64,000 nt of DNA, from NCBI RefSeq assembly GCF_023028225.1, contig NZ_CP095482.1, forward strand, positions 930,001 to 994,000, in the 5' to 3' direction. Below are positions 1-64,000 of this stretch, one piece after another. This DNA is from Halorientalis litorea. Its GTDB lineage: Archaea > Halobacteriota > Halobacteria > Halobacteriales > Haloarculaceae. The position numbers and the translations under genes are program-made. Position 1 is the first letter of the stretch. Each line of letters starts with the position of its first letter. The notes beneath the pieces were generated by a model. The model searched no databases and was not told where the DNA came from. It saw only the letters and a list, made by a program, of their open reading frames with translations.

Positions 1-1
1 C

Positions 2-31
2 CAAGTCATCCGCGTCGGCGAGGACGGCTGA
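2..31 (+). CDS. C-terminal tail of an upstream gene (partial)
   Basis: The first bases read in frame as QVIRVGEDG followed by a TGA stop, which looks like the last residues of a protein that begins before the window. Nothing identifies the protein. The roughly 70 bases up to the next start hold an A+T-richer patch around position 65-90 that could carry the promoter of the following gene. Confidence 0.4.
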   Translation, partial: QVIRVGEDG

Positions 32-101
32 CCGCGGCGTTCGGCCTGTCCGTCCCCGGGGAGTATCTATTAGACAGAGGAGACACAAACGGGGGGAACG
101 G

Positions 102-1283
102 ATGCGTGAGTCGGACAGCGGAACCGCCGTTCGGGTCCTCCACGTCGACGACGAGGCCGCCGTGGTCGAGTTGGCCGCGGAGTTGCTGGAACGCGAGAGC
201 GACCGGCTCACAGTCAGCACCGAAACGGACCCCCGGAACGCCGTCGACTACGTGGCGCGTGAACCCGTCGACTGCGTCGTCAGCGACTACGACATGCCCG
301 GGATGAACGGTGTCGAGTTTCTCCAAGCGGTCCGCGAGCGGAAGCCGGACCTCCCCTTCGTTCTCTACACCGGCAAGGGGAGCGAGGAGATAGCGAGCGA
401 GGCCATCAGTGCCGGTGTGACGGACTACCTCCAGAAGGAGACCGGGACCGACCAGTACGCGATTCTGGCGAACCGCATCGAGAACGTCGTCGAGCAGCAC
501 CGCTCGAAAGAGCAGTTGGCGCGGACCCGCCGTCGGCTCGAGACGCTCGTCTCGAACCTGCCGGGCATGGCCTACCGCTGTACGCCCGGTGACCCGTGGG
601 CGATGTCGTTCGTCGGCGGCCGCGTCGAGGCGTTGACCGGCTACACCGCATCGGAACTCTCGGGCGGGACAGTCACGTTCGGCGAGGACCTCATCGTCGA
701 CGAGGAGCGTGCCCGCCTGCGCGAGCGGGTCGAGACGGCCGTCGAGCGGGGAGACTCCTTCGAGGTCACGTATCCCATCGAGACGCGCGACGGGACGGAG
801 AAGTACGTCTGGGAGCAGGGGACGCCGCTGTTCGAGGACGGCGAGCCAGTGGCACTCGAAGGCCTCATCGTCGACGTGACCGACCGGAAGTCCGACCAAG
901 AGGAACTCGAACTGAAGAACCGCGCGCTCGACAGCGCGCCCGGCGGCGTCGTCATCACGGACCCGACGCGTGCGGACAACCCCATCGTCTACGCGAACGA
1001 CACGTTCTGTGAGATGACGGGCTACGCCGAGTCCGAGGTCCTCGGCCGGAACTGCCGCTTTCTCCAAGGGCCGGACACCGACCCCGAACTGGTCGCCGAG
1101 ATGCGCGCCGCTGTCGAGGCTGGCGAGTCGACGTCGGTCGTCCTCCGCAACTACCGCAAGGACGGGACCGAGTTCTGGAACAACGTGAGCATCAGTCCCG
1201 TCACCGACGAACTGGGAGCCGTCACCCACTTCGTCGGCTTCCAGCGGGACATCACGGCGTGGAAGAGCGGCGACGGGCAGTAA
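102..1283 (+). CDS. Receiver-PAS-LOV signalling protein (putative blue-light sensor)
   Basis: A 393-residue soluble protein. Residues about 10-130 are a response-regulator receiver with the acidic pocket VDDE, phospho-acceptor Asp62 (SDYDMPG) and a conserved Lys in YLQKE. Residues about 145-262 are a PAS domain. Residues about 272-388 are a second PAS domain of LOV type: it has the photoactive motif GRNCRFLQG with Cys318, the flavin-contacting NYRKDG and FWNN segments, and a Gln in GFQRDIT. LOV domains bind a flavin and form a cysteine adduct in blue light. No kinase, HTH or other output domain follows, so the protein probably passes its signal to a partner. Its neighbours give no clue to a pathway. 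Domain calls are strong; light sensing is inferred from the intact motif. Confidence 0.85.
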   Translation: MRESDSGTAVRVLHVDDEAAVVELAAELLERESDRLTVSTETDPRNAVDYVAREPVDCVVSDYDMPGMNGVEFLQAVRERKPDLPFVLYTGKGSEEIASEAISAGVTDYLQKETGTDQYAILANRIENVVEQHRSKEQLARTRRRLETLVSNLPGMAYRCTPGDPWAMSFVGGRVEALTGYTASELSGGTVTFGEDLIVDEERARLRERVETAVERGDSFEVTYPIETRDGTEKYVWEQGTPLFEDGEPVALEGLIVDVTDRKSDQEELELKNRALDSAPGGVVITDPTRADNPIVYANDTFCEMTGYAESEVLGRNCRFLQGPDTDPELVAEMRAAVEAGESTSVVLRNYRKDGTEFWNNVSISPVTDELGAVTHFVGFQRDITAWKSGDGQ

Positions 1284-1313
1284 TCGGCCTGCGTCGCCCG
1301 CGGAACCGCCGGG

Positions 1314-2024
1314 TTACAACAGGTCGTCGTACTCGTAGGTGTCGATGTCGACGCCCTCGCCAGTCACTTCCGCGATGACGAGACCGTTGCCCGACCCGGT
1401 GTCACGCTCGGCGGCGGCGTTGACCGCTTCCGCGGCCACCGTCGTCGCCTCCTCCATCGAGAGGTCGTCCTCGTAGAGACTCTCCAACGTCCCGTAGGCG
1501 ACGGTCAGCCCGGACCCGGTGACGGTGTAGTCGTCCTTCATGACGCCGCCGGCGGGGTCGATGCTGAACACGTGGCTCCCCTCCTCGTCGACCCCACCGA
1601 GGATGGGGTTGATGGCGAAGAAGGGGCCGCCGCGGGCGTAGTTCCCGGCGACTGTCGCCAGTGCCGAAATCGAGATGTCCTCGCCTCGGCGCGTCTCGTA
1701 GAGGTTGGCCTCCGCGCGGAGGTTCCGGATGAACGACTGGGCACCGCCGACGCTGCCCACGAGCGTCAGGGCCGCGTTCGGGTGGACCTGCTCGACCTTC
1801 TGGACGTTCTTGTTGGAGACGAAGCGGCCGCCGAGCGACGCGCGGCGGTCGGTGCCGACGACGACGCCGTTCTCCGTGGCGATGCCGACGGTTGTCGTCC
1901 CCGTCTTGTTGACCGTCTCCTCGTCTCGGTCGCTCGCCGGAATCGTCCCGAGTTCCGGTTCGTAAGGGTTCTGGAGGCCGTCCTCCAAGCTAGGCTGGGC
2001 CGTCGGGTCTAGTGGGTTCGTCAT
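1314..2024 (-). CDS. psmB: Proteasome beta subunit (catalytic)
   Basis: The catalytic subunit of the archaeal 20S proteasome, an N-terminal nucleophile hydrolase. The 236-residue precursor has an acidic propeptide of about 42 residues. The processing site lies in KTGTTTVG, so cleavage after the Gly would expose Thr43 as nucleophile. The general-base lysine region (GTDRRAS) and the core fold sequence follow. The gene is second in an operon: its ATG overlaps the stop of psmA by four bases (ATGA), indicating translational coupling and equal expression of the two ring types. The start is fixed by that overlap and by the propeptide. Confidence 0.97.
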   Translation of the reverse strand: MTNPLDPTAQPSLEDGLQNPYEPELGTIPASDRDEETVNKTGTTTVGIATENGVVVGTDRRASLGGRFVSNKNVQKVEQVHPNAALTLVGSVGGAQSFIRNLRAEANLYETRRGEDISISALATVAGNYARGGPFFAINPILGGVDEEGSHVFSIDPAGGVMKDDYTVTGSGLTVAYGTLESLYEDDLSMEEATTVAAEAVNAAAERDTGSGNGLVIAEVTGEGVDIDTYEYDDLL

Positions 2025-2761
2025 TCTTCCTCACCTCCCACGTCGATTTCCTCGACGTACGTCGCGATTTCGTCTGTCGTGTGCTGGCGGTACTGTTCCG
2101 TCTCGACGTCGACGGTCCCGAGGGCGACGCCCTCGGGGTCGAGTTCGTCGTCGCCGACCGTGGCGAGACCCCGGAGCGCGAGGTCGATGCCGCCGTCCAA
2201 GTCGAGGTCCTCGCGGTACTCCTCCTCGAAGAAGTCGATGAGGTCCTCGCGGTTACCACCGACGGCGAGTGCCTGCCACTCGTAGGGCGTCCCCGAGGGG
2301 TCCGTCTCGAACAGGCGCGGTTCGCCGTTCTCGATACCACCGACGATGAGCGCGACGCCGAACGGGCGCGCGCCGCCCGTCTGCGTGTACTGCTGTATCT
2401 GGTCGGTGATGTCCTTCGTCAGCGACTCGACATCGATGGGCTCGTCGTAGCGCAGGTGGTTGACCTGTGCGTCCTGCCGGGCGAAGTCGATGAGTTGCCG
2501 GGCGTCGGCGACGTGGCCGGCACTCGCGATGCCGATGTGGTCGTCGATTTTGTGAATTTTCTCGACGCTCGACCGCTCCAGAAGTGGAGAGCGAACGCGC
2601 GTGTCGGCCGCGAGGACGACACCCTCGTCGGTACGAACACCGACGCTGGCCGTCCCGCGCTTGACCGCTTCGCGGGCGTACTCGACCTGATAGAGACGTC
2701 CGTCCGGGGAGAAGATGGTAATCCCCCGGTCGTACGCCTGCTGTTGTGATTGTCCCTGCAT
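2021..2761 (-). CDS. psmA: Proteasome alpha subunit
   Basis: The 246-residue alpha subunit forms the outer, gate-bearing rings of the 20S proteasome. The N-terminus has the typical alpha signature YDRGITIFSPDGRLYQVEYA, which forms the gate and helix H0. It lacks the propeptide and nucleophilic Thr of beta subunits. The C-terminus is acidic, as is usual in halophiles. It is first in the psmA-psmB operon, with a TATA box about 50 bases upstream. Haloarchaea often encode more than one alpha subunit; whether another exists cannot be seen here. Confidence 0.97.
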   Translation of the reverse strand: MQGQSQQQAYDRGITIFSPDGRLYQVEYAREAVKRGTASVGVRTDEGVVLAADTRVRSPLLERSSVEKIHKIDDHIGIASAGHVADARQLIDFARQDAQVNHLRYDEPIDVESLTKDITDQIQQYTQTGGARPFGVALIVGGIENGEPRLFETDPSGTPYEWQALAVGGNREDLIDFFEEEYREDLDLDGGIDLALRGLATVGDDELDPEGVALGTVDVETEQYRQHTTDEIATYVEEIDVGGEEE

Positions 2762-2810
2762 AGTTTTCTCGAAAGCCGGGGTTGGCCTTCACCTCCGGTT
2801 AGTGCCACCC

Positions 2811-2820
2811 GTATTTAAGC
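2811..2820 (-). promoter_or_regulatory. TATA box of the psmA-psmB operon
   Basis: Read on the minus strand the sequence is GCTTAAATAC, a good archaeal TATA element about 50 bases upstream of the psmA start. A transcription start about 25 bases downstream would leave a leader of roughly 25 bases. The same intergenic region also lies upstream of the divergent DUF123 gene. Confidence 0.7.
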
Positions 2821-2891
2821 CCGTTCGTAGTAGCAAGTGACACCGTAACCGGACCGCAAGGCGGATTTGTGATGGAGGCCGGTGTCCCGGT

Positions 2892-3299
2892 GTGACACAG
2901 GGAACGTACACCATACTGGTCAACCTTCCGAAAGCGGCGAGGGTCGCCGTGGGCGCGCTCGGCGAGGTCGCGTTCGACGCTGGCTGGTACGCCTACACCG
3001 GGAGCGCGTTCGGTCCCGGCGGGTTCGCCCGCGTCGACCGCCACCACGAGATGGCCGCCGGCGACCGCGACACCCGCCACTGGCACGTCGACTACCTCCT
3101 CGGGGACACGCCCGCCAGCATCGCCACCGTCGTCCGCACGCCCGAGGACGACATCGAGTGTGCCGTCGCGCGCGCCGTCGGCGAGGTGGGCGCGGCCGTC
3201 GACGGGTTCGGAGCCTCCGACTGTGACTGCGCCGCCCACCTCCACTACCACGCCGAGCGGAAACCGTTGCTCGACGCCGTGAAGGGCGCGCACGGGTAG
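2892..3299 (+). CDS. DUF123 / GIY-YIG-fold protein
   Basis: A 135-residue protein of the DUF123 family, a branch of the GIY-YIG nuclease fold found in archaea alone or fused to endonuclease III. Recognisable family segments are GTYTILVNL at the N-terminus, WYAYTGSAFG (the GIY-YIG-like strand), RHWHVDYLL and a Cys/His-rich C-terminus (DCDCAAHLHYH). It starts with GTG, which places the family N-terminus correctly. It is transcribed away from psmA. Its biochemical function is not established; a nucleic-acid role is a family-level inference. Confidence 0.8.
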   Translation: MTQGTYTILVNLPKAARVAVGALGEVAFDAGWYAYTGSAFGPGGFARVDRHHEMAAGDRDTRHWHVDYLLGDTPASIATVVRTPEDDIECAVARAVGEVGAAVDGFGASDCDCAAHLHYHAERKPLLDAVKGAHG

Positions 3300-3347
3300 C
3301 GGACCGTCGCAGAAAGGTACTTACCGCGGTACATCGTACCACACCGC

Positions 3348-3650
3348 ATGGAACGCGGCACGGAACGCGAGCGCGAAGCCCTCCGCAAGCGGTGGGACGA
3401 ACTGGCCGCGCGGCGGCGCGCGACGACGCGGTTCCTGCGTGGTCTCGCCGCCGCGGTCGTCGGTCTCGTCGTCCTCTTGCTGGCGGCCGGGAGCGAGGTG
3501 TGTCTGTTCACGCCCGGTGGCGCGTCGCGGGCGTGTACCCCCGTCGGGTCGGCCCCGGCCACGCTGGCGTTCGGCGTCGTCGGGAGCCTCGCCCTCGGCG
3601 CGGGCCTGTGGGTGTGTCTGACCAGCGTCGGCGCGCTGGCCGACCGCTGA
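3348..3650 (+). CDS. Small two-span membrane protein
   Basis: A 100-residue protein with a charged N-terminal helix (about 1-25, rich in Arg and Glu), a transmembrane segment at about 28-48, a short outer loop with two cysteines (residues about 50-63) and a second transmembrane segment at about 68-92. It matches the general pattern of haloarchaeal small DUF membrane proteins. No function is known. It converges with the membrane gene downstream and leaves only three bases between the two stops. Confidence 0.7.
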   Translation: MERGTEREREALRKRWDELAARRRATTRFLRGLAAAVVGLVVLLLAAGSEVCLFTPGGASRACTPVGSAPATLAFGVVGSLALGAGLWVCLTSVGALADR

Positions 3651-3653
3651 CGG

Positions 3654-4007
3654 TCAGACCGCCGCCCGAACCAGCGACCCGAACAGCGGGAGGCCGAGCG
3701 CGCTGGCGACGGCGACGTAACTGACGGGTGCCATCTCCGGGAGGAGTGCGGCGTCCCCGCCGAGCGTGACGGCGAAGACGGCCAACACGAGGCCACCGAA
3801 CCCGAGTGCCGCGAGGACGCCCCGGCGGAGCGTCGGGGAGACGAGCGCGACGAGTGCCCCGCCCAGAACGAGACCGGCCCAGTGGCTCCGGGCGGCCAGC
3901 AGTCCGACTCCGGTCGCCATCGCGAGCGCGGCGAGGTGTTTGGACCGGTCGGCCCGGATGTCGCGGAGCGGCCGCGTGACGCGTGCCACCGGGTCGTCGT
4001 CGCTCAC
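3654..4007 (-). CDS. Membrane protein, unknown function
   Basis: A 117-residue protein starting with GTG at 4007, whose GTGA overlaps the stop of the penicillin-acylase-like gene by four bases, so the two are translationally coupled. After a basic N-terminal stretch it shows four hydrophobic segments (about 25-40, 45-60, 66-83 and 92-112). The long open frame upstream of this GTG is the antisense-frame shadow of the acylase gene and was excluded. Function unknown; the coupling suggests co-expression with the exported acylase. Confidence 0.7.
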   Translation of the reverse strand: MSDDDPVARVTRPLRDIRADRSKHLAALAMATGVGLLAARSHWAGLVLGGALVALVSPTLRRGVLAALGFGGLVLAVFAVTLGGDAALLPEMAPVSYVAVASALGLPLFGSLVRAAV

Positions 4008-6391
4008 GACTCCCCACCCCCGAAGGAGACGCGAGTCTCGCCCGCCATCTCCCGGGTCATCGGCTTCTGCTCGTTCGCCAGCCACGCCCGGAACTGGTCG
4101 TCGTAGTGTTCCGAGAAGTAGTCGCCCGAGTTGCCGCCGGGGAGGACGGCCGTCGCCGGTCCGCCGGGTTCGACCACCATCCGCCAACTCGACCCCACGG
4201 CCGAGCCGGGCCGGAAGTTCCGCACCGTCGCCCGCGACCCCGGGGCGGGCAGGTCGGGATAGTTCAGGAACGACGCCTGCCCACCGAACGGATGGGTCAC
4301 GACACCCGTCGAACTCCAGTCGCCGTACGTCTCCCAGCCCTCGTCCTCGATTTCCGCGAGCGCGGCCTCGACGGCCGCGACCAGCGTCTCCTCGCGGGAC
4401 CGCTCCCCGTAGAACGGGCCGTCCTCGGGGAGACGCGCCAGCACCCAGTCGTTCGGATAGAACGCCTCGTCGAGGGCCGTGCCCTCGAACGCCGGGTCCA
4501 GCACCAACCGTCTGAACTGGTCGAGAAAGCGCGCAAAGAGGAGCGCGCCCCGCGAGTCGGGGACCATCCGACGGTCCCACGAATCGAGCGTCTCGGTCGC
4601 GTCGGTCACGCGCTCGCTCGCGTCGGCATCTGCGACGGCCGCGAGCAGGTCCGGCAGGAAGTCCGCGGCGCGTCCGTCGCGGGTATCGCGCTGGAGGTCA
4701 CGGTGGAACGCGGGCGTCACCGGGTCGTCGCTCGCGACCCGCCGGTCGAGTCGCTCGTAGATGCGCGCGCCGCGGTACGGCATCGCGTAGTCGACACCGA
4801 CGTACGGGTCCCGGGCGTCGGTGACCCGCTGGTTCGCCGTCGCCAGCACGTCCGGGTCGATGGCGTGGGGCTTGTCCTCGAAGGGGACGAACCCGTCCCA
4901 CGACGACTCTCCGAAGGGGGTGAACCCCTCGCCCCACTCGCCCTCGCCCGCCGACCCGTCGAACACGCGGTCCCCGCGGACCTCCTCCCCGTCGGTCCGC
5001 CGGACCGGGAGTTGCCCCGTCGCGTAGTACATCGTCCGGCCGTCCGCGTCGGCGTAGACGAGGTTCTGTGTCGGCAGGTCGAACTTCCGGGTCGATTCGC
5101 GGAGGTCTGCCAAGCCCTCACTCTTTCCGTACTCGTAGATGGCTTCGGTGGTTCGGGTCGCCGTGTGGCCGACCCACGCCACCCCCACCGTCTCGCCCTC
5201 GCGTTCGAGGACCGGCCCGTGGACCGTCTTGCGGACGGTCTGTGTGCGGTCCTCGCCGTCGGCGACGGGGATGGTCACCTCTTCCGTCTCGAACTCGCGC
5301 CACTCGCCCCGGTAGCGGTACCGCTCGCCAGCCTCGTCTATCTCGTAGCGGTAGCAGTCCAGTACGTCCGCGCCGACGTTCGTGAACGACCAGACGCCGG
5401 TGTCGTTGGCCCCCGCGATGACGAACGGGACGCCCGGGAACGTGGCCCCGCGGACGGACCGCTCGGGGGTCTCGACGTGTTGTTCGTACCACACCGGCGG
5501 GGCCATCAGCGAGAGGTGCGGGTCGTAGGCGAGTAGGGGAGTCCCGCTCTCGGTGTGGTCGCCGGAGACGACCCAACTGTTCGACCCGACGCCCGGCGGT
5601 GACTCGAACTGCGAGAAGTAGCGCGCCACGTCCGCGCTGACCGCCCGTGACTGGTCGGGACCGGCACTCTCGTCCCCCGCGTCACGGTCGACGGACTCCC
5701 GCAGAATCGGGGTGTCGTGGTCGAGGCGTCGGGGGAACAGCGCGGCCGCCGCCTCGGGGCCGAGTTCGTCGGCGGCCACGGCCGCCCGGAGCGACCGGAA
5801 GCTCCCCGTGAGGTTCCACGCTATCTGTTTCGCCATCAGCATCGAGTCCGTCGGCGTCCACGCCCGTGGCTCGTAGTCGAGCAGTCTGAACTCGATGGGG
5901 AGCGGTTCGTTCTCGATGGCCGCGTTCACGCCGTCGGCGTACGCCTCGGCCAGCGGGGCCGCCTCGGTCTCTGAGACACGCTCGGTCCACGTCGCCTCGG
6001 CGGCCCCCGCGAAGTCCATGGCGACGTTGAACTCGTCGCTCTCCAGCGTCGCCTCGCCGGCCACCTCCGAGAGTCGGCCCCGCATCACCCGCCGCTGGAG
6101 GTCCATCTGGAAGAGTCGCTGAAACGCCTGCACGTACCCGACGGCAAAGTACGCCGCCGGTTCGGCGTCGGCTTCGACGTGTGGCACCCCGTCGTCGTCC
6201 ACCCGGAGCGTCGCCGGGCCGTGGGGGCTCTCCACCGAGTCGGGGAGCGTCCGCCCCGCCGACTCCCACACGTCGCCCGACGGCACCGAGAACCTATCGA
6301 GGAGGCTCTCCGCCGAGGAGAACGTCAGCCCACCGATACCCGCCGCGAGGGCCGCCGCAACGACGGCCCGCCGTGTTGTCGAGACTGTCAA
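4004..6391 (-). CDS. Penicillin acylase family hydrolase, Tat-exported
   Basis: A 795-residue precursor of the penicillin/acyl-homoserine-lactone acylase family (N-terminal nucleophile hydrolases). The first 25 residues form a Tat-like signal (TTRRAVVAAALAAG), so export is likely. The alpha-chain region has the family segment GYVQAFQRLFQMDLQRR. The autocatalytic cleavage site is VGS/NSWVVSG, making Ser270 the predicted nucleophile at the start of the beta chain. Conserved DPHLSLMAPPVWYE follows. The family hydrolyses amide bonds of varied substrates, including N-acyl homoserine lactones and antibiotics; the haloarchaeal substrate is unknown. It is coupled to the downstream membrane gene. Confidence 0.88.
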   Translation of the reverse strand: MTVSTTRRAVVAAALAAGIGGLTFSSAESLLDRFSVPSGDVWESAGRTLPDSVESPHGPATLRVDDDGVPHVEADAEPAAYFAVGYVQAFQRLFQMDLQRRVMRGRLSEVAGEATLESDEFNVAMDFAGAAEATWTERVSETEAAPLAEAYADGVNAAIENEPLPIEFRLLDYEPRAWTPTDSMLMAKQIAWNLTGSFRSLRAAVAADELGPEAAAALFPRRLDHDTPILRESVDRDAGDESAGPDQSRAVSADVARYFSQFESPPGVGSNSWVVSGDHTESGTPLLAYDPHLSLMAPPVWYEQHVETPERSVRGATFPGVPFVIAGANDTGVWSFTNVGADVLDCYRYEIDEAGERYRYRGEWREFETEEVTIPVADGEDRTQTVRKTVHGPVLEREGETVGVAWVGHTATRTTEAIYEYGKSEGLADLRESTRKFDLPTQNLVYADADGRTMYYATGQLPVRRTDGEEVRGDRVFDGSAGEGEWGEGFTPFGESSWDGFVPFEDKPHAIDPDVLATANQRVTDARDPYVGVDYAMPYRGARIYERLDRRVASDDPVTPAFHRDLQRDTRDGRAADFLPDLLAAVADADASERVTDATETLDSWDRRMVPDSRGALLFARFLDQFRRLVLDPAFEGTALDEAFYPNDWVLARLPEDGPFYGERSREETLVAAVEAALAEIEDEGWETYGDWSSTGVVTHPFGGQASFLNYPDLPAPGSRATVRNFRPGSAVGSSWRMVVEPGGPATAVLPGGNSGDYFSEHYDDQFRAWLANEQKPMTREMAGETRVSFGGGES

Positions 6392-6454
6392 TACTGCGTC
6401 CAGCAGTCCATGGCTATTGATTGTTATGTCCAGATTGGACGGCGACCCGTGGAC

Positions 6455-7810
6455 TCAGAGGTAGCCCAGACTCTCGAGTCGCGCTTCGAGGTCGACGTCT
6501 TCGAACTCGTCGGTCTCGTACTCGGCCATGTCGGCCTCGCCCTCGGCGAGCGGTGAGATGTCGAGATGTTCGCTCCGCTCGGCGACGGCGTCGATGACGG
6601 CCGTTGGGTGGGCCTCGATGGTCCGCTCGTCGGTCACCTCCGCACGGCGGCCGCGGACGACGGCACTGTAGGTGTCCTCCCCCCACGCCGCACGCTTGTA
6701 CACCGTGTCGCCGGGGCCGTCCTCGTAGACGATTGCCGCCGGGCGGCGGAACCGCTCGGGGTGGTCGGTGTGTTGGTCTGCCTTCGCCGCCGTCTGCCCG
6801 TCCGGCGGTGCTTGGTACGCCGTCGTCCGGCCGTTCTCGGGGACGAACCAGCCCGCGTCGTCCGTCGCGCCGTCGAACGCGGCGAGGACGGCGTCGGGGA
6901 AGTTCGCGAGCGTCGCGAGCGAGGTAACGGTCCGCCCCCGCGACTGGCCGGGTGCTTTCACCACGAGCGGGACGTGGAACAGTTCCTCGTGGGTCCCCAT
7001 CCCGTGCATGATGGCGGGTGGCTCGGCGGGGACGTGGGCCGGTTCGCCGAACCCGTCGCCGTGGTCCGCGGTGACGACGACGAGCGTGTCGTCCAGTTCG
7101 GCCCGGGCGTCGAGTGCCCCGAGGAGTCGCTTCAGGACGGCGTCGGCCTGCCTGATGGCACCGTCGTAGAGCGGTTCGAGGAGGCTCCCGACGACGGGCG
7201 GGATGCGACCACCGTAGACGCCCCACTCCCACTTGATCGGGAGTTCGTCGTGGACGCGCCGGGAGAGGGGGTCGCTCCACTCGTCGGACGCCTCACGCGT
7301 CTCGTATGGCGTGTGCGCGTCCATGAGGTTGACGCAGGCGGCCCACGGCCCCGCCCGGTCGTCGACCCACTCGGTGAACCGGTCGGCGTACCAGAACCCG
7401 TCGACGCGCTTCCGTGTCTCGTCCGGGTCGTCCACGTCCGTCGAGTCGGGCCGTTCGGTGACGACGTTCTCGAAGCAGGCCCGCAGGTTCGACGGGTGAA
7501 TCGTGAGATAGGGGTTCTCGGTGAACACCCCGGTGTCGTACCCCTCCCCGGCGAGGAAGTCGAAGACGGTCTGGCCGGGTTCGAGTCGCTCCGTGATGCA
7601 GAGTCGATGCCCCTCCGAGGGGACGCCGGTGAACAGGCTCGCGTGTGCCGGGAGCGACCAACTCGCCGTCGTCCGGGCCTGCGTGTACGTCGTCGCCGAT
7701 TCGGCGAACGTCGAGAGAAACGGCGTCGTCTCGCGCCGGTGTCCGAGCAACGAGGTATTCTTCGCGCGAACACAGTCAAGCACGACGAGCAACACGTTCG
7801 GCGCGTCCAT
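6455..7810 (-). CDS. Sulfatase-like hydrolase (alkaline phosphatase superfamily)
   Basis: A 451-residue soluble protein with the sulfatase start PNVLLVVLDCVRAKNTS, whose Asp binds metal, the active-site region WSLPAHASLFTG, and the second metal site TADHGDGFGE. The formylglycine position is Ser rather than Cys (S-x-P-A in place of C-x-P-S-R), which is common in archaeal sulfatase-like and phosphotransferase members. True sulfatase activity is therefore uncertain. There is no signal peptide, so it is probably cytoplasmic. Haloarchaeal paralogues often sit near glycan genes, but none are seen here. Confidence 0.85.
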   Translation of the reverse strand: MDAPNVLLVVLDCVRAKNTSLLGHRRETTPFLSTFAESATTYTQARTTASWSLPAHASLFTGVPSEGHRLCITERLEPGQTVFDFLAGEGYDTGVFTENPYLTIHPSNLRACFENVVTERPDSTDVDDPDETRKRVDGFWYADRFTEWVDDRAGPWAACVNLMDAHTPYETREASDEWSDPLSRRVHDELPIKWEWGVYGGRIPPVVGSLLEPLYDGAIRQADAVLKRLLGALDARAELDDTLVVVTADHGDGFGEPAHVPAEPPAIMHGMGTHEELFHVPLVVKAPGQSRGRTVTSLATLANFPDAVLAAFDGATDDAGWFVPENGRTTAYQAPPDGQTAAKADQHTDHPERFRRPAAIVYEDGPGDTVYKRAAWGEDTYSAVVRGRRAEVTDERTIEAHPTAVIDAVAERSEHLDISPLAEGEADMAEYETDEFEDVDLEARLESLGYL

Positions 7811-7915
7811 TCGGTATTCGTTGACAGGCGTCTGACGAGCATACCTGTTTCGTCCTCGGAACAGTCGTTACGGCGACACGTCCGCCGGGGCAACCGTGGA
7901 CGACGGCGGTGACGG

Positions 7916-9136
7916 CTACGCCTCCTCACCGTGAGGAGCGGGCAACAGCAGCGTGGCGAGCGTGGCGACCAGCGCGAGGCCAGCGAGCAGGAAAAAGGCC
8001 TCGTCGAACAGGTCCGCGTCGGCGAGTATCCCGACGGCCGTCGACCCGAGTGCCCCGACGAGCAGGTAGAACGTCCGGAGCAGACCCAGGCCACTGGCCT
8101 GTCCCTCGTCGGGCAGTGCCGCGACGGTGTAGGAGAAGACGATGGGCCAGAACCCCAACTGCACGCTCAACGCGAGGACCAGCGGGACCAACACGAGTCC
8201 GCTGGGGACGAACGGGAGCGAGAACACCGTCACGGCACTGGCGAACAGGAGGCCCGTCATCGCCCGCCGCTGGCCGAACCGGTCACCGAGGTTGCCGCCG
8301 ACGACTTGGAAGACGACGCCGCCGGCGAAAAAGAGGCCGAACAGCGTCGCCGCCACCTGTTCGGAGACCGATTTCGCCTCGACCAAGTACGTCGGGAGGA
8401 ACGCCGTCACCCCTTGATAGGTGAAGAACATCACCGTCATGATGGCCGTCGCGAGCAAGACCCGCCGGTCGCCGATACCCGCGAGGACAGTCCGTGCGTC
8501 CTCCCGGAACGACGTGGTGCCGTCGGCCTTCCCGGCCGCCGCCGGGACGAACCGCCAGACGAGACCGAGGCCGAGTACGAGCAACGGCACCGCGAACCAG
8601 AACCCGTACGCCCAGCCGACGGCCGCGGCGAGGCTCCCGGCGACGACCGGTAAGAGCGTGGTGCCGGCGTTGCCCGCGGCCGAGACGAGGCCGATTGCCG
8701 TCCCGTCCCGGTCGGGGTAGACGGCCGAGAGGACGGTCACGCGCGGCGTCCCGTAGATGCCGGTTCCGGCACCGAACAGGACGATACCGAGGACGAACGC
8801 TGCGACGGTGGGTGCGGCCGCGAGGAGCGTCACGCCGCCCACGCCAGCACCGATGCCGAGCAGCAGGACCGACCGCCCGCCGACCCGGTCGGCGATGATA
8901 CCGCCCGGCAACTGCAACAGGGCGGCGACGCCGAGGAGGAGCGTGTAGAGCGAGCCGGCGATGGCGTTCGAGAACGCGAACTCCGCGCGGATGTTCGGGA
9001 GAAGCGCGGGGATGACGAGCCGCGTCCCCAACAGGAGGAACCACCCGAACCCGACGGCCACGAGTACGCCAAGTCGCTCGTCGACCAGCGGCCGCGTCCG
9101 GACGTATCGCTCGACCCGTCGCAGGCCTGAGAACAC
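7916..9136 (-). CDS. Major facilitator superfamily transporter
   Basis: A 406-residue membrane protein with about 12 hydrophobic spans. The loop between spans 2 and 3 has the MFS motif (GGIIADRVGGRSVLLLG), and the equivalent repeat between spans 8 and 9 reads GNLGDRFGQRRAMTG, so both MFS halves are visible. The GTG at 9136 is chosen as start because upstream sequence in this frame reads through the tRNA-derived repeats and is not protein-like. The substrate cannot be predicted. It stands just outside the repeat-bounded phosphate segment. Confidence 0.85.
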   Translation of the reverse strand: MFSGLRRVERYVRTRPLVDERLGVLVAVGFGWFLLLGTRLVIPALLPNIRAEFAFSNAIAGSLYTLLLGVAALLQLPGGIIADRVGGRSVLLLGIGAGVGGVTLLAAAPTVAAFVLGIVLFGAGTGIYGTPRVTVLSAVYPDRDGTAIGLVSAAGNAGTTLLPVVAGSLAAAVGWAYGFWFAVPLLVLGLGLVWRFVPAAAGKADGTTSFREDARTVLAGIGDRRVLLATAIMTVMFFTYQGVTAFLPTYLVEAKSVSEQVAATLFGLFFAGGVVFQVVGGNLGDRFGQRRAMTGLLFASAVTVFSLPFVPSGLVLVPLVLALSVQLGFWPIVFSYTVAALPDEGQASGLGLLRTFYLLVGALGSTAVGILADADLFDEAFFLLAGLALVATLATLLLPAPHGEEA

Positions 9137-9250
9137 TGTTTTCCTGTCCCGGTCACGGGGCTTGAATCTTGCTCTCCCCAGTGTGAACGCGCTCCGGGTT
9201 GTGACCCGGCAAATCCGCTCGGCGGCATCGTTTTGCCACTCACGGATTGT

Positions 9251-9459
9251 TCGTCGCTCCGCTCCTCGGTTGCGTCGCGGAAAACGTGGGCCACTCCGGA
9301 TTCGAACAACGCGAAGACGGTCCTGCTCACGATGTTGCGCGGGCTGCGACTTCTCTCGTTCAAATCCTCCTGGCTGCATCGTTTTGCCACTCACGAGGTG
9401 TTCGTGGCAAAAACGTGGGCCACTCCGGATTTGAACCGAAGACCTCCCGGTTATCAGCC
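9251..9459. repeat. Left copy of a 209-bp direct repeat ending in a tRNA-Ile 3' half
   Basis: This stretch is repeated in the same orientation and with only scattered mismatches at 18412-18620. On the minus strand it begins with the anticodon loop, anticodon 3' stem, T arm and acceptor 3' strand of tRNA-Ile (9413-9459). The 5' half of the tRNA is absent, so this is a fragment, not a gene. Inside the repeat, 129 bases away, a second tRNA-3'-end-like segment occurs (9281-9310). Around it are TTTT...AAAA hairpin-like units (for example the GCCAC/GTGGC pair at about 9383-9410). The pair may be the scar of an integration or of a larger duplication at tRNA-Ile. Confidence 0.85.
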
Positions 9460-9663
9460 CCGCACTGCTCGGGACCACTCGGTCACGTACGAGTCGGACT
9501 CACCACCGCCGACAGAACCAGATTCACGCTACTCCCGAGAAAGATTGCTGCGCTAAGTACCTAGCCGAGCGGTGCTCAGTGATTGCTATCTGGATTTGAG
9601 GTTGAGCTACAGGCTGTCTCGGTATAATCTGGCGATGCAGAGTCTGACCCTGTTCAACACCAC

Positions 9664-9945
9664 CTAGTGATGTGTCTCAGGAACGCTGCTGAATAGAACG
9701 GACGTAGTCAACACGTTTGGATCCCACTCAAGCGCAGTGGCGATTGCGTATTGACAGGGAACATCCTGTAACTCGGATGTTGTCGGACGGCTGAGATGGT
9801 TCAGTGATTGAATAACTCTAGACGAGAGCGGGACCATCTGATGGTTCGTCACATCTCGGTCGAGTCGGTAGCCACGTGGGTGTGAGAAGTTATCTGCTGT
9901 CAGGAGGAGTTTCGAGATTCGCGGAGGGTCCCAATCGCTGGTCAT
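9664..9945 (-). CDS. Hypothetical protein at the end of the pst cluster
   Basis: A possible 93-residue protein. The ATG at 9945 has a GGTG ribosome-binding-like sequence upstream and overlaps the end of the AbrB-PhoU gene by 56 bases, so it could be the last gene of the phosphate operon. The sequence has no family features that I recognise and is less acidic than its neighbours. The region is visibly richer in A+T than the surrounding chromosome. It may be a real small gene or a chance open frame. Confidence 0.3.
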   Translation of the reverse strand: MTSDWDPPRISKLLLTADNFSHPRGYRLDRDVTNHQMVPLSSRVIQSLNHLSRPTTSELQDVPCQYAIATALEWDPNVLTTSVLFSSVPETHH

Positions 9946-10942
9946 TTATTTCACCTGTCTGGACAGCACTTCGGATGCGGAGTTCCGCGATGTTGCCGCC
10001 GGTCTCCGCAGTCCGTCGAAGACTGTCCATTGCGCGTACCAATCGGGGAGAGATGGTCCCGGCGTCAAGCAGGTTCGACTGTAGGGTGTCGAGCTCGTCT
10101 AACAGGTCGTCTTTGGCCGCCAGTACCTCGTAGGCGGTCTCGATGGCACCGTCGTCGATGACACACTGACTGGCGTCTTCTACGATCGTCCGTGTCGACT
10201 CGGCGATGGGTCGAACGTCCGCCGCCAAGGACTCGTCGACTGGCTCGTCGAGACGGCGTGTGACCGTCGCGATACGCTCGGCGTGGTCTGCGACACGGTC
10301 GAGTTCGCGGGCAATGGTCCGTGCCCTGAACAGTTCTGTGCGGGTCAGGTCGAGCGCGTCGACCTCGTCGAGTCGTGACAGCGACCGGTCGAAGTGGCGG
10401 TCAACGATGGCGAACAACCGGTCGGCGTCGTCGTCCCGGTGCAAAACACTGTCCGCCGTCCTCTCCCCGAGGAGGGCGGCAGTGGCTTCACGGTACATCG
10501 ACAGTGTCACGAACTTGAGTTGGCGAACGGACTGCCAGATGGAAACCTCCTCGGCATCAAGCAACGTCCTGACGTGGAGGTGTGACTCCGTCCCTCCGTC
10601 GAGTGTAACCCCAGCCAGTTCGCTGGCCGCCCGGTTCACCACTCGTCGCTGGTCTCTAGTAAACGAGTCGGCGGCGACGAAGCGTATCTCTTCGGCACCA
10701 GCACTGTAGGCCGCCCGGAGCGTGTGTTCGAGACGGGCCGTCTCGTCGTGGTCCACCCGGACGCGTGCCCGGAGTGTCGCATCGTCACTGTGGCCACGTG
10801 GCTGGACGACGAGCAGGTCGTCGATGTGCGTGTGAATGTCGACGACGGATCCGGCCTCGATAGCTTGGGTGTCGGCCCACGACCGCGGGAGCGAAACCGT
10901 GTACGTGCCGCCACCGACCTCCTGTACCTTGCGCGATTCCAT
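9890..10942 (-). CDS. PhoU-family phosphate regulator with N-terminal AbrB domain
   Basis: A 350-residue protein. Residues 1-50 are a SpoVT/AbrB-type DNA-binding fold (ESRKVQEVGGGTYTVSLPRSWA). The rest is a two-repeat PhoU helical bundle with metal-binding ExxxD-type segments such as RELDRVADHAERIA (residues about 210-225). This architecture is typical of archaeal phosphate-uptake regulators. It probably senses the state of the Pst transporter and controls pst transcription. It is last of the recognised genes in the pst operon and overlaps the mini-PhoU stop (TGATG). As the only full-length PhoU here it may have taken over both PhoU roles. Confidence 0.88.
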   Translation of the reverse strand: MESRKVQEVGGGTYTVSLPRSWADTQAIEAGSVVDIHTHIDDLLVVQPRGHSDDATLRARVRVDHDETARLEHTLRAAYSAGAEEIRFVAADSFTRDQRRVVNRAASELAGVTLDGGTESHLHVRTLLDAEEVSIWQSVRQLKFVTLSMYREATAALLGERTADSVLHRDDDADRLFAIVDRHFDRSLSRLDEVDALDLTRTELFRARTIARELDRVADHAERIATVTRRLDEPVDESLAADVRPIAESTRTIVEDASQCVIDDGAIETAYEVLAAKDDLLDELDTLQSNLLDAGTISPRLVRAMDSLRRTAETGGNIAELRIRSAVQTGEINDQRLGPSANLETPPDSR

Positions 10943-11124
10943 CAGTAGATGAGGGCAGGGTCGCTCTCGGTCATGTACAGCGTGCGAGCGGCGATGTTGG
11001 CCGCGTGGTCGCCTTCCCGGAGGGCTCGGAGCACCGTTTCGACCCGGTCGGTCACGAGGCCACCCACTGTGACCACGTCGGCGTGGAAGTCCTCGGGTGC
11101 CTCTTGGTAGATTTCGCGTGCCAT
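10942..11124 (-). CDS. phoU: Internally deleted PhoU (60 residues)
   Basis: The N-terminal half (MAREIYQE... to VETVLRAL) corresponds to the first helix of classical PhoU. The C-terminal half (EGDHAANIAARTLYM...LIY) corresponds to its last 25 residues. About 160 residues between them, including both metal-binding repeats, are missing, yet the frame is intact. It lies where phoU normally lies, directly after pstB, and is joined to the next gene by a TGATG overlap. The in-frame join suggests a recombination deletion between similar segments of the two PhoU repeats. Whether the short protein does anything is unknown; a non-functional remnant kept for translational coupling is plausible. Confidence 0.75.
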   Translation of the reverse strand: MAREIYQEAPEDFHADVVTVGGLVTDRVETVLRALREGDHAANIAARTLYMTESDPALIY

Positions 11125-11128
11125 AGTG

Positions 11129-12034
11129 TCACCCGAACTTCCCGGTGATGTAGTCCTCGACGCGTTGGCTCTCGGGGTTCTCGAATATCTTGTCGGTGTC
11201 GCCGAACTCGACGAGTTCGCCGCCGGTCAGGAAGACGGCGGTCTGGTCGGAGATGCGGGCGGCCTGTTGCATGTTGTGGGTGACGATGACGACGGTGTAG
11301 TCTTCGGCCAAGTCGTGGATGAGGTCCTCTATCTTGGCTGTGGCGATGGGGTCGAGCGCGGAGGCCGGTTCGTCCATCAGGATGACATCGGGGTCGACCG
11401 ACAGACACCGGGCGATACAGAGTCGTTGTTGCTGCCCGCCCGAGAGCCCCATCGCGTTGTCGTCGAGTCGGTCTGCGACCTCCTCCCAGAGGGCGGCCTG
11501 CCGGAGCGACTGCTCGACGAGTGACTCCGCCTCGTCGCGGTCGTCGCGGCCGAGCAGACGAGCCAGCAGGCCGGTCTCGATGTCGCCGTGCTTGCGTGGG
11601 CCGTAAGTGATGTTGTCCCGGATAGACTTGGGGAAGGGGTTGGGCGACTGGAACACCATGCCGATGCGCTTGCGGAGTTCGACAAGGTCGACACCGTCTT
11701 GATAGACCTCCTTGTCGTCGAGCCGGACCGACCCGTCGACCCGGGCCGATCGGATGCGGTCGTTCATGCGGTTGAGCGAGCGCAGGAACGTCGACTTCCC
11801 GCACCCGGAGGGGCCGATGAGGGCCGTGACGCTCTGTTCGGGTATCTGCATGGTGACGCCTTTGAGGGCGTGGTCCTCACCGTAGTAGACATCTAGGTCC
11901 TCGGTGACGAGTTTTGCCTCGCCCTCGAACTGGTAGTTTGTCCAAGCGTCGCGTATCTCCTCTGCTGTCTCGCCCGTCGTCGTCTGGGGCGGGCGGTCGG
12001 TGTCGACTGTCTCTGACTGTGTGGTTTCGCTCAT
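11129..12034 (-). CDS. pstB: Phosphate ABC transporter ATP-binding protein
   Basis: A 301-residue ABC ATPase that powers phosphate import through PstC/PstA. It has Walker [10 protein letters not shown] at about 74-82, the Q-loop in [10 protein letters not shown], signature LSGGQQQR, Walker B VILMDEP and the switch His in VTHNM. Compared with bacterial PstB (about 255 residues) it has an acidic, Thr-rich N-terminal extension of about 40 residues, common in halophiles. The start at 12034 is chosen because it lies just two bases after pstA; the upstream frame only overlaps pstA. Confidence 0.97.
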
Positions 12035-12036
12035 TG

Positions 12037-13659
12037 TCACTCGTACTGTAGTTTCCGCCTGAAGTAGTACCGCGCCCCGATGCCCACCGCGTAGAACGAC
12101 AGGACGACGAGGAGCAGGACCAATGCCGTCGCCCACCGGAAGCTATCGGGGTTGGCGACGTTCTGGCCCAGTCCCACGCCCGCGGTGATGAGCGCGAACA
12201 GCTGGTACGGCAGTGCCGATGTCGCTTGCAGGAGTTCGGGGTTGGCGACGAACGGCGGTGCCGCGGTGAACTCGAAGCCGCCGATGACGTCGACGGTCTG
12301 TCCCCCGGGGACGAACGTCCCGCCCGCCATCGTCAGCAGGATGGGGGCCGTCTCGCCGGCGATGCGGCCCACGCCGAGGATGACGCCGGTGACGACTCCG
12401 GGCAAAGCCGCCGGGAGGACGACACTGCGGATTGTCTGCCACTTGGTCACGCCGAGGGCGGCACTAGCGTCGCGGTACTCGTCGGGGACCGACAGCATCG
12501 CCTCGCGACTCGTGATGAGCACGAGCGGCAACAGCATGAACCCGAGCGTGAGCATCCCCGACAGCAGCGACTTGCCGTTTCCGAATCGCGGGATGAGGAA
12601 GGCGAACCCGAACAGGCCGAAGACGATGCTCGGGGTGCTCCAGAGGCCGTTGGTGGCGACCTCGACGGCCTGGGTGAACCGCCCGCGTTCGGCGTACTCC
12701 GTGAGGAATATCGCTGCCCCGATCCCCAGCGGCACCGCGAACAGGACGGCCCCGACGACCAGCCAGAACGTCCCAACGATGGCGGGCAACACGCCCTGAA
12801 AGTCGTTCAGCAGTGCCACGCCATTCATCACGAACGGCAGCGACACCGGCAACTGGAACGAGAAGCCGAACAGCGTCACCGTAGGCCCGACTCCGAGTCC
12901 AAATTCCGCGCCTGCGAACACACCGGGGAGGCCACGGAAGACGGTGAACGCCACCAGAACGACTAGCACGCCGACGATGGAGAGCGCGTTCAGGTAGACG
13001 AGGACGAACGCGCCGGTACGGCGACCGCTGGCTCCGAACCCGCCGTAGGCCTTCGCGGCCGCCCACCCGACGAACAGCGAGGTGGCGAGCGTAATCGTCG
13101 GGACGACGAACCCGCCCGTCAGCGACGCCTGCTGTTCCCAGCCGAGGTTCCAGAGCCACTCCGCCCCGACGACGCCGGTGAACAGGACCAGTCCGGCTAG
13201 TATCGAAAGGGTTCCAACTGGGAGCGTAGACCCGATATCCTCACGTGGGAGCGCGGTGGCCGCGAACGCGATGGCGGCGGTGACGAGGCCGACGACGGAC
13301 CCGCCGCCGGTACCGAACCCGAGCGTGACGGCTCCGACGCTAGCACCAGCGACGAACCACGGTACTGCGGCGGCGAAAGCCGCCACGAGGCCGGCACTCG
13401 GGCTCGGCGACGTGTCCACTGCATCGAGGTACGAGCCAACCCCGAACGTGACGACTGCCGTCCCGAGGAGCACCAGCAGACCGCCGAACAGGCCGACGAC
13501 CGGCACGCCAGCGAGGCTGCCGGTGACCGACACTTGCCCGAAGAACGCGGCCAGCGAGAGCGCGAACAGGACGGTGGCGAGGCCGACGGTCCCGGCGGCG
13601 ACGGCCTCCGTCACGTCGGTCCGGTCACTGACGAGTTCCGACTCGGCCGCGCCGGCCAT
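12037..13659 (-). CDS. pstA: Phosphate ABC transporter permease PstA, extended
   Basis: A 540-residue membrane protein. The C-terminal part (about 250-540) is the PstA permease with the ABC-coupling EAA-like loop ([20 protein letters not shown]) and [13 protein letters not shown]. The N-terminal 230 residues add about six extra hydrophobic spans, making it nearly twice the length of bacterial PstA; this extension is seen in other haloarchaea. It pairs with PstC to form the phosphate channel. Its start overlaps the pstC stop by one base (TGATG). Confidence 0.93.
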
Positions 13660-14786
13660 CAGACCTCACCCCCGAGTTTCTCCCGCATCCGCCACTCGAT
13701 GTACTGCGACCCGACGGAGATAATCAGGACGGTGACGAACAGGATGACGCCGGCGACGAACAGGGCGTCCATCTGGAGACCGTCTGCATTCCCGTAGTTG
13801 CGGGCGATGAGCGACGTGAGCGTCTCCTGGCCGTAGAAGACGTTGACCAGCGGGTCGGTGAGCCGCGGGACGCCCCGGAGCATCACCGTCGCCGCCATGG
13901 TCTCGCCGATGGCCCGGCCCACGCCCAGCAGGACCGCCGCCGAGACGCCCGAGAACGCCGCGGGGAGCGTGATGGAGGTCATCGTCTGCCAGTCGGTCGT
14001 CCCCATCGCCAGCGACCCGCTCTTCATCGACTCGGGAACGCTGCTAAGCGCGTCCTCGGCGACCGAGACCACCGTCGGCAGTGCCATCAGGCCGACGACG
14101 ATGCCGACGAAGAGGTACGTCCCTTGGCCGGTCGTCCGGAACTGGTCGCTGGCCCACGGGCTCAGCAGGGTGAACCCGATGAACCCGTAGACGATGGAAG
14201 GGATGCCGGCCAAAATCTCGATACCGGGCTTGACGGCCTCCCGGACCGTCGGCGGGGCGATCTCCGAGAGGAACAGGGCGGCGGCGACGCCGAGCGGTGC
14301 GGCAACTACCGTCGCGATAACCGTCACCAGCAGCGTCCCGTGGATCATCGGGACCATCGAGTACCGGACCGGGTCGGTCACCGCGTCCCACCGGGTCTGG
14401 ACGAACATCCGGACGCCCGGGACCTCGATTCCGAAAACGGTCGCCGTCTCGTAGCGCACGACCGGGACGGACTCCCGGAAGATGAACACGACGATGAGGC
14501 CGAGGATGAGCAGCGTCGAGGCGGTCATCGTCATCGTCAGTGCCCGGGCGGTCAGTTCCTGGTGTCGGAGCCACCCGTACCCGGCGGCGACCAAGAACAC
14601 CGCGAAGGGGCCGACCGTCAGCGACGAGACGGCGAGAAAGCCGCCGAGGGCGGCCAGCAGTGCCACCATCATCACCGAGACAGTGACCAGCGCGCTCGTC
14701 TCCGTACGGTCGATGAACCGCCGTGCCTGCCTTCGCCAGCGTCCAATCCGCGTGCTGACCGTCGTCTCGTCGGGTTTCCGTGTCAT
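13659..14786 (-). CDS. pstC: Phosphate ABC transporter permease PstC
   Basis: A 375-residue permease. The C-terminal 280 residues hold the PstC fold with IEILAGIPSIVYGFIGF, the EAA loop ALAMGTTDWQTMTSITLPAA in slightly degenerate form and GRAIGETMAATV. Two or three additional spans precede it. It follows pstS after an 82-base gap and is coupled to pstA, so the order pstS-C-A-B-phoU is the classical one. Confidence 0.94.
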   Translation of the reverse strand: MTRKPDETTVSTRIGRWRRQARRFIDRTETSALVTVSVMMVALLAALGGFLAVSSLTVGPFAVFLVAAGYGWLRHQELTARALTMTMTASTLLILGLIVVFIFRESVPVVRYETATVFGIEVPGVRMFVQTRWDAVTDPVRYSMVPMIHGTLLVTVIATVVAAPLGVAAALFLSEIAPPTVREAVKPGIEILAGIPSIVYGFIGFTLLSPWASDQFRTTGQGTYLFVGIVVGLMALPTVVSVAEDALSSVPESMKSGSLAMGTTDWQTMTSITLPAAFSGVSAAVLLGVGRAIGETMAATVMLRGVPRLTDPLVNVFYGQETLTSLIARNYGNADGLQMDALFVAGVILFVTVLIISVGSQYIEWRMREKLGGEV

Positions 14787-14868
14787 ATCGTGTAGCGTTC
14801 GGTGTGTCGTCGTCTCGTATCCAAAGAGGTAGTTCGGCTCGGTAGGTGCGCCCGCGACGGGCCGACCG

Positions 14869-16074
14869 TCAGGGCTTGAGTTCGTTGACCTTGCTCTTCA
14901 TCTCCTCGAGGTCGGAGGTCGGCAGCGGAATGTAGTTGTTGTCCTCGACGAAGGTGACCTGTCCGAACTCTGTGAGGAACATACTGAGGAACGCCGCCTC
15001 GCGCCGGTCGAGGCCCCCGCCGTTGGGGTTGCTGTCCTCAACGAGCGTGTACATGTGGAGGTTCCGGTTCAGCGGGTAGTCGCTGTCGAAGATGGTGTTC
15101 TCGGCGTCCGGGTCGGGTTCGTAGAGCGTCCCGTCGAAGTCGATGCCGATGGGTTGAACCTGGTCGCTCGTGAACGCCAGTGCCATGTACGCGATGGCAC
15201 CCTGGTTCTGGGAGACGAGCTGGGCCACCTGCTGATTCTGGCCCTGGCGGGTGTCGACCTCCATCGGCGCGTCGGCGTCACCGAGCATGTTCAGCCGGAA
15301 GGAGGTGTCCGTCCCGGAGCCCTCGGCGCGACCGATGACGTAGATTTCCTGGTCGTAGTCGACGCCGTCGAGGTCGCTCCAGTTGTCGACCTCGCCCTGG
15401 TAGATGGCGCGGATCTGGTCGCCGGTGAGCTGGGAGACGCCGGCATCGGAGACGTCGCTGCTGACGACGACCGGCTGGCCGTCCCGACCGACGACGTTGT
15501 CGACGACCGTCTCTTGGGCCCGCTGTTCGCTCCAGTCCAGTTCTGCCGTGATGGGACCGGAGGAATTGCCGATGTCGACTAGGCCGTCGACGACGGCCTC
15601 ACAGCCGGTGCCGGAGTGGCTCAGGCCGACCGTAGTCTGGAACGGCGGGTCAGAGCGTTGGTCGGTCGCCTCGAAGCCGAACTGGCTGGCGAAGTAGTCG
15701 GCGATGAGCATGTCGGTGTCGATTTCGTCCCAGCCGGGGACGCTCCCCTCGTCGTTGGCCCCCCAGTACTCGCCGTCGCTCGGCGGCGCGTTGGAGTTCC
15801 AGTAAGAACTACCCTTGTTCGAGATGGGGTACACCGTCGAGGACCCCTCGGCGTTGAGCAGCGACGTTTCGCTCCCGCCGCCTCCAGAGGAGCCCTCGTT
15901 CTGGCTCCCACCATCGCTGGACCCGTCGCCGGACCCGTCACCGTCACCGTCGGATCCGTCGCCGTCGGACTGTGAGTTACAGCCGGCCAAGCCGGCCGCA
16001 CCAACCACACCCGACGTGACGAGGAACTTCCGTCGTGACAGCCGTTTCGACAGTTTACTGTCTGATGTCATCAT
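14869..16074 (-). CDS. pstS: Phosphate-binding lipoprotein PstS
   Basis: The extracellular phosphate receptor of the Pst system. The N-terminus carries a Tat motif and lipobox (RRKFLVTSGVVGAAGLAGC), so it is exported folded and lipid-anchored. A Gly/Ser/Asp-rich linker (about 35-65) follows. The mature domain has the phosphate-binding segments AEGSSTVYPI, LSHSGTGCE and GRAEGSGTDTSF. The start is one of two adjacent ATGs (16074 or 16071); residues upstream in the same frame are not conserved-looking and lie beyond the TATA box. It is first gene of the pst operon. Confidence 0.95.
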   Translation of the reverse strand: MMTSDSKLSKRLSRRKFLVTSGVVGAAGLAGCNSQSDGDGSDGDGDGSGDGSSDGGSQNEGSSGGGGSETSLLNAEGSSTVYPISNKGSSYWNSNAPPSDGEYWGANDEGSVPGWDEIDTDMLIADYFASQFGFEATDQRSDPPFQTTVGLSHSGTGCEAVVDGLVDIGNSSGPITAELDWSEQRAQETVVDNVVGRDGQPVVVSSDVSDAGVSQLTGDQIRAIYQGEVDNWSDLDGVDYDQEIYVIGRAEGSGTDTSFRLNMLGDADAPMEVDTRQGQNQQVAQLVSQNQGAIAYMALAFTSDQVQPIGIDFDGTLYEPDPDAENTIFDSDYPLNRNLHMYTLVEDSNPNGGGLDRREAAFLSMFLTEFGQVTFVEDNNYIPLPTSDLEEMKSKVNELKP

Positions 16075-16101
16075 CTGAGCCAGGTTGGGGGACAATAAAA
16101 C

Positions 16102-16116
16102 CGGTTTATAATACCG
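16102..16116 (-). promoter_or_regulatory. TATA box of the pst operon inside a near-palindrome
   Basis: On the minus strand this reads CGGTATTATAAACCG. A TATA element is enclosed by CGGT and ACCG arms. It lies about 30-40 bases upstream of the pstS ATG, giving a very short leader. The symmetrical arms could form a repressor site overlapping the TATA box. Confidence 0.65.
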
Positions 16117-16148
16117 AGGTGTTAGGCTCTTTACGGCCCCTGAACACA

Positions 16149-16181
16149 CTGTACGGGTATATCGTATTTGTACCCGAACAG
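16149..16181. promoter_or_regulatory. Candidate operator between divergent pstS and transducer genes
   Basis: Two 11-base arms (CTGTACGGGTA and TACCCGAACAG) form an inverted repeat with one mismatch and an 11-base spacer. The site is centred between the TATA boxes of the two divergent genes, an ideal position for a shared activator or repressor of phosphate starvation genes. No binding protein can be named from the sequence alone; the AbrB-PhoU protein of this operon is one candidate. Confidence 0.5.
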
Positions 16182-16193
16182 TTCGCTATTGCG

Positions 16194-16204
16194 TCTATAT
16201 ATTT
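16194..16204 (+). promoter_or_regulatory. TATA box of the transducer-like gene
   Basis: The sequence TCTATATATTT is a strong TATA element. A transcription start about 26 bases downstream would fall near 16226-16230. That favours the ATG at 16248 over the ATG at 16218 as the start of the gene. Confidence 0.6.
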
Positions 16205-16247
16205 GGCGACGGAAAGGATGATACAGTTCCGTACCGACCGGTCGTCC

Positions 16248-17177
16248 ATGAGTCGCGTACACGGCCGTGACCTGACTGGCCGGCCGATTGCCGACGCCGT
16301 CGACACCGTGGTTTCGGGCAGCGACGCCGAACGAGAGACGGTCCGGCACACGCTCGACCGTGTGCTCGAGGACGGAGTCGTGACCGCGGCGGCATTCGAG
16401 GACACCGTGGGTCAGACGGCGAAGGTCCTCGCCACCGCGGAGACGCGAGCAGAGTTGGCCAGAACGGCTCTCGAGGAGGCACGGACGACAGCCGAGCCGG
16501 TCACGGAGGTGTCGCTGGTCCGGACCCGTCTCGACAGCCTCGCGGCGACCGTCGACTCGGTCGAAGAGGATCTAGCCGCTGTCCAGCGGACCCTAGGGAG
16601 CGTCATGGGTCAGGACGACGGCGTGACCTACGAAGCTGTCCGTGATTTGCGCGAGGTCCACGAGGAGGCGACGGGGGTCCAACACCGGGCCGACGAGGTA
16701 CAGGTGGCACTCGAGGAGTTCGAGACGTGGGTGAACAACGAGGACGAACGCGCCGCGACCCTGCGCGGGGACGTCGACGACCTCGCCACGGCGGTCGACG
16801 CGCTCGAGGGCGCGGCCGAGGACGTCGCTGCGGACGGCGACGCGGCGACATGGGCCGACGCGGCGATGCAGCACGCATCGCTCGCCCTCCTCGTGGCGGA
16901 CCTCCGGGCCGAACTGGACACGCTCCGGTCGTGGCCGGTCGCGACGGACGGAAACCCCGACTGGGACGCCGTCGCGGGGCGACTCGACACGCTCGAGGAC
17001 CGCGTGACCGACGTGGCCGAGACGTTGGAACGGGCCTGCCAACCGGCGTGGCAGGACCGTTACGGTGCGTCCGTCGACGCGGTGCAACAGGTACTGGCGG
17101 ACCGCGAACCCCCTGTCGACTGGGCCGCCGTACATTCGGTGCTCGACGTACATCGGCCGGCCGGTGCCACGACGTGA
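16248..17177 (+). CDS. Coiled-coil 'halo transducer' family protein
   Basis: A 309-residue acidic soluble protein, almost entirely helical and coiled-coil, resembling the haloarchaeal proteins annotated as halo transducer protein. The N-terminus (LTGRPIADAVDTVVSGSDA) and the tail (PAWQDRYG...PPVDWAAVHSVLDVHRP) are the parts that look family-typical. It has no HAMP, methyl-accepting or membrane segment, so the transducer label is traditional. It is divergent from pstS and shares a regulatory region with it, which suggests a role in phosphate response. The start is chosen from TATA spacing. Confidence 0.65.
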   Translation: MSRVHGRDLTGRPIADAVDTVVSGSDAERETVRHTLDRVLEDGVVTAAAFEDTVGQTAKVLATAETRAELARTALEEARTTAEPVTEVSLVRTRLDSLAATVDSVEEDLAAVQRTLGSVMGQDDGVTYEAVRDLREVHEEATGVQHRADEVQVALEEFETWVNNEDERAATLRGDVDDLATAVDALEGAAEDVAADGDAATWADAAMQHASLALLVADLRAELDTLRSWPVATDGNPDWDAVAGRLDTLEDRVTDVAETLERACQPAWQDRYGASVDAVQQVLADREPPVDWAAVHSVLDVHRPAGATT

Positions 17178-17790
17178 CTGCTTCGAGAGTCGGCACGCCC
17201 ATCGCCGAGATGGCCACACAGCGGGACCATCACGGCGACATTGGCTGACGAAACCACCCCGCAGTTCCGGTTCGACATTCGGGAGTGTAAGCGACTCTCG
17301 CCCGGAGGAGGCGGGCGGTTCCAGTTTCCAGAAACAACCACTGAGACGTACTGCGGCAGGATTCGTTCAACCCGTGAAAGAACGACCTCACTGCCCGTAT
17401 TCACTTTTCGCGGTTGTCTCCGCTTCTGAAGCCCGTTAGCGGCACACTCTTCGTCGTGTCTCCTACGGTGTTACGTTCAGTTCCGAACAATCCCGTCTGA
17501 TGAGGCTGCACTCCCGGGGATTAACCACATCCACCTCGGACGGGGAAATTTCAACACTCACCCCATTGTCCGCAGAGCCAGAACAACCGCTCTGGCTTGG
17601 CAGGTGCTTGTCGTGCCGCTGAATACAGAGCGCGTACGTTGCAGAGCAAGTGAACCTGAAACCGCCAGTCTCCCGACCTCGTCTCCGGTCACCTAGCTGG
17701 CTATGCGAGGGTCTGAAGAAAGGAGCAGGGCCTGATGGCGCGAGAAGTTCCCACCCATGTCATAAATCACATATTTTCGAATGTGGGTTG
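17178..17790. other. Gene-poor, A+T-richer stretch; no recognised gene
   Basis: About 610 bases with no convincing gene. A long stop-free minus-strand frame runs from about 17763 to 17468, and a short plus-strand frame lies at 17241-17429. Neither resembles a family I know, and codon use is unlike that of the neighbours. It may be the decayed remains of a mobile element or a lost gene within the repeat-bounded segment. Confidence 0.5.
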
Positions 17791-18231
17791 TCACTCCATC
17801 GTAACGTGTTGGCAGTCCGCTTCGAGTCGAACCGTTGGTGACCCGTCTTCAGCGTTCTCAATCCATAGCTCGATGCCACTCGAGTTCTGGCCGCTACAGG
17901 GGAGTTGTCGCTGCTCAAAGCCCGGCCAATCGCGTTCGAACTGGGTTCCGTCAACCGATACTTTGACACTTTCGGGGTCGGTTGATTCTGGGAATGGTGC
18001 GTCTTCGTTGGCCTCGTTACTATCAGAGAGATGATACTCTTTCTCGAAGAGCGTCTCCCCGCCGCTGTTTGTCACTGTGACCGTAACGTTGTGTGTTTCC
18101 TCCCGCTCACCCAGGTAGACGGTTACCCAATGGGCAGGCGTTGGATAGGATTGTAAGGCCGTACACCCGCTGGCGGCGAGTGGTGTCGCGCTCAGACTGA
18201 TGAGGAACGCACGTCAAGTAATGGAGGGCAT
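17791..18231 (-). pseudogene. Tat lipoprotein gene broken by a nonsense codon in the Tat motif
   Basis: Read from ATG 18231 the frame gives MPSIT, a TGA stop at 18214-18216, then RAFLISLSATPLAASGC and a 120-residue beta-rich domain ending at 17791. Changing the TGA to CGA would restore a perfect Tat lipoprotein start, TRRAFL...LAASGC. The rest of the frame is open (HWVTVYLGERE, then NVTVTVTNSGGE, typical of haloarchaeal surface beta-sandwich domains). A GTG at 18075 could still start a shortened protein, but it would lack the export signal. Most likely a recent single-base inactivation; function unknown. Confidence 0.75.
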
Positions 18232-18411
18232 TCGAATCAGAATTGCCGAATCAGACTCTAATAAACCCGACTATTAATACTATATATTTGTCTCGTACTG
18301 ACTGGTGTGACGTATGGGGCAGTCCGGGCGTGCGGCTCGCTCCGCTCGCCGTTCCGGGCTGTGACTTTCAGGGTACAAATGCCGTTTAGGAGCGTTTTCA
18401 CGCTCGCAGAC

Positions 18412-18620
18412 TCGTCGCTTCGCTCCTCGGTTGCGTCGCGGAGAACGTGGGCCACTCCGGATTCGAACAACGGCGAAGACGGTCCTGCTCACGATGCTGC
18501 GCGGGCTGCGACTTCTCTCGTTCAAATCCGTCCTGCGGCACGATGCGTCGCTCGCGGGTTGCGAGCGACAGAATAGTGGGCCAATCCGGATTTGAACCGG
18601 AGACCTCCCGGTTATCAGCC
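18412..18620. repeat. Right copy of the 209-bp direct repeat, overlapping intact tRNA-Ile
   Basis: This copy matches 9251-9459 and includes the 3' half of the intact tRNA-Ile plus about 165 bases downstream of it. As in the left copy, a second tRNA-3'-end-like segment lies 129 bases away (18442-18471). The remaining 9.2 kb between the copies carries the pst cluster. The last shared bases end in the tRNA anticodon stem-loop. Confidence 0.85.
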
Positions 18621-18650
18621 GAGCGCTCAACCTAACTGAGCTATTGGCCC
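18577..18650 (-). tRNA. tRNA-Ile (GAU)
   Basis: A 74-base cloverleaf: acceptor GGGCCAA pairs with TTGGCCC, the D arm is GCTC/GAGC, the anticodon stem CTCGG.../CCGGG closes loop CTGATAA with anticodon GAT (18614-18616), and the T arm is TCCGG/CCGGA with loop TTCAAAT. The discriminator base is A and CCA is not encoded. Its 3' half is duplicated at 9413-9459. Confidence 0.97.
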
Positions 18651-18765
18651 GCACTGAGCGCGTCAGGATGTTCCGCCGTGGTTGTGTTAAGCGTTTCTTT
18701 TCAGCCGAGGCGAGACAGGCCACGGGAACCGGGAGACGGGACCCGCGTCTCCGGCCGTGAGCGCG

Positions 18766-19293
18766 TTACTGGCGGGTGTCGTCGTCGTCCTCGAAGTCCA
18801 CGTCGTAGGCGTCCTCGTCCACGTCGTAGGTGTCGCCCTGTCCGCCCTGCCGGGGGCCGGCGGCGTCGGCGTCGCCGCCCGGGAAGCCGCCGGTGTAGAC
18901 GTTCCCGGTGACGAACCCGCGGCCCTTCGCGTCGGCGTAGGGGACGACGACCCACTTCTTGACGGCGACGCGGATGGGGTACCGCGTGAGCGGGACGACC
19001 AGCACGAGCCCCACGAGGTCCGTCACGAGGCCGGGGGTGAGCAGGAGCGTCCCCGAAATCAGCAGGAGGCCGCCGTCGATGAGTTCGTCGGTCGGCGGTT
19101 CGCCCTGTCCGAGTTTGGCCTGTATCTTCCGGAGGGTGTTCCGCCCCTCCGCACGGACGAGCATGAGGCCCACGAGTGCCGTCAGAACGACCAAGGCGAC
19201 GGTTGGCACCGCTCCCAGAAAGCCCGCCACCACGAACAACAGCATGATGTCGAGCAGGGGGATGAGCAGCAACACCGCGAGGATGCGGAGCAT
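18766..19293 (-). CDS. FxsA family membrane protein
   Basis: A 175-residue membrane protein of the FxsA family, named after an E. coli protein that relieves phage exclusion when overproduced. It shows the family core: hydrophobic N-terminal spans, the segment VLTALVGLMLVRAEG, and DGGLLLISGTLLLTPGLVTD. An acidic Gly/Asp-rich tail (about 138-175) follows, halophile-style. The start is ATG 19293; the longer upstream frame overlaps the divergent gene's promoter. The role in archaea is unknown. Confidence 0.88.
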   Translation of the reverse strand: MLRILAVLLLIPLLDIMLLFVVAGFLGAVPTVALVVLTALVGLMLVRAEGRNTLRKIQAKLGQGEPPTDELIDGGLLLISGTLLLTPGLVTDLVGLVLVVPLTRYPIRVAVKKWVVVPYADAKGRGFVTGNVYTGGFPGGDADAAGPRQGGQGDTYDVDEDAYDVDFEDDDDTRQ

Positions 19294-19409
19294 ACCCACC
19301 GTAGCAGGCCGCGACTCAAAATAGGACCGCTTCCGACCGGTCTGCCCCGCGCTCGCAGTCGGCGGTCGGTGACGCAGGATTGATGCGTCGTGGTCGCCGA
19401 CCCCTCGGT

Positions 19410-21044
19410 ATGGACGACGCGGCGGCACGGACGAAAGTCGAGTGGCGCGAGTGGGGCGAGGACGCCTTTGCAGCCGCAGCGCGCGCGGGCAAGCCCGTCC
19501 TGCTCTCGCTGTCCGCCCCGTGGTGTACGCACTGCCACCGGATGGACGCGACGACCTACAGCGAGCCACGCATCGCAGCCAACATCAACGACGGGTTCGT
19601 TCCGGTCCGCGTGGACGCCGACCGCCACCCCCGAGTTCGGGAGCGGTACAACATGGGCGGCTTTCCGTCGACGGTATTCTGTACGCCCGACGGCGAGATA
19701 CTGACCGGTGCGGGCTTTCTCGGCGTCGACGGCTTCCGGGACATCCTCGACTCCGTCCGAGGGACGTGGGACGCGAAGGGCACCGACGCCGGGCGCGTGC
19801 CGCGGGCACTCCGTGACGGCACGCCGCCGGGGGGCGACCTGACCGCGCGCGCAGAGGAACACATGGTCGAGCAGTTGCTCGCGGCCTTCGACGACGAGTT
19901 CGGCGGGTGGGGGACCGACGCGAAGTTCCCGTTCCCACAGACAGTCGAGTTCGCCTTGGTCCGGGCGCGCGACCAGGCGACGCGGACGCTCGAAGCAGTT
20001 CGGACGCACCTGCTCGACACCTACGACGGTGGCTTCTATCGCTACGCCGGGGCGCGTGACTGGAGCAGTCCGAGCCGCGAGAAACTCCTCGACGACAACG
20101 CGAGCGTCGTGCGAGCGTTCGCCCGGGCGTACCGCTACACCGGGGAAGAGGCGTACCGGACCCCCGCGGCACAGACCGTCGAGTACCTGACGACGACGCT
20201 GTGGAACGACGAGCGCGACGCTTTCGCGGCCAGTCAGGCCGGTGACGACGACTACTACCGCATGGGGCCGAGCGACCGCGAGTCGGCCGACCCGCCACAC
20301 GTCGACCCGACGGTGTTCGCGGACCGCAACGGCCTCGCCGTCGAGGCACTGCTGGTCTTCGCCGCCTACACCGACGACGAACCCGCACGCCGGTACGCCG
20401 AGCGCGCACTCGAAACGGTGCTCGCGGACCTCGTCGAGGACGGTGCGGTGACCCACTACCGGGACCCGGACGGCGAGACGGGGGAGTCCGGTCTTCTGGT
20501 CGACCAAGCGCGACTGCTCGCGGGGTTGACAACCGCCGGGCAGGTCCTCGGGGACCACACTGAGACGGCCGAGACAGTTGCGACGTACACCATCGAGACG
20601 CTCCGGGACGAGACGGGCGCGTTCCGAGACGGGCCGCTCGACGGGTCGGGGCTCTGTGACCGGGCACTGTACCCGCTCGATACGAACGTCGAACTGGCGG
20701 ACGCGCTGGTCGACTTGGCGGCCCTGACCGGCGACGACGAGTACCGGGATGTCGCGCGCGACGCCGTGACAGCGTTCGCGGGAGCAGCCGAGCGGCTGGG
20801 GGTCGAAGTCGCGGGATACGCCACGGTGGCCGCCCGGCTCGACGCACCCCGGACGTTCCGCGTCGGGGCTCCCGCAGGCAGTGACCTCCACCGCGCCGCA
20901 CTCCGGGTGGCCGACCACGAGGCCGTCGTCGTTCCGGGCGCGGACGTGCCCGACGGTGAAGTCCACCTGTTCGACGACGGCGACCAGACCGGGACGGCCG
21001 ACACGCCCGACGCCCTCGCGACGCTCGCAACCGGCGACGACTGA
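19410..21044 (+). CDS. DUF255 thioredoxin-domain / glycosidase-fold protein
   Basis: A 544-residue soluble protein of the DUF255 (YyaL/SPATA20) family. Residues about 8-125 form a thioredoxin-like domain with active-site WCTHC (Cys39 and Cys42) and the cis-Pro segment GGFPSTVF. The rest is an alpha/alpha-barrel as in six-hairpin glycosidases, with KFPFPQTVEFAL and SPSREKLLDDNA as recognisable segments. Compared with full-length relatives of about 700 residues it is shortened, which is common in haloarchaea. Its function is not established. Confidence 0.85.
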   Translation: MDDAAARTKVEWREWGEDAFAAAARAGKPVLLSLSAPWCTHCHRMDATTYSEPRIAANINDGFVPVRVDADRHPRVRERYNMGGFPSTVFCTPDGEILTGAGFLGVDGFRDILDSVRGTWDAKGTDAGRVPRALRDGTPPGGDLTARAEEHMVEQLLAAFDDEFGGWGTDAKFPFPQTVEFALVRARDQATRTLEAVRTHLLDTYDGGFYRYAGARDWSSPSREKLLDDNASVVRAFARAYRYTGEEAYRTPAAQTVEYLTTTLWNDERDAFAASQAGDDDYYRMGPSDRESADPPHVDPTVFADRNGLAVEALLVFAAYTDDEPARRYAERALETVLADLVEDGAVTHYRDPDGETGESGLLVDQARLLAGLTTAGQVLGDHTETAETVATYTIETLRDETGAFRDGPLDGSGLCDRALYPLDTNVELADALVDLAALTGDDEYRDVARDAVTAFAGAAERLGVEVAGYATVAARLDAPRTFRVGAPAGSDLHRAALRVADHEAVVVPGADVPDGEVHLFDDGDQTGTADTPDALATLATGDD

Positions 21045-21130
21045 ACTCGCCGCGGCCACACCCCCGACTCCGGTCCCGGACCGCCAAACCACGGCCGAGT
21101 TGCCGGGACACGACGGTAAACTTGCGATGC

Positions 21131-21140
21131 GTTTATATTC
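21131..21140 (+). promoter_or_regulatory. TATA box implying a leaderless TrmB mRNA
   Basis: The sequence GTTTATATTC is centred about 26 bases before the ATG at 21162, so transcription should begin at or next to the start codon. No Shine-Dalgarno-like sequence is seen, which fits leaderless translation common in haloarchaea. Confidence 0.65.
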
Positions 21141-21161
21141 CCCCCATCCGACCGACACACA

Positions 21162-21965
21162 ATGGCAAGTCTGAGAGACTTGGGGTTGTCCGAGTACGAG
21201 GCACGCGCCTATCGGGCACTACTGAAGACAGGTCCGACAACTGCCAAAGAGTTGTCACGTGTCAGCGACGTCCCCATGGGGCGTATCTACGACGTACTCA
21301 ACAGTATCGAGACGTACAATTTGGTCCGGAGTCAGAGCGCGAGTCGGCCCAAGAAGTACGTCGCCGTCGAGCCGGGAACGGCACTCGACCGGCTGTTGGA
21401 GGACAAGAAACGAGAGTTACAGGAGAAAGCGACCCAGTACGAGGACATCGTCGACGACCTCGTGGGCGAACTCGAAACCTCGGAGCCGGTCGAGGAGACG
21501 TTCTGGACAGCCGCCGTCGGTCCCGACGAGACGGTCGATTTGCTGGTCGAGCGGATGGCCGCGGCCGACGAGCGCATCGTCATGGTCGCCTCGACGCTCT
21601 CCCAGCAGTTCGACATCGACACCGTCGGCGACCTGTTCGTGGAGGAACTGTCGGAAGCACTCGACCGGGGTGTCGAGGTGTCGCTGTTGATGCGCCCGGA
21701 ACTCATCGATTCGCTCCCCGAAAGTGTCGGTGAACGCTACCAGTCTCAGTTGGCCCGACACGACCAGTTCAGCGTCCGCACGTCGAGCAACGTCACGGGG
21801 ACCTTCGAGTTGGTCGACGACGCCGAGGTGTGTATCGAGGTCCCGCACCCGCTCAACGCCGACGAGACGTTCGCCGTCATCGACCTCAAGGACCGCGAGT
21901 TCGCGTCCAACGTCCGCTCGGAGTTCGAGCCACGGTGGGCCGACGCCGAGAGCCTCATGCTCTAG
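21162..21965 (+). CDS. TrmB family transcriptional regulator
   Basis: A 267-residue regulator. The N-terminal winged helix (SEYEARAYRALLKTGPTTAKELSRVSDVPMGRIYDVL) is that of TrmB. A coiled segment (LLEDKKRELQEKATQYEDIV) for dimerisation follows, then a TrmB ligand/PLD-like domain to the end. TrmB proteins control sugar and central metabolic genes. It lies just upstream of the TRAP operon in the same direction, with about 115 bases between, and may regulate it. Confidence 0.9.
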   Translation: MASLRDLGLSEYEARAYRALLKTGPTTAKELSRVSDVPMGRIYDVLNSIETYNLVRSQSASRPKKYVAVEPGTALDRLLEDKKRELQEKATQYEDIVDDLVGELETSEPVEETFWTAAVGPDETVDLLVERMAAADERIVMVASTLSQQFDIDTVGDLFVEELSEALDRGVEVSLLMRPELIDSLPESVGERYQSQLARHDQFSVRTSSNVTGTFELVDDAEVCIEVPHPLNADETFAVIDLKDREFASNVRSEFEPRWADAESLML

Positions 21966-22081
21966 CGCGGTTGCGGACGGGGCGAGACGAGGTCCGCGAA
22001 ACTGCGGATTTGGCCGGTTAGGACGCATTTACCGGCCATAAGCAGTGTATAGATATGTAGCGTGGCCGGGACGTGGGGGGT

Positions 22082-23128
22082 ATGGTTCGACAGGCAACCC
22101 GGCGGCGGTTCCTGCAGGTCGCGGGCGTGGCAGGTATCGCGGGACTCGCTGGCTGTGGGCAGAACGGGGACGGCGATGACGGGGACGGCGACGGGAACGG
22201 TACCGAAACGGAGACACCGGCGGACGGTGACGGTGGCGGCGACGGGGCGACCCGTCTCACGTGGCACGCGGGCGGGACGGGCGGGACGTACTTCCCGCTC
22301 TCGAACGAGTTCAAGACCGTCGTCGAGGACAACACGGAGTTTACGCTGAACGTACAGTCGACCGGCGCGAGCGTCGAGAACGTCGGGAGCCTCGCGAACG
22401 GGGACGCGGACTTCGCGCTCATCCAGAACGACATCGCCTTCTTCGCCAAGAACGGCACCGGCATCGACGTGTTCCAGGACAACGCCATCGAGAGCATCCG
22501 AGGCGTCGCCACGCTGTACCCGGAGACGATTACCCTCGTGACGCTGTCGGATACGGGCATCACGCAACTGTCCGACCTCGAAGGGGCGACCATCAACACC
22601 GGCGACCTCGGGTCGGGGACGCAGGTCAACGCACAGCAGATACTCGACGCCGTCGGCATCGGCGAGAACTACACCGAGCAGAACGCCTCGTTCTCACAGG
22701 CCGCAGACCAGTTGCGCAACGGCGACATCGACGCCGCGTTCGTCGTCGGCGGGTGGCCAGTCGGTGCTATCGAGGACCTCGCCAACACCAACGACATCGT
22801 TATCGTCCCCATCGCGGGCGACAACCGCGAGGCCGTCAAGGACGCCGCGTCGTGGTTCGCCGACGACACTATCCCCGGTGGAACCTACACCGGCGTCGGG
22901 GACGACGTGGAGACTGTCGCGGTGCAGGCGATGATTGCGACCCGCGAGGGCGTGCCCGCCGACACCGTCGAGGGAGTCACGGCCGCCATCTTCGACAACG
23001 TGGACGACCTGACCATCAAGACGGACTTCATCAGCCGCGAGAGTGCTCAAGACGGCATGTCCATCGAACTCCACGAGGGTTCACAGGCGTACTTCAGTGA
23101 CATGATGACCGAGACGGAGATGGGCTAA
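22082..23128 (+). CDS. TAXI family TRAP transporter solute-binding lipoprotein
   Basis: A 348-residue extracellular receptor. The N-terminus has a Tat motif and lipobox (TRRRFLQVAGVAGIAGLAGC), then an acidic linker. The mature part has TAXI features: GGTGGTYFPLSNEF, QSTGASVENV and ALIQNDIAFFAKNGTG. TAXI receptors deliver organic acids or amino acids to a fused TRAP permease without ATP. The ATG at 22082 is preferred to the GTG nine bases upstream. It starts the operon with DUF1850 and the permease. Confidence 0.92.
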   Translation: MVRQATRRRFLQVAGVAGIAGLAGCGQNGDGDDGDGDGNGTETETPADGDGGGDGATRLTWHAGGTGGTYFPLSNEFKTVVEDNTEFTLNVQSTGASVENVGSLANGDADFALIQNDIAFFAKNGTGIDVFQDNAIESIRGVATLYPETITLVTLSDTGITQLSDLEGATINTGDLGSGTQVNAQQILDAVGIGENYTEQNASFSQAADQLRNGDIDAAFVVGGWPVGAIEDLANTNDIVIVPIAGDNREAVKDAASWFADDTIPGGTYTGVGDDVETVAVQAMIATREGVPADTVEGVTAAIFDNVDDLTIKTDFISRESAQDGMSIELHEGSQAYFSDMMTETEMG

Positions 23129-23150
23129 CACCACGCCGACCACTCACTCG

Positions 23151-23651
23151 ATGCTCCCACTCGTCAGCCCCGGCCGCGTGTTAGTGGTGGGAGCGGTGGC
23201 GCTACTCGTCTCCGCGGGCGTCGTCGCCGGCATCGGGCCACAGCGCGCGCTCGTCGTCGACGGCGCCGAGAGCGGGACCACGCTGCTCGCCGTCCCCGTC
23301 GAGAACGGGACCGAGGTCGGCCTCGAATACACCCACAGCGTCGAGCGGTCGCGGGTCTACGACGGCTACACGGTTCGGGGCGACCGATTGGAGAACACCC
23401 GGATGGCCTTCGAGTCCTACGGCTGGGGGCTCCCGTCGCGGGCGAACGTCAGCCGGGAGAACGGGACGCTGGTCTACGACCCGCCCGGCACGTTCACGGA
23501 GGTGTACGTCCACCCGGGGGACATCGCCGACCACACGCTCGTCGTCGGGGAGCGGGCGTACAATCTCACCGCCGTCGCGGGCGGCGACTCGGTCCGACTC
23601 CACCTCCGGAAACGGTCCGGCGTCGAGCGGATTCGCGGGGTTGTGGGGTGA
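23151..23651 (+). CDS. DUF1850 protein of the TRAP-TAXI operon
   Basis: A 166-residue protein with one N-terminal membrane segment (about 8-28) and an outward beta-rich domain containing LEYTHSVERSRVYDGY, the conserved DUF1850 segment. DUF1850 genes repeatedly lie between TAXI receptor and permease genes, as here, so it is probably an accessory part of the transporter. It is four bases from the permease start. Confidence 0.88.
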   Translation: MLPLVSPGRVLVVGAVALLVSAGVVAGIGPQRALVVDGAESGTTLLAVPVENGTEVGLEYTHSVERSRVYDGYTVRGDRLENTRMAFESYGWGLPSRANVSRENGTLVYDPPGTFTEVYVHPGDIADHTLVVGERAYNLTAVAGGDSVRLHLRKRSGVERIRGVVG

Positions 23652-23654
23652 GCG

Positions 23655-26369
23655 ATGACGGTGGAATCGCCGGACGACGCCGACGACGATAGGGACCCCG
23701 AGGAGTTCCGGCAGGAGGCCGAGGAACTCATCCAAGAGATAGAGCGGCGGCGGTCGCTCCGTGGCGCGGGTGCCGTCGTCGTCGCCCTCATCGGGTTCCT
23801 GTTTTCGACGTACCAGATACTACTCGCCTCACAGGGGTTCGAGTTCGTGTTCGACGTGCCCTTCGTCGGTCCAATCGAACTCGCCTCGCTCCAGTTGCTC
23901 CAAGCCAACGCAGTCCACGTCGGGTTCGCGCTCGTCCTCGCCTTCCTCGTCTTTCCCCCCTCCCGAGGCGACGGGTTCGTCTCCCGGCGATTCGGCCGGG
24001 TGACGCCGGCAGTTCGCGCCCGGGTCGGTGCCGAGAGTCCGGTCACACGGGTCACGGAACTGGCGCGCCGTGCCGTCCGGTGGGTCGCCGTCGACCCGGA
24101 CATGGACCGCGTGACGCCGGTCGATTTCGTCCTCGTCGTCCTGTCGATACTCGCGACTGCCTACCACGTCACCGACTTCGGCGAGATACGACGGATGCGC
24201 GTGTTCGGCCTCGAAGCGGGCCGTCCAATACAGGAGGTGTTCACATTCCTCGACCCGGTGTCCGTCCTGCTCGGGCCGCTGACCGGCGTCTCCTACGCGT
24301 TCCTGCTGGGCGTTCTCGGCGTCCTCCTCGTGTTGGAGGCGACCCGCCGGACCATCGGGTTCCCGCTGATGGTCATCGTCGCCTCGTTCATCGTCTACGC
24401 CCGCTACGGCGTACTCATCCCGCAGAACATGCCGTTCCTCGGCATCCTCTCCATCCCCGAGTTGAGTTGGCCCTCTATCATCCAGAACCTCTGGTACAAC
24501 ACCGAGAACGGGGTGTTCGGCATCCCCGTCACCGTCTCGGTACAGTTCATCTACATCTTCATCCTCTTCGGGGCGTTCCTCGAGATGAGCGGTGCAGGCC
24601 AGTGGTTCATCGACCTCGCGTACGCCGCGACGGGCACCCGGAAGGGCGGCCCCGCCAAGGCGTCTATCCTCGCCAGCGGGTTCATGGGCACCATCTCCGG
24701 GTCCTCCATCGCCAACACGGTCACGACGGGCGCGTTCACCATCCCGCTGATGAAGCGGTCGGGCTACCGACCGGAGTTCGCGGGTGCGGTCGAGGCGGCG
24801 GCCTCCTCCGGCGGGCAGATTCTCCCACCCGTGATGGGTGCGGCCGCGTTCCTCATCGTCCAGTACACCCAGACCCCCTTCGCCGACGTCATCATCGCCG
24901 CCACCATCCCCGCCGTCGTCTTCTTCTTCGGCGTGTGGGTGATGGTCCACTTGGAGGCGTCCCGGCAGGGCATCGGCGGCCTCGACCCGAGCGAACTCGT
25001 CGACATAGGGCCACACCTCCGGCACGGGTGGTTCTACATCGCGCCGCTCGGCCTGCTCCTGTACTACCTCATCATAGAACGGCTCTCCGTGGCCCGGTCA
25101 GCGTGGTTCACCGTCCTCGCCGTCGTCGCGCTCATCACGCTCGTGGCGGCCTACAGCGAGGACACGAGACTGCCGCTCGCGGGGGCGTTGCTGGCCATCA
25201 GCGGTGCCGAGTTCCTCGCGCACCTCCTCGCGGGCGTCGGCGTCGTCGGTCTCCTCACCGGGACCGGTGGCGCGGGCGTCCCACCCGGCGCGGCGTTCGC
25301 CATCGTCCTCGGAAACGCCGGCTGGTACGCCATCGGTGCGGGGCTGTTGGTCCTCGCGTTCAACCCGCGCATGACGGCGAGTATGTTGGAACTCGACCCG
25401 AAGGTACAGGACGCCGCCGACAGAGGGGCGGCCGCCGCCAACCGCCCCTCGCTCGCCGAGAACCGCCTGTACCGCGTGCTGATGTTCGGCGGGAAGTCGA
25501 TGGAGGCCGGTGCGCGGACGGCCGTGCCGGTGGTCATCGCCGTCGCCGCCGCGGGTATCATCCCCGGCGTCATCAGTGTCTCCGGTCTCGGCCCGAACCT
25601 CGTGTCGCTCATCCGGGCCGTCGCAGCCGGGTCGCTGTTCCTGATGTTGACGCTGACCGCCGTCTCCTCCATCATTCTCGGGATGGGGATGCCGACCACC
25701 GTGACCTACATCATCCTCGTGTCGCTGCTCGGACCGGCACTGGTCACCTTCGGCATCCCCCTGCTGGCCGCGCACCTGTTCATCCTCTACTTCGGCGTCA
25801 TCGCCGACATCACGCCGCCCGTCGCCGTGGCGGCCTACGCGGCCTCCGGCGTCGCGCAGTCGGACCCGTTCCAGACCGGCGTCGAGGCGTTCTCGCTGTC
25901 GCTCAACAAGGCCATCGTCCCGTTCGCCTTCGTCCTCGCACCGGGCATCGTCCTCCTGCGGACCGGAGTGGTGGTGCCCAACTCCGACAAGACATACCGC
26001 GTCGTCAACACCGCCGACCTCACCGACCCCACTTTCGCCATCCCCGAGGTGCTGATTCCGGTCCTCGGCGTGTTCGTCGGCGTCGTCGCCCTCGCGGCGA
26101 CGGTCATCGGGTTCCTCTACACGACCGTCAGCAGAGCCGAACGGGCCGCCTTCGCCGTCAGTTCGCTCCTGCTCATGGCTCCGGGTCTCCTGCTGGACGT
26201 AGTCTTCGACCTGCTCGAACTCGCCGGCGTCGCCGTCTCGCCGGACACGTTCCTCCTCGATATTGGCCTCCGCGCCGTCGGCCTCGTGGTGTTCGTCGCG
26301 CTGGTCGTCAAGAACAGGCGAGAGGCCGACGCGGAACCGACGCATGCCGAGGCCGCCGAGCCAGCCTGA
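23655..26369 (+). CDS. TRAP transporter fused permease (DctQ-DctM type)
   Basis: A 904-residue membrane protein combining small and large TRAP permease subunits. The first 280 residues hold four to six spans, and the DctM core begins near GNSGVFGIPV-like segments and continues with GPAKASILASGFMGTISGSSIANTVTTG, split into family motifs, and GMGMPTTVTYIIL. An Asp/Glu-rich cytoplasmic N-terminus (1-35) precedes the first span. Import is driven by an ion gradient, probably Na+ in a halophile. The substrate is unknown. Confidence 0.93.
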   Translation: MTVESPDDADDDRDPEEFRQEAEELIQEIERRRSLRGAGAVVVALIGFLFSTYQILLASQGFEFVFDVPFVGPIELASLQLLQANAVHVGFALVLAFLVFPPSRGDGFVSRRFGRVTPAVRARVGAESPVTRVTELARRAVRWVAVDPDMDRVTPVDFVLVVLSILATAYHVTDFGEIRRMRVFGLEAGRPIQEVFTFLDPVSVLLGPLTGVSYAFLLGVLGVLLVLEATRRTIGFPLMVIVASFIVYARYGVLIPQNMPFLGILSIPELSWPSIIQNLWYNTENGVFGIPVTVSVQFIYIFILFGAFLEMSGAGQWFIDLAYAATGTRKGGPAKASILASGFMGTISGSSIANTVTTGAFTIPLMKRSGYRPEFAGAVEAAASSGGQILPPVMGAAAFLIVQYTQTPFADVIIAATIPAVVFFFGVWVMVHLEASRQGIGGLDPSELVDIGPHLRHGWFYIAPLGLLLYYLIIERLSVARSAWFTVLAVVALITLVAAYSEDTRLPLAGALLAISGAEFLAHLLAGVGVVGLLTGTGGAGVPPGAAFAIVLGNAGWYAIGAGLLVLAFNPRMTASMLELDPKVQDAADRGAAAANRPSLAENRLYRVLMFGGKSMEAGARTAVPVVIAVAAAGIIPGVISVSGLGPNLVSLIRAVAAGSLFLMLTLTAVSSIILGMGMPTTVTYIILVSLLGPALVTFGIPLLAAHLFILYFGVIADITPPVAVAAYAASGVAQSDPFQTGVEAFSLSLNKAIVPFAFVLAPGIVLLRTGVVVPNSDKTYRVVNTADLTDPTFAIPEVLIPVLGVFVGVVALAATVIGFLYTTVSRAERAAFAVSSLLLMAPGLLLDVVFDLLELAGVAVSPDTFLLDIGLRAVGLVVFVALVVKNRREADAEPTHAEAAEPA

Positions 26370-26376
26370 CCCGCCG

Positions 26377-27156
26377 TCAGTACCCCTCGAACGCGGGGTC
26401 CCGGTCCTCGAGGAACGCCGCCATCGCCTCGTGTTGGTCGTGGGTGTCGAAGCAGGACGCGATAGTCTCGAAACTGTGCTGGATGCCGGCCTCGATGCCG
26501 TTCGACCGCCACGCCCGGAACACCTCCGACTGGCGGCGGGCGATGACCGGGCTCTTCGCCGATAGTTTCCCCACGAGGGTATCGACGGCGTCGTCGTACG
26601 CTTCGGGCGGCACCGCCCGGTTGACCAGCCCCAACTCCTCGGCCTCGGTCCCGGACACCGGGTCACCCGTGTAAATCATCTCCTTTGCGGCCTGAAGGCC
26701 GACGAGTCGAATCAGCAGGCCGCCCTGAATCCCCGTGACCAACCCCGCGTTGATCTCCGGCAGACCCAACGCCGCCTCCTCGGTCGCGACCCGGAAGTCA
26801 CACGACATCGCCAGTTCCAGTCCCGCACCGAGGGCGTACTCGCCGCAGGCACAGACCGTCACCGCGTCCTGATTCCGCACCGCCGCGTTCGCGTCTCGGA
26901 GCGTCCCGATGAGTTCCCGGGCCTCCGACGCGGAGAAGTCCTTCACCGCGTCGAGTTGTAACCCGGCCGTCAGCCCGCCGATTCCGTCGGCGGCGTCCGG
27001 GCCGACGGTCAGAACGGACACGTCGTCCGGGACCGACTGCGCGGCGTCGCGGAGGTCACCGATGGCGTCGGGCGAGAGGAGGTTCAGGTCGCCGGTGTCG
27101 ATACGCAGGTGTGCGACCCGGTCGTTCTCCGGGTCGCGAGAGGTTGTCACGGGCAT
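26377..27156 (-). CDS. Enoyl-CoA hydratase/isomerase family protein
   Basis: A 259-residue crotonase-fold protein. The oxyanion-hole and catalytic segments are present: YALGAGLELAMSCDFRVA carries the first Glu, and LGLPEINAGL the second, so hydratase chemistry is possible. The C-terminal trimerisation helix follows. The start at 27156 gives the usual family length; an ATG 11 codons upstream is also possible. It is convergent with the TRAP operon, seven bases apart. Its pathway is not shown by the neighbours. Confidence 0.88.
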   Translation of the reverse strand: MPVTTSRDPENDRVAHLRIDTGDLNLLSPDAIGDLRDAAQSVPDDVSVLTVGPDAADGIGGLTAGLQLDAVKDFSASEARELIGTLRDANAAVRNQDAVTVCACGEYALGAGLELAMSCDFRVATEEAALGLPEINAGLVTGIQGGLLIRLVGLQAAKEMIYTGDPVSGTEAEELGLVNRAVPPEAYDDAVDTLVGKLSAKSPVIARRQSEVFRAWRSNGIEAGIQHSFETIASCFDTHDQHEAMAAFLEDRDPAFEGY

Positions 27157-27240
27157 CGACCCGGGTTCGTGGACCGGGGTAATAAACACGGGACCCGATT
27201 CGGTTCAATCCGGTGAAACGCATCCGCCGGTTCGGCACCG

Positions 27241-27301
27241 TACTCCCCGTTCACTTCCTGCTTCAGGTCCCGCAACTCCGCCACTCGCTCGGCGTGGGCG
27301 T
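27241..27301 (-). repeat. Echo copy of the mptA 3' end
   Basis: These 61 bases are identical to 27412-27472, the last 20 codons of mptA, 171 bases downstream of the original in the direction of transcription. The copy lacks the first base of the stop complement and is followed by unrelated sequence, so it is a partial tandem duplication and cannot encode a protein. The lack of any mismatch points to recent origin or gene conversion. Confidence 0.95.
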
Positions 27302-27325
27302 CACACTCCACCGTTTTCTTCGTCG

Positions 27326-27349
27326 GGTGGCCTCACAAACTCGGCCACC
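27326..27349 (-). other. Hairpin in the mptA echo spacer
   Basis: On the minus strand GGTGGCC and GGCCACC form a 7-bp stem around the 10-base loop GAGTTTGTGA, flanked by TTTTC before and AAAAC after. A very similar unit with a different stem length lies downstream of the ahb fusion gene (31632-31657). A second hairpin, GGACC/GGTCC around a loop containing GAACGAAGTGA, lies nearer the gene at 27378-27399. Confidence 0.75.
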
Positions 27350-27410
27350 GCTCCTCGAAAACCGTGGGGGAAAACCCGGACCCTCACTTCGTTCGGTCCC
27401 GCGAACCGTC

Positions 27411-28340
27411 TTACTCCCCGTTCACTTCCTGCTTCAGGTCCCGCAACTCCGCCACTCGCTCGGCGTGGGCGTTGTGCTGGTGGATGGACTCGTCGTTCGA
27501 CTGTTTCATCGTCACGATGGCGTCGTCGGGTAGGTCCGGGAACTCCTTGACCACGGCCTCGGCCATCGAGCGCACGCAGTCCTCGACGAACTTGGCGTTT
27601 TTGTGGGACTCGTAGGTCATGTGGTCCTCGTCGGGACGCTTGGCGAGGTTGTAGATGCGCGCGCTCATTGACTCCCGGGCCACCTCGATGATGTCGTTGA
27701 GGTTGGCCTCGGGCGCGCCCTCGCTCTCGATGGTCAGCGTGGCGTGGCCGCGCTGGGAGTGGCCGGGTTGGGGCACCTCCGCGAGGAAGTCGTCGATGAC
27801 GCCGTCCTCGACACCCAAGCCGCGGAGCGTCTCGCGGGCACGGGATGTCGACATTCCCTGCGAACAGGGACAGACAGTCATGCCGGTGACGCGGGCACCG
27901 ATTTCCTCGTGCGTTCCCTCCTCGGTGGCGGTTGCCGACGCGATGATGTCGGCCGTCGACTGGGTGGGCCGGTCGCTCTCGGGCGTCTGCTCGCGGGTGA
28001 CGTACTCCGCTTCCATCCGCACCTCGGCTTTGGTCGTGTAGTCGTGTTTGTCTATCAGCCGTTCTGCGGCCTCACCACATACGTCCTCGACGCGGCAGAC
28101 CTCCTGAGAGACGGCGGCTTCCAGCGTTTCGTCGACGACTTCCATGTTCCGAGACATGTCTGCCCCCTTCCGCCACGATGGTAAGTCGACGAACACCTCG
28201 AACTCCGCCATCAGGACGATTGGACGGTCGTCGGTACGGCCGAGTTTCACGAGTTTTTCGACGCCGGTGACGCCGACGCGGTTCAGTCCGACGGAGACCT
28301 CCGGACTCGACGCCTGCACGTCCGGCAGTTGCTGGCTCAT
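27411..28340 (-). CDS. mptA: GTP cyclohydrolase MptA (type IB-like)
   Basis: A 309-residue metal-dependent GTP cyclohydrolase of the MptA/FolE2 family, which opens GTP to 7,8-dihydroneopterin 2',3'-cyclic phosphate, the first step of archaeal pterin (methanopterin or folate-type) synthesis. It shows the active-site segment [10 protein letters not shown], with the Fe(II)-binding Cys, and HSQRGHATL. The N-terminal half contains [14 protein letters not shown], characteristic of the family. Its last 20 codons are repeated downstream. Confidence 0.93.
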
Positions 28341-28389
28341 CGGAGCATCCTTAGGGCTGTATCCTGATTAGTGCTTTCGAAAGGGAGTG

Positions 28390-30183
28390 TCACGACGGGT
28401 CACGCCGGGCCGAGGACTGTCGACGGAAGTCGATGCCGATGTCGAGGTCCTCGACGGGCGACTTCACGGCGTCCTCGGGTGACCCATCGACCGCAGGGAG
28501 TCGAAGCGTGACGACGCTGCCACCGCGGTCGTTCTCGTCGAAGGCGATGGTCCCCCCGGATTCGGTCACTATCCAGTTGATGAGCCAGAGACCGAGGCCG
28601 CTGACGTGGTCCAGTTGCGTCTCGCGGCCGCGCAGCAACACCGCGCGCTCGCTCTTCGGGATGCCGGGGCCGTTGTCCGCGATTTCGACGACGATTTCGT
28701 CGTCCGCCGTCTCCCGAACCGAGACGGACACCTCGACGAACGTGTCGGGGTTGTCGTTGTGTTCGATTGCGTTCTCCACGGCGTTCGTCACGGCGGCGTC
28801 GACCAGTTCGATGGCCGACGCGTACGCACCGGGTTCGAGGTCGGTCTCGATGTCGACGGTCGGCCGGTCGGCCGTGACCTCGTCGATGACCCGCTCGACC
28901 ATCGCCGATACGTCCACGACCGTCGACTCGACGTTCTCGCCGTCGAGTGCTTGCTCTAGCTGTCGTACCGTTACGCTCAACTCGACCAACCCCTCGACGT
29001 GTTCCTTGATTGCATCGACCCACTCGGCGTCTGGGTGTTCGCGCTTGCCGAGTTCGGCGTATCCGAGGATGACGTTCGCCTCGTTTCGCAGGTCGTGGCG
29101 GAGCGTCCGGTTGAGCACGTCGAGACGCTGTTCGCGTTGGCGGCGTTCGGTCACGTCGCGGAGACTGACGAGGTGGCCCCGCAACAGGCCGCCGCCGCGG
29201 TGCAGGTCCGAGATGCGCACGTCGTAGTACCGCAAGTCGTCGTTCCGGAGTGCGATTTCCGTCTCGTACCGCCCGTCGGAGGCGTCCGCCGCGGCCTCGG
29301 CCACGTCGTCGAGGGCCGGGAGGGTCGCCGACAGGTCCCGGCCGATTATCTCGTCTCGGTCGATGCCGGCGATATCGCTGGCGTGAGCGTTGCAGTCGAT
29401 GACCGTCCGCCGGTCGTCGACGATGAGGACGGCCTCCGCGAGGTTGTCCATGAGTTCGTCGCGCGCGACTTCGCGGGCGACCGGAACGAGTTCCAGCAGT
29501 TTGTGGCGGTAGATGGCGACGAGAAAGAGCGCGGCACTGGCCGCGAACGCCGCCGGCGTCGGGTCGAACGGCGGGCGGTAGTACCCGCTGATGTACGCGG
29601 CGTTGACCGCCCACGGGATGAAGATTCCCAGCGCGATGGCGGCAGTCTGTCCGCGGTAGTGGTGGTCGGCGATGAGCAGCATCCGAACGAGGAGAAACGA
29701 CCCGACGAACAGGAGGAGATACGAGTAGCCGCTGTGGACCCAGAACCACGGGCCGAAGTCGAGCGAGAGGGCCGCGTATCCACCGACCTGCACGAGTTCC
29801 CGTCCCGCCCACATCAGGTCGTGGACGCCGTTCGTCCACGCGATGACCTGCGTGAGTGCGGGGACGACGAGCAAGGGGACCGGGCCGTACCGCGTCAGCA
29901 CCGTCCTGTTCCCGGTGTACTCCTCGGCGAAGTAGAGAAACGCGACGGGGACGAGCGCGATGGGCAGGTACGTCAGGCTATCGAAGAGGCGCGAATAGAA
30001 GAGATCGGCACTGAACATCCGTCCGGCAGCCAGCCCGACCCACACGGAACTCAGTGAGGTCAGCCACACCAGCGGTGCGACACCCGGCGTGTCGCGGTGC
30101 CGGTACGCGACGGCCCCGAGTGCCGCGACCACGACGGTAATCCCGACGTGGATGATTGCGTACGGGCTGTATTGCCAAACCAT
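28390..30183 (-). CDS. Sensor histidine kinase with 7TM N-terminus and PAS domain
   Basis: A 597-residue kinase. Residues 1-230 form seven membrane spans of the histidine-kinase N-terminal 7TM type. Residues about 243-345 are a PAS domain. The H-box is RTLRHDLRNE with His363, and the ATPase domain has N-box NAVENAIEH, G1 DNGPGIP (503-509) and G2 GLGLW (529-533). It is encoded ten bases upstream of a HalX response regulator in the same direction, so the two are a likely operon pair. Confidence 0.92.
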   Translation of the reverse strand: MVWQYSPYAIIHVGITVVVAALGAVAYRHRDTPGVAPLVWLTSLSSVWVGLAAGRMFSADLFYSRLFDSLTYLPIALVPVAFLYFAEEYTGNRTVLTRYGPVPLLVVPALTQVIAWTNGVHDLMWAGRELVQVGGYAALSLDFGPWFWVHSGYSYLLLFVGSFLLVRMLLIADHHYRGQTAAIALGIFIPWAVNAAYISGYYRPPFDPTPAAFAASAALFLVAIYRHKLLELVPVAREVARDELMDNLAEAVLIVDDRRTVIDCNAHASDIAGIDRDEIIGRDLSATLPALDDVAEAAADASDGRYETEIALRNDDLRYYDVRISDLHRGGGLLRGHLVSLRDVTERRQREQRLDVLNRTLRHDLRNEANVILGYAELGKREHPDAEWVDAIKEHVEGLVELSVTVRQLEQALDGENVESTVVDVSAMVERVIDEVTADRPTVDIETDLEPGAYASAIELVDAAVTNAVENAIEHNDNPDTFVEVSVSVRETADDEIVVEIADNGPGIPKSERAVLLRGRETQLDHVSGLGLWLINWIVTESGGTIAFDENDRGGSVVTLRLPAVDGSPEDAVKSPVEDLDIGIDFRRQSSARRDPS

Positions 30184-30192
30184 ACCCCACGG

Positions 30193-30780
30193 TCAGGGCT
30201 GTTGCTGACCCGGGGAGTCGCTGTCACTCCCGGACGAGAACAACGCGTCCATGTCGCCCCCCTCTAGGTCGAACATCGCTTCATCGAGGGCCCCCTCAAG
30301 CTCCTCGATGCGGTCTGTCAGTTCCTGATACTCGTCGCTCGCCTCCAGCGTCGACTTGCTCTTTGCGGACTGGAGTGCCGCGCGCTTCGAGACGAGACGG
30401 TAGTACTCCTCGAACGTCTCGTCGTACTCGGCATAGGAGAGCAGTTTGTCTACCGTCTCGTAGAGGTCGTCCCGCGAAATCGGCTTGACCAGATAGTCGT
30501 CGAACCCCATGTCCAAGATATCGAAGTCGGGGTCGACTGCCGTCACCATCGCCACGCGCACGTCGAGGCCCTCGGCACGTATCTGTTCGAGCACCTCGTC
30601 GCCCGACATCCCGGGCATCCGCCGGTCTAGGAAGGCGATATCAACATCCTCGTCCAGTTTTTCGAGTGCCTCTTCACCACCGTATGCGATGCGAACATCG
30701 TACTCTACCTCCAGATGCGCGCCATAGATGTCCGCAACCGCTTGCTCGTCGTCGACGATGAGGATTGTTATCTCGCCCAA
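30193..30780 (-). CDS. Response regulator with HalX domain
   Basis: A 195-residue protein with an N-terminal receiver: acidic pocket VDDE, phospho-Asp in FLDRRMPGMSG and Lys in VKPIS. A C-terminal helical HalX domain (about 125-180, ending in a coiled segment) follows, and then a Ser/Gly tail. HalX is a haloarchaeal output domain of unknown target. The gene lies upstream of the 7TM kinase gene and probably forms an operon with it. A paralogue follows at 30884-31486. Confidence 0.92.
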   Translation of the reverse strand: MGEITILIVDDEQAVADIYGAHLEVEYDVRIAYGGEEALEKLDEDVDIAFLDRRMPGMSGDEVLEQIRAEGLDVRVAMVTAVDPDFDILDMGFDDYLVKPISRDDLYETVDKLLSYAEYDETFEEYYRLVSKRAALQSAKSKSTLEASDEYQELTDRIEELEGALDEAMFDLEGGDMDALFSSGSDSDSPGQQQP

Positions 30781-30883
30781 ACCTACTCACTCATCATATC
30801 TGAGAGAAACGAGAGTAAAAAGCTTTTCCGCAGATTAGGCAGTGTGAAACGGGCCGGCCGCCCCCACATCACAACGGTATTGC

Positions 30884-31486
30884 TCACTCTTCGGTCACGC
30901 CATGTGCGACTTCGCCCCGCTCGTGTATCTCCCGGAACACCGTCGCGAAGTGGCGGTCCTCGAACTTGTCGACGGTATCTTCGAGTTGCTCCCTGAGCGC
31001 GTCCCGTTTCCGTTCCAGTTCCTCGAACTCCTCGCTGTTTTCGAGTGCGGTCGCACTCTTGTTCGCCAAGAGCGTCGCGTACTTCGAAGTCGTCCGGTAG
31101 TAGTCCTGTAACAGGTCCTCGTACTCCGCACAGGTGAGCAGTCGCTCGATAGTGTCGACCAAGTCCGATCTCGAAACGGGCTTGGTCACGTAATCGTCGA
31201 ACGGCATCTCGATGATGTCGAACCCGGGGTCGACTGCCGTCACCATCGCCACGCGCACGTCGAGACCCTCGGTGCGGATGCGTTCCAGCACCTCGTCGCC
31301 GGACAACCCCGGCATCCGGCGGTCGAGCAGCACGATGTCCGTCTCCGCATCGAGCGTGTCCAGTGCCTCCTCACCGCTGTAGGCCACGTCGACCCGAAAC
31401 GACTGTTCCAACTGTGCGGCGTACGCGTCGGCCACGTCGGCCTCGTCGTCGACCACCAGTACAGTGGGGAGGTCACCGGATGTCAT
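30884..31486 (-). CDS. Response regulator with HalX domain (paralogue)
   Basis: A 200-residue protein nearly parallel to its neighbour: receiver with VDDE, LLDRRMPGLSGDEVLERIR and TKPVS, then a HalX domain ending in a coiled segment. The shared stretch DVRVAMVTAVDPxFDI marks a tandem duplication. The start at 31486 (MTSGDLP) is preferred; upstream sequence in this frame is intergenic. It is the first of the set and may share a kinase with, or compete for the kinase of, its paralogue. Confidence 0.92.
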   Translation of the reverse strand: MTSGDLPTVLVVDDEADVADAYAAQLEQSFRVDVAYSGEEALDTLDAETDIVLLDRRMPGLSGDEVLERIRTEGLDVRVAMVTAVDPGFDIIEMPFDDYVTKPVSRSDLVDTIERLLTCAEYEDLLQDYYRTTSKYATLLANKSATALENSEEFEELERKRDALREQLEDTVDKFEDRHFATVFREIHERGEVAHGVTEE

Positions 31487-31571
31487 CTGACCGTATGTCT
31501 CTTGGCCAAAAGAGATAGATAAGCGTTCCGGGCGTTTTAGATCCGGAGTCCCGACGAACGCGTCGACCACC

Positions 31572-31611
31572 ACCCCGACCGTACCCCCCAGTCGTTACTC
31601 CCCGACAACAT
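31572..31611 (-). repeat. Echo copy of the ahb fusion gene 3' end
   Basis: These 40 bases match 31681-31720 at 38 positions. The original covers the last codons of the upstream gene, its TAA stop and about 20 bases beyond. The copy lies 109 bases downstream in the direction of transcription. Confidence 0.92.
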
Positions 31612-31631
31612 GCGACCACCTTTTTGCCCTC

Positions 31632-31657
31632 GCGTGGCCTCGTCACCTCGGCCACGC
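31632..31657 (-). other. Hairpin in the ahb echo spacer
   Basis: On the minus strand GCGTGGCC and GGCCACGC make a perfect 8-bp stem around loop GAGGTGACGA, with TTTTC before and CAAAAAG after. It is clearly related to the hairpin downstream of mptA (27326-27349), which has the same GGCC core, a loop beginning and ending in GA, and the same T and A tracts. Confidence 0.75.
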
Positions 31658-31703
31658 TCGCCGAAAAGGCTGGAGCAAAAACCCCGACCGTACCCCCCGG
31701 TCG

Positions 31704-32741
31704 TTACTCCCCGACAATATCGTCGTACCGTGCCCCTGTCTGTTTCAGCGTCTCCGTCGAGTAGAGCCGCTCGTGGTCGACGGGCAGGTAGTCGGCTGCT
31801 AACTCGTCTATCTTCGCGTCGACAGCGTCCGTCTCACGGCCGTGTACCATCGTGAACAGGTTGTACTCCCAGTCCTGCTCCGGGCGGCGTGGACGGTGGT
31901 AACAGAGCGTGACGTACGGCAGAGAGCCGACAGTCTCGCCGCGCGCGTCGAGTTCGTCGTCGGGTACGTCCCAGACGACCATGCAGTTGCTGTCGAACCC
32001 GGTCACGACGTGGTTGACGACACAGCCGACGCGCTTGATACAGCCGTCGGCTACCAGTCGCTCGATGGCGTCGAGGACGGCGGCCACGTCGGCGTCCACC
32101 GCGTCCGCGATATCGCGGTACGGCGTCGCGGTGAGCGGGAACCCGCCCTGGATTTCCAGCAGGAGACGGCGGTCGAGGGCCGAAAAGTCCGCCGCCGCGT
32201 CCTCGCTGATGCGGGTCGCGGAAGCGTCCGTTCCGGAGACGGACTCGCGTGCGAACCGGTCGCCGTTGACCACCGGGAATTCGAGGTCGATGTAGTAGTC
32301 GGTCAACATCGGGAGGACTAGCACGCTCAACCCCGTCTCCGCCTCGATGTCCGCGATGATTTCGTCGCGTGTCTCGCGGGACCCGGCGGTGACGACGAAC
32401 CACATGTTCCACTCGTGGTCGCGTCGGTAGTTGTGGTTGACCTGCCGGTGGCCGTTTATCACTTCGGCTACCTCCTCGAAGCGGTCCTCGGGGGCGGACA
32501 CCGCGGCGAGCGTCGAAGAGCCGATGACCGGCGGGTTGAGGACCGCCCCGAACCGCCGGAAGATACCCGTCTCGCGCAACCGCTCGACGCGGGCCAACGC
32601 GTCGTCCTCGGAGATATCGAGGTCGGCGGCGACAGTTCGGAACGGCCGTTCGGTGACGGGGAATCCGCTCTGGTATCCGTCGACCAGTGCGGCGTCCACC
32701 TCGTCGAGGCCCTCGCGCCAGTCACCCGACTGGAGACTCAT
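31704..32741 (-). CDS. Siroheme decarboxylase, fused AhbB- and AhbA-like halves
   Basis: A 345-residue protein made of two Lrp/AsnC-like halves (about 1-170 and 185-345), each with a winged-helix-like start and an effector-like domain. The first half has HNYRRDHEWNMWFVV (103-117) and the second YHRPRRPEQDWEYNLFTMVHG-type sequence split over 281-301. These match the substrate-binding motifs of siroheme decarboxylases AhbA/AhbB (NirDLGH relatives) and not those of plain transcription factors. They convert siroheme to didecarboxysiroheme in the alternative heme pathway of archaea. An Lrp regulator role is the alternative reading. Its 3' end is echoed downstream. Confidence 0.75.
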   Translation of the reverse strand: MSLQSGDWREGLDEVDAALVDGYQSGFPVTERPFRTVAADLDISEDDALARVERLRETGIFRRFGAVLNPPVIGSSTLAAVSAPEDRFEEVAEVINGHRQVNHNYRRDHEWNMWFVVTAGSRETRDEIIADIEAETGLSVLVLPMLTDYYIDLEFPVVNGDRFARESVSGTDASATRISEDAAADFSALDRRLLLEIQGGFPLTATPYRDIADAVDADVAAVLDAIERLVADGCIKRVGCVVNHVVTGFDSNCMVVWDVPDDELDARGETVGSLPYVTLCYHRPRRPEQDWEYNLFTMVHGRETDAVDAKIDELAADYLPVDHERLYSTETLKQTGARYDDIVGE

Positions 32742-32864
32742 TGTTCGGTTTTAGTGCTACCACGGCCTAATCCTGTCGCTTCCGGTCGGTCGATGTCGGG
32801 GCTGTCCCGGACAGGGGAAAACTGCTCCGAGACGCCTATGTACCACCCCGCCGTGCCTCGCGAC

Positions 32865-33308
32865 ATGACCCGCTACTTCGAGGACATCGCAGTCGGCGAC
32901 ACGACCACTCACGGCAGTTACACGGTCACGGAAGACGAGATAATCGAGTTCGCCGAGCAGTACGACCCGCAACCGTTCCACACGGACCCCGAGGCGGCCG
33001 AAGATTCGATGTTCGGCGGCCTCGCGGCCAGCGGGTGGCACACCGCCGCCGCCTGCATGCGCCTGCTGGTCGAGACGATGGAGCGCGAGGAGTGGGCCTC
33101 ACAGGGTGCCCGGGGTATCGACGAACTCCGGTGGATTCGCCCCGTCCGCCCCGGTGACGACCTCTCCATCGAACTCGAAGTCGTCGAGAAACGCGAGAGC
33201 GACCGCTCCGGCCTCGGCGAAGTTGACAACCGCATGACTGGGTACGTCGACGACGAGGCCGTCATCTCGTGGATCGGACTGGGCCTGATAGCGAAGCGAG
33301 ACGCATAG
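32865..33308 (+). CDS. MaoC family dehydratase
   Basis: A 147-residue hot-dog-fold protein. The hydratase motif is seen in YDPQPFHTDPEAA, with the conserved Asp and His, followed by FGGLAASGWHTAA. Such proteins hydrate or dehydrate acyl-CoA thioesters. The start MTRYFEDIAVGD is typical for the family; the longer upstream frame would run through the divergent promoter region. The neighbours do not show the pathway. Confidence 0.88.
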   Translation: MTRYFEDIAVGDTTTHGSYTVTEDEIIEFAEQYDPQPFHTDPEAAEDSMFGGLAASGWHTAAACMRLLVETMEREEWASQGARGIDELRWIRPVRPGDDLSIELEVVEKRESDRSGLGEVDNRMTGYVDDEAVISWIGLGLIAKRDA

Positions 33309-33384
33309 AAACGCCCCGGTCGCGGTCCCAGAGACTGGGAACGAGTCGCAGGGTATTTCGTCGCGCCGTCCCGAAGGTGTTCGT

Positions 33385-34455
33385 ATGGCACAAGCGACTC
33401 GCGAGTTCGGGGAGTGGCCGCTCAAGCGACTGATGACCGAGGTGGTCGGTTCGGGCCACAAGTCCGCCGACGACATGGACCGCGGGCAGGCACGGGAGGC
33501 GTTCCAGCGGATTCTCGCCGACGAACCCGACCACACGACGCTGGGTGCGTTCCTGCTGGCGAACCGCTGGAAGCGCAACACGCCCGAGGAACTGGCCGCG
33601 TTCGTCGACGTGATGCGCGAGGAGAGCGTCGAGACGGCCGAACCCGACGCCGACCCCGTCGACTGCGGCGCGAACTACGACGGCAAGCACTCGACGGCCA
33701 TCCTCGGTGTCGCCGCGGGCGTCGTCGCCGCCGCCGCCGGGACGCCCGTCGTCGTCCACTCGGGCGACCGCGTCCCCACGCAGAAACTCGACGCCTACAA
33801 GCACGTCCTCGAGGCGTTGGGCGTCGAGACGGACCTCACGCCCGCCGAGAGCGCGGACATGGTGGACGAGGTCGGTTTCGGCTACTACTACCAGCCCAAC
33901 TTCAACCCCGGCGTGGACGACCTGTGGGAGCGCAGGGACAACATGGGCGTGCGCACGTTCGTGAACACCGTCGAGACGCTGGCGAACCCGGCCAACGCCG
34001 ACGTTCACCTCGGGAGTTTCTACCACCTGCCCTTCGCCGTGCGGATGATAGAGACGCTCCAAACCGCCGAGACGCAGTCCGTCGACCGCGTGCTGATGTT
34101 CCAAGGGTTGGAGGGGTACGACGATATCCGCCCCGGGTCGACCGTGGTGGCGGAATGGACGGAGGGGGACGACGAGGTCTCGGACTTCGAAATAGAGACG
34201 CCCAACTACGGGATGGACTTCGAGAGCGAGGACATAGAGGTCGACCCCGTCGCCGGCGAGTCCGCGACAATCACCGAGGAGGTCCTCGCCGGGGAGCGCG
34301 ACGACCAGTTCGCCGACGCCGTGGCACTCAACGCCGCGCTCCGCCTCTATGCCCGCGAGGACGCCGACTCGCTGGACGAGGGACTCGAAACCGCCCGCGA
34401 CACCATCGAGAGCGGCGACGCGGCGGCGGTCTTAGAGGACCTGCAGGCCTTCTAA
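33385..34455 (+). CDS. TrpD-like glycosyl/phosphoribosyl transferase family protein
   Basis: A 356-residue protein with the two-domain layout of anthranilate phosphoribosyltransferase: helical N-terminal region with DRGQAREAFQRIL and TTLGAFLLANRWK, then the alpha/beta domain. The PRPP-binding GTGGD of true TrpD is replaced by CGANYDGKHST, so it is a TrpD2-type paralogue and not a proven tryptophan enzyme. It is commonly annotated as TrpD-like in haloarchaea. No trp genes are nearby. Confidence 0.75.
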   Translation: MAQATREFGEWPLKRLMTEVVGSGHKSADDMDRGQAREAFQRILADEPDHTTLGAFLLANRWKRNTPEELAAFVDVMREESVETAEPDADPVDCGANYDGKHSTAILGVAAGVVAAAAGTPVVVHSGDRVPTQKLDAYKHVLEALGVETDLTPAESADMVDEVGFGYYYQPNFNPGVDDLWERRDNMGVRTFVNTVETLANPANADVHLGSFYHLPFAVRMIETLQTAETQSVDRVLMFQGLEGYDDIRPGSTVVAEWTEGDDEVSDFEIETPNYGMDFESEDIEVDPVAGESATITEEVLAGERDDQFADAVALNAALRLYAREDADSLDEGLETARDTIESGDAAAVLEDLQAF

Positions 34456-34824
34456 TCAGTCCAGTAGCCGCGAGGGAACCACGTAGTTCCCGATGACGAC
34501 GGCGGCGAAGGCCACGATGACCGCCGCGTCGGGTGCGAGGACGCGGGTGACGACGACCATGAGCGCGGCGAGTTCGATTGCGACGACGGTTGCGGCGACG
34601 GCACTCCACCCGGCCGCGCGGAGCGGTGTGAGTCGCTCGGGCCAGAACCGTCGGTAGACGAGCGATGGGAGGAGCGCGACGGCGAGGGCGACGAGGAAGA
34701 CGACCCGAACCGTGTCGCCGAAGGCCACCCACAGGAGATAGGCGGGCGCGAGTGCGAGGAGCGCGGCCACGCCGAGGACGATGGTTTCGTCCCGGAGCCA
34801 CGCCGGCAGTGACTGACTGCTCAT
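34456..34824 (-). CDS. Four-span membrane protein, unknown function
   Basis: A 122-residue protein with hydrophobic segments at about 15-33, 38-56, 70-93 and 98-115 separated by short charged loops. Its stop directly abuts the stop of the convergent TrpD-like gene without any gap. ATG 34824 gives a full membrane protein; the longer frame upstream runs antisense to the divergent gene. Not recognised. Confidence 0.65.
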   Translation of the reverse strand: MSSQSLPAWLRDETIVLGVAALLALAPAYLLWVAFGDTVRVVFLVALAVALLPSLVYRRFWPERLTPLRAAGWSAVAATVVAIELAALMVVVTRVLAPDAAVIVAFAAVVIGNYVVPSRLLD

Positions 34825-34909
34825 GTCGGTGCGTGCGTTGCCCCCGACAAAACACGTCCGATAGCCACTCGGCGGCAGGCTTATCGGTGCCGTTCTCGTC
34901 TGTCGGTGC

Positions 34910-35539
34910 ATGGCCGACCACGCGAGCGGACGGCTCTCGACCGGGGTCGCTGGACTCGACGGGGCACTCGACGGCGGCGTCCCCGCGGGGAGTCTGGTCG
35001 CCCTCTCGGCGGCCCCGCGAGCGCAGAGCGAACCGCTCCTGTACGCGATGGCCGCCGCGAACCCGTCGCGGTACCTCTCGACGCTCCGCCCCGAGTCGGC
35101 GGTGCGTGACACCGTAGTCGCGACGGGCTACGAACCGGGCGAACTCGACGTGCGAGGAGTCGACGGTGAGTCCGTGCTGGCCGACCCGAAGACCCATCTC
35201 TCGGGGCTGGACCCGGGGTCGGTGCTGGTCGTGGACCCGACGACGGAACTCGAACAGGGGGAGCGAGAGCGGTACCGCGAGTTCCTCGACACCTGCAAGC
35301 ACGCGCTCCGAATGACCGACAGCGTGGGCCTCCTGCACTGTCACGAGAACACGCCGTCGGTCCTGCGCCGGGACATGACGCTCGCCCGCGCCGACCTCGT
35401 GTGGGACGTTCGGACGGCGGTCCGTGAGGGGACGCTGCGGACGTGTCTCGGGGTAACGAAGTTCCGCGGCGGCCAGCCAACGGGAATGTTCGACCTGTCG
35501 TTCGCGGACGGCGTGACCGTCACGCCGCGGACGGAGTGA
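34910..35539 (+). CDS. RAD55-like RecA-superfamily protein with degenerate P-loop
   Basis: A 209-residue protein that begins like RAD55/KaiC-type ATPases ([25 protein letters not shown]), but the Walker A that should follow (GxxGxGKT) is replaced by [10 protein letters not shown]. The Walker B strand is SVLVVDPTT, without the usual second acid. It is therefore probably not an active ATPase. Haloarchaea carry many such RecA-fold proteins, often called transducer proteins, next to signalling genes. Its stop codon lies inside a hairpin loop (35525-35543). Confidence 0.75.
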
Positions 35540-35543
35540 GCGG
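35525..35543 (+). other. Hairpin over the stop codon with GGACGGAGTGA loop
   Basis: CCGC and GCGG form a short stem around the 11-base loop GGACGGAGTGA, which contains the TGA stop of the RAD55-like gene. The loop differs by one base from the GARCGRAGYGA loop of hairpins at other gene ends in this window. Confidence 0.45.
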
Positions 35544-35588
35544 CCACGCATCCACAGGCTTTTGCCGGAACCGGACCACCGTGCTGGC

Positions 35589-36137
35589 ATGAGTGACCTG
35601 ACCGCGACACTCCACACGAGCGAGGGCGACATCGAAGTCACGCTGTTCGACGAGCGCGCGCCGAAAACCGTCGAGAACTTCGTCGGCTTCGCCGAGGGAG
35701 CGGACGACTACGAGGGGACCGACATCGGCCGCGGGACCGGTGCGTGGGAGGACCCGGACAGCGGCGAGAAGCGCGTCGACCCGCTGTACGACGGCGTCCT
35801 CTTCCACCGCATCATCGAGGGGTTCATGCTCCAGACGGGCGACCCGACGGGAACCGGCCGTGGCGGCCCGGGCTACACCTTCGACGACGAGTTCCACTCG
35901 GACCTGCGCCACGACGGGCCGGGCAAACTCTCGATGGCCAACCGCGGCCCGGACACGAACGGCTCGCAGTTCTTCGTCACGCTCGACGCACAGCCACATC
36001 TGGACGACAAGCACGCCGTCTTCGGGGAAGTCACCGACGGGATGGACGTGGTCGAAGCCATCGGGTCGGTCGACACCGACGCCAACGACAAGCCACACGA
36101 GGACATCGTGCTCGAATCGGTCGAGATTCACCGCTGA
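35589..36137 (+). CDS. Cyclophilin-type peptidyl-prolyl cis-trans isomerase
   Basis: A 182-residue single-domain cyclophilin that catalyses proline isomerisation during folding. Active-site segments [36 protein letters not shown] and HAVFGEV are intact, including the catalytic Arg of the FHR motif. An acidic insertion near residues 40-60 ([14 protein letters not shown]) is typical of haloarchaeal members. No signal peptide, so cytoplasmic. The ATG at 35589 gives the family N-terminus. Confidence 0.95.
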
Positions 36138-36146
36138 ACGGCGGCC

Positions 36147-36599
36147 CTACATCGACAGGTCGGCCCCGCAGTCGGGGCAGGTGAGGGACACCCCGTCGGC
36201 ACCGACCTCGGCAACGTGGTAGTCCGCGCCACACTCGCCACACGGGACCGCAGCCCGCGTCTCGCCAGCCTCCTGTGGTGCCCCCATCGCGACGGCGCGG
36301 ACTCGGTCGTCGCTCTCGTTCGTGCCCTCCTGATACTCGCCGGGAGCGAACCGGACGACTTCGTTCGGGCCGACCGTTACGGTGTCGTCTTTCGTCTGGA
36401 AGGTTGCCGTCCCCTCGACGACGAGGAACACCTCCTCCTGATTCATGTGGGTGTGGAGCCCGCCGGAGAAGGAGTCGCCGGGTTCGAGTTCGTAGTAGTT
36501 CAACGCCATGTCGGCGAGGTCGAGCGGCTCGGTGGCGTGTTTGGTTACTGTCGCGGTCCGCGGGTGGTTCTCCAGTTCGTCGAGTGAGGCTGTCTCCAT
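36147..36599 (-). CDS. Cupin protein with C-terminal zinc ribbon
   Basis: A 150-residue protein. Residues about 28-108 are a cupin barrel with metal motif GGLHTHMNQEEVFLV and the second motif FAPGEYQEG. The C-terminal 35 residues contain CGECG and CPDCG, a probable zinc ribbon. METASLDELENHP is preferred as start because the family N-terminus aligns there; an ATG ten codons upstream (36629) is possible. Enzymatic role unknown. Confidence 0.82.
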   Translation of the reverse strand: METASLDELENHPRTATVTKHATEPLDLADMALNYYELEPGDSFSGGLHTHMNQEEVFLVVEGTATFQTKDDTVTVGPNEVVRFAPGEYQEGTNESDDRVRAVAMGAPQEAGETRAAVPCGECGADYHVAEVGADGVSLTCPDCGADLSM

Positions 36600-36687
36600 C
36601 GCGGTGGACAGGTCGGCCGCGACCCGCATAGTTCTGTTCCCGGTGACGAAACGACAAACGAAAGACCCGTGAGTGACAACCGCAGGT

Positions 36688-37029
36688 ATGGCTGACGAGG
36701 ACGAACCCGTTGACCCGAGCGAAATCGGTGAGCGGGACGCCCCGCCCGTCGCAGAGAAACCGTACAAGATTATCTTCGAGGCCAACAAGTGCTTCGGGGC
36801 GGGCAAGTGCGCAGAAGTATCGGGGAACTGGGACCTCGACATCCACACCGGCATCGCCGATCCACAGACCTACTTCTTCGACGAAGACGAGTTAGACCAC
36901 AACGTCCGGGCCGCCGAGGTGTGTCCGGCGAAAAAAGAGAAGGGCGTCATTCACGTCGTCGACCGGCGGACGGACGAGGAAATCGCGCCGGACCCACACG
37001 GCGACGGTACGCTCTCCGTCGACTGGTGA
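36688..37029 (+). CDS. Ferredoxin with a single, probably 3Fe-4S, cluster
   Basis: A 113-residue small electron carrier. The cluster region is CFGAGKCAEV followed about 40 residues later by CPAKKEKG. Only three cysteines are in cluster positions, which fits a 3Fe-4S or a 4Fe-4S with a non-Cys ligand, as in P450-type ferredoxins. An acidic N-terminal 25 residues suits halophilic conditions. The redox partner is not evident. Confidence 0.78.
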   Translation: MADEDEPVDPSEIGERDAPPVAEKPYKIIFEANKCFGAGKCAEVSGNWDLDIHTGIADPQTYFFDEDELDHNVRAAEVCPAKKEKGVIHVVDRRTDEEIAPDPHGDGTLSVDW

Positions 37030-37041
37030 GGGCTGTCCCGG

Positions 37042-40000
37042 TCAGTGCCGTGACCGCCGCCACGTGACCGCGACGAGCAACGCGACTGCGAGGACGGCCG
37101 CGAGCGGGCCGAACCCGGGACCGTCGGCGGCCGTCGTCGTCGCGGGTGTCGACGCCGTCTCCGTGTCGGTCGGCGTCGCGGGCCGTGTCGTCGTCTCGTC
37201 CACGTCCGTCTCGGTGGTCGTCGTCACCTGCGTCGGTCGCTCGGTGGTCGCTGGTGTCGTCGTCTGCTGACTGTCACGCTCGACGACGGCGAACACCGAG
37301 AACGAGTCCACCTCGGCGACGAGGGAAACCGTCCCGTCGTCGATGCGTTGGGCTGTCGTCGGGAGCGACACCCAGCCAGTCTCGGTCCGGTGGACCACGA
37401 CTGCGTCCTCGGGGTCGTCGAGTTCCTCGCGGTCGACCGTGAGTTCGACCGTCGCTGGCGTTTCGGCGGCCGCGTCCGAACTCGGCGAGATGTCGACGAA
37501 CGAGACGGCGTCTCCGCCGTTAGCCGCGTCGGCCGCCTCGCGCGACATCTCGGCGTCCGGGTCGGTCACCACGCTGGCTTCGACCGTCCCGGAGACCGAC
37601 TCCGCGAAGTCGACGCGGACGAGGGGCGTCTCGTCGCCGAAGGTCGCGTCGCCGTCCTCGATTTCGGCCGCCTCGGTCGCGATGTCCTCGGTCTCGTCGT
37701 CGTCGCTCGCGGTGCTGGCACCGCCGGTGCCGCCACCAGCACCGCCACCGCCGCCACCGCCGCCGACACTGCCGCCAGTATCGGGTTCGGACACGGTGAC
37801 GGTGACCGTTTCAGTGGTTCGGTATCCGGCGGTGTCGGTTGCTGTCAAGGTGACCCGATAGATTCCACTCGACTCGTAGGTCCGCTCGACGCGGGTGGCG
37901 TCGGTCGTCGTCCCGTTGTCGAACCGCCAGTACGTCCGCACGAGACGCGTGTCGTCGGTCGAGTTCCGTGCGTCGAAGGTCACGGTGTCGCCGGTCGTCA
38001 CCGACGTGGCCGACGCCTCGGCGACGGGAGTGGGGCCGGTATCGGCCGTCCCCTCGTAGGCACTGAGCAGCGGCGTCTCCCGTTCGGTGCCGGCGGCCGG
38101 GAGGTAGAACCGGTCCCCCACGACGGCGACACCGCCGGATAGTCTGCCGACCTGTGTCGACCATTCGGGAGTGCCAGTGTCTGCATCGAGGCCGAGAACC
38201 CTCCCGCCTTCTTCGAAGGACCCGAGGGGAGGAAGCACGGGAACGTACACCGTGCCGTTCACGACGGCTGTGAATGGGGCGACGCGGCCGCCCGTCGAAT
38301 GGTTCCACTCGAACGCGCCCGTCGCGGCGTCGATGGCCGACAGGTTCTGACTGTCGGTAGCAAGATAGAGCGTCCCGTCGCTCACTGTCGGACGCGGGGC
38401 AAAGACCTCACGTGTCGTAGTACTCACCGAGCGGTTCCAGACCTCCGCCCCAGTCGCCGCGTCGAGTGCGAAAGCGTACCCGTCGCGGTTGGTCCCGTAC
38501 ACGGTTCCGTTCTGGACGGCCACCGTCGAGACGGTCCCCGTCGTCGGGTAGTTCCACTCGGCCTCGCCCGTCGTGACGTTCAGGGCGTGCAGTCTGCTGT
38601 CTGGAGTGGAGTCACTACCGAACACCAGGTCACTGACGGACTCGCCGACGTACACCGTGCCGTTAGCCGCCGCCAAGCCGGTGTCGGCACTGACCGAGTG
38701 GTTCCACCGCTGCTCGCCGGTGTCGGCGTCGAGCGCGTACACGGTCCGTAATGGCTCGCCCGGTGGGAGGAGGCGACTGGGAGTCTCCGTCCCGACGAGG
38801 ACGGTATCACCGGTGTAGACCGGTGCTTGTTGGAACGGTATCCGGCTTCGGGTTTCGAGTTCGTTGGTCCACTCGGTAGCCCCTGTCGTGGCGTTCACCG
38901 CGTACACTTGGTTGAATTCGTCGCCGAGGTAGACGGTCCCGTCACCGACTGTCGGGGCGGCGAACTGACCGCCAGTGATATTCTCGGCTGTGTAGTTCCA
39001 CACCAACCCGCCGGTCGACGCGTTGAGCGCGTAGAGGACCGGGGAGCCGTCGACGAAATCGGTGGAGCCACTACCGTAGACCGTATCGTTCGCCACGACT
39101 GGGGTACCGACCACGGCCGCCCCGAGTGGCCGACTCCAGCGTTCGCGCACGTCGCCGACGATGCCCGTCGCCGTGGCGGTTCCCGTCCGGGCGGCGTCGT
39201 GGCCGCGAGTCGGCCATGCGTCGCGGAGCGGCCCACGGTCCGGGTTCGCGACCGGAACCCACGTCTGCGTTGTGTTGGGGATTCCGTTACTGTCGGTCAC
39301 GGTGAGGGAGACGCTGTAGCCGCCTGCCCGCTCGTACCTCGTCGTCACCTGCTCGCCGGTGGCGTCGGTCGTGCCGTCGCCGTCGAGGTCCCACTCGTAA
39401 CTGGCGATGGACCCGAACCGGGACTCGGACGCCGACGCGTCGAACGTGACCGACTCGCCGACTGCCGGCTCCTCGGCGGTCCGGTCGAAGCGCGCAATCG
39501 GGGGTTCACTCAGGGCGTACAGTCCGTCACGGACGACACCGACGTACAGGGACCCGTCCACGACTGCGGGTGAGGACCGCGGTGTGTCCGTGTACCCGAG
39601 TTCGTACTGCCACAGTCGCGCGCCGGTGTCCGCGTCGAAAGCGGAGGCGTAGTTGTCGTCACTGGATCCGAGATCTCCCTCTTTGGTGACCACATAGACG
39701 GTGTCGCCGGCGACGGCCGGCGCGGCGTTGGCGACGCCGACCGTCTCGTTCCATCGCTCCGTGCCCGTGTCCGCGTTCACGGCGTAGAGCGTCCCGTCCT
39801 CGGCCACGCCGTAGACTGTCCCGTCGGCGACGGCGTGTTTCCCGATACCGTCGGGATACTCGACGGAGAACGTCCACTCTTCGGTACCGGTCGCCGCGTC
39901 TATCGCGTACAGATTCTCGTCACCGTCTCCGGCGTACACGGTACCGTCCGAGACGGTCGGTCCGAACGGGTACCCGGTCGTCTCGTGACGCCACGCTTCG

Positions 40001-40716
40001 GACCCGTCGGCGGCGTCCAGCGCGTAGACGTTGCCGTCGTCGGCACCGAAGTACACGCGGCCGTCGGCGACTGCGATGCCGCCTTCGAGGTAGATGCCGA
40101 CCGAGTGCGTCCACTGCTCGGCCCCCGTCGTCGCGTTCAGGGCGTAGATGGTCCCGTCGTTGGTGCCGGCGTACACCGTCCCGTCGACGACCGTGGTAGC
40201 GGTCGTCACGAGACTCCCCGTGGAGTGAGTCCACAGTTCCGTTCCGTTCGCGGCGGCCAGCGCGGCAACCTGCGACCCGTTGGGCGCGTAGACCACGCCG
40301 TCGGTCACCGCCGGTGCGGTCCCGTATCCGGAGAACGACCCGTTCCGGGCCCACTCGACGGCCCCCGTCGTCTCGTCCAGTGCGTAGAGCCTGTCGTTCT
40401 GTCCGGCAGCGTACACCGTCCCGTTCGTCACGACGGGTGACGTGCCGAACCCGGCGTCCGGGTCGAACTTCCACTTCTCGACCACGGTCGTCTGCGGCCC
40501 GGTCACGTTCGGCGAGTAGCCGGTGTTGGCCTCGTCGTGGCCCAGCGTCGGCCAGTCGTCCCCACCGGCGGCCGTACCCACGTCGGCCGGTTCGTTCCCG
40601 GCCGCGTTCCCGGCCGCGTTTGCGGCGACGGTGGTGCCGACCGGGCCGGCGGCCGCCAGTGCCGACCCGAGAAGGAGGACCGACAGCACCAGCGCGGTAA
40701 GCGGGCGGTTCGTCAT
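37042..40716 (-). CDS. Large surface protein: PQQ-type beta-propellers, PKD domains, PGF-CTERM anchor
   Basis: A 1224-residue exported protein. A signal peptide (about 1-32) is followed by tandem PQQ-like propeller blades with repeated G-x-YALDA-x-TG-x-W units (about 45-395). A PKD domain (about 400-490), a second set of blades (about 500-880), a second PKD domain (about 890-980), a Gly-rich linker and a PGF-pre-PGF domain (about 1010-1135) follow. A Thr-rich stalk then leads to the PGF-CTERM signal PGFGPLAAVLAVALL plus RRSR. The latter marks processing and lipid anchoring by archaeosortase A. Ligand unknown; likely a cell-surface binding or adhesion protein. Confidence 0.9.
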   Translation of the reverse strand: MTNRPLTALVLSVLLLGSALAAAGPVGTTVAANAAGNAAGNEPADVGTAAGGDDWPTLGHDEANTGYSPNVTGPQTTVVEKWKFDPDAGFGTSPVVTNGTVYAAGQNDRLYALDETTGAVEWARNGSFSGYGTAPAVTDGVVYAPNGSQVAALAAANGTELWTHSTGSLVTTATTVVDGTVYAGTNDGTIYALNATTGAEQWTHSVGIYLEGGIAVADGRVYFGADDGNVYALDAADGSEAWRHETTGYPFGPTVSDGTVYAGDGDENLYAIDAATGTEEWTFSVEYPDGIGKHAVADGTVYGVAEDGTLYAVNADTGTERWNETVGVANAAPAVAGDTVYVVTKEGDLGSSDDNYASAFDADTGARLWQYELGYTDTPRSSPAVVDGSLYVGVVRDGLYALSEPPIARFDRTAEEPAVGESVTFDASASESRFGSIASYEWDLDGDGTTDATGEQVTTRYERAGGYSVSLTVTDSNGIPNTTQTWVPVANPDRGPLRDAWPTRGHDAARTGTATATGIVGDVRERWSRPLGAAVVGTPVVANDTVYGSGSTDFVDGSPVLYALNASTGGLVWNYTAENITGGQFAAPTVGDGTVYLGDEFNQVYAVNATTGATEWTNELETRSRIPFQQAPVYTGDTVLVGTETPSRLLPPGEPLRTVYALDADTGEQRWNHSVSADTGLAAANGTVYVGESVSDLVFGSDSTPDSRLHALNVTTGEAEWNYPTTGTVSTVAVQNGTVYGTNRDGYAFALDAATGAEVWNRSVSTTTREVFAPRPTVSDGTLYLATDSQNLSAIDAATGAFEWNHSTGGRVAPFTAVVNGTVYVPVLPPLGSFEEGGRVLGLDADTGTPEWSTQVGRLSGGVAVVGDRFYLPAAGTERETPLLSAYEGTADTGPTPVAEASATSVTTGDTVTFDARNSTDDTRLVRTYWRFDNGTTTDATRVERTYESSGIYRVTLTATDTAGYRTTETVTVTVSEPDTGGSVGGGGGGGGAGGGTGGASTASDDDETEDIATEAAEIEDGDATFGDETPLVRVDFAESVSGTVEASVVTDPDAEMSREAADAANGGDAVSFVDISPSSDAAAETPATVELTVDREELDDPEDAVVVHRTETGWVSLPTTAQRIDDGTVSLVAEVDSFSVFAVVERDSQQTTTPATTERPTQVTTTTETDVDETTTRPATPTDTETASTPATTTAADGPGFGPLAAVLAVALLVAVTWRRSRH

Positions 40717-40919
40717 GGTTGCTTCGCTGTCACGTTACGGTTCGTCGGCGGTTCCCAAGCGTGACGAACCCGTCCGGGGACGGCCGTCGACCCGGTCGGG
40801 TCGTCGTATATTCCGTACTGACATCTCATATTCTCGGGTCGTCGCCCCTGACTGAAATTGATACCGAATGACGTTACGACACGCCGTGTCGTCGCGGCGG
40901 GGCGTCTCGATACCGGCCG

Positions 40920-41705
40920 TCAGATATCTGGCTTGGGCGTCGCGGCCGCCCGGTACTCCTCGAAGAGGTCCGTCGCCCACGCGTGCATCTCGGGCGCGTC
41001 CGAAAGTGCGAGCGCGTGCGGTCGGTCGTTGCGCCCCACTGCCGCCGCCGCCGTGTCGCCGACGACGCCAGCGGCGAACCGTATCGGTCCCGGATGCACG
41101 TAGATGTCGACGCCGTCGGCCGTGAGGGTCGTCCGGTGTTGCTCCCGATACTCGGGTCGTGACGCCGCGGCGTCGCTCGCGCTCTCGGGGACGACGATTT
41201 CCACGTCTAGGTCCTCGCCATCTTCGACGCGTCTGGCCAGTTGGTCGAGACTCTTCTGTTCGACGGCGGGTGCGATTTCCCTGATTCGGGTGGCGTCGGC
41301 CCGGGCGGCGAGGAGTCTGTCGAGGACCGCGAAGGGGTCACTCTCGGACGCGACGACTTGCTCCGCACCGTCGAGGGCGTCGAGGGGCAACGCCTCGAAC
41401 CGCGGGGGTGCGTGGCGGAGGAGCGGCCGGTATTCGAGTGCCGTCTCCGCCTCGGAGACGAAGGTGTCGATACACTCGGCGAGGCGCGTTCCGAACGGCG
41501 TCAGCCGGAGTCCGCTGGGCGTCTCGGTGAGATACCCCCGGTCGCTGAAGGTGTTCACGACGCGGATGACGGTCCGATGTGAGGTGTCAAGTCGCGCCTC
41601 CAGTTCGTCCCGTCCGAGGGGTCCATCCGCCGACAGTGCCGTCAGTGCCAGCACCCTGTTTTCCGACTGGGTGAGAAACTGCAACTCTTCGACTGCCGTG
41701 TCCAT
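40920..41705 (-). CDS. FilR1-like winged-helix transcriptional regulator
   Basis: A 261-residue regulator. The N-terminal winged helix (ENRVLALTALSADGPLGRDELEARL and SHRTVIRVVNTFSDRGYL) binds DNA. The C-terminal part from about 120 matches the FilR1/DUF1724 effector domain found in methanogen and haloarchaeal regulators (VEIVVPESA, DIYVHPGPIRFAAGVV). An A/T-rich TATA-like element about 30 bases upstream suggests a short leader. Targets unknown. Confidence 0.82.
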   Translation of the reverse strand: MDTAVEELQFLTQSENRVLALTALSADGPLGRDELEARLDTSHRTVIRVVNTFSDRGYLTETPSGLRLTPFGTRLAECIDTFVSEAETALEYRPLLRHAPPRFEALPLDALDGAEQVVASESDPFAVLDRLLAARADATRIREIAPAVEQKSLDQLARRVEDGEDLDVEIVVPESASDAAASRPEYREQHRTTLTADGVDIYVHPGPIRFAAGVVGDTAAAAVGRNDRPHALALSDAPEMHAWATDLFEEYRAAATPKPDI

Positions 41706-41820
41706 GCTGTAGGTGGCTCTTGTCGGGACAAAACCGTTATTTTTCGGGCTGTTCGGCCGGGTGACACCGTGCCGACCGGACCGAAACCGACAAACGTCTC
41801 ACGGGAAGAGTTGCCACCGA

Positions 41821-41905
41821 GCGAGGGTGGCCGAGCTTGGCCAAAGGCGGCGGGCTTAAGACCCGCTCTCTTAGGAGTCCATGGGTTCGAATCCCATCCC
41901 TCGCA
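41821..41905 (+). tRNA. tRNA-Leu (UAA)
   Basis: An 85-base class II tRNA. Acceptor GCGAGGG pairs with CCCTCGC, anticodon stem GCGGG/CCCGC closes loop CTTAAGA with anticodon TAA (41857-41859), a long variable arm (TCTCTTAGGAG) follows, and the T loop is TTCGAAT. The discriminator base is A and CCA is not encoded. Its 3' end is repeated 103 bases downstream. Confidence 0.97.
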
Positions 41906-41958
41906 TCTGCGACGAGTGGACACGAGAAGCGTTGCGAGCGGGGGATTCGAAGTACGGC

Positions 41959-41979
41959 GGACCGAACGGAGTGAGGTCC
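41959..41979 (+). other. Hairpin with GAACGGAGTGA loop in the tRNA-Leu echo spacer
   Basis: GGACC and GGTCC (one further C-G pair possible) close the 11-base loop GAACGGAGTGA. It lies between tRNA-Leu and the copy of its 3' end. The same stem and nearly the same loop occur beside mptA (27378-27399, minus strand). Confidence 0.75.
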
Positions 41980-41985
41980 GGCATC

Positions 41986-42008
41986 GGGTTCGAATCCCAT
42001 CCCTCGCA
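41986..42008 (+). repeat. Echo copy of the tRNA-Leu 3' end
   Basis: These 23 bases, covering the T arm and acceptor 3' strand through the discriminator A, are identical to 41883-41905. The rest of a tRNA is missing. Short tRNA 3' copies are classical attachment-site scars, but only about 80 bases separate the copies here and no integrase is nearby. Confidence 0.95.
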
Positions 42009-42096
42009 GTCCTCGCCGCTTGCCCGTCACGAGGGCAGTCGTCCCGCTGGGGCAGACACGACGCGCTTTTGCCGCACAGTCCACTATCGGAATGCA

Positions 42097-42609
42097 ATGA
42101 CCGACGAGGTTCCAGAGCGGGCAGTACGAGCGTTCGCGGGTCACGACGCCTTCGAGCGCGACGGCGACGGCTTCCGCGTGACGACAACGCGGTTCGAGGG
42201 GCACGTGACGGCACGCGAGACGGACGACTGGGCACTCGAATACATCCTGACCGTTCGGGCACCGATGCTCGACAGTGCCGTCGAGGGGGAGGTCGGTTCG
42301 ACCGTCCTCGACGGGTGGTTCGACACCTACGAACGGCGACTCGAAGACGCACCGAAGGCGACCCGCGCCGACGTGGACCTGTCGAGTCTCGACGTCCACG
42401 AGGCAGCGGGCGATGCCGTCGCCGAGTTCACCTTCGAGTTCGGGAACGCCGACCGCGCGCCGGACGTGGCCAAGGCCTTCGCCGAGTACGTCGAGGGAAC
42501 CTACGCCGAGGGCATCGTGCCGGGCTACGAGTACCGTGGCGTCGTCGCGGAGTTGCTCGGCGACGCCGCCTCGACCGGCGACGGGTCGCGCGGCGGAACG
42601 CCGCTGTAG
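42097..42609 (+). CDS. DUF5813 family protein
   Basis: A 170-residue acidic soluble protein restricted to haloarchaea, with the segments HDAFERDGDGFRVTTTRFEG and DDWALEYILTVRAPML. The start MTDEVPERAV is placed by the family N-terminus; the frame further upstream reads through the tRNA and its echo. Function unknown. It ends before a strong hairpin. Confidence 0.75.
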   Translation: MTDEVPERAVRAFAGHDAFERDGDGFRVTTTRFEGHVTARETDDWALEYILTVRAPMLDSAVEGEVGSTVLDGWFDTYERRLEDAPKATRADVDLSSLDVHEAAGDAVAEFTFEFGNADRAPDVAKAFAEYVEGTYAEGIVPGYEYRGVVAELLGDAASTGDGSRGGTPL

Positions 42610-42636
42610 CGGGACCGTCGCGGAACCGCCAGCATG

Positions 42637-42655
42637 CGCGGCGCGACGCGCCGCG
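42637..42655 (+). terminator. Perfect GC hairpin after the DUF5813 gene
   Basis: Nine-base arms CGCGGCGCG and CGCGCCGCG flank a single central base, a fully symmetrical GC-rich hairpin 28 bases after the stop. A T-tract lies further on at 42692-42696. A role in termination or mRNA stability is likely. Confidence 0.5.
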
Positions 42656-42690
42656 GTTCACTCGGCGCGACCATCGGGAGCGACGAGGTA

Positions 42691-42768
42691 GTTTTTCCCC
42701 AAGTTTTTGTGACCGAGTGGTTCCCGCAGGGCGGCGAAGCCGCCCGAGGAAACCCGAGGGAAGAAAAA
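42691..42768. terminator. Two-way terminator-like unit between convergent genes
   Basis: A T-tract pair (42692-42696, 42713-42718), hairpin GGGCGGC-GAA-GCCGCCC (42729-42745) and an A-tract (42764-42768) lie between the convergent DUF5813 and Lrp-domain genes. Either strand would read T-tract after its gene end. The overall T-tract/hairpin/A-tract plan equals that of the echo spacers. Confidence 0.55.
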
Positions 42769-42775
42769 GTGGGAG

Positions 42776-43006
42776 TTAGTCCATGGCCACGTACGTCTGC
42801 GTGTCCTCGACGCCGTCGATGTCTTGGATACCCGAGGCGGCCACGTTCTTGACCTCGGCGGGGGAGGCTACGTCGAGTTTGGCGATGAAATCCACGTCGC
42901 CGGCGACGATGGAGGCTTCGACGACGCCGTCGAGGGCCACGATGTCGGACCGGATGCGGTCGGCCTCACCGGAGTTTGCCTTGACCATGACGTAGGCGAC
43001 GACCAT
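42776..43006 (-). CDS. Stand-alone Lrp/AsnC ligand-binding (RAM) domain
   Basis: A 76-residue protein that corresponds only to the C-terminal RAM domain of Lrp/AsnC regulators (VVAYVMVKANSGEADRIR, then ASIVAGDVDFIAKLDV). No DNA-binding domain is present. It is one base after the RCK gene in the same operon, so it probably forms a small-molecule-sensing partner for a K+ channel or transporter gate. A paralogue is divergently placed at 43835. Confidence 0.85.
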   Translation of the reverse strand: MVVAYVMVKANSGEADRIRSDIVALDGVVEASIVAGDVDFIAKLDVASPAEVKNVAASGIQDIDGVEDTQTYVAMD

Positions 43007-43007
43007 C

Positions 43008-43697
43008 TCAGGCACCTCCTGCGGCGGCGGTGCGGCCCTGCGTATCGCCGACAACGATGCGGCGCACGTCGTCCAAGACGCCGAAGTCCGCGAGGACGAC
43101 CAGGTTGTCGCCCGATTCGAGCGACACGTCGGCGTCGGGGAGGCCGTAGCTCTCGCCGTGTTTGCCGAACGCGAGCAGTTGGGACTTGGCGGGGAGTTCC
43201 AACTCCGAGAGGGTGTACCCGCGCATCGGCGCGTCGTCGGTGACGGTGAGTTCGACCAACTGGAGGTTCCGCGCGATGTCGGCGACAGCGCGGATGGACC
43301 CGCCCAACAGGGCGTTCTTCGCGGCGATGGCTCCCAGCCGTTCGGGGTAGATGACCTCGTCCACCTCGGAGGCGTACTTGCGGTAGATGTCCTCACGGTA
43401 GTCCTCGTCGATGCGGAGGACGGTCCGACAGCCGTGGTGGTTGGCGACGAGGCAGGCGATGAAGTTGTCGTTCAGGTCGCCGGTGAGCGCGCCCAGCGCG
43501 TCGGCGCGTTCGACGCCGGCCGCGGCGAGCGTCGCCTCCGTCGACCCGTCGCCCTGCACGGCCTCGAACCCCTCGTTCGCGGCCCGGTCGATTGCCTGCT
43601 GGTCGCTGTCCACGACGACCACCTCGTGTCCACTCTCCTTGAGAACACGTGCGGTGCGTAACCCGACACGGCCAGCACCCACGATAACGAATCTCAT
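43008..43697 (-). CDS. TrkA-type RCK protein (potassium uptake regulator)
   Basis: A 229-residue protein with an N-terminal Rossmann NAD-binding domain (MRFVIVGAGRVGLRTARVL, then VVVVDSDQQAIDR) and a C-terminal TrkA_C domain (about 135-215, GSIRAVADIARNLQLVELTV). It gates Trk/Ktr-type K+ transporters in response to nucleotides, central to osmotic balance in salt-in organisms. The membrane subunit is not in the window. Operon with the RAM-domain gene. Confidence 0.9.
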   Translation of the reverse strand: MRFVIVGAGRVGLRTARVLKESGHEVVVVDSDQQAIDRAANEGFEAVQGDGSTEATLAAAGVERADALGALTGDLNDNFIACLVANHHGCRTVLRIDEDYREDIYRKYASEVDEVIYPERLGAIAAKNALLGGSIRAVADIARNLQLVELTVTDDAPMRGYTLSELELPAKSQLLAFGKHGESYGLPDADVSLESGDNLVVLADFGVLDDVRRIVVGDTQGRTAAAGGA

Positions 43698-43834
43698 GTG
43701 TCATAGATTCCCACGGGGCGGTATAAAGTTGTCCCGAACACCGTCGCCAGCAGACGGCGACCGCTCGCGACAGACACGGTGGCGTCCCGCTGCGGACAAA
43801 GGCTTTTGGTGTGTTGTAACGTACCACACGTACG

Positions 43835-44065
43835 ATGGTCCGGGCCTACATCATGGTGAAGACGGCTGCCGGGAAGTCGGAGTCCCTGCTCGAATCGACG
43901 CGGGCTCTCGACGGCGTCACCGAGGCACACATCGTCGCCGGGGCGTACGACATCATCGTCGAGGGCGCGGGCGAAGAGGTGTACGACCTGTTACACTCGG
44001 TGGCGACGGACATCCGTGACCAAGAGGGTGTGACGGACACGCGGACGTACGTTTGTCTCGAATGA
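43835..44065 (+). CDS. Stand-alone Lrp/AsnC ligand-binding (RAM) domain, paralogue
   Basis: A 76-residue RAM domain (VRAYIMVKTAAGKSESLLE, then AHIVAGAYDIIVEG) of the same length as the protein at 42776. Both copies flank the RCK gene, which implies that they work together with it, perhaps as hetero-oligomers. Ligand unknown; amino acids are typical for the family. Confidence 0.85.
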   Translation: MVRAYIMVKTAAGKSESLLESTRALDGVTEAHIVAGAYDIIVEGAGEEVYDLLHSVATDIRDQEGVTDTRTYVCLE

Positions 44066-44140
44066 GGCGTCCCCGTCGGCGTCGCGCCTCCGGCGGCGAC
44101 GGTCCGACACCGCAAAGAGTGTACAGCCCGTAGTGTGGAT

Positions 44141-44470
44141 ATGGTCAGCGTCGCCGGCATCGTCGGACTGTTCGTCATCGTGGGCGTCAACACCGCCCTC
44201 GCGGCGCTCGCGACCCGCTTTTTCCGGGTCCGCATGAGTACGCGGCTCGGGAGTGCTCTCTACGCCGTCCTGCTGACGCCGCTCCCGATGGTCGCTGTCG
44301 TCCTGATTCTGAGCGGCGCGCTCGGACTCGGGCCGGACCTCGGCGGGACGTACGCCGTCCTCGGCCTCACCGTGGTGCTCCCGCTCGCACTCGGCACGGC
44401 CTTCGACTTCTTCTGGATGCCGTCGCCGGACGAGGTGGACGTACCCGAGCGCAGAGGACAGGGGAGCTAG
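44141..44470 (+). CDS. Three-span membrane protein, unknown
   Basis: A 109-residue protein with hydrophobic segments at about 3-25, 38-60 and 68-90 and a charged tail. ATG 44141 is chosen over a GTG two codons earlier. The stop TAG overlaps the stop of the convergent thymidylate kinase gene within a single CTAG. Not recognised beyond being haloarchaeal-like. Confidence 0.6.
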
Positions 44471-45042
44471 CGGGCGTCGGCTATCGCTCGCTCGGCGGCC
44501 GCGAGTACCTCGGCGGGCGAGTCCGTCGCGTCGATGCGGACGAAGCGGTCCGGGTCGGCCGCGACGAGACGCTCGTAGTTCTCCCGGACCCGTTCGAGGT
44601 AGGCGACCCCCTCGAACTTGTTCGTCATCCCGCTTCGCTCTGCCCCCACCTCCGGCGGCACGTCGAAGTACAGCGTCAGGTCGGGCGGGCGGGTGAACGG
44701 TTCGTGAATCTCACGGACGTACCCCATCGCGTCGTCGAGTACGTCGGCGAGGGTCGCACCTTGGTAGGCGTACCGCGAGTCCGAGTAACGGTCCGAGACG
44801 ACGAGGTCCCCAGCCGACAGTGCTGGCCGGACGACTCGCGAGAGGTGGTCGGCGTGGTCGGCGGTGTAGAGGAACAACTCCGCCAACGGGTCGGCGTCGT
44901 CGTCCGCGATGGAGCGGTCCACGGCCTCCCCGTACCACGAGTCGGTCGGTTCCCGGGTGAAGGTCGCGTCGAGAGACTCCCGCAGGCCCTCCCACGCGGT
45001 GGTCTTGCCGCTCCCGTCGATACCTTCGAGCGTCACGAGCAT
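44467..45042 (-). CDS. tmk: Thymidylate kinase
   Basis: A 191-residue dTMP kinase that makes dTDP for DNA synthesis. It has the P-loop [10 protein letters not shown] (6-15), the DR-type motif [15 protein letters not shown] and a lid-like region [12 protein letters not shown]. The length is normal for the family. It is divergent from the epimerase gene and overlaps the preceding gene's end by four bases. Confidence 0.93.
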
Positions 45043-45121
45043 ACGTCCACTCCGGTGGGCCGAGGGTTAAAAGCGGTCGGTCGGCCGTACGTCGGGCGAC
45101 TGCACTGACGCAGTACCTTTA

Positions 45122-45133
45122 AACGTATATAAG
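45122..45133 (+). promoter_or_regulatory. TATA box implying a leaderless epimerase mRNA
   Basis: AACGTATATAAG lies about 20-28 bases before the ATG at 45150. Together with the absence of a ribosome-binding sequence this suggests transcription from at or close to the start codon. Confidence 0.6.
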
Positions 45134-45149
45134 CCGATAGAAATGACGT

Positions 45150-46028
45150 ATGAACGTTCTCGTTGTCGGCGGTAGCGGATTCATCGGTACCAACTTGAGT
45201 CGCGAGCTGACCGACCGGGGACACGACGTGACGGTCATGTCTCGGAGTCCCGGGGACGAGGACTTGCCCGACGACGTGGCAACTGCCCGCGGTGACGTGA
45301 CGGCCTACGAGTCCATCGAAGGGGCGTTCGAGGGGCAGGACGCCGTGGTGTACCTCGTCGCGCTCTCGCCGCTGTTCCAGCCGGACGGGGGCAACGACCG
45401 CCACTTCGAGGTACACACGGCGGGTACACGGAACGTCGTCGACGCGATGGAAGCACACGGTGTCGACCGACTGGTCCACATGAGCGCGCTCGGTGCCGAC
45501 CCCGAGGGGCCGACCGCCTACATCCGCTCGAAGGGCGAGGCAGAGGATATCGTGACCGACAGCGGCGTCGACTGGACGATATTCAGGCCCTCCGTCGTGT
45601 TCGGCGAGGGCGGCGAGTTCGTCTCGTTCACGAAGAAGTTGACACCACCCGGGGTGGCACCGCTCCCGGGCGGCGGGAAGCAGACCCGGTTCCAGCCCAT
45701 CCACGTCGATGACCTCGTCCCGATGCTCGCCGACGCGCTGGAAGCGGACGAACACGTCGGACAGACCTACGACATCGGGGGACCGGAAGTGCTGACGCTC
45801 AGGGACATCGCGAAACTCGTCCGCGGGGACGTCACCATCGTCCCAGTTCCGATGGGGCTCGCGGGCGTCGGCTTGAAAATCGGCGGGTCGATTCCGGGTT
45901 TCCCGATGGGCGGGGACCAGTATCGGTCGCTCACGTTCGACAACACGGCACCGGACAACGACGTGGGGGCGTTCGGCGTCGATACTGACGGGATGACCAC
46001 GCTGTCGTCCTATCTCGGGGTGGCGTAA
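45150..46028 (+). CDS. NAD(P)-binding epimerase/NDUFA9-like protein
   Basis: A 292-residue atypical short-chain dehydrogenase. The nucleotide motif is VVGGSGFIGTNLSREL, and the fold continues through DAVVYLVAL and HMSALGAD to FRPSVVFGEGGEF. It lacks a clear catalytic YxxxK, as in NmrA/NDUFA9-like members, so it may act as sensor or assembly factor and not as epimerase. In haloarchaea it is often called complex I NDUFA9 family protein. No Nuo genes are nearby. Confidence 0.82.
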   Translation: MNVLVVGGSGFIGTNLSRELTDRGHDVTVMSRSPGDEDLPDDVATARGDVTAYESIEGAFEGQDAVVYLVALSPLFQPDGGNDRHFEVHTAGTRNVVDAMEAHGVDRLVHMSALGADPEGPTAYIRSKGEAEDIVTDSGVDWTIFRPSVVFGEGGEFVSFTKKLTPPGVAPLPGGGKQTRFQPIHVDDLVPMLADALEADEHVGQTYDIGGPEVLTLRDIAKLVRGDVTIVPVPMGLAGVGLKIGGSIPGFPMGGDQYRSLTFDNTAPDNDVGAFGVDTDGMTTLSSYLGVA

Positions 46029-46123
46029 GGTGTCATTTCGGGCGGGTAAACGGTTGTTACTCCGGCCACCGTCTGCCGGCTCTCGCTTCGTTTCACCGTT
46101 CTCAGAGCGAAAAATCGGGGCAT

Positions 46124-46133
46124 AAAACTTATA
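46124..46133 (+). promoter_or_regulatory. TATA box of cetZ
   Basis: AAAACTTATA lies about 40-50 bases before the cetZ start in an A/T-rich patch that also holds GAAAAATC, a possible upstream BRE. A leader of about 15-20 bases would result. Confidence 0.5.
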
Positions 46134-46173
46134 GCCGCGTTGGGATAGTTTGCTGTCATACGGAGACGTAGTT

Positions 46174-47355
46174 ATGAAACTCGCGATGATCGGCTTCGGT
46201 CAGGCGGGCGGGAAAATCGTCGACAAGTTCCTGGAGTACGACGAGCGGACGGGGAGCGGTATCGTCCGCTCGGCCGTCGCCGTCAACACCGCCAAGGCCG
46301 ACCTACTTGGACTAGAACGTGTACCGAAAGAGAACAGGGTGTTAATCGGCCAAGCGCGGGTGAAGGGCCACGGGGTCGGTGCCGACAACGAACTCGGAGC
46401 CGAAATCGCCGAAGAGGACATCGACGAGATACAGGGCGCGATCGACAACATTCCCGTCCACGAAGTCGACGCCTTCCTCATCATCTCCGGCCTCGGCGGT
46501 GGGACCGGGTCCGGCGGGTCCCCCGTCCTCGCGAAACATCTCAAACGCATCTACACCGAACCGGTGTACGGACTCGGCGTGTTGCCCGGCGGCGACGAGG
46601 GGGGCATCTACACGCTGAACGCCGCGCGGTCGTTCCAGACGTTCGTCCGCGAGGTGGACAACCTACTCGTGTTCGACAACGACGCCTGGCGCAAATCCGG
46701 CGAGAGCGTCGAGGGCGGCTACGCCGCCATAAACGACGAAATCGTCAAGCGGTTCGGCATCCTCTTCGGCGCGGGCGAGGTCGAACCCGGACAGGAAGTC
46801 GGGGAGAGCGTCGTCGACTCCTCGGAGATTATCAACACACTCTCGGGCGGCGGCGTCTCGACGGTGGGCTACGCCGCAGAGGAAGTCGAGAGCGAGGACT
46901 CCGGGGGCCTGCTCTCGCGGTTCAAGGGCGACGACGGTGCAGACGACGCGATGGATACCGCGAACACCACGAACCGCATCACGAGTCTCGTCCGCAAGGC
47001 GGCACTGGGCCGCCTGACGCTCCCGTGTGAAATCGAGGGGGCACAGCGCGCGCTCCTCGTGATGAGTGGCCCGCCGAAACACCTCAACCGGAAAGGCATC
47101 GAGCGCGGGCGGAAGTGGCTCGAAGAGCAGACCGGGAGCATGGAGGTCCGCGGGGGCGACTACCCGGTGCCGAACTCGGGCTACGTCGCCGGTGTCATCC
47201 TGCTGTCGGGCGTCCACGACGTGCCGCGCATCAAGGAACTCCAGCAGGTCGCCATCGAGGCGCAGGAAAACATCGAGGAAATACGGCAGGAAAGCAAAGG
47301 GAATTTAGATGAGTTGGTCGAGGACGAAGATGATGAGTTGGATCCGCTCTTCTGA
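46174..47355 (+). CDS. cetZ: CetZ tubulin/FtsZ-superfamily cytoskeletal protein
   Basis: A 393-residue GTPase of the CetZ family, which in haloarchaea controls cell shape and motility. It has the N-terminal MKLAMIGFGQAGGKIVDKF, the tubulin/FtsZ GTP motif GLGGGTGSGGSP (107-118) and, at residues about 245-275, an acidic insertion after SGGLLSRFKG. The ATG at 46174 matches the family N-terminus; an earlier start eight codons upstream is unlikely. The C-terminal acidic tail (DELVEDEDDELDP) overlaps the next gene. Haloarchaea usually have several CetZ paralogues; which this is cannot be decided. Confidence 0.93.
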   Translation: MKLAMIGFGQAGGKIVDKFLEYDERTGSGIVRSAVAVNTAKADLLGLERVPKENRVLIGQARVKGHGVGADNELGAEIAEEDIDEIQGAIDNIPVHEVDAFLIISGLGGGTGSGGSPVLAKHLKRIYTEPVYGLGVLPGGDEGGIYTLNAARSFQTFVREVDNLLVFDNDAWRKSGESVEGGYAAINDEIVKRFGILFGAGEVEPGQEVGESVVDSSEIINTLSGGGVSTVGYAAEEVESEDSGGLLSRFKGDDGADDAMDTANTTNRITSLVRKAALGRLTLPCEIEGAQRALLVMSGPPKHLNRKGIERGRKWLEEQTGSMEVRGGDYPVPNSGYVAGVILLSGVHDVPRIKELQQVAIEAQENIEEIRQESKGNLDELVEDEDDELDPLF

Positions 47356-48097
47356 GAGCGCGGTCGTACTGGCACTACTGGTGGCACTCGTCGGGGCCAC
47401 CGGGGGGGCGTTCGCACTGTCGACGAGTGCGGAGAACGTTCCGAGCAACACCACTGTCGGGAACGAGGTGAGTGCGACGGTGACCGTCGCGGACCCGTTC
47501 GCCGACGCCCCCAGCCAGTGGGAACTGCAGGGCGAGACGGAACTCCGGAACGTCAGTTGGACGGTGACGGTGCTGGACCAGGGCCAGCAGGTCGACCAGC
47601 GAAGCTACGGCGGCCAGTCGTTCAGTCAGGCCCTCGCCCGGGCACAGGGCGGCGACGAGGTGCAGATCGAGGTGACGGGTACCGTCCCCGAAATACAGAA
47701 CTACACGTACGACCCGGCGGAATCGACGGACGTGGCCCGTCTCTCGCGCCGGACCGGTGACAACACGCAGGAAATCGGCAACTGGACCACCCGGCCGTAC
47801 ACAAGCGAGAGTCAAGAGGCCCGCAACGCCATCGACACCGCGAGTCGGGCTATCGACAACGCCGGTGGTAGCCAGAGCGCGGAGCGCAGTCTCCAACAAG
47901 CTATCTCCGCGTACAACAGCGAGGACTTCGACGCAGCCATCTCGAACGCGGAGGACGCCCGCAACGCCGCACAGGGTGCCCAGCAGACCCAGATGTTGCT
48001 GTACGGTGCTGTCGGCATCGTCATCGTCGTCGTCGTCGTCGGCGGTGGCATCTGGTACTACCGCAACCAGCAGGACGACTACGACAAACTCCGGTAG
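47333..48097 (+). CDS. Signal-anchored extracellular domain protein next to cetZ
   Basis: A 254-residue protein with an N-terminal hydrophobic segment (about 10-30), an outward beta-rich domain (about 35-125), a Ser/Gln/Ala-rich helical repeat region (about 150-215) and a C-terminal membrane span (about 222-245) with a short cytoplasmic tail. Its start lies 23 bases inside cetZ, so the two are translationally coupled. The sole membrane span near the C-terminus could link the surface to the CetZ cytoskeleton. Not recognised as a named family. Confidence 0.72.
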   Translation: MSWIRSSESAVVLALLVALVGATGGAFALSTSAENVPSNTTVGNEVSATVTVADPFADAPSQWELQGETELRNVSWTVTVLDQGQQVDQRSYGGQSFSQALARAQGGDEVQIEVTGTVPEIQNYTYDPAESTDVARLSRRTGDNTQEIGNWTTRPYTSESQEARNAIDTASRAIDNAGGSQSAERSLQQAISAYNSEDFDAAISNAEDARNAAQGAQQTQMLLYGAVGIVIVVVVVGGGIWYYRNQQDDYDKLR

Positions 48098-48724
48098 ATG
48101 CGAGTCGTCGTCCCGTTCGCCGCCACCGCACCGAAAACACGACTCGACAGCGTTCTCACGGAGGGCGAGCGGATGGCCTTCGCACGGGCGATGCTCACCG
48201 ACGTTCTCGACGCACTCGCCGACACGGAGCGACGCGTCGACGTGACGGTCCTCGCCACGGACCCGGTCGACGTGGACGTGGACGTGTCCGTCGACGACAG
48301 GCCGCTCACGGCAGCCGTCAACGCCGTCCTCGGGACCGTCGACGGACCGGTCGCGGTGGTGATGGCCGACCTCGCGCTGGCGACGCCTACCGCACTCGCC
48401 CGCCTGTTCGACGCCGAGGGTGACGTGGTGCTGGTCCCGGGCCGCGGCGGCGGGACGAACGCACTCGTCGCGCGCCACCCCGAGTTCCGGGTGGACTACC
48501 ACGGCGCGTCGATTCGCGACCACCGGCAGGCCGCCGCCGACGTGGGTGCGCGCGTCGGCGAAGTCGACTCGTTCCGGCTCGCGACCGACGTGGACGAGCG
48601 TGCCGACCTCGCGGAGGTGCTGTTACACACCGACGGCGCGGCCAGCCAGTGGCTCCGGGACGCCGGGTTCGAACTCGACGTGACCGAGGGGCGCGTGAGC
48701 GTCGCGCGGACGGACCGGAACTGA
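48098..48724 (+). CDS. cofC: 2-phospho-L-lactate guanylyltransferase
   Basis: A 208-residue nucleotidyltransferase that activates 2-phospholactate (or phosphoenolpyruvate) with GTP for coenzyme F420 synthesis. Seen are [20 protein letters not shown], a GT-A-like core with [14 protein letters not shown] and [15 protein letters not shown]. It begins at the base after the preceding stop and is followed by cofG, so an F420 operon is likely. Confidence 0.93.
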
Positions 48725-48748
48725 ACCCTTTTGCCGGTCGAGTGTGGA

Positions 48749-49864
48749 GTGACAGACGTGATTCCGGGGGCAGACGAGTACGGCGTCGACGTCACGTTCG
48801 CCCCGACGGAGGTGGAGCGGTTGCTATCGGTCGGCCCGGACGACGTGGCCGCCGCCGACGAACTGTCCTACTGCCGGAACGTGTTCGTGCCGCTGACGAC
48901 GGCCTGCCGGTACACCTGCACCTACTGTACGTACTACGACCCGCCGGGCGAGGCCGAGTTGATGACGCCCCGGGAGATACGCGAGACGGTTCGCCGCGGG
49001 GCCGAGGCAGGCTGTACCGAGGCCCTGTTCACCTTCGGTGACGACCCGGACGACCGCTACACGGCGATTCACGACCAGTTGGCCGAGTTGGGCCACGACT
49101 CGATTCACTCGTACCTCCGGGAGGCCTGTGAAATCGCGCTGGACGAGGGCTTGCTCCCCCACGCCAACCCCGGCGACCAGACCCGCGAGCAGATGGCGCA
49201 GGTCGCAGACCTGAACGCGAGCATGGGCGTGATGCTGGAGACGACGGCCGACGTGCAGGCCCACGACGGCCCGCGCGCGAAGAACCCGGGCCAACGGCTC
49301 CACACCATCGAGACGGCGGGCGAACTCGGCGTCCCGTTCACGACGGGCATCCTCGTCGGCATCGGCGAGGACTGGACCGACCGCGCCGAGAGCCTGCTCG
49401 CCATCCGGGAGTTACACGAGCGGTACGGCCACGTTCAGGAGGTCATCGTGCAACCGGTCGCCGAGAACGACCGCTGGCGGGGCGGGACGCCCGACACCGG
49501 GACGCTCCGCCGCGCGGTGGCGATGGCGCGGGACTGCCTGCCCGAGTCGGTGAGCGTGCAGGTCCCCCCGAACCTCGCGCCCGCCGCCGAGGTAACCGAC
49601 TGCGGCATCGACGACTTGGGCGGCGTCTCGCCCGTGACAGTCGACCACATCAACCCCGAGTACGAGTGGCCCGCCCTACAGGAACTCCAGCGGGTGGCCG
49701 AGTCGGCGGGTGTCCCGCTCCGCGAGCGGTTGCCCGTCTACGACCGCTACGCCACCGACGAGTGGCTCTCCGAACGCGTCCGGGCGGCTATCGACGCGCC
49801 GACGACGGCCGGGGAGCGGTTCCGTGCCGTCCTGGCCCGCGGCGAGAACCCGACACCGACCTGA
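48749..49864 (+). CDS. cofG: FO synthase subunit CofG (radical SAM)
   Basis: A 371-residue radical-SAM enzyme that with CofH joins a tyrosine-derived group to form 7,8-didemethyl-8-hydroxy-5-deazariboflavin. The cluster motif CRYTCTYC has Cys53, Cys57 and Cys60, and LFTFGDDPDDRY and QVPPNLAP are family segments. GTG 48749 is preferred to an upstream TTG because it gives the usual N-terminus. It lies 24 bases after cofC. Confidence 0.94.
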   Translation: MTDVIPGADEYGVDVTFAPTEVERLLSVGPDDVAAADELSYCRNVFVPLTTACRYTCTYCTYYDPPGEAELMTPREIRETVRRGAEAGCTEALFTFGDDPDDRYTAIHDQLAELGHDSIHSYLREACEIALDEGLLPHANPGDQTREQMAQVADLNASMGVMLETTADVQAHDGPRAKNPGQRLHTIETAGELGVPFTTGILVGIGEDWTDRAESLLAIRELHERYGHVQEVIVQPVAENDRWRGGTPDTGTLRRAVAMARDCLPESVSVQVPPNLAPAAEVTDCGIDDLGGVSPVTVDHINPEYEWPALQELQRVAESAGVPLRERLPVYDRYATDEWLSERVRAAIDAPTTAGERFRAVLARGENPTPT

Positions 49865-50512
49865 CTACTGGAACTGCGAGAGGACCCGTGCCTCTATTTT
49901 TCTGAGGTGTTCCCCCACCGTCGAGGGCGTCGCGCCGACGGCCGCCGCCACGTCCTCCTGTGTCGCCCCTCGTGGATTCCGGTAGTAGCCGCAGTCGAGT
50001 GCCGCGTCGAGTATCTCCCGTTGGCGTTCGGTCAGGCAGGCGAACGGGTCCCGGGAGTCGGGTTGCCGGTCACCGACTTCGATAACCTCCGTCTCGTACA
50101 CCTCGGCGTCGACCACCACCTGCGCGAGTGCCTCGTCGGTCCCCAGCAGCGTCACGACTTGCGCGCCGTCGGGGCAGATTTCGACCGGCATCTCGGTGAC
50201 GACGGGCGATTCGCGGCGACGTTCGACCATCGAACGGACGGCGTCGTTCGGCTCGAAGTGGATGTAGGAGTACCACCAGCCCCCGCCTACCGTGACGTCG
50301 AACCCGTGGACGTACTCGGAGGTGCGGAGAATCTCGCGGTACCGCCCCTCGTCACCCCGGTCCTCGGCCAGCATGACGCCCGTGCCGTCGTCGAGCAACT
50401 GCACTTTGTGGAGTGCCTCCCGCGTGATGGCCGGTTCGTCCGCCAGTTGCTGGCCGAGGGGATGGAACGCCCGTCCCTCGGTCGGCGTCACCCGAACCGT
50501 GACGTAGCGCAT
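49865..50512 (-). CDS. Bat-like HTH-10 transcriptional regulator
   Basis: A 215-residue regulator. The C-terminal HTH-10 domain (LTERQREILDAALDCGYYRNPRGATQEDVAAAVG) is the bacterio-opsin-activator (Bat) type, and the N-terminal 150 residues form the usual associated sensory fold. Its stop abuts the convergent cofG without a gap. MRYVTVRVTP is preferred as start. Being located between cofG and cofH, it might regulate F420 genes, but this is only positional. Confidence 0.88.
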   Translation of the reverse strand: MRYVTVRVTPTEGRAFHPLGQQLADEPAITREALHKVQLLDDGTGVMLAEDRGDEGRYREILRTSEYVHGFDVTVGGGWWYSYIHFEPNDAVRSMVERRRESPVVTEMPVEICPDGAQVVTLLGTDEALAQVVVDAEVYETEVIEVGDRQPDSRDPFACLTERQREILDAALDCGYYRNPRGATQEDVAAAVGATPSTVGEHLRKIEARVLSQFQ

Positions 50513-50702
50513 GGCCGACACGAGGAACTGAGGGGTTATAAATCAGCCCCGAATGCGGCGCGGAAACGTTAGGCGTCCGTGACACGTCCGTTGGAACGCT
50601 GGACCGTGATGATGGGTCGGCTCCGCTGATGTAGTCCTCCGGACGTTCGGTCCCCGACTCCGTCGCTACCACGAACAGGCCCCGCTGGCCGCCGGACCCA
50701 CC

Positions 50703-52055
50703 TCAGAGGAGCGGCGTCCCGTCCGCGTGTGGCCCGAGTTCCGGGCCGTGTGGCGCGTCCGCGGGGTCGACTCGCCGCCGCTCGGTGTAGTCCGTCGAGC
50801 GTTCCACCGGGACGCGGCCGATGGCGGCTATCATGTCGACGTACTCCGCGACGGACCGGTACTCGCCGTAGTCGCCGCCGGCCCGCTTCGTTATCTCCTC
50901 GCTGAGGATGGTCCCCATGAAGTCGTCCGCGCCGCAGTTGAGCATCTTCAGCCCGCGCGTGTCGCCGTACTTCACCCACGAGGACTGGATGTGGTCGACG
51001 TTGTCCAGATAGAGTCGCGAGACGGCTATCATCAGTTCGTCCTCGGCGGCACTCGCGCCGCCGTCGACCATCCCGCGCTCGTGGAGGGGCGTCTCGTGGT
51101 GGACGAACGAGAGCGGGACGAACTCGGTTATCGCACCGGTTCGGTCCTGTAACTCCCGAATCCGGTCGAGGTGGACGACGCGGTGGGCTTCGTTCTCGAC
51201 GTGGCCGTACATGATGGTCGCGGTGGTGTCCAACCCGACGGCCGCCGCGGCCTCCATCGCCGTCAGCCACTCGCCGGTGTCTATCTTGCCGGGACAGATG
51301 ACCTCGCGTACCTCGTCGGCCAGTATCTCGGCGGCCGTCCCCGGAACCGAGTCGAGGCCGGCGTCCTTCAGCCGGCCGTACACGTCCTCGTACGACCAGT
51401 CGGTCCCCCGGAGCGCGTGGTAGCCTTCCTCGGGGGTCATCGAGTGGACGTGGACGCCGTCGACGTTCATCGCCCGTATCTGGGCGGTGTAAGTGCCGGG
51501 GTCTTTCTCGTACTGTGGGGCCGGTCGGTAGTTCAGGTCGCCACGGTCGCTGGCCTCGAGTATCTCGCGGTGTTCGTCGTCCAGCACGAGTGCCGGGTGG
51601 AGTCCGGACACCGACGTGACCTCGTAGATGCCGCGCTCGACGGCGTCGGCGACGATGGCGCGGGATTCCTCGGGCGTCTTCGTGAACCCGCCGTGGTCGT
51701 CGGGCGCGTCGGCCCGGAACTTCTCGGAGCGGTCCTTGAAGTTACAGAACAGACAGCCGGTGTTGCAGGCCGTGGTGACGTTGTTGTTGAGGTTGGCGAC
51801 GAAGGTCACCTCGTCGCCGACCACCGCGGCGCGGCGGCGGTCAGCCGCCTCCAGCACGCGCTCTTTTCGCTCCCGGTCGATGCCGTCGTGGTCGGTGCCG
51901 GTCGTGATGAGTTCGATGCCGTCGTCGACTGTCAGCCGGTCGCCGGCCCGTGCCTTCGCCAGTGCGTTCTCGAAGGACTGGTCGGTGTCGGGGCGTATCT
52001 CGAAGTCGAACTCGCCGTCCGGCGTGCCGGGCGACGGTTCGAACGCGTCCGCCAT
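50703..52055 (-). CDS. cofH: FO synthase subunit CofH (radical SAM)
   Basis: A 450-residue radical-SAM enzyme forming the deazaflavin FO with CofG. The cluster motif is CNTGCLFC (Cys97, Cys101, Cys104), and GLHPALVLDD, SMTPEEGYHAL and TAEILADEVREVICPGKI are family markers. The C-terminal 30 residues (VERSTDYTERRRVD) are typical. cofC and cofG lie 2 kb away on the opposite strand, so the three genes are clustered but not one operon. Confidence 0.94.
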   Translation of the reverse strand: MADAFEPSPGTPDGEFDFEIRPDTDQSFENALAKARAGDRLTVDDGIELITTGTDHDGIDRERKERVLEAADRRRAAVVGDEVTFVANLNNNVTTACNTGCLFCNFKDRSEKFRADAPDDHGGFTKTPEESRAIVADAVERGIYEVTSVSGLHPALVLDDEHREILEASDRGDLNYRPAPQYEKDPGTYTAQIRAMNVDGVHVHSMTPEEGYHALRGTDWSYEDVYGRLKDAGLDSVPGTAAEILADEVREVICPGKIDTGEWLTAMEAAAAVGLDTTATIMYGHVENEAHRVVHLDRIRELQDRTGAITEFVPLSFVHHETPLHERGMVDGGASAAEDELMIAVSRLYLDNVDHIQSSWVKYGDTRGLKMLNCGADDFMGTILSEEITKRAGGDYGEYRSVAEYVDMIAAIGRVPVERSTDYTERRRVDPADAPHGPELGPHADGTPLL

Positions 52056-52211
52056 TGGCCGAGTGCAGGGGAGGACCGTGCAAAAGCGTGACGGGACGTG
52101 CCAACCCAGCGGAACGTGGGCGCGGCCGAGAGTGAAAACGACTTAGTGACGGCCCGGGAAGGGGCCTGCAATGACCGAGACCGCTGACCGCGTTCCGAAC
52201 GGGTGGTCCGC

Positions 52212-53231
52212 GTGACGAGCGTCAAAGAGTTCCGCGTCGAACGCGAGGCCACGGCCGACTCGTTGGGCCGCGGCGCGTTCGTCTTCACCGACGACTACTC
52301 CGTGTTCGACTGGGGTAAGATGCCCGACGCCATCCCCAACAAGGGTGCGAGCCTCTGTACGATGGGTGCGTACAACTTCGAGTTGCTGGAGGCGGCGGGC
52401 ATCCCGACCCACTACGAGGGCGTCGTCGTGGCCGGCGAAGTCAGCACGCTCGACTCGGCCGCGTCCCCGCCCCGCGAGATGGCCATCGAACTCACGCAGG
52501 TTCCCGACCTCCCCCACGACGGCCGCACCTACGACTACGACGCCTACTTCGAGGCGGCAGGTCGGAACCACCTGATTCCGCTCGAAATCGTCTTCCGCAA
52601 CACCGTCCCCGTCGGGTCCAGCCTCCGCTCGCGGGCCGACCCCACCGAGTTCGGTCTCGACTACGAGGCGTGGCCCGACGAAGTGGTCGACCTCCCCGAC
52701 CCCGTCGTGGAGTTCTCCACGAAACTCGAATCGTCGGACCGGTACCTCGACCGGGCGGAAGCCGACCGCATCGCAGGCCCGGCGACCGTCGACGAGTTGG
52801 AGACACTCGCGCTCGAAGTGAACGACGTGGTCACCGACCGGGCAGACGAGGCCGGACTCGTCCACGAGGACGGCAAGATAGAGACGTTCTACTACGACGG
52901 CGAGATACGCGTCGCCGACGTGGTGGGCACCTTCGACGAGAACCGCTTCAGCTACGACGGCCAGGAAGTCTCGAAGGAGGTCATCCGGCAGTACCACAAG
53001 CGGACTCAACCCGAGTGGGTCGCGGCCGTCGGCGACGCCAAAGAGCGGGCCAAAGAGCAGGATGTCGCGGACTGGAAGTCCCTCTGTACGGCGTCCCCGG
53101 ACCCGCTCCCGTCCCACGTCGTGGACGCGGCCCGGGACCTCTACACCGCGGGGACGAACGCCTACATCGGGCGGGAGTTGTTCGACGCGCCGTCGCTCTC
53201 GGAGGCCGTCGAAACCGTGCGGGAACTCTGA
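52212..53231 (+). CDS. purC: SAICAR synthase
   Basis: A 339-residue phosphoribosylaminoimidazole-succinocarboxamide synthase for purine synthesis. It has [21 protein letters not shown], with the substrate-binding acidic site, [19 protein letters not shown] and the ATP-grasp-like [13 protein letters not shown] with [12 protein letters not shown]. It is longer than bacterial PurC (about 240) through a halophile-specific C-terminal part. GTG 52212 is favoured; GTG 52203 is possible. Confidence 0.93.
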
Positions 53232-53273
53232 CTCGACAGCCGATGCGCGCCGACTGGCAGAGACTGCGGTCGG

Positions 53274-55136
53274 TCACTCACGACTGCGCAACGTCACGAC
53301 GAACACACTGCCCTCTGGCTCGTTGTCCTCGACCCAGACGTCACCGCCGTAGCGGTCGACGAGCGTCCTGACGAGGTACAGACCAAGGCCGGTTCCGTTG
53401 CTGTCGAATCCCTTCTCACCCTCCTCGAAGATTTGTTCCTTCTGGTCGTCGGGAATCCCCGGGCCGTTGTCCGCGATACGAACCCGAACCGTCCCGTCGT
53501 CGTCGGTCACGGAGACGGTTATCTCGGGTAGTTCCTCGTCGTTGTGAGCGACGGCGTTGTTCAGCAGGTTTCGGAACACCGACTCCAGCATCTCGTCGGC
53601 GAGGACTGTGACGTTCGGTATCCGGCCTTCGACGGAGACGGTGGCACGTTCGTGGCTGGCCCGCACGTCGTCGACCTGTTCTGTGAGAACGGACCGGACG
53701 TTCACCGGCGTGCGGTCGTCCTCCGAGTGGAGGAGTACCTCGGTCACTTCGCCAGCGGTTCGAGTGATGTCGACGGCTTCCTCACCCGCTTCCAAAAGCT
53801 GTCGGAGGCCCGCCTCACCGTCTTCCCCGACGGTGTCTTCTAACATGTCGCCGTACGCAAGCACGAGTTGGAGGGCGTTCCGGACGTCGTGCCGGACGAT
53901 TTGGTTGAGTACTTCGAGGTTGTCACGCTGTTGCTCGATGGTCCGTTCGTACTCCTTGCGCTCGTTGATGTCGAGGTGGATGCCGACGGCCCGAACCGGG
54001 TCGCCGTTCTCGTCGCGCTCGGACACCTCACCGATATCGCGAATCCACTTCCACTCGCCGTCCGCGGTCCGCATCCGGTGTTCCGTATCGTAGCGGTCTG
54101 TCTCACCCGCGAGGTGGTCCTCGAGTGCGGCTTCGACCTGGTCGAGGTCGTCGGGATGGACGCGCTGTTCCCACGCCTCGAGGTGGGGCTCGATTTCGTC
54201 GGGTGAGTGGCCCAACATCCGAGCCCACTGCTCGTTGAACTCGACCTCGTCGGTGGTCATGTCCCAGTCCCAGACGCCGAGGTTCGCGCCCTCGACGGCG
54301 AGTTCGAACCGCTCTTTGAGGCGTTGGAGTTCCCGTTCCCGTTCTTTCTGTTCGGTGATGTCGGTCGAGACGCCACAGACCGCTACGATGTCGCCGTCGT
54401 CGTCGTAGACGGGGGATTTTCGCGTGAGCCGGACGGTACTCCCCGTCGCCGTCGGAACCGTCTCCTCTATTTCGAGTATCTCGCCGTTCTCGGCGACCTG
54501 CCGGTCGTTCGCTCTGGCTTCCTGTGCTGTCGCTGGGGGGAAGAGGTCGTCGTCGGTCAGTCCGGTGATGTCCTCGTCACCGACACCGAACAGTTCACGG
54601 CAGGCCTGATTCATCAGCAGATACGTGCCGTCCGTGTCTTTCAAGAACACCGCCGCGGACATGGTCTCCAGCACGGTCTCGAACCGACGGTTGACGCGCT
54701 TTAGTTCCCGTTCTTGCTCTTTCTGTGCTGTGATGTCCCGAGCAACGCCGACAATCTGGGAGACTCGTCCGTCCTCGACGATGGGGGAGAGTTTCGTCTG
54801 CCAGTAACTGGTGCCGCCCGGGAGGTCCAAGCGTTCTTCGTACTCGATAGTCTCACGCTGTTCGGCACAGCGACGGTAGTTCGCCGCGACAGTCGCGCCC
54901 TGCTCGTCGCCGAGGAGTTCCCGTGGCGTCTGTCCGCGTAACTCGTCCTCGGAGAGGCCAGTCCGCTGTCGGTGTGAAGCGTTGTTTCGCCGGAAGATAA
55001 ACTCGTAGTCGTGCTTCGTTCGCTCGACATCGATCAGAAAGACAGCGTCCGCCATTTCACGGAAGACCGTCTCGTAAACGCCCACCGATTCGTCACCGAA
55101 CACCGGTGGTTCTCCAGTCGTAGAATCGTCGCTCAT
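53274..55136 (-). CDS. Soluble PAS histidine kinase with three PAS domains
   Basis: A 620-residue cytoplasmic kinase. Three PAS domains occupy about 20-137, 150-264 and 276-393, the third with a PAC-like WKWIRDIGE. The H-box is NQIVRHDVRNALQ with His416, and the ATPase domain contains NLLNNAVAHND, DNGPGIPDDQK and GTGLGLYL. There is no membrane span, so it senses an internal signal. No response regulator is adjacent on the same strand. Confidence 0.92.
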   Translation of the reverse strand: MSDDSTTGEPPVFGDESVGVYETVFREMADAVFLIDVERTKHDYEFIFRRNNASHRQRTGLSEDELRGQTPRELLGDEQGATVAANYRRCAEQRETIEYEERLDLPGGTSYWQTKLSPIVEDGRVSQIVGVARDITAQKEQERELKRVNRRFETVLETMSAAVFLKDTDGTYLLMNQACRELFGVGDEDITGLTDDDLFPPATAQEARANDRQVAENGEILEIEETVPTATGSTVRLTRKSPVYDDDGDIVAVCGVSTDITEQKERERELQRLKERFELAVEGANLGVWDWDMTTDEVEFNEQWARMLGHSPDEIEPHLEAWEQRVHPDDLDQVEAALEDHLAGETDRYDTEHRMRTADGEWKWIRDIGEVSERDENGDPVRAVGIHLDINERKEYERTIEQQRDNLEVLNQIVRHDVRNALQLVLAYGDMLEDTVGEDGEAGLRQLLEAGEEAVDITRTAGEVTEVLLHSEDDRTPVNVRSVLTEQVDDVRASHERATVSVEGRIPNVTVLADEMLESVFRNLLNNAVAHNDEELPEITVSVTDDDGTVRVRIADNGPGIPDDQKEQIFEEGEKGFDSNGTGLGLYLVRTLVDRYGGDVWVEDNEPEGSVFVVTLRSRE

Positions 55137-55273
55137 CGTCTCGTTCTCTACCTGAGCTACGGTAGGAGGACGCTTATATTGTCGGACCGACTCGGGTTGT
55201 CTGACTGTGGGACGTATCTGTGCCTTCGTGTTCTACCGGTCCCGAATGGAGGGAGTTCGATGCGGCCGACGGC

Positions 55274-56272
55274 TCACTCGTCTGCTTCCGGCTCGTCTTC
55301 GACCGTCCGGTCGGCGACGATTTCGCCGAGGCCGTCTATCGGGCGGTCCGGGTTGGCGTCGTCCATCACCTCGGGGGCACCCAACTGGACCGTCTCGGTG
55401 TCCACGTCGTCCCGGAGTTTCGTCCGGCCGCGGTGGACGGACACGGCGTCGTCCAAGTGGAGTTGGATGGCTTCGACCAGCGCGTCGGCTTCGAGGGGTT
55501 GGCCCATGCGCTGGAGGTCCTCCTCGGTGGCGTCGTCGGGGACGTTGAACGCCCGCTGGGTGATGATGGGGCCTTGGTCCAAGTCGGTCGTGACGTAGTG
55601 GGCGGTGACGCCCGCGATGCGGACGCCCTCCTCGATGGCCTGCATGTACGCCGACGCGCCGGGGAACGCCGGGAGCAGGGAGGGGTGGACGTTGATGATA
55701 CGGTTCTCGTAGCGAAACACCACGTCGGGCGAGAGGATGCGCATGTACCGCGCGAGGACCACGAGGTCCACGTCGTACTCCGAGAGGAGTTCCAGCAGTT
55801 GGTCCTCGTCGGGGGACCCCTTCTCGTCGCCGATGTCGTGGAACGGCACGTCGTACTTCTCGGCCAGCGGTTCGAGGTCGGAGTGGTTGCCGATGACGAC
55901 GCCCACGTCCGCGCCGAGTTCGTCGTTGGTCCACGCCTCGAAGAGGGCTTCCAGACAGTGGGACTCCTTGGTCACGAGGACCGCAATCTGTTGGGTCTCG
56001 CGCTCGGCGGGGAACCGGACCTGTACGTCGACGCCGAGTTCGTCGCCGAGGTCGTGGAGGTCCTCGCGGAGTTTCGCCTCGGTCGTGACCATCTCGGCGG
56101 TGTCCACGGTCATCGTCATGCGGAACACCCCCTCCCGAACGGCCTGGTCGAGGTCCTCGATGTTGATACCGCGCTCGAACAGCAGGGACGTGACGTTCGC
56201 GATGAGTCCGGTGTCGTCTTCCCCGACGACGGTTATCTCGGTCAGCGTGTGCTTTCTCACGGTACCCACCAC
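55274..56272 (-). CDS. purU: Formyltetrahydrofolate deformylase-like protein
   Basis: A 332-residue protein. Residues about 8-85 are an ACT domain (ITVVGEDDTGLIANVTSLLFERG) and the rest is a formyltransferase-type fold with the active-site YENRIINVHPSLLPAFPGAS (including HPSLLP) and YVTTDLDQGPII. PurU releases formate from formyl-THF to feed purine synthesis. Archaeal formyl carriers can differ, so the exact substrate is uncertain. A C-terminal 40-residue acidic tail is extra. Confidence 0.86.
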   Translation of the reverse strand: MVGTVRKHTLTEITVVGEDDTGLIANVTSLLFERGINIEDLDQAVREGVFRMTMTVDTAEMVTTEAKLREDLHDLGDELGVDVQVRFPAERETQQIAVLVTKESHCLEALFEAWTNDELGADVGVVIGNHSDLEPLAEKYDVPFHDIGDEKGSPDEDQLLELLSEYDVDLVVLARYMRILSPDVVFRYENRIINVHPSLLPAFPGASAYMQAIEEGVRIAGVTAHYVTTDLDQGPIITQRAFNVPDDATEEDLQRMGQPLEADALVEAIQLHLDDAVSVHRGRTKLRDDVDTETVQLGAPEVMDDANPDRPIDGLGEIVADRTVEDEPEADE

Positions 56273-56402
56273 CGACGGGCGCAGTCAGTCATCGGCTACG
56301 GGTCGGCAGTGACCGGCGAAAAACCTTGTTCTTCGCGCTCTCGGGCATCGAGGGGCACCACAGACATTAGTGGACCCGGCGACATGAGCAATGCAGAGCC
56401 GA

Positions 56403-57287
56403 ATGACGACGACAGTCCTGTGTGTGGACGGGGACGACGACGACCGGTCGGCGACGGCGGACGCGCTCGCCGACGCCGGATTGGGCGTCCACACCGCCGC
56501 CAGCGTCGCCGAGGCGACGGACGCCCTCGGGCCGAGCATCGACTGCGTCGTCACGGAGTACACGTTGCCGGACGGGACCGGCCTCGACCTCATCGCGGGC
56601 GTCAGGGGACACGTCCCGGACACGCCCTGCGTGCTGTTCACCGACGACTCGCCCGAGGACATCGACACCACCGCGTTCGAGAGTGTCGTCGTCGAGTACC
56701 TGTCGAAGGGTAGTTCCGGCGGAAGTGACCGCCTGACCGAACTGGTCGACACCCTCCTCGCCCGGCGGTCACAGGTCGGCTATCCGCTCCCCCCCGACGA
56801 GGACGGACGGCTGGCGGCACTCGCACAGTACGACGTTGCGGAGTTGGAGACCGTTACCGCGCTCGACCGCCTGACCGAACTGGCCGCGCGCCACTTCGAC
56901 GTTGACAGGGCGTTCGTCGGCATCGTCACGGAACACGAGGAGCGGTTCGTCTCCTGTCACGGCGGGGAACTGGAGCCGCTCGACCGCGAGGACACGATGT
57001 GTACCCACGCCATCCTCGAAGACGACCTGCTCGTCGTCCCGGACGTGCGCGAGGACGACCGGTTCGAGCACAACGACGCGCTCGACCGGTTGAACATCCG
57101 GTCGTACGCCGGCGCGCCGGTGCGGACACCCGACGGTGCCGCGCTCGGGAGCTTCTGTCTCACCGACGGAGACGCGCGGACCTACTCGGCCGACGACCGA
57201 ACGTACCTCCGCCTGCTGGCGGACGAAGTCGAAGAGCAACTCGACCTCCGGAGCCGTCTCCGCGAGGCTGGACGGGCCGACGAATGA
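56403..57287 (+). CDS. Receiver-like/GAF signalling protein with Glu at the phospho-site
   Basis: A 294-residue soluble protein. Residues 1-118 are a receiver fold, but the phospho-acceptor Asp is replaced by Glu52 (CVVTEYTLPDGTG), which mimics the phosphorylated state. The acidic pocket VDGDDDD and a Lys in YLSKG are kept. Residues about 145-285 are a GAF domain with FVSCHGGELEPL and SYAGAPVRTPDGAALGSFCL. No kinase or DNA-binding domain. It overlaps the next gene by four bases and should act with it. Confidence 0.85.
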   Translation: MTTTVLCVDGDDDDRSATADALADAGLGVHTAASVAEATDALGPSIDCVVTEYTLPDGTGLDLIAGVRGHVPDTPCVLFTDDSPEDIDTTAFESVVVEYLSKGSSGGSDRLTELVDTLLARRSQVGYPLPPDEDGRLAALAQYDVAELETVTALDRLTELAARHFDVDRAFVGIVTEHEERFVSCHGGELEPLDREDTMCTHAILEDDLLVVPDVREDDRFEHNDALDRLNIRSYAGAPVRTPDGAALGSFCLTDGDARTYSADDRTYLRLLADEVEEQLDLRSRLREAGRADE

Positions 57288-57928
57288 GTCAGGACACACA
57301 GGAGTGGTACACGTTCGAGGGACTGCCACTGGAGCCGGTGGCTCCGGGAACGAGTCTCCTCGTCGCGGGCGACCCGTTCGCCGGGACGACGGACGTGGCA
57401 CTCCGCACGCTCGTCGGCGACGCCCACGACGGTGTCTTGCTGTTCGCCATCGACGACAGCGGCCCGAACCTCGTCGAGCAGTACGCGGCCGTCGGCGGAA
57501 CGTTCGACAGGTCGCGGATGGCGGCCGTCGACTGTAGCGGGGAGGAGTGGGCGGACGACAACATCCGAACCGTCGGGAGTCCGAGCGACCTCACCGGTAT
57601 CGGTATCCGGTTCTCCTCGCTCTACGAAGACCTGTACGACCAGCAGGTGACGCGGGTCCGGACGGGGCTGTTCTCCGTTTCGACGCTTCTGACGTTTACC
57701 GACGAGATACAGCCGGTGTACCGGTTCCTGCACACGCTGACGGGACGCGTGCAGGCGGCAGAGGGGTTCGCGGCCTGTGTCGTCGACCCTAGCGTCACCG
57801 ACGACCAGACCATCAACTCCCTCGAACAGCCGTTCGACGGCCGTCTCGACGTTCGGGAGACGGACGGCGGGTGTGAACTCCGCGTTCGCGGCCTCGCCGA
57901 CCAGCCGACGGGGTGGCAGTCGGTTTAG
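57284..57928 (+). CDS. RAD55-like RecA-fold protein coupled to the GAF protein
   Basis: A 214-residue protein with the RAD55/DUF7504-type plan. The P-loop region is GDPFAGTTDVAL, close to but not GKT/S, so nucleotide binding is doubtful. The central part contains LTGIGIRFSSLYEDL and VRTGLFSVSTLL, with the conserved R-T-G-L of related haloarchaeal proteins. It is translated from an ATGA overlap with the receiver-GAF gene. Together they look like a two-gene signalling module. Confidence 0.75.
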   Translation: MSQDTQEWYTFEGLPLEPVAPGTSLLVAGDPFAGTTDVALRTLVGDAHDGVLLFAIDDSGPNLVEQYAAVGGTFDRSRMAAVDCSGEEWADDNIRTVGSPSDLTGIGIRFSSLYEDLYDQQVTRVRTGLFSVSTLLTFTDEIQPVYRFLHTLTGRVQAAEGFAACVVDPSVTDDQTINSLEQPFDGRLDVRETDGGCELRVRGLADQPTGWQSV

Positions 57929-58881
57929 TCTGCCGCGCCGGTCGCGCCCGTGTCGTCGAGTTGCACGAGGTCCTCGACGGGCGGGATGTCCGCCTCTTCG
58001 TCGGTGAGAATCTCGATGCGTCGGGTGAGTTTCTCGGTGGCGTACTCGACGAGCGGCGTCGGGTCGATTTCCTCCGTGGCCGTCGCCTGCACCGCCTCCG
58101 ACACCAGCGGGAGGAGGTCCTGAAGCGTCCCTTGGACGATTTCCGGGTCGACGTCCTCCTCGTGGATGAGGTGTCGCACCTTCTGCATCCCGAAGCCGAC
58201 GTGACGGCCCTCGTCGCTCCTGATGAGATTGACGCCTTTGACCAGTCCGTCGAGTTCCGGCTGGTCGATGTCGGCGTCGTCGTACACGTCCGGGCCGTCC
58301 TCGTTGAACCGGGCGTTGAAGCCGTAGTAGCCGGTCTGTGCCAGCACGCTCTCGACGACGAGGTGGTAGTGACAGTAGGCCTTCGCCCGGTTTTCCGGCG
58401 TGTCGTCGTCGAGCAGTCGTTCCATCGCCGCCTCCGTCCGGTCGAACAACTCGACGTATCCCTCGGGGAAGTACCGCTGGTCGGTCGGTTCGGTCACGTC
58501 GACATCTTCGGCCTCCGCGACTGGGTTGACCACTTCACGCCAGTAGCGGTCGAAGAACTGCGTGTGTTTGGCCTCCTCGTAAATCTGGCTGGAGAGGAAC
58601 ATCTGGTCGTCGATGTCCTCCAGAACCAGACCCAGCGGCATCAGGTCCTCCGTCACCGCCTCCTCGCCCGCGCCGAACAGCGCGAGTGCCGTGCGGAACG
58701 CCTCGAACCGCTCCTCGTTACCCTCTGTATCGAGCAGTCGCTCCCGGTCCTGTTCGAGGAGTTCCTGCGGGATGTCCTCGTAGGGATCCCAGTGGCGATA
58801 GACGGCGTTGCGGAAGTATCCGCCCGCGAAACTGTCCGGGTCGATACGCATATCTCGGCTCGTGTCCCGTATCTGCGTCAT
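57925..58881 (-). CDS. R2-like ligand-binding oxidase (R2lox-type)
   Basis: A 318-residue ferritin-fold diiron or Mn/Fe protein related to the ribonucleotide reductase small subunit. Metal ligands are spaced as in R2lox: Glu74 (GAGEEAV), Glu103 and His106 (EEAKH), Glu177 (VVESV), Glu224 and His227 (DEGRH). The crosslink-forming Val and Tyr of R2lox have counterparts in Val76 and Tyr172. The radical Tyr of genuine R2 is therefore not expected. A genuine large-subunit gene is absent here. Annotation as RNR beta subunit is the alternative. Confidence 0.82.
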   Translation of the reverse strand: MTQIRDTSRDMRIDPDSFAGGYFRNAVYRHWDPYEDIPQELLEQDRERLLDTEGNEERFEAFRTALALFGAGEEAVTEDLMPLGLVLEDIDDQMFLSSQIYEEAKHTQFFDRYWREVVNPVAEAEDVDVTEPTDQRYFPEGYVELFDRTEAAMERLLDDDTPENRAKAYCHYHLVVESVLAQTGYYGFNARFNEDGPDVYDDADIDQPELDGLVKGVNLIRSDEGRHVGFGMQKVRHLIHEEDVDPEIVQGTLQDLLPLVSEAVQATATEEIDPTPLVEYATEKLTRRIEILTDEEADIPPVEDLVQLDDTGATGAAD

Positions 58882-59019
58882 GGGTGGTATTTGTTCACAC
58901 GCGACTGTCGGTTAAGGCTACCCCCACCAATCAAGGATAGTTTAAAACAGACCGAGGGTCGGTAAATTGACGAGCGGAGATGGCAAGCGTTTTCGTTCGC
59001 GGTCACCGCACTCCGGGCA

Positions 59020-59277
59020 ATGACCGCGTACACCGCGACGGTGACGGTGCGACTGAAACACGGGGTACTCGACCCGGAGGCCGAGACGACACAGCGCGCG
59101 CTGGAGCGACTCGGCTTCGAGTTGGACGACCTCCGGTCGGCCGACCGGTTCGAGGTCGACATGGACGCGGCGGACGCCGAGCGTGCCGCCGAGCGTGCGA
59201 CGGAGATGGCCGAGCGTCTGCTCGCGAACCCCACCATCCACGACTACGACGTGGAGGTCAGCGAAACGGACGGATGA
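59020..59277 (+). CDS. purS: FGAM synthase subunit PurS
   Basis: An 85-residue small subunit of phosphoribosylformylglycinamidine synthase, which bridges PurL and PurQ. It shows the typical start TAYTATVTVRLKHGVLDPEA and the tail of about eight LLANPTIHDYDVEV. It overlaps purQ by four bases (ATGA). Confidence 0.94.
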   Translation: MTAYTATVTVRLKHGVLDPEAETTQRALERLGFELDDLRSADRFEVDMDAADAERAAERATEMAERLLANPTIHDYDVEVSETDG

Positions 59278-59951
59278 CGGTCTCAGTGATACGGTTCGGC
59301 GGGTCGAACTGTGACCGGGACGCCGTCCGCGCGCTGGCGGAACTCGGCGTGGACGCCGAACTCGTCTGGCACGAGGACGGCCTCCCCGCGGACACCACCG
59401 GCGTCGTCATCCCCGGCGGGTTCTCCTACGGCGACTACCTCCGCGCAGGTGCGATGGCCGCGCGGTCGCCCATCATGGACGAGGTGCGGGCGGCCGCCGA
59501 GGACGGGACGCCGGTACTCGGCGTCTGTAACGGGGCCCAAATCGGCTCGGAGTCGAGTCTGACGCCGGGCGCGTTCACCACCAACCGGAGCGCGCGCTTC
59601 CAGTGTGAACACGTCTCCGTGCGCGTCGAGAACGCCGATACGCCGTGGACCGCGGCCTACGAGGAGGGCGAAGTCATCGAACTCCCCATCGCCCACGGCG
59701 AGGGGCGGTTCGAGGTGAGCGACGAGCGACTGGACGAACTGGAACGCGAGGACCGGGTTCTGTTCCGGTACTGCGACGCCGACGGCGCGGTGACCGACGA
59801 CGCCAACCCCAACGGCTCGAAACACAACGTCGCGGGCGTGCTGGGCGACCACGACACCGTCGCGGTGCTGATGCCCCACCCCGAGCGGGCCACGCTCCCC
59901 GACATCGGTCCGACCGACGGGCAGGGCATCCTCGAAGGGTTCGGGCAGTAG
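59274..59951 (+). CDS. purQ: FGAM synthase glutaminase subunit PurQ
   Basis: A 225-residue class I glutaminase that supplies ammonia to PurL. The nucleophile elbow is GVCNGAQIG, and the His-Glu pair lies in MPHPERAT. The start MTVSVIRFGGSNCDRD is fixed by the overlap with purS. PurL is not in the window. Confidence 0.95.
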   Translation: MTVSVIRFGGSNCDRDAVRALAELGVDAELVWHEDGLPADTTGVVIPGGFSYGDYLRAGAMAARSPIMDEVRAAAEDGTPVLGVCNGAQIGSESSLTPGAFTTNRSARFQCEHVSVRVENADTPWTAAYEEGEVIELPIAHGEGRFEVSDERLDELEREDRVLFRYCDADGAVTDDANPNGSKHNVAGVLGDHDTVAVLMPHPERATLPDIGPTDGQGILEGFGQ

Positions 59952-60020
59952 ACGGGCTGTCGTGGCCGGTAGGCTTTTGTTCGCGGGTGATATTGCTGCA
60001 TTCAAGGTGGGTGGGAACAA

Positions 60021-60758
60021 GTGACAGCTCTCGCAGTGCAAGCACTGCTCGTCGCCCTCGGTGCGGCGTTGACGTTCGGGGGACTGTTCGTGTATCGGCG
60101 TGGACTGATGCTGTTCGGCGGCCTCGTCGGCCTCGGGCTGGCGTTTCTCGTCACGAGCGTCCTCGGCGTGGCCGGCGCGACGCAGGCGGCCGTCGTCGTC
60201 ACCACCGGGGTCGTCGGAGCCGCGCTCAGCCAAATCCTGTACGTGGTGTTGCTGGTCGTCCCGGGTGCCGTGACGGGATTCGGAGCGGCGATGCTGGTAA
60301 CCGGAACGACGCTGACGCCGCTCTCGAACCTCCTCGACCCGGTACTGGTCGTCGGTGCGGTGGTCGGCGCGGCATTGGCAGTCGTGGTGCGGCAGGCAGT
60401 CGTCGTCACCCTCAGCGCGTCGTGGGGACCGCTGTTGGTCTGGACGGGCGTCGAGATGGAGGCCATCGTGGCCGCCCTCGGGAACGTCACCGTCCCGACG
60501 CCCCCGACGTGGGTTCTTGCCCTCGTGGGTCTCGGCGTCCTCGGACAGGCCGGGACGTGGGCACTCCTGCGGGACGGGGACCTGTCGGACTGGCGCGATA
60601 GCGACGACGGCGACGATGGGCCGGAAGCGAGAGTGGGGGAGACGACGGCCAGCGACGAAGCGGCCCTCAGTTGGGAGGGCGGTGACGACGGAGGCGCGAG
60701 TGCCGAGACGGGGAGCAGGGACAGCACAGGGAGCGACACGACCGCCGGCGACGACTGA
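60021..60758 (+). CDS. DUF4203-like multi-span membrane protein
   Basis: A 245-residue membrane protein with about seven hydrophobic spans within the first 190 residues and a Ser/Asp/Gly-rich acidic cytoplasmic tail (about 195-245). It starts with GTG. The repeated small-residue spans (GLVGLGLAFL, VVGAVVGAALAVV) suggest DUF4203/TM7S3-like relatives. Function unknown. Confidence 0.65.
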   Translation: MTALAVQALLVALGAALTFGGLFVYRRGLMLFGGLVGLGLAFLVTSVLGVAGATQAAVVVTTGVVGAALSQILYVVLLVVPGAVTGFGAAMLVTGTTLTPLSNLLDPVLVVGAVVGAALAVVVRQAVVVTLSASWGPLLVWTGVEMEAIVAALGNVTVPTPPTWVLALVGLGVLGQAGTWALLRDGDLSDWRDSDDGDDGPEARVGETTASDEAALSWEGGDDGGASAETGSRDSTGSDTTAGDD

Positions 60759-60776
60759 CGGCCGGTGCGGGGACGC

Positions 60777-61853
60777 CTACCGGGCCAGCGGGAGGTTGTA
60801 CCCGCGCTCGCGGGCGAGGACTGCCTCGTACGTCCGTTCGCACTCACAGGACACCTGTGAGAACACCGACGGGTCCTGTCGGCGGTCGAAGTCCTTGATG
60901 GCGTTCTGGACGCGCTCGTCACACTCGCCGCAGTTGTGCGGGCCGCGGTCGCTCCCGTGGCCCACCGGGTCCGAGACGACGATGGCGTCCGCGTCGGCGG
61001 TCGCTTCCAACACTTCGGCGACCGACCAGAGCCACGGCGGGCGGTAGCCGCCGTCGTGGAACAGGTCCTCGACCATCGTGTGCCGCTGGACGTTACAGGG
61101 GTTCATCGAGACGGTGTGACACCCGTCCACGTCGGCACAGCGGCGGACGGACCGTTTCATGTCCGCGACGGCCTCGCCTTCCGAGAGGAACGGGGGCTTC
61201 AGCAGGAGGTACGCCTTGACGCCGCCGCCCGCCGCGGCGGCCTCGGCGGCGGCGGCCTCGAAGTCCGCGAACTCGAAGTACTTGTTCACGCAGTCACGGC
61301 GCACGCGGTCCGTCGCGGTTTCGAGGCCGACGGCCACGTCCGTCGCCAGTCCCTGCTCGGTGAACTCGGCGACCTTCTCGCGGTCGACGAAGTCGGGCAA
61401 CGACTCCACGACGATGCGGTCACGGTCCGCGAACGTCTCGGCGACGGCGCGGCGCGTCTCCGCCGGGACCTCTCGCTCGTCGAGGAACGAGCCGGAGGTG
61501 TAGATTTTCACGAGGTCCGCCGAGTCGTCGGCGTTCTCCTCCTCGTGGGCGAGGCACGTATCGAGTTGGGCCATCAGTTCCTCGTGTGTGACCGACCCGC
61601 CCTCGACGGATTCGGCGACGTAGCCACACATCGTACAGCCACCGGCCCGTGCCCACCGACAGCCGCCGGTGTTGAGGATGATTGTCAGGGAGTCGACGAA
61701 CCCGTCGGGCGTGTTGTCCTCGTCCAACCACACCCGGGTCGGTTCGCGGGGGTCGTAACTGGCGTCCTTGCGGGCGCGAATCTCCCGCATCGCGCTGTTG
61801 TGGGCGTCCATCCCCTTCCCCTGCTCGTACACCTCGGGACTCGGCTCGCTCAT
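60777..61853 (-). CDS. Archaeosine biosynthesis radical SAM protein RaSEA
   Basis: A 358-residue radical-SAM enzyme. RaSEA works with ArcS to turn a preQ0-lysine adduct in tRNA into archaeosine. The cluster-binding region is GCRWARAGGCTMCGY with Cys spacing 7+2, unusual for radical-SAM proteins but typical of this family. The remainder of the barrel has KIYTSGSFLDERE and SLPDFVDREK. A C-terminal Cys cluster (CGECDERVQ, CECERTY) may bind zinc. ArcS is not nearby. Confidence 0.9.
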   Translation of the reverse strand: MSEPSPEVYEQGKGMDAHNSAMREIRARKDASYDPREPTRVWLDEDNTPDGFVDSLTIILNTGGCRWARAGGCTMCGYVAESVEGGSVTHEELMAQLDTCLAHEEENADDSADLVKIYTSGSFLDEREVPAETRRAVAETFADRDRIVVESLPDFVDREKVAEFTEQGLATDVAVGLETATDRVRRDCVNKYFEFADFEAAAAEAAAAGGGVKAYLLLKPPFLSEGEAVADMKRSVRRCADVDGCHTVSMNPCNVQRHTMVEDLFHDGGYRPPWLWSVAEVLEATADADAIVVSDPVGHGSDRGPHNCGECDERVQNAIKDFDRRQDPSVFSQVSCECERTYEAVLARERGYNLPLAR

Positions 61854-62027
61854 TACCACTCGCTACCGGCCCGAACGGTAAAGACTCACCGTCCCAACCC
61901 CGCGTACCAGCCGTGTGGACGGTCACCGGGGTCGGCACCTGTGAGAGGAGGAGATTTGTTGAATTGAGTCCGACCCTTTCTGATTGAGTAAAATATTATC
62001 TAACACCGCTGCGGAGACGCCCTTGTG

Positions 62028-63398
62028 ATGCAGAGTATCGACCCGGCGACGACGGAGTGCATCGGGACGTTCGAGAGCCACGACGAGCAGGCAGTCGAGA
62101 CGCGACTTGCGCGGGCCAGCGAGCGGTTCGAGACGTGGCGGGACCGCCCCATCACGGAGCGACAGGCGATGCTCGCTGGCGTCGCCGACGTACTCGAAGC
62201 CAACGAGGCGGAGTACGCCCGGACGATGACGGCGGAGATGGGCAAGCCCATCACGCAGGCCCGGAGCGAGGTCAGGAAGTGTGCCCGCGTCTGTGAGTAC
62301 TACGCCGAGAACGCGGCCGTCTTCCTGCAGGACGAACGGGTCGGTGTCGAACCCGATGCCGACACGTACGTCACCTACGAACCGCTGGGGCCGGTACTGG
62401 CCGTGATGCCGTGGAACTATCCATTCTGGCAGGTGTTCAGGTTCGCGGCACCGGCACTCGCGGCCGGAAACGTCTGTCTGCTCAAACACGCCCCCAACGT
62501 GCAGGGGTGTGCCGAGGCCATCGCGGACGCGTTCGAGCGAGCGGGGTTCCCGGCGTCCGCGCTTCAGGTACTTCGCGTGGCCGACGAGGCGGTAGCCGAC
62601 ATCATCGCAGACGACCGGGTTCGTGCGGTGACGTTGACCGGGAGCGTCGGTGCGGGGCGGGCCGTCGCGCGGGAGGCCGGCGCGCAGTTGAAGAAGACGG
62701 TGCTGGAACTCGGCGGGTCGGACCCGTTCATCGTACTGGACGACGCCGACATCGAAAGCGCGGCGGCAGTGGGGTGTCAGTCTCGCACCTACAACACCGG
62801 CCAGTCCTGCATCGCGGCCAAGCGGTTCATCGTCCACGAGGCCGTCTACGACGCGTTCCTCGACCGACTCGCGGCCGAGATGGACGCGCTCGTCGTCGGC
62901 GACCCGACGGACGACGCGACAGACGTGGGGCCGATGGCGCGAGCGGACCTGCTCACCGACCTGCACGAACAGGTCGAGCAGAGCGTGGCCGCCGGCGCGA
63001 CGGTCGAGCGCGGCGGGGAACCACTCGACCGCGAGGGGCATTTCTACCCCCCGACAATTCTGACCGACGTGCCCGCCGACGCCCCCGCGGCGTGTGAGGA
63101 ACTGTTCGGACCCGTCGCCGCCGTCCTCGCGGTCGAATCCGCCGAGGACGCACTCGAACTCGCCAACGACACGGAGTACGGCCTCGGCGCGACCGTCTGG
63201 ACCGACGACCGAGAGCGCGGCGAGGAACTGGCCCGGCGGATAGACGCCGGCGGCGTCTTCGTCAACGAGTTCGTCACGTCCCACCTCGAACTCCCCTTCG
63301 GTGGCATCAAGAACTCCGGGTACGGGCGGGAACTCGCCGGCGAGGGGATTCGCGAGTTCGTCAACAGGAAGTCCGTCTGGGTGAGCGACCCGTCTTGA
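62028..63398 (+). CDS. gabD: NAD(P)-dependent succinate-semialdehyde dehydrogenase
   Basis: A 456-residue aldehyde dehydrogenase. The catalytic Cys lies in [11 protein letters not shown] and the general-base Glu in [12 protein letters not shown]-binding segments [12 protein letters not shown] and [13 protein letters not shown] are present. The first 120 residues and C-terminus ([16 protein letters not shown]) match the succinate-semialdehyde dehydrogenase branch. ATG 62028 is used; GTG 62025 is possible. It is followed by glutamate dehydrogenase, so the pair may link glutamate/GABA carbon to the TCA cycle. Confidence 0.87.
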
Positions 63399-63456
63399 GC
63401 GACGACGCTCGGTGCCGCTCCGGTGGAAGTCCCCATATTCGTATTGAGTTCAAGTA

Positions 63457-63479
63457 TTTGTATAAATATTGTATACAAA
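63457..63479. promoter_or_regulatory. Palindrome over the gdh TATA box
   Basis: TTTGTATA and TATACAAA form a perfect 8-bp inverted repeat with a 7-base spacer (AATATTG). The TATA-like GTATAAATA of the glutamate dehydrogenase promoter is part of it. A dimeric repressor bound here would block TBP; Lrp- or TrmB-type regulators bind such sites. Confidence 0.6.
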
Positions 63480-63549
63480 AGGATTAATAGCCATAGTATT
63501 CGAACACACGACGTTCACGGAGCGCGACAGCTCCGGGCAGGAGAGACAG

Positions 63550-64000
63550 ATGGCAAAATCAACGCACACAGATGTCACGGAGGACACGGAGCCGGAAACA
63601 GCACTGGAGACGGCGCGCCACCAACTCGAACGGGCGGCCGACCACGTCGACGTCGACCAAGGCGTCATCGAGCGGCTGAAACACCCGACGAAGGTCCTCA
63701 GCGGTTCGATTCCGCTGGAGCGGGACGACGGCACCGTCGAGGTGTTCACCGGCTACCGGGCACAGCACGACGACGTACGCGGCCCGTACAAGGGTGGCCT
63801 GCGCTACCACCCGGACGTGACCGAAGACGAGTGCGTGGGTCTGGCGATGTGGATGACCTGGAAGTGTGCCGTGATGGACCTGCCGTTCGGCGGGGCCAAG
63901 GGCGGCGTCGTCGCGGACCCCAAGGCGTTGAGCGAGGACGAACGAGAGCGACTCACCCGCCGGTTCGCCGAGGAGATGCGTGATTTCGTCGGCCCGACCA
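63550..64000 (+). CDS. Glutamate dehydrogenase, N-terminal part (runs off the window)
   Basis: The first 150 codons of a Glu/Leu/Phe/Val dehydrogenase. The N-terminal helix region and [19 protein letters not shown] are followed by the substrate-binding Lys in [19 protein letters not shown]. Glutamate dehydrogenase interconverts glutamate and 2-oxoglutarate plus ammonia. The start ATG 63550 follows a GGAGAGACAG-like sequence about ten bases upstream. Cofactor specificity lies in the missing C-terminal half. Confidence 0.93.

Follow-up and report, generated by a model that had tools for sequence, protein, structure and literature searches.

GA-capped hairpins and structured copies of tRNA 3' ends behind haloarchaeal genes

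Hairpins and tRNA genes of the window

The window, as the whole stretch of 64,000 nt analysed here is called, belongs to a haloarchaeal genome of 3.2 Mb. It carries two tRNA genes, tRNA-Leu(TAA) and tRNA-Ile(GAT), and a number of small hairpins that sit behind genes (Table 1). An Rfam scan of the window at the gathering score returned only these two tRNAs and no family matching the hairpins. A tRNA-Leu(GAG) proposed by ARAGORN at 29130–29221 (+) was rejected as probably false, being absent from the Rfam result and located inside an open frame.

A preliminary description of the window had pointed to a recurrent 11-base loop, GARCGRAGYGA, on changing stems. All five exact loop sites that it named were found where it placed them, and a sixth, which it lacks, lies stemless inside coding sequence at 6570–6580 (−); these six sites compare with 0.75 expected from shuffles (maximum 3). 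The hairpin GGACC-GAACGGAGTGA-GGTCC in the tRNA-Leu spacer, at 41959–41979 (+), is present, although its stem actually has 6 bp. The stem near tRNA-Ile and the hairpin with one extra G just 3' of the mptA-type gene are likewise as described. The near-match around the stop codon of the RAD55-like gene has a perfect stem, but GG stands in place of the first GA. The loops at 9254–9264 (−) and 18415–18425 (−) indeed lack an adjoining stem; both sit in one common segment, TTYTCCGCGACGCAACCGAGGAGCGRAGCGACGA, which makes them related copies of something longer.

Table 1. Positions of tRNA genes, tRNA-tail units and GA-capped hairpins in the window
Feature	Position	Strand	Basis and remarks
tRNA-Leu(TAA) gene	41821–41905	+	ARAGORN, Rfam RF00005
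tRNA-tail unit of tRNA-Leu, 103 nt from the tRNA 3' end to the end of the copy	41906–42008	+	
tRNA-Leu 3' end copied in inverted orientation, as the 5' strand of the long hairpin	41932–41951	+	Direct reading; predicted to fold with 41985–42008
GA-capped apical hairpin, stem CGGACC/GGTCCG, loop GAACGGAGTGA at 41964–41974	41958–41980	+	Pattern search, direct reading, covariation
Final 24 nt of tRNA-Leu repeated directly (23/24 identical), as the 3' strand of the long hairpin	41985–42008	+	
tRNA-Ile(GAT) gene	18576–18650	−	ARAGORN 18576–18650, Rfam 18577–18650
tRNA-tail unit of tRNA-Ile	18447–18575	−	Inverted copy about 18512–18530, direct copy about 18448–18470
GA-capped hairpin CGGC-GAGCGGAGCGA-GCCG, about 230 nt 3' of tRNA-Ile	18333–18351	−	Pattern search
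GA-capped hairpin GGACC-GAACGAAGTGA-G-GGTCC (one additional G); the mptA-type gene (PF02649) ends about 12 nt before it and GGGTTTTCCCCC follows	27378–27399	−	
Near-match hairpin GCCGC-GGACGGAGTGA-GCGGC spanning the stop codon of the DUF7125 (RAD55-like) gene, without the first G·A pair	35525–35543	+	

The fold of the tip and its conservation

The whole genome of the window holds 88 GARCGRAGYGA loops against 33 matches to the reversed pattern. An excess of about 2- to 3-fold over the reversed control is seen in most Halobacteriales genomes, and the ratio is mostly about 1 in other orders of the same phylum. Since about one loop in two has no stem, and many of these stemless loops lie in coding sequence, the 11-mer by itself is not diagnostic. 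A separate arrangement, found behind a protein gene at 1480–1680 of locus L026 (about 1054940–1055140 of contig C1 in genome G000), consists of three tandem repeats of about 75 bp, in each of which the loop sits on an imperfect gaggc...gcctc stem.

When pairing was extended outward from the loop at the 85 distinct sites of the window's genome, 25 had stems of at least 5 bp, against 1.45 expected when upstream flanks were re-paired with downstream flanks taken from other sites. The loop with any triloop centre has 52 such stems across some 2.1 Mb from haloarchaea, compared with 0 of 64 for the reversed loop. In 704 kb of unselected DNA, 2×2 mismatches were searched for independently of the motif, between 2 bp on the inside and a stem of 5 bp or more on the outside. 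GA/GA, counted with its reverse complement, was the most enriched combination (29 versus 3.3 in shuffles); in most cases its inner pairs were GC/GC or AC/GT and the loop had three bases. Stems of at least 6 bp occur on 25 of 153 GA-cap loops, all 25 intergenic, versus 107 of 135,093 GNRA loops (0.08%), and none of the 50 GA-caps with a GNRA tetraloop has a stem. When every hairpin loop in unbiased DNA was surveyed de novo, at low statistical power, no single loop stood out. From the stem controls, the mismatch search and the GNRA comparison, the loop reads GA-RC-GNA-GY-GA. In its predicted fold, GARCGNAGYGA is a pair of tandem G·A mismatches followed by two Watson–Crick pairs (RC/GY) and a GNA triloop. 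This 2-bp mini-hairpin within the loop had been overlooked in the preliminary description, whose proposal that tandem G·A pairs extend the stem agrees with the mismatch result.

The pairing is maintained while the letters change. Position 3 of the loop pairs with position 9 in 73 of the 76 distinct stemmed copies (at least 5 bp) collected from about 2 Mb of haloarchaeal DNA and all sites of the window's genome, versus 68 of 96 stemless ones (p = 1e-5). Among the 52 stems above, 34 different inner 5-mers occur, as expected from the idea of a fixed loop on varied stems. In 13 homologous hairpins from tRNA-Leu, -Asp and -Ser tails of several genera, loop and flanks are kept and the stems vary (CGGACC/GGTCCG, CAGACC/GGTCTG, AAACGC/GCGTTT, AAATCC/GGATTT). 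Their gap-free alignment has 97.6% of cells paired and 7 pairs altered on both sides. The covariation score is 0.367 versus 0.149 after shuffling (0 of 500 shuffles reached it) and at most 0.048 with slid partners; kinship inflates such counts, and the slid controls retain it. The compensatory double substitutions and the 3–9 pairing show that the cap is under selection as a structure. The stem covariation anticipated in the preliminary description is therefore present, and the contrary outcome that it named, loops at random positions and no covariation, did not arise. Its phrase "selected RNA structure" holds in part: compensatory changes and the 3–9 pairing support selection on structure, but RNA as the molecule does not follow, since the GNA core is a known DNA mini-hairpin and the GNRA version is never stemmed.

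Units that copy the tail of their tRNA

The hairpin at 41959–41979 is, in the predicted fold, the tip of a longer hairpin built of two copies of the tRNA-Leu 3' end, one inverted and one direct (41932–42008). This longer hairpin has a folding z-score of about −5, as RNA or DNA alike. The preliminary description missed this larger structure; in the tRNA cases the tip caps a unit in which the tRNA 3' end recurs. The tRNA-Ile and tRNA-Leu units of the window follow one common plan.

Such own-tail copies lie downstream of 21 of 42 tRNA genes in the window's genome and of 18 of 41 and 14 of 30 in two other haloarchaeal genomes, the three representing different genera or families. In a cross-control that compared tails with the downstream regions of other tRNAs, 5–9% matched. 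The first tail copies begin mostly 73–150 nt downstream of the tRNA, and no insert between tRNA and copy exceeded 762 nt within the 1.5 kb examined. A pattern search shows these putative units to be nearly restricted to Halobacteriales: GGATTYGAA-N27..57-GGTTCRAATCC occurs in 39 of 43 sampled genomes of this order versus 1 of 204 others, and its reversed control in none. Of 30 loci sampled from the pattern, 28 lie 17–275 nt behind a same-strand tRNA gene, 26 of these with a tail match of 18–24 of 24 positions. Directly 3' of the tRNA, at about +10 to +30, units often open with another hairpin ("hairpin A", with a GAAC-N4..6-GTGA or GAGC...GCGA tip), which is common to different tRNAs (loci L153, L141 and L125).

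The occupancy of tRNA genes varies between relatives. At 61 tRNA-Leu(TAA) loci, mostly located before a DUF5813 gene, 0–3 units are found, and the arrays sometimes mix families. A 107-bp unit is absent in Haloarcula sebkhae and present in H. argentinensis; the two species align in both flanks, with a 21-bp overlap from the tRNA 3' end. This indel may equally be a deletion between the 21-bp repeats. Tail copies resemble the acceptor of their own species (12.6 of 13 positions) more than that of other species (8.3 of 13). Unit interiors recur at different tRNAs and in different genomes; those at one tRNA-Glu and one tRNA-Arg locus, for example, are 95.7% identical over 47 nt. Alignment of these loci shows that the presumed units are either there or missing as sharply bounded blocks at the tRNA 3' end, that they can stand in tandem and that they belong to families common to different tRNAs. 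In the spacer behind tRNA-Leu of Haloarcula japonica (L288), the downstream flank follows the first half of a unit at the junction gattcgaac, which looks like a product of recombination at the inverted T-arm.

In the viruses searched, the inspected matches were unrelated to tRNA-tail units. The search of haloarchaeal plasmids for a unit returned only 26–27 nt of the tRNA-Leu tail, in Haladaptatus plasmids. Several of these plasmids carry this piece of the tRNA-Leu 3' end (L481, 3001–3027; L482, 3001–3026), which is possibly an attP.

Placement behind protein genes

The stemmed copies are intergenic in 70 of 76 cases, versus 13% of the sequence (87% coding), gene borders being approximate because the genes were called by a simple codon-usage script. 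For thirty of them, a same-strand tRNA gene lies at most 500 nt upstream. The intergenic copies that are not linked to a tRNA stand in sense with the upstream gene in 29 of 40 cases, versus a background of 39% (p = 2e-5), and 40% of the non-tRNA copies lie within 70 nt of the upstream stop codon, against an expected 17%. Both biases bear out the gene-end enrichment suggested in the preliminary description. TTTT follows within 40 nt downstream of 8 of the 29 sense non-tRNA copies, versus 10% background, and of 2 of the 30 tRNA-linked copies, which speaks against the GA-cap as an obligatory terminator.

The copies behind protein genes appear to come and go: when the DUF5813 gene was followed across 78 loci, the hairpin stood behind it in only 4. 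A conserved regulatory site behind DUF5813 orthologues was therefore rejected.

The window's genome has a second hairpin family, GCATNCG...CGNTTCAC, with 19 matches versus 2 for the reversed control. Of 16 hairpins of this family, 12 stand in sense behind genes and 12 are followed by T tracts, as counted by eye from the sequences; some members are GA-capped. One member, GCATGCGCGGCGCGACGCGCCGCGGTTCAC at 42632–42661 (+), lies 22 nt behind the DUF5813 gene and precedes a second hairpin with a GA-CC-ATC-GG-GA tip and then a T tract.

Interpretation

The sense orientation, the proximity to stop codons and the T tracts behind some copies suggest a role at the 3' end of transcripts as the likeliest reading. 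The explanation favoured here, the prospects of which are evenly poised, is that a haloarchaeal "GA-cap" is under selection in transcript 3' trailers and that tRNA-tail units spread via recombination at tRNA 3' ends. The GA-cap would be a sense-strand element of the 3' trailer: a stem of free sequence, the tandem G·A/A·G mismatch, the RC/GY pairs and the GNA triloop. Behind protein genes, it would fold in the transcript and form or protect the 3' end, possibly by stalling the polymerase before a U tract or by blocking 3'–5' decay. Behind tRNA genes, the cap would top the longer hairpin made of inverted and direct copies of the last 22–24 nt or so of the tRNA itself. Recombination at the tRNA 3' end may both spread and remove units and keep the tail copy identical to the host tRNA; the units would then resemble integrative elements, which exchange at the same place (PMC8371274), but would be geneless. 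Several observations count against parts of this explanation, among them the small share of copies with a T tract and the patchy occurrence behind DUF5813. A GNA triloop with tandem G·A pairs is especially stable as DNA, and the GNRA variant, which RNA would be expected to tolerate, is absent among stemmed copies, which counts against action as RNA. The mobility of the units has to reckon with the lack of any enzyme found and of copies on the viruses and plasmids searched.

A further proposal goes beyond the favoured explanation and has a somewhat less than even prospect of being correct: the tRNA-tail units may be new minimal mobile or regulatory elements. They would be non-coding, structure-encoded cassettes of about 100 nt, geneless and often GA-capped, that enter and leave tRNA 3' ends, acquire the tail of the host tRNA and stack in arrays.

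The selected form may instead be a hairpin of single-stranded DNA or a cruciform, read by a recombinase or transposase; the tRNA-tail hairpins would then be attC-like, and the other copies insertion scars or binding sites. We regard this as rather unlikely, though much about the units suits it. The core GCGAAGC, as described in PMC6582339 after Hirao et al. 1994, is an extraordinarily stable DNA mini-hairpin with a sheared G-A triloop, and the caps are GNA and never GNRA. The precise presence or absence of 107 bp, the different units in tandem at one tRNA and the families common to several tRNAs are also consistent with it. However, the non-tRNA copies prefer the sense strand and the vicinity of stop codons, and some are followed by T tracts, all of which suggests a transcript-level role; no recombinase has been linked to the hairpins, and the mobile DNA searched lacks them.

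It is improbable that the tRNA-linked hairpins are merely decayed att scars of ordinary integrative elements that left a partial tRNA copy behind. Archaeal integrases do favour tRNA 3' ends (PMC8371274), and adjacent tRNA remnants, partial tRNAs beside a full copy, are mentioned in passing for Haloferax gibbonsii (PMC7921747). However, decaying scars would not be found behind roughly every second tRNA gene of each of three genomes, with first copies so close to the tRNA, a conserved folded interior with compensatory changes and the same interiors at different tRNAs.

The tip may also be taken for a k-loop bound by the ribosomal protein L7Ae. This protein is universal in archaea, and the k-loop layout, stem-GA-7 nt-GA-stem, fits both the order of elements in the tip and the enrichment of tandem G·A pairs closing the loop. 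K-turns nevertheless require an unpaired 3-nt bulge by the G·A pairs, and none is present here; the covarying Watson–Crick pair between positions 3 and 9 leaves no flipped-out nucleotide beside them, which makes a k-loop very improbable. Chance, that is, accidental stems on a GC-rich 11-mer common in coding sequence, accords with the frequent stemless occurrences, but the flank, reversed-loop, unbiased-mismatch and covariation controls are all contrary, and for the stemmed copies this explanation is refuted, leaving it a practically negligible weight.

No description of the GA-cap, the tRNA-tail hairpin or its spread was found in the literature searched, a body that has most subscription journals outside its coverage; all that is already known there is that tRNA remnants beside a full gene have been noted briefly. 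In three genomes, roughly every second tRNA gene examined is followed by another copy of its tail that is structured and has precise boundaries, and the same hairpin tip is found again behind protein genes. Action of the tip in RNA, as the favoured explanation has it, would provide a definable 3'-end hairpin for haloarchaea; action in DNA would suggest that a recombination system reads structure at the tRNA genes. Either reading can be put to the test in genetically tractable haloarchaea.

Comparison with known systems

In the DNA mini-hairpin d(GCGAAGC), a GAA loop containing a sheared G-A pair sits on two G-C pairs (Hirao et al. 1994, as cited in PMC6582339), and GAGCGAAGCGA contains exactly GCGAAGC. 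The mini-hairpin is known as an isolated fragment and in aptamers, whereas the GA-cap adds the tandem G·A mismatch and free stems, is repeated genome-wide at gene ends and has inner pairs that covary between A-T and G-C. In Haloferax volcanii, hairpins lie upstream of 503 termination sites, and one of them, S12, located in a coding region, gave 59% termination in a reporter (main text of PMC7237163). These hairpins near RNA 3' ends of a haloarchaeon agree in kind with the GA-cap reading. However, the main text of PMC7237163 describes no common loop or G·A cap for them.

Integrative elements of haloarchaea and their att remnants at tRNA genes (PMC7921747; PMC3119063) share with the tRNA-tail units the direct repeat of the tRNA 3' end and the precise boundary at the tRNA, and tRNA copies elsewhere have been interpreted as att copies (PMC3119063; PMC9897764). 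As in an att pair, a direct repeat of the tRNA 3' end bounds the units. Integrative elements, however, span kilobases with an integrase and other genes, whereas here the copy is mostly 75–150 nt away and the units, which follow roughly every second tRNA gene, are structured and non-coding. No integrase or genes lie between the repeats, and 73–150 nt are too short for genes.

The R boxes of integron attC sites follow the consensus RYYYAAC/GTTRRRY. The arms of the units read TTYGAA and TTCRAA (GTTCRAAT), one base off this box as commonly given. Integron attC sites and archaeal cassette arrays (PMC9668308) resemble the units in their imperfect palindromes, in a structure that is kept while the sequence varies, in tandem arrangement and in precise insertion at a fixed site. 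They differ in that the tRNA-tail units are too short to hold a cassette gene and have a tRNA T-arm in place of the R boxes.

Like the GA-cap, bacterial REP and BIME repeats are small hairpins found behind genes. Copies of REP keep the sequence of their stems, whereas the GA-cap keeps its tip and lets the stems differ.
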